Shown here piece by piece: positions 1 to 23,588 of a DNA stretch of 23,588 nucleotides. Origin of the DNA: a virus; the IMG/VR virus record IMGVR_UViG_3300035199_000156, positions 1 to 23,588 of that record, one strand, 5' to 3'. Positions within the stretch are counted from its first letter, which is position 1; each line of letters starts with the position of its first letter. The notes under the pieces are model-generated. The model made no database searches. It was not told where the DNA came from and saw only the letters and a program-made list of their open reading frames with translations. Made by a program: the position numbers and the translations under genes.

Positions 1-312
1 TCAAACATTATCATTATCTTCTCCTCCATTATATTGTTTCATCCAATCTGTTAAATACATTCTAGCTTTATCTTTAGGTAATTCAAAATGTTTTTCCAGA
101 TATACACCTGCTCCAAACATATTAGTTTCACCAGTTTCTCTTAATTGCTCAAGATATAGATAAACTTCGTTTCTCCAAAATTCATCATTTACCATTTTAT
201 CTGGTAAATCTTCTTCTTCCATACAATCTTCACACATCCTTTCATCAGTATCCATAAATTGTTCTTCTACCTGCTTTTCACATTGACAGCAAGTCCATCT
301 TATATTTCCCAT
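1..312 (-). CDS. Small zinc-ribbon-like phage protein
   Basis: A complete 103-aa protein that I cannot assign to a named family. The N-terminus has a Cys cluster (C8/C9, C11, C27, C30) arranged like a small zinc ribbon, followed by an acidic linker and a helical C-terminal part (about residues 40-95) rich in charged and aromatic residues. The start ATG is preceded by AAAGGAG eight bases upstream, and it overlaps the stop of the upstream gene in a TAATG junction, so translation is probably coupled. It is the last gene of the leftward block visible here. A DNA-binding or regulatory role is possible but not shown. Confidence 0.75.
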   Translation of the reverse strand: MGNIRWTCCQCEKQVEEQFMDTDERMCEDCMEEEDLPDKMVNDEFWRNEVYLYLEQLRETGETNMFGAGVYLEKHFELPKDKARMYLTDWMKQYNGGEDNDNV

Positions 313-584
313 TATTCATCTCCTTTATGTCCTATTGATGTAACCATATTGATTTTTTCTTCTCTATTTCTATTCCATTCTTTTGCTATTTCTTTATTAA
401 TATCAGATATACGAACAACATTATGTTCATCAGCTGTTGTTGGTTCTCCATCTAATATTGATTGTATCATGTCATCTAAACCTAGTGTCTTGTTTGCAAT
501 CTCTTTTAATCCATTTTCTAACCATTCAATGCGTAATTCAAGTTCTTGTTCTAAAGACGTTATTGGTTCTAATGTTTTAGACAT
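312..584 (-). CDS. Small acidic helical hypothetical protein
   Basis: A 90-aa protein of unknown function, mostly charged and predicted helical, with Leu/Ile heptad-like spacing in its first 40 residues (LEQELELRIEWLENGLKEIA). I chose the ATG at 584 because GAAGAGG lies just upstream. An in-frame TTG at 599 would extend the protein by five residues but would put the start inside that SD sequence. The start lies one base beyond the stop of the upstream gene, and the gene's own stop overlaps the next ATG, so it is part of a coupled run. Confidence 0.65.
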   Translation of the reverse strand: MSKTLEPITSLEQELELRIEWLENGLKEIANKTLGLDDMIQSILDGEPTTADEHNVVRISDINKEIAKEWNRNREEKINMVTSIGHKGDE

Positions 585-585
585 A

Positions 586-801
586 CTAAGCCTCTTCAAT
601 TTCTTCTACTTGTGTTAATACAGCTCTAAGATATTCATTACCATTCTTTGCTTTACCTGGCCATATGGCTAGTTGTAATTCATATTTCTCACCACCTATC
701 TCAAGTTCAAACTTATTACCTGAATATGGAGGTCTGTTTCCATCTGTTTCTTTGTTCTGAAATGCATTTCCTGAACCTACTTTAGTGTATTTATTAGGCA
801 T
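586..801 (-). CDS. Small beta-rich phage protein (DUF736-like pattern)
   Basis: A 71-aa protein. The opening pattern KVGSGNAFQNKETDGNRPPY, followed by short beta-strand-like stretches (FELEIGGEKYELQLAIW, LRAVLTQVEEI), resembles small phage proteins that carry an OB- or DUF736-like beta fold. This is recalled similarity, not a search result. The start ATG has AAGGA about seven bases upstream, inside the end of the upstream gene; the two genes overlap by eight bases. The C-terminus is acidic. The function is unknown. Confidence 0.65.
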   Translation of the reverse strand: MPNKYTKVGSGNAFQNKETDGNRPPYSGNKFELEIGGEKYELQLAIWPGKAKNGNEYLRAVLTQVEEIEEA

Positions 802-982
802 AACTATTCCTTTCTTTTAGTTTCTTTTTTGATTCTACTGCTTTGACTATTTCATCACAGCATTTTGGGTGATACCATGAGTTGCTATATACTTTTATAT
901 TACTTCCTTTCTTTATAATATTAAAGCATAGAGGACAACATGACATCCTTTTTGCTTTCATTAATGTAGATACTTTAGGCAT
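794..982 (-). CDS. Small CxxC/HxxC zinc-finger protein
   Basis: A 62-aa basic protein with a compact zinc-binding signature. C16-x2-C19 is followed by H38-x2-C41 after about 18 residues, in a context (VYSNSWYHPKCC) that resembles PARP-type or similar single zinc fingers. The Lys-rich C-terminal helix (KAVESKKKLKERN) could contact nucleic acid. The upstream SD is weak (the sequence before ATG is A/T-rich), so initiation may depend on coupling to the 36-aa gene just upstream. The function is not known. Confidence 0.6.
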   Translation of the reverse strand: MPKVSTLMKAKRMSCCPLCFNIIKKGSNIKVYSNSWYHPKCCDEIVKAVESKKKLKERNSYA

Positions 983-984
983 AT

Positions 985-1095
985 CTATTTAAATGGTGAT
1001 TCTAAGAATTTCTTTAATCCTTTTACTATTCTTGACCAGAATTTATCTTCTTCACCTCTGAAATTGTTTGGTATGTTTTTCTTTTTTCTCGGCAT
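985..1095 (-). CDS. Basic 36-aa micro-protein
   Basis: A short ORF starting MPRKKKNIPNNFRGEED and ending KKFLESPFK. It has a good SD (AGAGG, six bases before the ATG) and fits the tight spacing of the operon, with its stop two bases before the next start. Its first part overlaps the 3' end of the neighbouring 135-aa gene by 44 bases in another frame. It is Lys/Arg-rich with one Trp and could be a small nucleic-acid-associated peptide. No family is recognised. Support is SD plus position only. Confidence 0.5.
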   Translation of the reverse strand: MPRKKKNIPNNFRGEEDKFWSRIVKGLKKFLESPFK

Positions 1096-1459
1096 TTTTA
1101 ACCTCTTTTTTTATTTTTATTAGTGTTGTTCTTAACTTGTCAAGTTTTCTAGCTCCAAATTTCGTCATTCTATCTCTTTCCCATCCTAAATCATTGACAC
1201 ATTCTTCCATTACTTCTAGTAATTCCTTCCTTTTCATCATTACTCCTAATTTACAGCTTACGCAATATTTTCTTTTCAATTTATATGTAGGCAATGAATC
1301 ATAATATATAGTTCCACCAGTAAATTTGATTTCCCATACAGTATTACATCCATTACAAACACTAAGTCTGTTTGATTCTTTGCTATTGTTATTAATACTT
1401 CCAGATTTTTTCTGGTTATGAGTGCTTTTACTACCAAGCATTTCTATTACCCAGTCCAT
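1052..1459 (-). CDS. Zinc-ribbon protein with helical tail
   Basis: A 135-aa protein of unknown role. A Ser/Asn-rich N-terminal segment is followed by a four-Cys zinc ribbon (C35-x2-C38 and C66-x2-C69) and then a long charged helical C-terminal half (residues 72-135, rich in Lys and Arg). The start has a strong SD (AAGGAG) about six bases upstream. The beginning overlaps the 3' end of a 31-aa micro-ORF in another frame. It could be a small transcription or DNA-binding factor, but nothing in the sequence proves it. Confidence 0.7.
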   Translation of the reverse strand: MDWVIEMLGSKSTHNQKKSGSINNNSKESNRLSVCNGCNTVWEIKFTGGTIYYDSLPTYKLKRKYCVSCKLGVMMKRKELLEVMEECVNDLGWERDRMTKFGARKLDKLRTTLIKIKKEVKNAEKKEKHTKQFQR

Positions 1460-1542
1460 ATCTTCTCCTTATATATTAGGAGCATGGTAGCGAACCACCA
1501 AGCCATTTCATTTAAGTCACCTTTTATTGTGAATAATCGCAT
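1447..1542 (-). CDS. 31-aa putative membrane micro-protein
   Basis: A small ORF, MRLFTIKGDLNE followed by a hydrophobic stretch (MAWWFATMLLIY) and KEKIWTG. The SD AGGAG sits six bases before the ATG. That SD lies inside a perfect 10-bp inverted repeat (1475-1484 with 1546-1555) whose other arm is inside this ORF, so the ribosome site may be masked in the mRNA. Its 3' end overlaps the start of the 135-aa gene, which suggests coupling. It could be a leader peptide instead of a functional protein. Confidence 0.45.
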   Translation of the reverse strand: MRLFTIKGDLNEMAWWFATMLLIYKEKIWTG

Positions 1543-1555
1543 TTTTGCTCCTAAT
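1475..1555 (-). promoter_or_regulatory. Perfect 10-bp inverted repeat masking an SD site
   Basis: ATTAGGAGCA at 1475-1484 and TGCTCCTAAT at 1546-1555 are exact reverse complements separated by 61 bases. In the leftward mRNA the upstream arm contains the SD of the 31-aa ORF and the downstream arm lies within that ORF, so pairing would hide the ribosome-binding site until a ribosome or other factor opens it. The repeat is directly visible; regulation is inferred. Confidence 0.45.
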
Positions 1556-1557
1556 AA

Positions 1558-1734
1558 TTTAAGAGAGATAAAAGTCTGAGTTTTATGTGCAAGACCACAG
1601 GTACCAATGTCAGCTAAACTCTCTTATTAATTATAAGCTGGCGTGGATAGTTACAACGCATCAAGTTACAAGACTCCTGTTAAGGACATAGTTAGACTTC
1701 AGCATGCACGTGCCACCACTACCAGCTTAATTAC
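1558..1734 (-). ncRNA. Two adjacent structured RNA hairpins (non-coding)
   Basis: This gene-free stretch follows the SSB-like gene. In the leftward transcript the first element has outer arms CCAGCTTA (1722-1729) and TAAGCTGG (1634-1641), continued inward by CCAC/GTGG, ATGC/GCAT (1704-1707, 1658-1661) and ACTT/AAGT (1696-1699, 1663-1666). It ends in a TCCT/AGGA stem with a four-base loop at 1675-1686. The second element has arms CTCTCTTA (1619-1626) and TAAGAGAG (1560-1567). No credible ORF with an SD fills the stretch, and I could not fold it as a tRNA. It may be an untranslated regulatory or processing element, or a small RNA. Confidence 0.45.
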
Positions 1735-2304
1735 TTAAAATGGAACGTCAGTATCCTTAGGTGCTTCTTTACGAGCTCCGTCATTCCAAGGAAACACATT
1801 TAATACTCTTAATGATGTTTTATCTTCTCCATCTTTATTAGTATATGTATATGCTTTAACATCAACTAGTGAAGGCATACCGATTACATCTTCTTCTTCT
1901 ATCTCGCTTAACTCGATAGAGCCATTCTCATTAGTTGGAAATTCAATACCTATATTAGTAAAGAATTCCTTGTACGTTCTGTTTTTCCATCTTTGGTCTT
2001 TAGGCAATTTTGGTGTTAACCATACGCCTGCTGACCTGTATTTCTTTCCAGTCATAAATCCTGCAGAAATCATTTCAGGTTCACCATCTTTATCCAATGG
2101 CTCATACACATTATCATTTCTAACATATTTATGAACTTCCATACTTTTACATTCTTCAGCAAGAGTGAATTCAATATTGAATACTTTACTTCCTGAATCG
2201 AATGTTCTTACATCAAAGCCTGAAACATGAGCTGGATATTTACCTGGATTAGCAGCTTGGTATCCATCTGTTCCATCTTCAAATGTAGCATCAAATTGTT
2301 TCAT
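1735..2304 (-). CDS. Single-stranded DNA-binding-like protein
   Basis: A 189-aa protein with beta-rich segments (GKYPAHVSGFDVRTF, VFNIEFTLAEE, VDVKAYTYTNKDGEDKTSLR) and a C-terminal acidic tail ending DTDVPF. That tail resembles the DDDIPF-type tip that SSB proteins use to recruit partners. The pattern also recalls DUF669-type phage proteins that occur in recombination modules. I infer that it coats ssDNA during phage replication and recombination, together with the annealing protein and nuclease encoded just upstream. The start is placed at the ATG at 2304, with GGAG six bases upstream, not at the preceding TTG. The family match comes from recalled features, and an unrelated OB-fold protein is possible. 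Confidence 0.55.
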   Translation of the reverse strand: MKQFDATFEDGTDGYQAANPGKYPAHVSGFDVRTFDSGSKVFNIEFTLAEECKSMEVHKYVRNDNVYEPLDKDGEPEMISAGFMTGKKYRSAGVWLTPKLPKDQRWKNRTYKEFFTNIGIEFPTNENGSIELSEIEEEDVIGMPSLVDVKAYTYTNKDGEDKTSLRVLNVFPWNDGARKEAPKDTDVPF

Positions 2305-2315
2305 CAATACTCCAA

Positions 2316-2582
2316 TTACTGTTCTTTAGTTGCATATTTATCAAGCAGTTTATTAAACTCTTGCCTGAGGTTAACCATGTCTTTAGATGGCTTAGATTGT
2401 TTACCAAGTCCTTTAAAATATAGCTGAGGATATACTTTCCCTTTGCCATTTGTAAAGTAATACTTGATTCCACGAGCTCTAGTGCCTACAAGATTCTTGC
2501 TTTCAAGCTCTTTTACAGCTTTAGTATCAAGTACACCAGCTTTCTTTAAGTCATCTACTTCTTTTATTGTTAATCGGCCCAT
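2316..2582 (-). CDS. Small basic hypothetical protein
   Basis: An 88-aa Lys-rich protein. The first about 30 residues (MGRLTIKEVDDLKKAGVLDT onward) look helical and somewhat like a helix-turn-helix, followed by a beta-like segment (GIKYYFTNGKGKVYPQLYF) and a charged helical tail. It overlaps the upstream 85-aa gene by 13 bases, and AGG-rich sequence precedes the start. It lies between the annealing-protein and SSB-like genes, so a role in DNA metabolism is plausible. No family is recognised. Confidence 0.6.
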   Translation of the reverse strand: MGRLTIKEVDDLKKAGVLDTKAVKELESKNLVGTRARGIKYYFTNGKGKVYPQLYFKGLGKQSKPSKDMVNLRQEFNKLLDKYATKEQ

Positions 2583-2827
2583 GCCTTTTCCTTTCCTTGT
2601 TTATAAGTTACCTCATTTATATCTGTTTCGCCTTCTACTGCGAAGCTGAAATAACTTGGGTTTACGGTTATTTGTTCACTTTTATCTGTTTTAAAGCACA
2701 TCATATTCTTTCCATGAAACTGTTTTGTGCCTTCATAGATTACATTCTTAAAGGTACATCCGTCATTCATTCCTACTGTATAACGGGAACCTTCTGTCAG
2801 AATCTTTTCACTATAATGTTGATTCAT
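2570..2827 (-). CDS. Small hypothetical protein in the recombination cluster
   Basis: An 85-aa protein with alternating short beta-like segments (SRYTVGMNDGCTFKNVIYEG, HGKNMMCFKT, QITVNPSYFSFAVEGE), suggesting a small beta barrel or SH3-like fold. Its ATG overlaps the stop of the annealing-protein gene, so the two are probably translated together. The function is unknown. Confidence 0.6.
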   Translation of the reverse strand: MNQHYSEKILTEGSRYTVGMNDGCTFKNVIYEGTKQFHGKNMMCFKTDKSEQITVNPSYFSFAVEGETDINEVTYKQGKEKAWAD

Positions 2828-3438
2828 TATTTCATTTCCTTCAGTTTATCCAATGATTGTTCAAAGTTATATGAATTTATTTCTCTGGTATCTATCTTTT
2901 CAGCAATAATAGTATGAGTATCTTCATTCACATTACCAGCTAAATCAAGTAATTGCTGTATCTGACTTGTTTCTAATTCATATTCATCTATCTGATTACG
3001 ATAAACATCATCAGCAATATTCATATACATATTAAATGCTTTCTTAATAGTATCAGTATTAGCAGCTTTTAAATCATTTCCAACGTCTACAAATTCGTCT
3101 GAACCTCGTTTCTTCTGTATTCTATGAGCTGCAACACAATCACCTTCTCTCCATATACCATTGTCAAACCATTTTAATCTGCCATGTACTTCATATGCTT
3201 CACTTCCTAATGCTGCACACTTTATGATAGTCCAACTCCATCCGGGATAAAACTTATCAGCTAAGTCTCTCATATAACCATATCTAACATAATCAAGACC
3301 CATCTTTTGTTGTATATACTTTTGAGGTGTCTTCATATTGCTAACAGTTTTATGATAACCATGATGTTGCTTACGACTCTCTATATTCTGTATAGAACTC
3401 TCATTAAGCACAGCTATCTTATTGTCTTTCTTTGCCAT
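2827..3438 (-). CDS. RAD52/Sak-like single-strand annealing protein
   Basis: A 203-aa protein. A segment around residues 55-150 has features of RAD52-family phage annealases: an aromatic-rich stretch (FYPGWSWTIIKC, 63-74), a strand pair (AYEVHGRLKWFDNGIWREGD), and a signature-like helix (NDLKAANTDTIKKAFNMYMN, 121-140) matching the 'KxAxTDxxKKA' pattern of Sak/RAD52 proteins. Such proteins bind ssDNA and anneal complementary strands. The neighbour directly upstream is an Fe-S PD-(D/E)XK nuclease, and an SSB-like gene lies downstream, the usual partners of an annealase. The C-terminal third (150-203) is acidic and helical. Function is inferred from pattern and context. Confidence 0.55.
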   Translation of the reverse strand: MAKKDNKIAVLNESSIQNIESRKQHHGYHKTVSNMKTPQKYIQQKMGLDYVRYGYMRDLADKFYPGWSWTIIKCAALGSEAYEVHGRLKWFDNGIWREGDCVAAHRIQKKRGSDEFVDVGNDLKAANTDTIKKAFNMYMNIADDVYRNQIDEYELETSQIQQLLDLAGNVNEDTHTIIAEKIDTREINSYNFEQSLDKLKEMK

Positions 3439-3449
3439 TTTGCTTCCTT

Positions 3450-4244
3450 TTATTTAATACAATGTTGTTTATATTGACAGTATTTACACTCCCAATCTTG
3501 CATTGGTACACCTACTGCTCCATTCGGAGGAATAGATTCAATACCTTCTTCTTCATCTGTAAAATCATTCAAATCATTCCAATATGCTATAGCTGCGTGT
3601 AAAGCATCTGCAGATATTTCTGTCGTTTTCATCTTTGAATCATTTTTATTATACCATACTATATTGATAGATATATTGTTTTTAATCTTATCAATCTCAT
3701 AATTAATCTCTGTTGAGTTAAAATGAGGTAAGTCAGGCATAATTTCCTTTAGCATTCCTAATGCATATGTTGCTACCTGTAGCTCATAGTGTCCAAACGA
3801 AGGAATCATATTAATACTTTGCTTTACAGCGTTTCTACCAAACTTTCTAGTCCAACTATAAGAAGCAAGAGTTTTTAAATCGCTAACATATATTTCTATG
3901 TTATTGCCTTCCTTTCTTATAAAACAATGGTCTAGATGACCAACTACATTAAACTCAGGTATCTTTATTTCATGTTCTAATAGTACTTCTACTCCATCCG
4001 AAGGTTCTGCCTCAGATAAAGCTTGTTCTACATCAGAATGAACTATAGTACCAAGTCTTAATAGTCTTTTAGTCCTTTGGTCAAATGGTTCAGGCTCAAA
4101 TCCGTTGACTCTATACCACTGTTTCTTGTAGCAACTGCCAGCAGATGAACCTGAAAACCATTCTTCGTATTCTTTATACTTTTCCTTACGCTCTTCTTGG
4201 AGCCTGTCAAGGTAGTCATCATATATTGTCTCTAAGTTCAACAA
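3450..4244 (-). CDS. Cas4/RecB-like PD-(D/E)XK nuclease with Fe-S cysteines
   Basis: A protein of about 264 aa. Numbered from the first in-frame TTG at 4250, it shows motifs of the Cas4/RecB nuclease superfamily in order: C40 in SSAGSCYKKQ, H71 in LGTIVH, D107 in VVGHLD, D124-x-K126 in YVSDLKT, Q158xxxY162 in HYELQVATYAL, and a closing Cys set C255, C258, C264 in WECKYCQYKQHC. C40 with the last three Cys matches the 4Fe-4S arrangement of Cas4 and AddB. It probably resects DNA ends for the annealing protein encoded next to it. No ATG is available near the N-terminus; I place the start at the TTG at 4244, six bases after AAAAGGAG, with TTG at 4241 or 4250 as alternatives. Confidence 0.8.
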   Translation of the reverse strand: MLNLETIYDDYLDRLQEERKEKYKEYEEWFSGSSAGSCYKKQWYRVNGFEPEPFDQRTKRLLRLGTIVHSDVEQALSEAEPSDGVEVLLEHEIKIPEFNVVGHLDHCFIRKEGNNIEIYVSDLKTLASYSWTRKFGRNAVKQSINMIPSFGHYELQVATYALGMLKEIMPDLPHFNSTEINYEIDKIKNNISINIVWYNKNDSKMKTTEISADALHAAIAYWNDLNDFTDEEEGIESIPPNGAVGVPMQDWECKYCQYKQHCIK

Positions 4245-4275
4245 TATCAACTCCTTTTGGTGTAGAGAATTTACT

Positions 4276-4644
4276 TTAAATCAATGAATTTGTCAAGTTT
4301 TCCACTCTTGCAAATATATAATCCGGTGCCTTCTCAAAGTATTTTAATAAAGCAGGACATAACCATCCTTCCATATTCTCATCATCCCATGAATACCAAT
4401 TTCCTTCATGTTCTTCATGCAATTTTGTCAATGATACATTCATTCCTGGAAATGAACCTGCTGAAAATATCAATTTAAATCCATTCTCAGCATTTTCTAT
4501 TCCATTCATTTCTATTAGCTTGTCTATCATTTCTGGAATTCCAGCTACAAATGGTTCTTTTACAAGACCAGCTGCTTCATCATCAAATACCCACGAACCT
4601 TTATCGAAATAAGGGTTAATAACCATTAATGAATTAGTTAACAT
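4276..4644 (-). CDS. DUF6717-like protein
   Basis: A 122-aa protein. The N-terminal pattern (LMVINPYFDKGSWVFDDEAAGLVKEPFVAGIPEMIDKL), the middle GFKLIFSAGSFPGMNVSL and the C-terminal GNWYSWDDENMEGWLCPALLKYF match my memory of the DUF6717 family, found in bacteria and phages and of unknown function. The length is normal for such a single-domain protein. The start overlaps the 3' end of the zinc-motif gene upstream by seven bases. Its biochemical role is not known. Confidence 0.65.
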   Translation of the reverse strand: MLTNSLMVINPYFDKGSWVFDDEAAGLVKEPFVAGIPEMIDKLIEMNGIENAENGFKLIFSAGSFPGMNVSLTKLHEEHEGNWYSWDDENMEGWLCPALLKYFEKAPDYIFARVENLTNSLI

Positions 4645-5201
4645 ATTTCAAAACCTCCTGATTGTTCACAAAACTCTGCAAATCTTACTACCTCTTCTGA
4701 TTCAAATGGATAATGAGTTCCAAAGTTATTTTTCTTGCCTTTACCGCTACACCCATTACAAGTATAACTAGGGTCTTTCTTTCTTGCTTCTTTTCCTATC
4801 TCATCTCGTCTTTCTCCAGTTCCTTCACATATATCACATTCTTCTTTAGGTAGTGATGTTAGATATTCTTTGTATCCTAATTCATATTTCATGATAGAAC
4901 CATCTTTATCTAACTTCTTTAACCTTGAAGCAATTCGATTTGCTTTAGTTTTAGATATTCTATGTCCATCATTAAATTCGCCATTTTCCATATCTTTCTC
5001 TGTCAGTATATCATCACAAGATACAGTCACATATTGCCACAATGGTCTCCAATACCATACATTAGCTCTAAAATATGAACCGGGTGTTTCATCTTGGTAT
5101 TTAAAGAAAGCATCTGCTTGTTTTTTATTTCCCCAATCTGTTATAACAGGCTTAGGTGTGTCTCCTTTTGGATTTAATCCATATAAATCGAATCCCATCA
5201 T
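4638..5201 (-). CDS. Phage protein with two DnaJ-like CxxCxGxG motifs
   Basis: A 187-aa protein. It opens with GFDLYGLNPKGD, then an aromatic patch (SYFRANVWYWRPLW, 42-55) and a NGEFNDGHRI motif, an architecture seen in many uncharacterised phage proteins. The C-terminal third carries two zinc half-sites of DnaJ type, CDICEGTG (122-129) and CNGCSGKG (148-155). It is not a chaperone by itself because no J-domain is present. The SD AAAGGAGG lies just upstream. Two consecutive ATGs (5201 and 5198) are possible; the second has the better spacing. The function is unknown. Confidence 0.65.
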   Translation of the reverse strand: MMGFDLYGLNPKGDTPKPVITDWGNKKQADAFFKYQDETPGSYFRANVWYWRPLWQYVTVSCDDILTEKDMENGEFNDGHRISKTKANRIASRLKKLDKDGSIMKYELGYKEYLTSLPKEECDICEGTGERRDEIGKEARKKDPSYTCNGCSGKGKKNNFGTHYPFESEEVVRFAEFCEQSGGFEIC

Positions 5202-5209
5202 ATCCTCCT

Positions 5210-6004
5210 TTAATACAGTTTAATTGGGTTACGGTTGTTGTAATTATACACTTCTTCAATCATTCTAAGATAATCAAAGACTCTTGTACAATATACAAAC
5301 TTCATTGGCACTTGTTCTACTTTGTGCAACATCTTCTCATGCTCAAATTCAGGATGAGTCATTAAATCCATGTACACTTTTAAGAATGTACGATGACGGT
5401 ATATCTTGTCATTGAAATCTCTGAATTGCTGTATTTTACTAAGCAAATCATGTACAAGGTCTAATCTCTGTGTTACCCTGAATTCACCTCTTCTAAACTC
5501 ATCAAGCATAGTCTTATCATTTCTACCTGATAATATATGTATTAGTGTTGAAATAGGATATTGATATTTCTTACGAAACCCAGATAATACTTTATAGTCA
5601 TGTATTCCTCTGCTGCAATAATGATGTAATGAATCATGAAGAGTCCATTTATCTTGCACAGAATTAACCATACCTATATCATCAATAGCCATATCAGAAA
5701 ATCTATAATAAATAGGTAATCCTAGCTCTTTGCAAGTTATAAACCTATGCTGACCATCACTTATAATCAGTTTATCACCAGATTCACTTATAGCAACTTT
5801 AATCTCATTTTCACTAGTTAAATCTTTACGCTCAATCTCTTCTTTAAGCTTAGATGATTTTCCTGGTTTAATAAGTCTGTTGCTTTCTATAAGCATAAAC
5901 TTATCATAATCAGTAGTTACAAATGTAGGGACTAAGAATTTCTTGTCTCCAGATGCTATTGCTTCTTGTTTTCTTGTTAATTTTATTTCTTTAGTTTGCA
6001 TCAT
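5210..6004 (-). CDS. ParB-like nuclease-fold protein
   Basis: A 264-aa protein. The N-terminal third has the ParB/Srx-type core: LIISDGQHRFITCKELGLPI (79-98) matches the 'DGxHR' motif that in ParB proteins binds the CTP phosphates and in other members is linked to nuclease or kinase activity. The rest is helical and charged (about 105-264). No ParA partner is visible, so plasmid-type partitioning is unlikely from this window. Phage ParB-fold proteins are commonly free-standing, with roles in DNA binding or modification. The start overlaps the previous gene's stop (TATGATG) with AAGGA upstream; ATG at 6004 or 6001 is possible. Confidence 0.7.
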   Translation of the reverse strand: MMQTKEIKLTRKQEAIASGDKKFLVPTFVTTDYDKFMLIESNRLIKPGKSSKLKEEIERKDLTSENEIKVAISESGDKLIISDGQHRFITCKELGLPIYYRFSDMAIDDIGMVNSVQDKWTLHDSLHHYCSRGIHDYKVLSGFRKKYQYPISTLIHILSGRNDKTMLDEFRRGEFRVTQRLDLVHDLLSKIQQFRDFNDKIYRHRTFLKVYMDLMTHPEFEHEKMLHKVEQVPMKFVYCTRVFDYLRMIEEVYNYNNRNPIKLY

Positions 6005-6297
6005 ACTTCCTTTGTTTTAGTTCTAAAATAATAAACAGATTGCCATCCACAGTCTTCATCATACCAACATACATCATCAATTTTTACAGGGCAATGCTCT
6101 TCTATGTATAATATGTCTTCATCTTTAATATAATCCCAATGTCCAATTCTTAGCATTTTAATACCAGTTGCTTCGAATCCTCTTGGATTAGATATGAATT
6201 CTATATCATCTTTATTGTATCCTTTCATTACTAACAATAGTTTCATTTTATGCTCTATTGGAGTAACAGCAGGATATGTTCCAGTATATATCATCAT
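6001..6297 (-). CDS. Small hypothetical protein
   Basis: A 98-aa protein with a mixed alpha/beta look: MMIYTGTYPAVTP, a helix (IEHKMKLLLVMKGY), then acidic and aromatic segments ending in DDVCWYDEDCGWQSVYYFRT. The two Cys in the C-terminal part are not in an obvious zinc pattern. The ATG overlaps the preceding stop (TAATG) and there is little SD, so initiation is probably by re-initiation. Its stop overlaps the ParB-like gene. No family is recognised. Confidence 0.6.
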   Translation of the reverse strand: MMIYTGTYPAVTPIEHKMKLLLVMKGYNKDDIEFISNPRGFEATGIKMLRIGHWDYIKDEDILYIEEHCPVKIDDVCWYDEDCGWQSVYYFRTKTKEV

Positions 6298-6422
6298 TAA
6301 ACAGTTTTATTCTTATTAAGTTTACGTTTTTTACGAGCAATTTGAGCTGGTGTACGACCATTCTCTTTTAATTTTTCGTTAATTTTACGTTTATTCATTT
6401 TATTAAGCTTACTATTTCTCAT
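6297..6422 (-). CDS. Highly basic 41-aa micro-protein
   Basis: A short ORF (MRNSKLNKMNKRKINEKLKE onward, ending KKRKLNKNKTV) of which nearly half is Lys/Arg. It fits exactly between two genes with TAATG overlaps at both ends, and GAGG lies about ten bases upstream of its ATG. The segment NGRTPAQIARKKRKL could be a small DNA- or RNA-binding helix. Its coupled position and charge make it more likely real than chance, but no homologue is recognised. Confidence 0.55.
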   Translation of the reverse strand: MRNSKLNKMNKRKINEKLKENGRTPAQIARKKRKLNKNKTV

Positions 6423-6616
6423 TATTCATCATCCTCTGTAATAACATTATGTTCACTTTGACCTAATACCCATCTTAATGCTTTGACTTCACCTTTCACC
6501 TTAAAATATTCTCTATCTCTGTATGCGGTTGAACTGTTATCAGATTCAAGCTTCAATAGTCTTTCATACGCATCAACAAGACCTTGTATTATTTCATCAA
6601 CTGTTAGCTTTCTCAT
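6422..6616 (-). CDS. Small helical hypothetical protein
   Basis: A 64-aa, mainly helical protein (MRKLTVDEIIQGLVDAYERL, then KGEVKALRWVLGQSE) with an acidic end. It joins its neighbours through TAATG overlaps on both sides. The composition suggests a two-helix bundle. Nothing points to a specific role. Confidence 0.6.
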   Translation of the reverse strand: MRKLTVDEIIQGLVDAYERLLKLESDNSSTAYRDREYFKVKGEVKALRWVLGQSEHNVITEDDE

Positions 6617-6933
6617 TATACTTCCTCAGCATATTCAGATAAATCAAGATTAGGTAAAGCTCCTGCAACAATACCACCATGCTTTTCAATAACATCAATA
6701 ATAACAGATGCTGGTACATAAGCATATACTGTTTCAGTTGGTTCATCTCTATCTTCACAATAATCCATCAATAAATCTTCTTTTTCAGTTGGGAATCCTA
6801 CTTCAACATGACTATATGACATAGCAGATCCATTAACCTTTGGACTACAATAATGATTATCAGATGCTTGTACAGACATTTTAAAATTATCTTTACATAC
6901 TACTATTTCTCTTCTTGGTTGAAAATCAAACAT
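6616..6933 (-). CDS. Hypothetical phage protein
   Basis: A 105-aa protein beginning MFDFQPRREIVVCKDNFKMS. I chose the ATG at 6933 because AAGGA sits at normal distance and the upstream gene's stop ends one base before it; a longer reading frame extends 21 codons further but crosses that gene. The body (SDNHYCSPKVNGSAMSYSHV, VEVGFPTEKEDLLMDY, ETVYAYVPASVIIDVIEKHG) looks like an alpha/beta domain of a phage family I recall only as uncharacterised. It ends with an acidic tail. Confidence 0.65.
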   Translation of the reverse strand: MFDFQPRREIVVCKDNFKMSVQASDNHYCSPKVNGSAMSYSHVEVGFPTEKEDLLMDYCEDRDEPTETVYAYVPASVIIDVIEKHGGIVAGALPNLDLSEYAEEV

Positions 6934-6934
6934 T

Positions 6935-7168
6935 TTATCTTCCTTTTTTGCTTTCAGTTCTTTGTGGTGATACATATTTTGTCTTTCTACCACCATTCCT
7001 TAATGAATACTTAGGCTGTGGCTTCTTACTATCTGGCATAATCTTTACCCTGCCATTAGGTATTTGTACAACAGTTACATCACCTTCAGTATATACATCA
7101 GTAATTCTATCTTTTACATCTTTCTGTAGTTCTTTAACTGTTATTTGGTAATCATTTACTGGTTTCAT
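6935..7168 (-). CDS. Small basic hypothetical protein
   Basis: A 77-aa protein starting MKPVNDYQITVKELQKDVKD. I chose the ATG at 7168 because AAAGAGG lies six bases upstream; the frame runs open further upstream but through a hairpin-rich, SD-free stretch. The middle (VYTEGDVTVVQIPNGRVKIM) looks like paired beta strands and the last 25 residues are strongly basic. A terminator-like hairpin lies just upstream of the SD, so expression may depend on readthrough. The function is unknown. Confidence 0.6.
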   Translation of the reverse strand: MKPVNDYQITVKELQKDVKDRITDVYTEGDVTVVQIPNGRVKIMPDSKKPQPKYSLRNGGRKTKYVSPQRTESKKGR

Positions 7169-7184
7169 ATTATCCTCTTTAATT

Positions 7185-7219
7185 AAAAAGTTGCCTGCTT
7201 TCTTCTGCTGGCAGCAGGC
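7185..7219 (-). terminator. Intrinsic terminator-like hairpin upstream of an SD
   Basis: In the leftward RNA, GCCTGCT (7219-7213) pairs with AGCAGGC (7199-7193) around a 13-base loop, followed after three bases by five U residues (7189-7185). An alternative overlapping hairpin (CTGCT/AGCAG) competes with it. The element ends about 16 bases before the ATG at 7168, which would make it an attenuator inside the operon. Structure is seen; activity is inferred. Confidence 0.5.
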
Positions 7220-7244
7220 GAACCAGTTGCACACTTGCAAATAA

Positions 7245-7286
7245 CATACTGCTGTGTGCTGCTACCTCACAGAATAGCACAGTATG
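7245..7286 (-). repeat. Imperfect hairpin with 7-bp perfect outer arms
   Basis: CATACTG (7245-7251) and CAGTATG (7280-7286) are exact reverse complements; inside them TGTGCT/AGCACA can pair with a bulge. It lies between the 27-aa micro-ORF and the terminator-like hairpin at 7185-7219, so it may be part of one leader structure. Confidence 0.4.
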
Positions 7287-7305
7287 TCATGGGTTGGGAT
7301 GCAAA

Positions 7306-7389
7306 TTACTTGTTCCTTAATATGAGGACTGCCATCCCATGTATGAGACAAACACACAATACAACAACCAAACAAATATCAAATATCAT
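7306..7389 (-). CDS. 27-aa putative single-span membrane peptide
   Basis: The ORF is MIFDICLVVVLCVCLIHGMA followed by VLILRNK. It is almost entirely hydrophobic with a short basic end, like a one-span membrane peptide. The ATG overlaps the stop of the 41-aa ORF (TAATG), and GAGG lies seven bases before it. Phages often encode such peptides, but length and composition alone do not show a role. Confidence 0.45.
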   Translation of the reverse strand: MIFDICLVVVLCVCLIHGMAVLILRNK

Positions 7390-7514
7390 TATAAGTCCTC
7401 ATCAAAACTATTAACATAGTTAAGGCATTGTGAATATGTGCCTATAAAATGTACAAAATTGCCTACATTATCCCAAACAACAAATGATTTATGGTTTACT
7501 TTCTCGATACTCAT
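7389..7514 (-). CDS. 41-aa hypothetical protein
   Basis: A short ORF, MSIEKVNHKSFVVWDNVGNF and onward, ending NSFDEDL. GGGAG lies about seven bases upstream of the ATG. The alternation of polar and hydrophobic residues (KSFVVWDNVGNFVHFIGTYS) suggests a small beta sheet. Its stop overlaps the start of the membrane micro-ORF. No family is recognised; SD, coupling and codon pattern support that it is translated. Confidence 0.55.
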   Translation of the reverse strand: MSIEKVNHKSFVVWDNVGNFVHFIGTYSQCLNYVNSFDEDL

Positions 7515-8017
7515 ATTTTGCTCCCGTTTAAATGGAAAGATAAAACTATACAGGATTCACGCCTTAATCGCTACCTATAACATACATTGGTTCTACATTT
7601 TAGTTTGCCCTTTCGGGTCACGATAACTATCTTACTCCTTACGGAATCGAAGATATAATCATACTCTCTTGAGCCTTAGTGATTATAAGTCGAGACAATG
7701 TGCAATTGCTTGCCTTATCATCTCAGTCGTAACTCTTCTTTGATAACTTGTAGCTTGAGGTATGTATAACTCTCTTTATAACGCTACTTTACCGAACTTA
7801 CAGAAACTAGGTTTCTTTATTTAGTGTATGCGTGCTAATCAGAATTGCTTCATGGGGGTTGCAGTTGCCGTAGCCCATCCAGCCCTTATAGAACTGGTTC
7901 ATAGCCCTTGAAAGATAGTTTCTAGCCAAGCCTACCACACTTCAAGGATATAGTTGCGTATTAACCACTAGTTAGCTTTACTAATGACTAACACTATTAT
8001 CGTTCCAAATTCAATTA
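7515..8017 (-). ncRNA. Gene-poor, hairpin-rich island (candidate structured RNA)
   Basis: A stretch of about 500 bases in an otherwise tightly packed leftward operon. Apart from one 31-aa ORF (7807-7902) I find no convincing gene. It holds many short perfect inverted repeats: a CCC-GAAA-GGG tetraloop hairpin (7608-7617), TATAATC/GATTATA (7654-7660, 7681-7687), TTATCA/TGATAA (7715-7720, 7741-7746), GTAGC/GCTAC around 7750-7787, AGAAAC/GTTTCT near 7802-7816, and CCTTGAA/TTCAAGG (7906-7912, 7941-7947). Size and location suggest a large structured phage RNA, comparable in kind to GOLLD or ROOL, or a long untranslated leader. I do not recognise a class, and no tRNA is visible. Confidence 0.4.
7807..7902 (-). 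CDS. 31-aa ORF with unusual composition
   Basis: The ORF reads MNQFYKGWMGYGNCNPHEAI and ends LISTHTLNKET. Its codons (GGC, TAC, AAC, TGC, CTG) are more G/C-ending than those of neighbouring genes, suggesting a different origin or selection on RNA structure. AAGGG lies four bases before the ATG and forms part of the 3' arm of a perfect 7-bp hairpin (7906-7912 with 7941-7947), so the site could be masked. Because it sits in the structured island it may be a chance ORF in an RNA gene. Confidence 0.3.
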   Translation of the reverse strand: MNQFYKGWMGYGNCNPHEAILISTHTLNKET

Positions 8018-8266
8018 TTAATTCTTGTTATGAAAACCACTATCCTGCAGCTGTGGTATATCAATAGTCTTAATTATATGCTTATATGCTAACAAAGCAT
8101 CTTCAGCCTCATCGAATTCTATCCAAGCAGTATCATTCCTATAGCTACCATTTGTAGTAGGAACAACACCAGTAAAGAATAACTGTATAGAATGAGTCTT
8201 AGCATTAAAATCTATACTCTGTACTAATGATAAATTGTATAATATACCTTTAATTCTTACCCACAT
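8018..8266 (-). CDS. Small hypothetical protein behind a structured leader
   Basis: An 82-aa protein (MWVRIKGILYNLSLVQSIDF onward) with beta-like strands in the first 50 residues and a helix around EFDEAEDALLAYKHIIKTI. The pattern resembles short bacterial and phage proteins of the type 'MWVxI...YNLs.v..I', whose role I do not know. GAGGAG lies six bases upstream of the ATG. It is the first gene after the promoter and palindrome cluster at 8453-8568, and its mRNA would begin with a folded 91-nt element (8291-8381), so it is a likely regulated early gene. Confidence 0.65.
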   Translation of the reverse strand: MWVRIKGILYNLSLVQSIDFNAKTHSIQLFFTGVVPTTNGSYRNDTAWIEFDEAEDALLAYKHIIKTIDIPQLQDSGFHNKN

Positions 8267-8290
8267 TGATGACTCCTCATATGTTAAATA

Positions 8291-8381
8291 TTGGGGCTAC
8301 ACGGTCACTGGCGTTCCAACCTTTCGGTGAACTAGGCCATGATTACGTTATCTCAGCACGTAGTTTGTGCTATCGCCCCAA
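8291..8381 (-). ncRNA. Structured 5' leader RNA, riboswitch-like
   Basis: The leftward transcript folds into a compact multi-helix element. P1 is TTGGGGC/GCCCCAA (8381-8375 with 8297-8291). P2 is AGCAC/GTGCT with a seven-base loop (8371-8355). P3 is GGC/GCC, GTTC/GAAC and ACC/GGT capped by a GAAA tetraloop (8338-8310). The P2 loop contains CTAC, which can pair with GTAG next to the 3' strand of P1 (a possible pseudoknot). The element ends about 25 bases before an ATG with a GAGGAG SD, the usual place for a translational regulator. I considered tRNA, glutamine riboswitch and hammerhead and none fits. Confidence 0.5.
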
Positions 8382-8452
8382 AAAGTTATTAGCTACCACT
8401 TTATACTAATGGTTAACAGTACAGCATAATGCAGCATGTTTCGAGACCATGT

Positions 8453-8549
8453 TTGTAGAATACAAGTACTATAATATATGTAGCATACAAGTAGTTACCA
8501 CACAGTTATTAGTTGTATAGTACAAGTACTTATTAGTTGTATCATACAA
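8453..8549. repeat. Four 13-bp palindromic boxes, TTGTA-N3-TACAA
   Basis: Copies are at 8453-8465 (spacer GAA), 8478-8490 (GCA, first base A in place of T), 8513-8525 (TAG) and 8537-8549 (TCA). Starts are 25, 35 and 24 bases apart. The last two copies lie in a longer 24-base direct repeat beginning TTATTAGTTGTAT. The fixed half-sites with variable centres are typical of operators for a dimeric repressor or activator; iterons for a replication initiator are the alternative. The fourth copy covers the -10 of a leftward promoter. Confidence 0.7.
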
Positions 8550-8568
8550 ACAATTCTACACAGTTCAA
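8541..8568 (-). promoter_or_regulatory. Leftward sigma70-like promoter overlapping box 4
   Basis: Reading leftward, TTGAAC (8568-8563), a 16-base spacer and TATGAT (8546-8541) match -35 and -10 consensus at four and five of six bases. The -10 is inside the fourth palindrome, so a protein bound there would block or shape transcription of the block that starts with the 8018-8266 gene. Inferred from sequence only. Confidence 0.5.
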
Positions 8569-8595
8569 GAAGCATGCTGCTGTATGTAATGGTAT

Positions 8596-8616
8596 AAAAG
8601 GGGGAATAAATCCCCC
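8596..8616 (-). terminator. Intrinsic terminator after the 82-aa gene
   Basis: In the leftward RNA GGGGGA (8616-8611) pairs with TCCCCC (8605-8600) around a five-base loop and is followed by four U residues (8599-8596). It begins nine bases after the stop of the 8625-8873 gene, so that gene forms its own short transcript, separated from the control region to its left. Confidence 0.75.
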
Positions 8617-8624
8617 AATTATTA

Positions 8625-8873
8625 CTAGCAGTTAGCTCCTACGGCATCAATAGCCTTCTGTAGCTTCCAACCACTAGAAGTCATCTGCTCCATAACCTTC
8701 TGCAAATGGTCTTGTGCCGCCTTGACCTCATCCTCATTCATCTCTGTTGTAATAACAAAGTAATGCACATCCGATATAGCACGGGCAAGTCTATTAAACT
8801 TAGCACGGCCACGCACTGGACTCAAATCAATCTGCAGAATAGCCCTGCATAGTTTCTTTAGTTCATCAAGCAT
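8625..8873 (-). CDS. 82-aa helical protein in its own transcription unit
   Basis: MLDELKKLCRAILQIDLSPV and onward, ending KLQKAIDAVGANC. The protein is mainly helical, with basic residues at 20-35 (VRGRAKFNRLARAI) and an amphipathic C-terminal half. Codons are more G/C-rich than in neighbouring genes. The SD AAAGGAG is seven bases upstream. The gene lies between the divergent region and a strong terminator and reads towards the palindrome cluster, so it could encode a regulator acting there, although no classical helix-turn-helix is evident. No family is recognised. Confidence 0.7.
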   Translation of the reverse strand: MLDELKKLCRAILQIDLSPVRGRAKFNRLARAISDVHYFVITTEMNEDEVKAAQDHLQKVMEQMTSSGWKLQKAIDAVGANC

Positions 8874-9145
8874 CTTAGCTCTCCTTTAAGGATTATTATT
8901 AATTAACATAAATATATTAAAATGAAAAATAACGTAAAACGTATATACGAAAAACACTTATCAAGTGTAGTAGGTAATAAGAAACACCCTATTTCAAAAT
9001 CATGCTACTGTTGACTTACACATGGGCATTTTTGTATATTCGTGCTACTTTTTTAAGAAAAGAAAAGAAAGTTGAGTAAAGAAAAGAAAAGAATAGGGAG
9101 ATATAGTATATATAATATAATATATATAATATATATATAGCATAC
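8874..9145. other. Divergent control region, possible origin
   Basis: This gene-free stretch separates leftward and rightward transcription. It contains a perfect palindrome CGTATATACG (8940-8949), a perfect 15-base inverted repeat ACACTT-ATC-AAGTGT (8954-8968), a rightward promoter (9011-9040), a repeated heptamer TGCTACT near 9003 and 9043, two A/G-only mirror-symmetric tracts of the AAGAAAAGAAAAGAA type (about 9056-9092), and nearly pure alternating A/T from 9100 to 9139. Operators, easily melted DNA and triplex-prone purines would fit a replication origin or a strong regulatory switch; none is proven. Confidence 0.5.
9011..9040 (+). promoter_or_regulatory. Rightward sigma70-like promoter
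   Basis: TTGACT (9011-9016) and TATATT (9035-9040) are separated by 18 bases. It faces the late block and is the best promoter match upstream of the gene at 9146. Confidence 0.55.
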
Positions 9146-9484
9146 ATGGAACAACTGGTAATACAAAAGAATAGAACTTGTGGTGGTTGCTATTTAGAAA
9201 ATAATAATAGATGCTATTGGTTCGTAAAGAGGAACAATGAATCTAAATCTAAGTATATTCCTGCTGATGTATTTAGTAAAGGATGTTCAAAATATGAATT
9301 AAATATAGATAGTATTGAAGAATCTGAATTACTGCTAAAACTAATTGATGTATTTGATGGCGAGATAATTGGTAATAAATTCACACCAACCAAGAAAAAG
9401 ACTTATTATAGTAAAACTAATAAAAAGAAAGAATGGTGGAAACAAAAATCAAAACACAAATACACAGAAAGAAAGGATTGGTGA
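9146..9484 (+). CDS. Small Cys-rich protein with basic tail
   Basis: A 112-aa protein. Four Cys (C12, C15, C23, C47) in TCGGCYLENNNRCYWF and KGCSKYE could bind zinc or an Fe-S cluster. Residues 80-112 are strongly basic with three Trp, suggesting nucleic-acid contact. No SD is visible before the ATG; the upstream 40 bases are alternating A/T, so initiation may be leaderless or SD-independent, unlike nearly all other genes here. It is the first gene of the rightward block. The function is unknown. Confidence 0.65.
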   Translation: MEQLVIQKNRTCGGCYLENNNRCYWFVKRNNESKSKYIPADVFSKGCSKYELNIDSIEESELLLKLIDVFDGEIIGNKFTPTKKKTYYSKTNKKKEWWKQKSKHKYTERKDW

Positions 9485-9489
9485 GATAA

Positions 9490-9711
9490 ATGGCTGTAAA
9501 TATCGATTTCATATCACACTTGCCAATGGAGCTGCAAGAGGATATTCTAAGAACTCTTTCCAAGAGGATGGATAAAGATTCTCCTTTAGAGATTGATGAT
9601 ATAGTCTATTTCGTAGAAGAACCTGTAGTTATGTTAATAGAAAAACTGACAGAAGATTGCATTAAATACAAAAAGAAAATAGAAGAGATTAGTGGAATAC
9701 AAAAAAATTAA
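9490..9711 (+). CDS. Small acidic helical protein
   Basis: A 73-aa protein starting MAVNIDFISHLPMELQEDIL, with a C-terminal amphipathic helix (MLIEKLTEDCIKYKKKIEEI) that could form a short coiled coil. GGTGAG precedes the start at normal spacing, and the stop overlaps the start of the terminase small-subunit gene by 20 bases. It may assist packaging by position, but no family is recognised. Confidence 0.6.
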   Translation: MAVNIDFISHLPMELQEDILRTLSKRMDKDSPLEIDDIVYFVEEPVVMLIEKLTEDCIKYKKKIEEISGIQKN

Positions 9712-10483
9712 AGGAAATCGTCATTATATTTATGACAGTAAAGAGGAGTTTTGTCAGCATATAGCTCATCTTGAAGGATTGAGATATACTGATAAAAAGG
9801 TAGTAGATAATTGGAGGGATGGTAATGAAGGTGATTGGGTGATGAGTGATGATGACAGGATAATCCAGTTATTAAAAGTAGCTGATTTAAATCATCCTAA
9901 TGACAGAAAGAACTATAAGTGGGCAAAGAACTATGTAAGAACTGTTGTAGGTACATTTGTTAACAATAAGAATACTTTCATGGATACAGACTTTGACCAA
10001 CATCCTAACAGATATACTTTTTCTAAAAAGATTAAGTATACAAATACGAGAGTTAAAAAACGTAAGAAGGTAACAAATAATGAAAAGATATTCGCTGTTA
10101 ATGTCGTTTCTGGTATGGGTCCAGTTAAAGCTTACATGGATGCTTTTAAGAATAATGCAGATGAAAAAAGAGTTAAAAAGAAAGCGTTAGTGCTTTTAAA
10201 ACAGGAGAGGATTATGTCTGAAATAGAAAAATCGGTATTAGACGTTGCTAAAGAATTAGGCGTTGACCACAAATATGTACTGAATAGACTTAAATGTCTT
10301 TCTGATAATAGTGAAGATGATAACATTATACTGCAGTCTACAAAAGAACTAGGTAAGATTATTGGTACATCAGTAAACACAGTAAAACACAAAGAAGTAG
10401 GTGTCTTTGGTATGTTCCAAGGGTTCTCACCAGAGCAATTAGATACAGCTAAACAAGTTGCTCTTCCTTCAAAGGAGAAATAA
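9692..10483 (+). CDS. terS: Terminase small subunit-like protein
   Basis: A 263-aa protein. The C-terminal half has the pattern of DNA-recognising terminase small subunits: a helical block from about residue 130 (EKIFAVNVVSGMGPVKAYMD) with the 'VxxGxxxxxAYxxAF' arrangement of an HTH-like domain, followed by long helices (VKKKALVLLKQERIMSEIEK) and a repeat-like section to about 230. The N-terminal 120 residues are an extra domain with an aromatic and acidic character, longer than in many family members. GTG is used as start, with GAGA upstream. Its position ahead of the large subunit supports the call. Confidence 0.6.
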   Translation: MEYKKIKGNRHYIYDSKEEFCQHIAHLEGLRYTDKKVVDNWRDGNEGDWVMSDDDRIIQLLKVADLNHPNDRKNYKWAKNYVRTVVGTFVNNKNTFMDTDFDQHPNRYTFSKKIKYTNTRVKKRKKVTNNEKIFAVNVVSGMGPVKAYMDAFKNNADEKRVKKKALVLLKQERIMSEIEKSVLDVAKELGVDHKYVLNRLKCLSDNSEDDNIILQSTKELGKIIGTSVNTVKHKEVGVFGMFQGFSPEQLDTAKQVALPSKEK

Positions 10484-10484
10484 T

Positions 10485-12203
10485 ATGCCACAAAAAGCAA
10501 GACCAGGTGAAAAAACAATTCTTCAAGCTCTGTCTGAGCTTGCGGGGTATGAAGATATAAGGACTTCTGAAGACTTAGGTAAATTATCTGAAAGTGAAAT
10601 ATTCTCTGAATGGGTATTACCTGCTGTAACAGGAGCAAGTGCTGAGACAGATGAGTATCAACCGGGAGCATTAGACCTTGCTTTTACAGTCCCAGTTGTA
10701 GGGGGTAGTTTAAAGACTGGATTTAAATTAGCTAAAGAAGCTGCTAAAAGAGTAGGGAGTGCTTATAGAAGAGCAGTTAGACCAAAAGTATTCCCTCAAA
10801 AAGATGAATTGTTAAGAGAATCTGCTGAATCTATAGAACCTCTCTCATTAGAAGATATTTTTGTAACTGGAGAAAATATGGGAGATGCAATAAGAAGAAT
10901 GAACGAATTTGGTGGGTACGATGTTGTACAACAAAGATTAAGTAGAGCTAGAGGTGGTCCTTTGACTGGATTGAGTTCTGAAGAAATAGCTCAAAATACT
11001 CGTAGTCAATTATCAGAATTGACACAAAGATTAGATGAAATCCAAACACAACGACCTGCTACTCAATCTACTAGAGGTGTATCTGAAGCTGCTGAAGAGT
11101 TTTTCAGAGAGCACCCAAATCTTAGACTAGACATATCTCAACTTGCTGATAATCCTGAAGGCAGTTTTGCAAGAAGAAGACCTCCTCAAACTTTGATTGG
11201 AACAGTTGAAAGTAATGTTGATGAAATATTAAATGAAGTTCGTTCAAATATGGGGAGAATTACAAGAGACCAAGCTCAGGCAATAATTGATGATATTGGA
11301 TTTGAAGGATGGGAGCATCATTCTAGGGAATTAAGAGCATTACCTTCAAGTGAAAGAGAGTTACTACACAAAAATTTCATGGCTAAATATAGAGAGGCTG
11401 GTGTAATTATTGGTGAAAAAGCAGCTGGTAGATATAAATCACCTAATTATAAATTTAGCACTGGTCTTGGTGAAGAGAAACTTAAATGGACAAATAGTAG
11501 AAGAGGAACTGAACATACCCTTGAGAAATCAGATTGGGGTTTTGGTAACCAAAGGTATGAATTAAAAATAAAAAGAATTAAAAAACCTGGAGACCCTAAA
11601 TATAGTCTGTCTGGTAATCCTCAAGCTACTTTAAAATTTTCTATTAAAAAAATAACTGATGATACATTAGGTGAGGTATCTCAAATTAGTGGCATATCAT
11701 TTTTTACGTCAGGTGGTAAGAGAGGTCAAATGTACGCAGGGAGATTAATGGATGATTTATTGAAAAAGATGCCTGAAAATACTGTAATTGATGAAACATC
11801 AATGACATTTGATTCATTTTATATGATGTTAAATCAAACTATAAAACATAAGGCTAGTATAATTTTTGATGAAGGATACAGAATTTCCATTGATGCTTCA
11901 ACTAAAGGTGTATGGTCTAAACAAGTTCGTGGAGCAAGTACTGATAAAGAGAGAGCTCAAGCTATAGATAAAGTAATGCAAGATACTAGAGCAATGATTA
12001 ATAAAGCTTTTAGCGTTGAAGGTAGTCCTAAATTAAGAGTTGAAGGCGAAGATTTGAGAATTAATCGTATAAGAGTTCACAATGTAATGGGAGCTGTTGC
12101 AGTTGCTCTTGGATTCAAAAATAAAGAACAATTAGAAAAACTAATATCCCATGACCCTAAATCTGTAGAAGCACAAATATTTGATAACGAATTCTCTCTT
12201 TAG
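10485..12203 (+). CDS. Large unrecognised protein between the terminase genes
   Basis: A 572-aa protein. I start it at the ATG at 10485, with AAAGGAG nearby and directly after the terS stop. Residues 1-60 are acidic. About 60-95 is a hydrophobic, Gly-rich stretch (GALDLAFTVPVVGGSLKTGF) followed by basic residues. The middle (130-290) is charged and coiled. The C-terminal half has beta-rich segments (RYELKIKRIKK, ATLKFSIKKIT) and a stretch about 398-435 (SGISFFTSGGKRGQMYAGRL and onward) that loosely recalls a GNAT acetyltransferase-type loop and helix. An ejected virion protein, an enzyme acting on the host, or a structural protein are all possible. I cannot name it. Confidence 0.8.
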   Translation: MPQKARPGEKTILQALSELAGYEDIRTSEDLGKLSESEIFSEWVLPAVTGASAETDEYQPGALDLAFTVPVVGGSLKTGFKLAKEAAKRVGSAYRRAVRPKVFPQKDELLRESAESIEPLSLEDIFVTGENMGDAIRRMNEFGGYDVVQQRLSRARGGPLTGLSSEEIAQNTRSQLSELTQRLDEIQTQRPATQSTRGVSEAAEEFFREHPNLRLDISQLADNPEGSFARRRPPQTLIGTVESNVDEILNEVRSNMGRITRDQAQAIIDDIGFEGWEHHSRELRALPSSERELLHKNFMAKYREAGVIIGEKAAGRYKSPNYKFSTGLGEEKLKWTNSRRGTEHTLEKSDWGFGNQRYELKIKRIKKPGDPKYSLSGNPQATLKFSIKKITDDTLGEVSQISGISFFTSGGKRGQMYAGRLMDDLLKKMPENTVIDETSMTFDSFYMMLNQTIKHKASIIFDEGYRISIDASTKGVWSKQVRGASTDKERAQAIDKVMQDTRAMINKAFSVEGSPKLRVEGEDLRINRIRVHNVMGAVAVALGFKNKEQLEKLISHDPKSVEAQIFDNEFSL

Positions 12204-12206
12204 TGT

Positions 12207-12590
12207 ATGTCTAAGAAATTAGATAAATTCGTATATAATGCTAAGTTAGATAGAGTCGTAGATGGCGATACCTGTGATGCATTAATAGATTTAGGATTCG
12301 ATACTTTTGTAAAGAAGCGCATAAGGTTTGTAGGTGTAGATACTTGGGAATCAAGAACAAGAAATAAAGAAGAGAAAGTAAAGGGCCTAGAAGCTAAAGC
12401 ATATACTAAAGACAAACTAAAAAATTCAGATGATGGTAAATTCACTTTAAAGTCTCATGGTACTGGCAAGTATGGAAGAGTACTAGGTGAAATATTCATT
12501 AAAGGTGAAGAAAGTAGTTTGAATGAACTATTAAAAGAAAATGGACATGCATATGAATATGATGGTGGCAAGAAAAAACAATTTAAGTGA
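12207..12590 (+). CDS. Thermonuclease (staphylococcal nuclease family)
   Basis: A 127-aa single-domain SNase homologue, close in size to the mature enzyme core. It carries the family's key residues: VVDGDT (D19, D21), R40 and D45, T46, E48 in IRFVGVDTWES, and R91 in KYGRVLGEIF, corresponding to the calcium-binding and catalytic set. It should cleave DNA or RNA phosphodiesters using Ca2+. There is no signal peptide, so it acts in the host cytoplasm. It sits directly before terL with a GTGA overlap, suggesting a role in DNA processing during packaging or in host-DNA breakdown. The ATG is four bases after the previous stop with no clear SD, so coupling is likely. Confidence 0.85.
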   Translation: MSKKLDKFVYNAKLDRVVDGDTCDALIDLGFDTFVKKRIRFVGVDTWESRTRNKEEKVKGLEAKAYTKDKLKNSDDGKFTLKSHGTGKYGRVLGEIFIKGEESSLNELLKENGHAYEYDGGKKKQFK

Positions 12591-14155
12591 ATATAAATAC
12601 TCAGAACGTATCACAGGCAGAAGAAGTATTTGAATTAGCTAGTAAAGATTTAATATCATTTGGCAAGCTGTTTCTACCTGATGACTTCATGCGCAGCGAA
12701 ACTCCTCCCTTTCACTATGAAGTATCAGATGCAATAGATGATAAATCTGTTAAGCAGCTTGCTATTATTCTCCCTCGTGGTCATGGAAAGACAGTACTGA
12801 CTAAAGCTTCAATTCTTAAAGACTTTGTATTTTGCCCTAAAGATGATATGTTATTTTATGCTTGGGTATCAGCAACTCAGAAACTATCTGTTGGTAATAT
12901 GGATTATATAAAACACCATCTTGAGTTTAATGATAAATTCTTATATTACTTTGGGAAGACTAAAGGAGGCAAGTGGACAGAAGAAGATATAGAATTATCT
13001 AATGGGTGTAAATTAATATCTAAATCTAATGTATCTGGTATTCGTGGAGGTGCAAAACTTCATAAAAGATATGACTTAATTATACTTGATGACTTTGAAC
13101 ACGAAGCAAATACTATTTCAAGAGATGCCCGTGATAAGAATGCTAACCTTGTAACTGCTGTTGTCTACCCTGCTATTGAACCTCATACTGGAAGATTAAG
13201 AGTTAATGGTACTCCAGTTCATTATGATTCTTTTATTAATAATCTGCTTATAAACCATGATAGAGCTAAATCAGATAATAAAGACTTTGCTTGGAAATTA
13301 ATTACATATAAAGCTATTACCAAGTCAGGAGAATCGTTGTGGCACTCTTGGTTTCCTAAGAAAAAGTTAGAAGAAAAGAAAAAATTCTATCATGATTCTG
13401 GACAAGCTTCTAAATTCTATCAAGAGTATATGATGGAAGTTCAAAGCGCTGAAGATTCATTATGGACAAGAAAACATATAAAATATTGGAAAGGTTTTTA
13501 TGAATATGGAGCTGATGACAACCAGAGTTATCTTATTATAGACGGTGAAAAATTTCCTGTTAACTGCTTTGTAGGGTGCGACCCTGCTACAGACATTGAT
13601 ACAAAAGAAGCAGATTTCTCTGTTATAATGTGTATCGCAATAGATAGTGATAATAATTTATATACCCTTGAATACGAAAGACACAGGAGTATTCCTACTA
13701 TAGGAGCTAAAAATGCTGAGAATGAAGTTATAGACAGGAAAGGTGTTGTAGACTACATATTAGAGATGCATCAAAAGTATCATTGTATATCATCTACTGT
13801 AGAAGATGTAGCTATGAATAGAAGTGTATTCCAAGCATTGAATGACGAAAGAAGAAGACTAAATAAATTTGATGTAGCTGTTATTCCAGAGAAACCAGGA
13901 GGAAGGCAGAAGATAAATCGTATATATAGTGGCCTTTCTGGCAGATTTAGCATGGGAACGGTACATATTAGAGAAAATATGTTTGATTTAACCAACGAAA
14001 TTGTTACTTTTGGACCTAGAATGGCTCATGATGACACTATAGAGGCACTTTTTTATGCAAACTTGCACTCATTTCCGCCAAATATGAAGAAAAATAAAGA
14101 AAATAGTACATGGTTTAAGCCAAAACGTAAAGCAAAGAGCTGGATTGTAGCATAA
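12587..14155 (+). CDS. terL: Terminase large subunit
   Basis: A 522-aa packaging motor. The N-terminal ATPase has Walker A RGHGKT (64-69) and Walker B LIILDDFE (164-171). The C-terminal RNase H-like nuclease shows an acidic residue D332 in FVGCDPATD, E406/D407 in SSTVEDVAMN, and D482/D483 in MAHDDTIEAL. It translocates DNA into the prohead and cuts it. GTG is the start, overlapping the SNase stop (GTGA). The length is normal. The C-terminus is basic. It should act with the terS product and the portal encoded downstream. Confidence 0.92.
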   Translation: MNINTQNVSQAEEVFELASKDLISFGKLFLPDDFMRSETPPFHYEVSDAIDDKSVKQLAIILPRGHGKTVLTKASILKDFVFCPKDDMLFYAWVSATQKLSVGNMDYIKHHLEFNDKFLYYFGKTKGGKWTEEDIELSNGCKLISKSNVSGIRGGAKLHKRYDLIILDDFEHEANTISRDARDKNANLVTAVVYPAIEPHTGRLRVNGTPVHYDSFINNLLINHDRAKSDNKDFAWKLITYKAITKSGESLWHSWFPKKKLEEKKKFYHDSGQASKFYQEYMMEVQSAEDSLWTRKHIKYWKGFYEYGADDNQSYLIIDGEKFPVNCFVGCDPATDIDTKEADFSVIMCIAIDSDNNLYTLEYERHRSIPTIGAKNAENEVIDRKGVVDYILEMHQKYHCISSTVEDVAMNRSVFQALNDERRRLNKFDVAVIPEKPGGRQKINRIYSGLSGRFSMGTVHIRENMFDLTNEIVTFGPRMAHDDTIEALFYANLHSFPPNMKKNKENSTWFKPKRKAKSWIVA

Positions 14156-14176
14156 TATAATAAAAAGGAGTAAATA

Positions 14177-14275
14177 ATGCCAAAAGGTAAAGGAACGTAC
14201 GGGAAAAAAAGAGGAAGACCACCTAAGAAGTCTAGAAAAAAAGCAAATAAAGCTGCTAAAAAGAAGAAGTACTAA
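14177..14275 (+). CDS. 32-aa AT-hook-like basic peptide
   Basis: The ORF reads MPKGKGTYGKKRGRPPKKSR and then a Lys/Ala-rich tail ending KKKKY. KRGRPPKK is a near-classical AT-hook core (RGRP), which binds the minor groove of A/T-rich DNA. AAAAAGGAG lies about seven bases upstream of the ATG, and the stop overlaps the endolysin ATG (TAATG). Small Lys-rich peptides next to packaging genes are common in phages, possibly as DNA-condensing or packaged proteins; the role here is inferred. Confidence 0.65.
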   Translation: MPKGKGTYGKKRGRPPKKSRKKANKAAKKKKY

Positions 14276-14655
14276 TGCCAAGATTCGGAAGAAGAAGTAA
14301 AGAACGTCTAAAAGGCGTCAATTCAAAACTCGTTAATGTTCTAAATGAATTGATTAAAATCATGGATGTCACTATTATAGAAGGAGTGAGGTCTAAAGAA
14401 AGACAAGCAGAACTCCTTGAAAAAGGAGCAACGAAGGTTAAATATTCAAGGCATATGGAAGGTAAAGCTGTAGATTTAGCTCCTTATCCTATAGATTGGG
14501 ATGACAGAGAAAGATTCCATTACATGGGTGGTATGATTCGAGGCATTGGTAAACAACTTAATGTGAATATTCGATGGGGTGGCGACTGGGACTCTGATGG
14601 TGAAATTAAAGATAACAACTTCGATGACTTAGTTCATGTTGAGATAAGAGATTAA
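14275..14655 (+). CDS. M15-family peptidoglycan peptidase (endolysin)
   Basis: A 126-aa single-domain zinc peptidase of the M15 (VanY/T5 endolysin) type. Visible signatures are R39 in GVRSKERQAELL, H60 and D67 in SRHMEGKAVDL (the HxxxxxxD zinc motif), and D118, H121 and E123 near the end in DDLVHVEI. It likely cuts the L-Ala-D-Glu or D-Ala-D-Ala peptide bond of the host wall at lysis. No signal peptide is present, so release would need a holin; none is recognised here. It is coupled to the upstream AT-hook ORF. Such short M15 proteins can also be virion-associated. Confidence 0.85.
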   Translation: MPRFGRRSKERLKGVNSKLVNVLNELIKIMDVTIIEGVRSKERQAELLEKGATKVKYSRHMEGKAVDLAPYPIDWDDRERFHYMGGMIRGIGKQLNVNIRWGGDWDSDGEIKDNNFDDLVHVEIRD

Positions 14656-14656
14656 A

Positions 14657-15295
14657 ATGTCTTTAATAGGTGATAGAAGGTCATTATTAGATATTGTGAC
14701 TAGTGGCAAATATAAAACTTCATCAGATATTCCTCAAATGTCTACTACAGGTAAAGTAACTCCAGAGAATTTATCATGGTTATATGAAAGATTTTTCCCA
14801 GATAAACAATATGATGTTAAAGGAGGCCCTGGTTTTGCTCTAGAAGCAGTATCTCCTGCTGGAATAATTAAGAAAGCTAATACAGCAAAATCTCTATTTC
14901 AGGGATGGAGAGATAATTTATATGCATATGCAGATACACTTAGTAAAAAACAGCGTAAAAAAAGTGGTATAGATGGAATTATTGCGAGGGCTTGGGATGA
15001 ATTAAGTTATGCAGCTGAAACTAACGATATACCTTTTGTTCAAGGAAAATTGCAATCTATTAATAAACATGAAGGATTTAATAAGTTTGTTAAAGTACCA
15101 GATATTACTACTGAAGGAGTTGCTGGAGGAGCTGCAAAACAAGCTAAGAAAGTAAGAGGTGCTCCTATTGAAGAACAACAAAGAATTGCGAATAGGCAAA
15201 GTCGTGATTTAGCAGCTGAAAGAAGAGCAAAATCTAAACAAAAAAGAATAGATAAAGGCCTCGAAAGAGGTTCACGAAGGTCAGGAAAATATTAA
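14657..15295 (+). CDS. Unrecognised protein upstream of the portal
   Basis: A 212-aa protein. After an N-terminal helical part, residues 55-80 contain GGPGFALEAVSPAGIIKKAN, a Gly/Pro/hydrophobic block followed by basic residues. It resembles the GALDLAFTVPVVGGSLKTGF block in the 572-aa protein and segments in phage ejection proteins. The rest is helical and increasingly basic, ending in an Arg/Lys-rich tail (about 160-212). The start lies one base after the endolysin stop and the 3' end overlaps the portal start. Ejected virion protein is a guess from composition. Confidence 0.7.
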   Translation: MSLIGDRRSLLDIVTSGKYKTSSDIPQMSTTGKVTPENLSWLYERFFPDKQYDVKGGPGFALEAVSPAGIIKKANTAKSLFQGWRDNLYAYADTLSKKQRKKSGIDGIIARAWDELSYAAETNDIPFVQGKLQSINKHEGFNKFVKVPDITTEGVAGGAAKQAKKVRGAPIEEQQRIANRQSRDLAAERRAKSKQKRIDKGLERGSRRSGKY

Positions 15296-17532
15296 TGGCA
15301 AGAAAAACACAAAAGACAAAAGCTGGAAAGAATAAACAACTGTGGGATAGAGCGAATACATCATATCGTTCTAAATGGCAGTCAATATCTCAGAAAGGTT
15401 ATGATTTCTATCTTGATGAGCAATTAACTAAAGAAGAAATAGAAGTATTGCAAGAATCTGGGATGCCTACATTCACAATTAATAGGGTAACTCCTATTGT
15501 TGAGATAATGAAATACTTCGTTACTGCTAATAATCCTAGATGGAAAGCAGTAGGTGTAACAGGAGATGATACTGATATTGCACAAGTTCATTCAGATATA
15601 GCAGACTATTGCTGGCATCTGTCTAATGGTAAATCTATATATAGTCAGGTAGTTCTTGATAGTCTTACTAAAGGTATTGGATACTTTATGGTAGATATTG
15701 ATGCTGACCAAGATAGAGGGATGGGAGAAGTTATATTCAGTAGAGTTGACCCTTATGATGTTTATGTAGACCCTTCTAGTAGAGATTTCTTATTTAGAGA
15801 TGCTTCTTTTATTACAGTTAGGAAGAATCTTACAAGAACTCAGTTAATAAATATGTTTCCTGAGTTTAAGACAAAGATTAAAAAAGCAGCAGGTGCTTCT
15901 GAAGTAGTTTCATATTCACAAAGAGATATTGATTTATCAGCTAATATACAAGGTGAAGATATTACAATGGGTATTAAGCCTGATGGAGAAGATGATGATA
16001 TAATCCCATACTATGAGACATATACTAAAGTAAAGCATGCATATAGGAATGTTTTTATACGAGTAAAACCTTCTGAAGAGCAGATGGAAACTATAAGAAT
16101 GGAAGTTGAAGAGAAGTTAACTGACTTCCAAAAAGAGATAGAAGTTGGTCTTATAGAAAAACAAATGCAAATAGAACAAGCTGTACAAGCTGGTGAGATT
16201 ATTCCTGAAAGAGGTAAATTAGAATTAGAAAGAGCTCATAAGATGGCTGCTCAAGCTCTAGAAGAACAGAGAATGCAGTTAATGTCAGAAGCTCAAGATA
16301 AAGCAACTATCATTGACCAACAAATAATGACAGAAGCTAATTATAAGATTTTACAGGAAAGTGAAGGTATTGTAGATGCAATTCCATTTTATGAGAACAG
16401 AGTGCATCTTACTTGTACAGTAGGTGACGATGTTTTCTTATATGAGAGAATATTAGAGATTATGGAGTATCCTATTATTCCTATTCCTTATATGTATACA
16501 GGAACTCCGTATCCTATGAGTGCTGTGACTCCTATGATTGGTAAGCAACAGGAAATCAATAAAGCTCATCAAATCATGTTACATAATGCTAACTTAGCTT
16601 CTAACTTGAGATGGATGTATGAAGAAGGTTCAGTACCTGAAGAAGAATGGGAAAGATACTCATCAGCACCCGGTGCATTATTAAAGTATAGACAAGGATT
16701 TGCAGCTCCAACTCCTATATTACCAGCTCCTATTAATAATGCTTTCTTTACTGTAGTACAACAAGGAAAGTCTGATGCTGAATATATAGCAGGTGTTCCT
16801 TCAGCTATGATGGGATTTACTCAAGAACAACCTGAGACATATAGAGGATTACTCGCAAATGATGAGTTTGGTACTCGTAGATTAAAAGCATGGATGGGTT
16901 CTATCGTAGAACCTGCTCTTGAACATCTTGGTAAATGTTTCCAGATGATGGCTCAAAATCATTATTCTGTAGAAAAGGTATTTAGAATTGTACAACCTGA
17001 AGCTGGTCAGGCTCCAGACCAAGAAAAAGAATCAAGGATTAATATTCCTATTTATAATGATTATGGTAAAGTAATTAGTATGTATAAAGATTATTCTAAC
17101 GCAAGGTTTGATGTAAGACTTATAGCTGGAGCAACAATGCCTGTTAATAGATGGGCCCTTCTTGAAGAATACTTCAGATGGTTCCAAGCAGGATTAATAG
17201 ATGATATTGCGATGATAGGTGAAACAGACATTAGAAATAAGAAAAGTATTGTTGAAAGAAAATCAATGTATTCACAGATGCAACAACAAATGTCATCTAT
17301 GGAAGAAGCATTGAAAGACAAAGAAGGAACTATTGAAACATTAGAGCGTCAGTTAGTACAAGCTGGTATTAAGATGAAGATTGGAGATGCTGGTAATGAG
17401 ATTCGTAAAGATGTATTAGATACAGAAGCTCAGCAAAAACTACTCAGAGGTATGATGAAAACAGAATTTGACAAAGCAAAAGCTGAGTTGCAAATGGCTA
17501 AAAAATTAGGAAATGAAGAAAGTAAAGAGTAG
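15295..17532 (+). CDS. Portal protein (P22-like)
   Basis: A 745-aa protein, close to the P22 portal's length. The N-terminus fits P22-type portals (LWDRANTSYRSKWQSISQKG, PTFTINRVTPIVEIMKYFVT, RVDPYDVYVDPSSRD), as does the region after 400 (YPIIPIPYMYTGTPYPMSAV, QQEINKAHQIML). It forms the dodecameric ring at the head vertex through which terminase pumps DNA. Residues about 259-340 are a strongly charged helical segment (EEQMETIRMEVEEKL and onward) that looks like an added coiled coil. The C-terminus is also helical and Gln/Lys/Glu-rich. The start overlaps the upstream stop (TAATG). Confidence 0.88.
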   Translation: MARKTQKTKAGKNKQLWDRANTSYRSKWQSISQKGYDFYLDEQLTKEEIEVLQESGMPTFTINRVTPIVEIMKYFVTANNPRWKAVGVTGDDTDIAQVHSDIADYCWHLSNGKSIYSQVVLDSLTKGIGYFMVDIDADQDRGMGEVIFSRVDPYDVYVDPSSRDFLFRDASFITVRKNLTRTQLINMFPEFKTKIKKAAGASEVVSYSQRDIDLSANIQGEDITMGIKPDGEDDDIIPYYETYTKVKHAYRNVFIRVKPSEEQMETIRMEVEEKLTDFQKEIEVGLIEKQMQIEQAVQAGEIIPERGKLELERAHKMAAQALEEQRMQLMSEAQDKATIIDQQIMTEANYKILQESEGIVDAIPFYENRVHLTCTVGDDVFLYERILEIMEYPIIPIPYMYTGTPYPMSAVTPMIGKQQEINKAHQIMLHNANLASNLRWMYEEGSVPEEEWERYSSAPGALLKYRQGFAAPTPILPAPINNAFFTVVQQGKSDAEYIAGVPSAMMGFTQEQPETYRGLLANDEFGTRRLKAWMGSIVEPALEHLGKCFQMMAQNHYSVEKVFRIVQPEAGQAPDQEKESRINIPIYNDYGKVISMYKDYSNARFDVRLIAGATMPVNRWALLEEYFRWFQAGLIDDIAMIGETDIRNKKSIVERKSMYSQMQQQMSSMEEALKDKEGTIETLERQLVQAGIKMKIGDAGNEIRKDVLDTEAQQKLLRGMMKTEFDKAKAELQMAKKLGNEESKE

Positions 17533-17562
17533 TTGTATCATACTATTTACCATTATTATATT
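17533..17562 (+). promoter_or_regulatory. Weak promoter candidate before the scaffold gene
   Basis: TTGTAT (17533-17538) and TATATT (17557-17562) have an 18-base spacer, the same layout as at 9011-9040. The first 11 bases, TTGTATCATAC, equal the start of the fourth palindromic box at 8537. This could be a capsid-gene promoter under the same control, or coincidence in A/T-rich DNA. Confidence 0.3.
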
Positions 17563-17585
17563 TTGAACAATAAAAAGGATAGCAA

Positions 17586-18443
17586 ATGGAACAAGAACAA
17601 GTAAGCAACGCCAATACGGCCCCTGAAAGTAATGTCCAAGAGACCACATTTGATGTTGATGCCTCTGATGACTTTTTTAGCTCATTAGACACATCCGTCA
17701 ATGGTGGTATTCAAGACGACCCCGAACTTATACAGACAACCTCAGTACAAGGTGATAATACACCACAGAGCCCTAGTGAAGTTCAGCAGCAAGGCGAAGA
17801 CGCTTTGCAAAAGAGGTATAGTGATTCAAGTAGAGAAGCTAAAAGATTAAACGGACAGCTTAAGGAAATTGAACCATATATGCCTATACTCGATGCAATG
17901 AGAGAAGACCCTAATTTAATTCAGCATGTGCGGAATTACTTTGAGGGTGGTGGTCAAGCTCCTCAGACAATGACAGAAAAACTGGCGTTACCTGAAGATT
18001 TTGTATTCGATGCTGATGATGCTTTCAGCACTCCTGACTCCGATTCAGCGAAAGTGCTAGGTGCAACGGTAGACGGTATTGTGCAACAAAGGCTAAATGG
18101 TGCTTTGAAAACACAGAAAACTGAAAACCAGAGGTTAGCTAAAGAGACAGCTTTTCGTCAAAAACATGAAATGACAGACGATGAGTGGACAACATTTGTT
18201 GACTTTGCTAAAACCAAATCACTTGAACTAGAAGATATTTATTATCTAAAGAATCGACAGAATAGAGAAGCTAATATAGCTGATAGTACTAGAGAACAAA
18301 TGGCTAGTCAAATGCGCAAAGCGCAATCACAGCCTCGTTCTTTAGCTACAGCAGGAAGCACTCCAGTCGAACAATCTCCAGACGACTCAGTATTTGATGC
18401 CATAGCAGGACTTGACTCCGAATTAGACTCGGCATTTGGCTAA
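17586..18443 (+). CDS. Capsid scaffolding protein-like
   Basis: A 285-aa, acidic, low-complexity and helical protein between portal and capsid genes, the usual place of a scaffold. The first 75 residues are disordered and rich in Asp/Ser/Gln; the middle (QKRYSDSSREAKRLNGQLKE, VQQRLNGALKTQKTENQRLA) is helical; the end is a short amphipathic acidic helix (SVFDAIAGLDSELDSAFG) that could bind the capsid. Scaffolds direct prohead assembly and then leave. AAAAAGGA precedes the ATG. The call rests on position, charge and helical content, as scaffolds have little sequence identity. Confidence 0.7.
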   Translation: MEQEQVSNANTAPESNVQETTFDVDASDDFFSSLDTSVNGGIQDDPELIQTTSVQGDNTPQSPSEVQQQGEDALQKRYSDSSREAKRLNGQLKEIEPYMPILDAMREDPNLIQHVRNYFEGGGQAPQTMTEKLALPEDFVFDADDAFSTPDSDSAKVLGATVDGIVQQRLNGALKTQKTENQRLAKETAFRQKHEMTDDEWTTFVDFAKTKSLELEDIYYLKNRQNREANIADSTREQMASQMRKAQSQPRSLATAGSTPVEQSPDDSVFDAIAGLDSELDSAFG

Positions 18444-18486
18444 ATAATAGCTAAGTGCCTTAATTTAAAATAAGGAGAAGGCTAAA

Positions 18487-20001
18487 ATGGCTGACTTATT
18501 CTCACTCGAGTCAACCGCTGATATCGGTGGTGGCGCGGCGGGTTCCAGACTTGGAACTAGTCTAGACACTGGCGTTCTTCGCAGAAAGTATAACTTTGGA
18601 GATAGAGTTTCGGAGCTAAATATAGCTTCAGACCCTTTCTTCCGATTTGTATCTAAAGTTGCGAAGAGACCAACGGATGACCCTGAGTTTAAATTCACAG
18701 AAAGACGACCTTCCTTTCATAAACGGTATTCATACATTGTAGCTCATCAGGCTGCATCTTCTGGTCAACACAGTGCTGTTGATACTGAAGCAACTGCAGC
18801 AGCTGGTTTATTAAATGCTACAGATGAATTATGGTTACTTATGGGTACTGATTATGATTATAGAGGAAATAAAGGCAATAGATATGGTCAAACAACTAAT
18901 GATGAAGTAAAAGTTGGTGACAATTATACTATGCCTAAGTTCTTTCTTCCAGACCAGATAGTTAAGTTAAATCTTGGAGCTGATGGTGTTCCTGGAACAC
19001 AAACAGAGTATTGCCTTGTAAAGGTAATTGAACTAGGAAGCACGGTTGGTACTGATGAATATTTGAATATTAAAGTAAGAGTAGTTAGAGAACCTGCAAG
19101 TGTTGGTTCTAATCTTGACTTTTGTTCTTATTCAACAGCTTCATTATCACTAGATAATGTATCAATCGCTGGTAGTAGTATTTCAAGTACTCTTGAGGCA
19201 AAGAGGTGTTATGTAGTAGGTACTGCTCACGCTCAAGGCTCAGGTTACCCTGAAACATGGAAAGACCAACCTTTCTCGACTGGATATGGACGCACTCAAA
19301 TTTGGAAGACTGCGATGGCAATGGATAACACTACTCGTGCTACCGTGCTAAAGTATGAAGCAAATGAGTGGGCTCGTGTTTGGAAAGAAAAGTTGATTGA
19401 ACATAAATGGGATATTGAACAGAGCATTCTGTTTGGTTCTCAATACGACTCAGGTGATGAGTGGTATACACAAGGTGCTGTTGATTTTATTTCAAGTTAT
19501 GGTAACGTGTTTAGTTTGACACACGCAACTAAAACACAAGACGATTTCTTGGATGACATGAGCAGTTTCTTAGACCCACGACACAATAATGCAAATGCAT
19601 CATTGTTCTTTGTGGATACAGCAACATATAATTGGCTCCATAAATTGAGTGGATATTTCTCGAATAATATTGAGGTATCTTCAAATTTTAGAGCAGATAT
19701 GTCGTTAACTGCTAAAAAGAAGGTATTTGGAGTGGATATTAGTGTTATTTCTACACCTTTCGGTGATATGAATGTAACACGGAATATTCATTTAGATGGA
19801 CATCCAATTAAGATTCTTGCCGTCAACATGAAGCACTGTAAATACAGACCTCTTGTTGGTAATGGTTTGAATCGTGATACTGCAGTCTATGTAGGTGTCC
19901 AAACCTTAGAAAACAGTGGCGTTGACCGTAGGGTTGACTTAATTCAAACAGAAGCTGGGATGGAATGGCAAATGCCTGAAGCTCATGCTTACTGGTCGTA
20001 A
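18487..20001 (+). CDS. Major capsid protein
   Basis: A 504-aa HK97-fold capsid protein, similar in my memory to the SU10/phiEco32-type capsid family: an N-terminal DPFFRFVSKVAKRPTDDPEF motif, ERRPSFHKRY, a central helix with EANEWARVWKEKLIEHKWDI, and a C-terminal segment ISVISTPFGDMNVTRNIHLD. It forms the icosahedral shell. The SD AAGGAGAAGG is strong and lies at the end of a small CCTTA/TAAGG hairpin (18458-18475). It follows the scaffold and precedes the decoration-like genes. Confidence 0.85.
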   Translation: MADLFSLESTADIGGGAAGSRLGTSLDTGVLRRKYNFGDRVSELNIASDPFFRFVSKVAKRPTDDPEFKFTERRPSFHKRYSYIVAHQAASSGQHSAVDTEATAAAGLLNATDELWLLMGTDYDYRGNKGNRYGQTTNDEVKVGDNYTMPKFFLPDQIVKLNLGADGVPGTQTEYCLVKVIELGSTVGTDEYLNIKVRVVREPASVGSNLDFCSYSTASLSLDNVSIAGSSISSTLEAKRCYVVGTAHAQGSGYPETWKDQPFSTGYGRTQIWKTAMAMDNTTRATVLKYEANEWARVWKEKLIEHKWDIEQSILFGSQYDSGDEWYTQGAVDFISSYGNVFSLTHATKTQDDFLDDMSSFLDPRHNNANASLFFVDTATYNWLHKLSGYFSNNIEVSSNFRADMSLTAKKKVFGVDISVISTPFGDMNVTRNIHLDGHPIKILAVNMKHCKYRPLVGNGLNRDTAVYVGVQTLENSGVDRRVDLIQTEAGMEWQMPEAHAYWS

Positions 20002-20014
20002 GGAGGTATGAATA

Positions 20015-20491
20015 ATGAGTATACCTTTATATGGACAAAATAAAGATGGTGATGCATTAGATAGTGTTGCTCTTAGTCGCGGTTATACGAAAATAGCGGC
20101 AGGTGTAACACTTGATGGGTCAGAAGGAGGCGTAATTCATATAGCTGATGCTGATGCTTGTGCTATTGTTCTTCCTACAATTTCAGCAGCTATTAATGGG
20201 GTTGAATACAAGTTCATTATGGCTAATGATGCTGGTGGAAGTATCACTATAACATCTAACGATTCTGCTGGTAATTACTATCAAGGAACTCTTGCAGTTC
20301 ATCAAGTTGATGCCGATGATGGTTTTGCAGCCAATGGTAGTTCAAATAATATTATTACTATGAATGCTACAACAACTGGTGGCTTACTTGGTTCTGAAGT
20401 AAATGTCAGAGCTATGTATAGAGTTGGTTGGGCAGTATGGGGTAATGTGTTTGGAACTAATGGTACTGCAGCAACTCCGTTTAGCGGTTAA
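20015..20491 (+). CDS. Capsid decoration-like protein (copy A)
   Basis: A 158-aa beta-rich protein. Residues 27-68 (GGVIHIADADACAIVLPTIS, then VEYKFIMAN) share a layout with the next gene: a short strand, 'TLP/VLP', then 'xxKFI'. Directly after the capsid gene, such proteins are usually head-decoration or short head-fibre subunits. The SD AAGGAGG lies eight bases upstream. An earlier ATG at 20007 gives only a short dead-end frame. The C-terminus is Gly/Thr/Asn-rich. The role is inferred from position and fold pattern. Confidence 0.55.
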   Translation: MSIPLYGQNKDGDALDSVALSRGYTKIAAGVTLDGSEGGVIHIADADACAIVLPTISAAINGVEYKFIMANDAGGSITITSNDSAGNYYQGTLAVHQVDADDGFAANGSSNNIITMNATTTGGLLGSEVNVRAMYRVGWAVWGNVFGTNGTAATPFSG

Positions 20492-20502
20492 GGGGGTTCC
20501 TA

Positions 20503-20940
20503 ATGGCTAAATTAGGTGCAAGCGCTGGTTGGTCTGGCAATTATTGTGAAGACCTGACAGCAACCAAATCATTAGCTCCATCTGATTCAGGTAAGGTGTT
20601 TTTTCTTAATGCTACAACTGAGTTTACAACAACTCTTCCTTCAGTTGCTGATGCAGGTGCAGGTTGGAATTGTAAGTTCATTGTAAAAGCGGCTCCTGAT
20701 GGGGACGATTATGTTGTTACAGAGAAAACATCGGCAGATACTAATGTCATTATTACTAATGGCATTAATGAGTTAGAAGTTGATACGACTAATGATGGAC
20801 CAAGCAATACAGGCCATACTACAATTACTTTTGCTGATGGCGTTGCTATCGCAGGTGATTATGTAGAAGTCTTATGTGATGGTACTAACTATTATGCTAC
20901 TGGACAGACTAAAGCTGACGGTGGAATAACACTTGCTTAA
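20503..20940 (+). CDS. Capsid decoration-like protein (copy B)
   Basis: A 145-aa beta-rich protein. GKVFFLNATTEFTTTLPSVA followed by WNCKFIVKAA (30-63) lines up with the matching segment of the preceding protein, and both end in a strand pair (here DYVEVLCDGTNYYATGQT). This suggests two diverged copies of a head-decoration or fibre domain. AAGGGGG precedes the ATG. It is the last gene of the capsid group before a hairpin-containing gap. Confidence 0.55.
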   Translation: MAKLGASAGWSGNYCEDLTATKSLAPSDSGKVFFLNATTEFTTTLPSVADAGAGWNCKFIVKAAPDGDDYVVTEKTSADTNVIITNGINELEVDTTNDGPSNTGHTTITFADGVAIAGDYVEVLCDGTNYYATGQTKADGGITLA

Positions 20941-20954
20941 TCTAAACAGATAAA

Positions 20955-21023
20955 ATAAGGTGATTGCTACTCCTTGATATTTTTCAGCTTCCTTTCTAAT
21001 ATTGGGGAGTGGCATAACCTTAT
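20955..21023 (+). promoter_or_regulatory. Long imperfect hairpin between capsid and adaptor genes
   Basis: ATAAGGT (20955-20961) pairs with ACCTTAT (21017-21023), and GCTACTCC (20966-20973) pairs with GGAGTGGC (21006-21013) with one G-U pair, around a 32-base loop. It has no U-run, so it is not a classical terminator. It ends 11 bases before the ATG at 21035, whose own SD is weak. RNase processing or translational control is possible. Confidence 0.5.
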
Positions 21024-21034
21024 AAAGATAAAAT

Positions 21035-21769
21035 ATGGCAACATTTGAAGCTCAAATAAATGGATTAACAGGGCTAGGTGCAACTCTTAGTGCATCAACT
21101 ACTCCAACTGATGATGAATTAGACCAATTCTTAAAAGATGGCGTTATTGATGTAACTTCAAAGCATTTGGCAATTAGGCCTCAAGATGCTACATTGTTTG
21201 GAAGAGAAACTTCTATTAGTGATTCTCAAGGAGTTAGCGTAGGAGGTGCTAAGATTATTTCTGTAATGAGAGAGGCTGGAGCTGATGGTTCTTCTGATGG
21301 TAGTGAAGCTTGGGAACCTTGTAGAGAAATCCCTTTGTCAATGCAGTCAAGAGTTGTAGATACTACTAGCTTGAATTATGCATCAAAATACAATCCTGCT
21401 TATACTTTAAATAGTGATAAAACAATTAATGTATATCCTGTGCCTTCTAGTAATAATGGATTTAAAGTTTTTTATGTGAATGAAGAACCACGAGATATAA
21501 CTAATAATGCAGCATTAACACACGCTCATTCAAATATTAAATATTTTCCAAATGATAAAGTTTATTTAGTAGTTATATATGCTGCTATTAAATCTTTAGA
21601 ATCTAAATTAGTATTTTATACAATAGAAGAGGAAGATGAAGAATTGGTAAGAGCTTTACAAGCGAGTTTACAACAATTACAAGTTACTTATAACTCTGGT
21701 TTCTTACCAGACAAGAATTATGAAGCTGCGTTACAATCGCAGTCTCAACAAAGAGGACAAAGAGCGTGA
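21035..21769 (+). CDS. Virion protein, probable head-tail adaptor or tail tube
   Basis: A 244-aa protein located where head-completion genes lie. It contains a beta-rich middle (about 60-140: ISVMREAG, TLNSDKTINVYPVPSSNNGF) and a helical C-terminal part (VYLVVIYAAIKSLESKLVFY, EEDEELVRALQASLQQLQVT), a combination seen in podovirus adaptor proteins that join the portal to the tail. The SD is weak (AAAG). Its 3' end overlaps the next GTG start. The exact family is not recognised. Confidence 0.5.
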   Translation: MATFEAQINGLTGLGATLSASTTPTDDELDQFLKDGVIDVTSKHLAIRPQDATLFGRETSISDSQGVSVGGAKIISVMREAGADGSSDGSEAWEPCREIPLSMQSRVVDTTSLNYASKYNPAYTLNSDKTINVYPVPSSNNGFKVFYVNEEPRDITNNAALTHAHSNIKYFPNDKVYLVVIYAAIKSLESKLVFYTIEEEDEELVRALQASLQQLQVTYNSGFLPDKNYEAALQSQSQQRGQRA

Positions 21770-22044
21770 CAGTACAAGAAATAATGGAAAGAACAGGTCT
21801 TAAAGAGACTGGTCTTGCAAAAGCATGGATAAAAGATGCTGTTCAGATTATAAGGTCTTCATATCCTGAGCATATCAAAATAGATAAGCAAAATATCATT
21901 GATGGTGAAAGAGAATACATTTTACCTGCAGATATGATTTCATTGTTATCTATATCTGTTAAAGATACTACTGATAAAAAGTATAAGAAAATTAGACGAA
22001 TATCTAATGATATTGTTATTAAAGAAGATACGGACCCAGAATAA
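21766..22044 (+). CDS. N-terminal half of a head-tail adaptor-like protein
   Basis: A 92-aa protein. A helical start (MTVQEIMERTGLKETGLAKA) leads to REYILPADMISLLSISVKDT and KKYKKIRRIS, the 'YxLPxDmixLxxV ... Y..I.RI' pattern of phage adaptor proteins, and then the ORF stops. The next ORF continues with the second half of the same pattern. GTG is the start (GTGA overlap with the gene before). Either the adaptor is naturally in two chains, or the window has a frameshift. Confidence 0.55.
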   Translation: MTVQEIMERTGLKETGLAKAWIKDAVQIIRSSYPEHIKIDKQNIIDGEREYILPADMISLLSISVKDTTDKKYKKIRRISNDIVIKEDTDPE

Positions 22045-22730
22045 TGTCATATGATACAGATAGAAATTGGATGTATTCATTATCAGGAAGGCATATTCAT
22101 CTATGGCAGTGGACAGAAACAGGAGCTACTGATACAGTAGGTAGTTATAGAGTAAAACTCCCTGATGAATACTATGGTAAACAACTTATATACCCTAATG
22201 AAGATATAGCAAGTGGTCTTAGGGTTGAATACACTGCTTTTTCAGAACCATTTATATCTAAAGCATTAGAAGATACAAGCTCTAGAGCATCTGGGACTGA
22301 TATATCTTTTTCTACTACAGTTCTCACAGGAGCTGGTACAAATGATGGATTTGCAATCGGTGATAGAGTAAGAATCATAGGGTCTGCTAGTAATGATGGA
22401 GATTATACATCAACTAATGAAGATGATAATACCCTTACATTCCCATCGTCTACATTTACAGCTGAAACTGCTGGTGAAAGTATTACAGTATACCAAATAC
22501 CTAAATCTGTAGATGATACTGATGTAGATGAGTCTTCTCATATTAATCTCAATAGGATGCTAAGTTTAGCTGCTATAGATTATATTAGAGCTCAAATGAA
22601 AGAAGCTACTGGAGACTTACAAGGTAAAGAGTATTGTATGAGAGAATTCTGGAAAAAGGTAGGTGATAATGAAAGCAATAAAAGAAATATTTCTATTAGT
22701 TTTCCTGCTTCACCTTTCGCAATTAAATAA
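22044..22730 (+). CDS. C-terminal half of a head-tail adaptor-like protein with inserted beta domain
   Basis: A 228-aa protein. It opens with NWMYSLSGRHIHLWQWTETG and YRVKLPDEYYGKQLIYPNED, then LRVEYTAFSEPFI, as in the second half of adaptor proteins. Residues about 80-152 are an inserted beta domain (NDGFAIGDRVRIIGSASNDG and onward) of a type frequent in phage structural proteins. The end is helical (NRMLSLAAIDYIRAQMKEAT). The ATG overlaps the previous stop (TAATG). Confidence 0.55.
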   Translation: MSYDTDRNWMYSLSGRHIHLWQWTETGATDTVGSYRVKLPDEYYGKQLIYPNEDIASGLRVEYTAFSEPFISKALEDTSSRASGTDISFSTTVLTGAGTNDGFAIGDRVRIIGSASNDGDYTSTNEDDNTLTFPSSTFTAETAGESITVYQIPKSVDDTDVDESSHINLNRMLSLAAIDYIRAQMKEATGDLQGKEYCMREFWKKVGDNESNKRNISISFPASPFAIK

Positions 22731-22741
22731 GTAACTTACAG

Positions 22742-22779
22742 TGCTTGTATAAGGAGCATCTCGCCTCGCAAGACAAGCA
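22742..22779 (+). repeat. Hairpin with perfect 7-bp arms in a gene gap
   Basis: TGCTTGT (22742-22748) and ACAAGCA (22773-22779) are exact reverse complements around a 24-base loop. No U-run follows. It lies 21 bases before the next ATG and could be an mRNA processing or stabilising stem. Confidence 0.45.
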
Positions 22780-22800
22780 TAACAATTAAAGGAGAACAAC

Positions 22801-23145
22801 ATGGCAAACCTTCAAAAACACAGAGCACACGAATCCCTCAATATAGATACATCTGCAGGATGGACAATTTTAACAGCATTAACAGCCGCCGTAAGTGGTG
22901 GAAGTACAGTTCAAAAAGATGTTAGTTCTTATAATCAAATAGGAGTTTATTCTGTTAGCGAAGATGTTTATTTTAGCTTTACAGATACAACTGGTACTGC
23001 TATAGTAACAGCTAAAGATTTAGTATTACCGGCTTCTACATTATCTTTTCTTAAAGTACCAAAAGCCCTTGGTGAAACAATATATTTTACAGTATTAAGT
23101 ACAAGTGGTAGTGCTACTTCATCAGTTAAAATTATAGGAATGTAG
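22801..23145 (+). CDS. Small beta-rich virion protein
   Basis: A 114-aa protein (MANLQKHRAHESLNIDTSAG onward), rich in Ser/Thr/Val with beta-like repeats (QIGVYSVSEDVYFSFTDT, ETIYFTVLSTSGSATSSVKI). It resembles short structural or decoration proteins near tail genes, but no family is recognised. AAAGGAG lies six bases upstream of the ATG. The next gene starts soon after its stop. Confidence 0.6.
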   Translation: MANLQKHRAHESLNIDTSAGWTILTALTAAVSGGSTVQKDVSSYNQIGVYSVSEDVYFSFTDTTGTAIVTAKDLVLPASTLSFLKVPKALGETIYFTVLSTSGSATSSVKIIGM

Positions 23146-23154
23146 GAGTCGAAT

Positions 23155-23588
23155 ATGAATAATGGATTTGGACATTCAATAACAAAGAATTTTAGTACAG
23201 GCGGTACAATATCTGGCGACCTGACCATTTCAGGTGATTTAACTGTAAGTGGTGGTGGAGACTTTGCATATTCAGAAGTATTAACTGGTGATATGGCGAT
23301 TACCAATACAGCGAATACTATTGGTTTGACAATAAATACAAGTGGAGCTGCAACTGCTTTACTTGTAAACCAAGATAATACTGCACATAAATCAATATCA
23401 ATCGATAGTCTAACTGCAACTAATTATTCTTTGCATATTAATAATCCAGCTCAAACAACTGCTTCTGTATTTGGCATAGAAGAAGCTAATGTTTTGCAAA
23501 CTGGTTCAATAGTGCATCTTGTTAGTAACTCCCCACATACAGGTACAAGAACACTATTTAATTTAAGTAATGATAATACAGCGGCTAC
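23155..23588 (+). CDS. Tail-fibre or tail-spike-like protein, N-terminal part (partial)
   Basis: The frame is open from the ATG at 23155 to the window edge (144 full codons). It begins MNNGFGHSITKNFSTGG, then two short similar strands (TISGDLTISGDLTVSGGG), the pattern found at the start of many phage fibres and spikes, and continues as a Ser/Thr/Asn-rich beta-repeat protein (IGLTINTSGAATALLVNQDN, TRTLFNLSNDNTA). TAGGAG precedes the ATG. The receptor-binding part would be outside the window. It could also be another beta-helical virion protein. Confidence 0.6.
   Translation, partial: MNNGFGHSITKNFSTGGTISGDLTISGDLTVSGGGDFAYSEVLTGDMAITNTANTIGLTINTSGAATALLVNQDNTAHKSISIDSLTATNYSLHINNPAQTTASVFGIEEANVLQTGSIVHLVSNSPHTGTRTLFNLSNDNTAA

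Follow-up and report, generated by a model that had tools for sequence, protein, structure and literature searches.

The locus and its genes

The stretch of DNA analysed here (the window) covers 23,588 nucleotides of the viral record IMGVR_UViG_3300035199_000156. Genes for a terminase, a P22-like portal and an SU10-like capsid are located on its plus strand, and a series of small, mostly unknown genes runs divergently from these structural genes on the minus strand; we infer that the minus-strand genes are early. We found no cultured phage that is closely related: among phage records the best TerL match is about 25% identical, and the 263-aa protein encoded near the element described below has no match there.

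The element is read leftward from 8381 to 8291, between an 82-aa ORF (8873-8625) that bears a terminator and a second 82-aa ORF (8266-8018), whose ATG at 8266 is 25 nt past the end of the element (Table 1). The sites at 8616-8600 that resemble a terminator are assigned to the preceding gene. The repeat-rich intergenic block at 8430-8570 is possibly the promoter/operator region of the leftward operon.

Table 1. Positions of the element, its parts and the adjacent features in the window.
Feature	Position	Strand	Remarks
Whole element, three-way-junction RNA (type A)	8291..8381	-	covariance model R1 match 8383-8289, 93.3 bits
P1 5' strand UUGGGGC	8375..8381	-	P1 pairs changed on both sides across homologues
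J1/2 'GA'	8373..8374	-	found in 10/10 sequences
P2 hairpin UAGCAC-AAACUAC-GUGCUG	8354..8372	-	U·G/A-U/G-C at the base invariant; covarying upper pairs; variable loop
J2/3 'AGAUA'	8349..8353	-	found in 10/10 sequences; not entirely free of ascertainment bias, most members having been found through the core
P3a 5' strand ACG	8346..8348	-	all 3 pairs covary (ACG/CGU, UUC/GAA, UC/GA)
'UAA' side of internal loop opposite GAN (UAA/GAN-like)	8343..8345	-	hand structural alignment
Upper P3: UC, bulged A, UGGC/GCCA, GAAA-capped hairpin	8309..8342	-	type-specific
'GAC' (GAN) side of internal loop	8304..8306	-	hand structural alignment
P3a 3' strand CGU	8301..8303	-	covarying pairs
J3/1 'GUA'	8298..8300	-	found in 10/10 sequences
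P1 3' strand GCCCCAA	8291..8297	-	covarying pairs
Shine-Dalgarno-like GAGGAG of next ORF	8273..8278	-	no pairing with element; access unaffected by P1
82-aa ORF (MWVRIKGILYNLSL…), no known family	8018..8266	-	3' of element in window, 5' of element in L088
Intergenic block with many TACTTGTAT/TATACAA repeats	8430..8570	-	ends in GGTCTCGAAACATGC; partly conserved in L007/L008/L010

Conserved fold and homologues

The sequence-only reading of this stretch had described an outer stem (UUGGGGC/GCCCCAA), a hairpin of 5 bp with a 7-nt loop (AGCAC-AAACUAC-GUGCU) and a GAAA-capped multipart stem (UGGC…GUUC…ACC-GAAA-GGU…GAAC…GCCA), followed after about 25 bases by a Shine-Dalgarno (SD) sequence and an ATG. 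All of these are found on the minus strand, the stems within 8291-8381 and the SD (GAGGAG, 8278-8273) and ATG beyond it. The loop pseudoknot (CUAC/GUAG) that was proposed along with them is possible in the window but it is not conserved in the homologues, whose P2 loops include UAAAACAAUU, UAAACCAUU, AAAUAA, UGAU and UCAA and mostly have no complement.

The minimum free energy fold of the window element is a three-way junction of -30.8 kcal/mol (z -2.55), i.e. modestly better than chance, as 4 of 200 shuffles were equally good. The complementary strand folds with similar strength (z = -2.54), so energy alone settles neither the strand nor the significance of the fold.

Homologues were searched for with patterns built from the core shared by the window and L008, a related phage (TerL 92%) that has GCGAUAG…CUGAGAUA…UAAUC at a different intergenic site. 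True homologues were found on viral contigs only, namely 10 distinct sequences on 11 contigs, representing about three clades: type A (the window, L085, L088 and L091), type B (L008, L084 with its near-copy L087, L086, L201 and L300) and L039, which is listed apart from the two types. The covariance model, built with apical P3 inserts trimmed, finds the 10 homologues with E values from 1e-9 to 1e-23, and L201 and L300, which were outside its training set, were recovered at 46.7 and 48.6 bits. A looser descriptor (GA, P2, AGAUA, UAA, GUA, P1) applied to the collected loci gave the same members plus three chance matches (5-bp P1). The sample is small, and as most members were found through the conserved core, its conservation may be overstated; however, a pattern made from the type B 3' half only picked up six loci, all six of which have the 5' core as well, so the core cannot be put down to the search alone. 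Two of these six loci have the variant UAAUU, with the pairing kept as U·G. When 49 related virus records were scanned with the model, two of them matched clearly (E 1.4e-20 and 1.8e-11); the element is thus rare, and it is present in a single copy per record. An exact 27-nt search and a distant blastn search against phage records gave no match.

Several candidates were set aside. These are a third match in the 49 records (E 0.27), taken as chance; the genome-contig matches to the core pattern (L092-L106), whose flanks look like chance; L082, L089 and L090, which fit the pattern and lack the P1/GUA architecture; and L107-L114, which match the pattern and are unrelated.

The common core can be written as P1–GA–P2(UAG…CUG)–AGAUA–P3a(3 bp)–UAA…GAN–P3a'–GUA–P1'. 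The unpaired GA, AGAUA, UAA and GUA are identical in all 10 sequences, and the GAN opposite UAA occurs as GAC, GAU or GAA, an internal loop which we take to be a motif of the UAA/GAN type. The arms are a different matter. The 5' strand of P1 reads UUGGGGC, UGGUGGC, UUAGC or CCGAGAU with matching partners, P2 occurs as AGCAC, AGUCA, AGCCC, AGUUA or AGGGU, each compensated, and P3a as ACG/CGU, UUC/GAA or UC/GA, with one C·A mismatch in L008 (CUC/GAA). The upper P3 is longer in L091 and also in L086, where the extension amounts to about 110 nt. The length of the element is about 91-120 nt in general and 204 nt in L086.

Over the 10 sequences, 14 of the 20 core pairs have changed on both sides, a number not reached in any of 500 shuffles, and standard pairing holds for 92.5% of the 187 core cells. 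If the partners are slid by 1-3 columns as a control, 24-49% are paired and at most four pairs show both-side changes. Covariation in a set of seven sequences likewise supports the fold. The alignments lean on structure: in the MAFFT alignments A1 and A3 the 3' half is misplaced, and we therefore relied on A2 (apical P3 inserts removed), on A4, which was fitted to the model, and on a structural alignment made by hand. The stems thus vary and are compensated across homologues, the opposite of the uncompensated breakage by which the initial description could have failed, and on comparative grounds the element is a real folded RNA, in which the junction core is conserved and the arms covary freely. 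As to the strand, there are 17 G·U cells against a single A·C cell (10 of the 17 being the invariant U·G at the base of P2), which indicates that the selected molecule is the minus-strand, i.e. gene-sense, RNA. All elements are in sense orientation to the neighbouring small ORFs.

Gain, loss and exchange of the element

The genomic context of the element differs from locus to locus. It is 5' of some ORF at every locus with enough flank, but the downstream genes differ and the distances to them range from 25 to over 300 nt; outside the window the next ORF is at least 105 nt away. In L201/L300 and L091 the element starts before the preceding ORF has ended, and that ORF has its stop codon in P2.

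One comparison is offered by L117 and L118, two contigs with long identical flanks, of which only the former has the element. L117 reads …AAAGCGGC-TCTAGAATT-[element]-…AATTGAGGGGG and L118 reads …AAAGCGGC-TACGTA-AATTGAGGGGG, i.e. TACGTA replaces the element together with short linkers. This near-isogenic pair is a natural comparison with and without the element. The two contigs also differ in an early small gene, which is swapped exactly between the SD/ATG and the following RNA module. A similar picture emerges downstream of a 73-aa gene. In L008 it leads directly to an SD and the next gene, and in L201/L300 to the element, which provides the stop codon inside P2; L137 has a hairpin/pseudoknot module at this place and L131 has other sequence.

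Between the window and L088 the homology at the element extends over about 100 nt, which is the extent of the element itself, and the surrounding gene order is swapped. The identity of the neighbouring 263-aa protein is 81% between the window and L008, 58% between the window and L088 and 30% between L008 and L084, while the elements are identical at 65/87, 87/91 and 99/114 positions, respectively. In other words, the window shares 92-96% identity in the element with phages to which it is only about 58% identical in the adjacent protein, and the phage nearest to the window (adjacent protein 81%) has the other subtype. The relatedness of the elements contradicts that of the genes, so the element moves between phages without its neighbours. 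The comparison of contigs shows it as a self-contained module, bounded by P1, that is gained, lost and moved independently of the neighbouring genes. Structured RNAs are thus seen to come, go and travel as discrete units in these phages. Our literature search found no paper on such swapped small RNA modules.

Known RNA classes and possible roles

Rfam 15 gave no match in the window at the gathering threshold, and at E<=10 no match overlapped the element, in keeping with the initial impression that the element fits no known class; matches on L008 and L084 were at chance level only, far under gathering. No tRNA or tmRNA was detected in the window, and no promoter or terminator that would release the element as a free RNA was shown.

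It is instructive to compare the element with structured RNAs that are already described. The manA (RF01745) and wcaG (RF01761) motifs are structured riboswitch candidates that come from marine metagenomes and cyanophages, where they are located in potential 5' UTRs (PMC2864571). They too are a phage-borne structured RNA class, but neither is matched by Rfam in the window, and our element has no particular gene association and is located in intergenic sequence or at the 3' ends of genes. GOLLD and ROOL are phage-encoded structured non-coding RNAs of unknown function that are not tied to an adjacent gene (PMC12286853). The element is likewise an orphan structured phage RNA untied to its neighbour; on the other hand, GOLLD and ROOL are hundreds of nucleotides long and often near tRNA islands, as opposed to 91 nt, no tRNA and no Rfam match in the window. 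The purine, TPP and glutamine riboswitch aptamers are three-way junctions with a closed P1, conserved junction bases and variable arms. The element is similar in size and shares these features, but none of the three matched in Rfam (gathering or E<=10) and the element has no expression platform. The packaging RNA of phi29 is also a small phage three-way-junction RNA; in contrast, the element is about 4 kb from the terminase on the divergent strand, is optional and swapped, and has no Rfam match. Of all these, manA/wcaG and GOLLD/ROOL come nearest to the element. It is apparently an RNA family without earlier description that can be filed under no known kind, with a crisp, testable core, in phages for which no cultured relative was found.

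What might such an RNA do? Our preferred interpretation, which we hold with about even confidence, is an accessory structured RNA that would work via its own folded domain and would not be tied to one downstream gene. The element would be made within a (probably early) leftward transcript, its RNA would fold autonomously, and the docked junction core would be offered to a protein or another partner; the RNA may stay in the intergenic mRNA or be freed by processing, and it would not control one particular downstream gene. As the exchange of the element resembles that of accessory early phage genes, the likeliest purpose would be host takeover, counter-defence or the handling of the early transcript. 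If the RNA acts in trans, the accessory early region of phages would include RNA effectors as well as small proteins. Exchange in the manner of accessory genes is no proof that the RNA acts in trans. At every locus with enough flank the element is also 5' of some ORF, which makes a cis role possible. The main rival is an intergenic mRNA element acting in processing, stability or translational coupling of the polycistronic small-gene transcript wherever it is inserted, possibly by self-cleavage or nuclease binding. We regard this as a tentative alternative. The element is always in sense orientation, always between genes and near other structured modules, its independence from gene identity suits a general-purpose role, and where the stop codon is in P2 the fold would face competition from ribosomes that terminate there. 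However, most related phages with the same operon lack the element (two clear matches in 49 records), it is present or absent between otherwise identical phages, and no known ribozyme class was matched, including in Rfam at permissive thresholds.

A classical riboswitch is less likely. The sequence-only reading had proposed a riboswitch-like leader of an early gene, and a ligand- or protein-sensing leader of the next gene does agree with the short distance to the SD in the window (25 nt) and with the small, conserved, covarying three-way-junction core, which is aptamer-like. There is also the precedent of manA and wcaG in cyanophages, and some riboswitch classes are not often upstream of homologous genes, so that a variable position is not an exclusive criterion and ligand sensing is possible (PMC2864571). 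The real fold and the sense orientation to small genes stand, but no fixed downstream gene was found: the element holds no steady 5' UTR position before functionally related genes, distances vary and gene order is swapped. Nor was an expression platform tied to an SD, terminator or antiterminator found. Upon constrained folding the access of the window SD was 0.50 with P1 open and 0.50 with P1 closed, there was no consistent effect elsewhere, and P1 is closed and apart from the SD; the proposed pseudoknot is not conserved. All in all we consider such a leader unlikely, and an intrinsic-terminator or SD-sequestering switch was dropped after constrained folding and the terminator check. A mobile repeat or recombination site of the integron attC or REP kind, in which the hairpin acts as DNA, is more improbable still. 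Exact swapping at module borders and horizontal movement would fit it, but the 17:1 asymmetry reveals selection on the RNA of one strand, the unpaired junction bases are conserved on one strand, the orientation to genes is constant and there is one copy per record among the 49 scanned. Finally, the energy z-score of only -2.5 could be that of a chance fold in AT-rich phage intergenic DNA, but this is hardly credible, being refuted by the strong covariation and the specific homologues.

The accessory RNA that we favour may not be alone, since other swapped structured RNAs nearby suggest a wider RNA repertoire. One recurrent module, CAAGGU-…-GCCGCU-ACCUUG-UAACMAA-AGCGGC-UCUAGAAUU, is probably an H-type pseudoknot and is found beside different genes and modules: L085 256 (-), L088 3425 (+), L118 157 (-), L137 3514 (-), L151, L153, L156, L201 203 (+) and L300 287 (+). 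It has a compensated stem change in L137 (UAAGGU/GCCUUA) and a broken 5' arm in L151. A GGGGAAC…GUUCCCC hairpin is another structured RNA swapped in the same regions. A conserved hairpin, GGGGGAACUACCGUCCAUCAUAAUUGUGCUCAC…GUGAGCAUUGUUCCCC, is located immediately 5' of an SD in L085 117 (-), L088 3565 (+), L091 1123 (-) and L118 117 (-), and in three of these four loci it is 3' of the three-way junction. The members of a small intergenic RNA-like family share the loop ACCCACAACUAC, while their closing stem varies by locus (GGGCAUUG…CAAUGCCC and others): L008 646 (-), L010 6998 (-), L137 3467 (-), L201 457 (+) and L300 339 (+). In the window there is a gene-free block of about 480 nt (7533-8026, minus strand), 93-94% identical in L128 (1119-620) and L135 (1667-1168), that is predicted to be highly structured (MFE -118, z -1.9, 6 of 100 shuffles equally good); it has no Rfam match, and we consider it a candidate for a large RNA of the ornate kind.

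We speculate, rather tentatively, that the three-way junction, the H-type pseudoknot, the hairpin RNAs and the ~480-nt RNA may form a swappable repertoire between early genes, exchanged like accessory genes and serving the phage as RNA effectors, in the takeover of the host or in counter-defence. If true, this would be an RNA counterpart to the hypervariable early-gene region. A conserved intergenic sequence that begins with GCAUCCCA(G/A)C ahead of a gene, in L008 492 (-), L010 6261 (-) and the window (about 7290-7200, minus strand), is possibly a further structured RNA.
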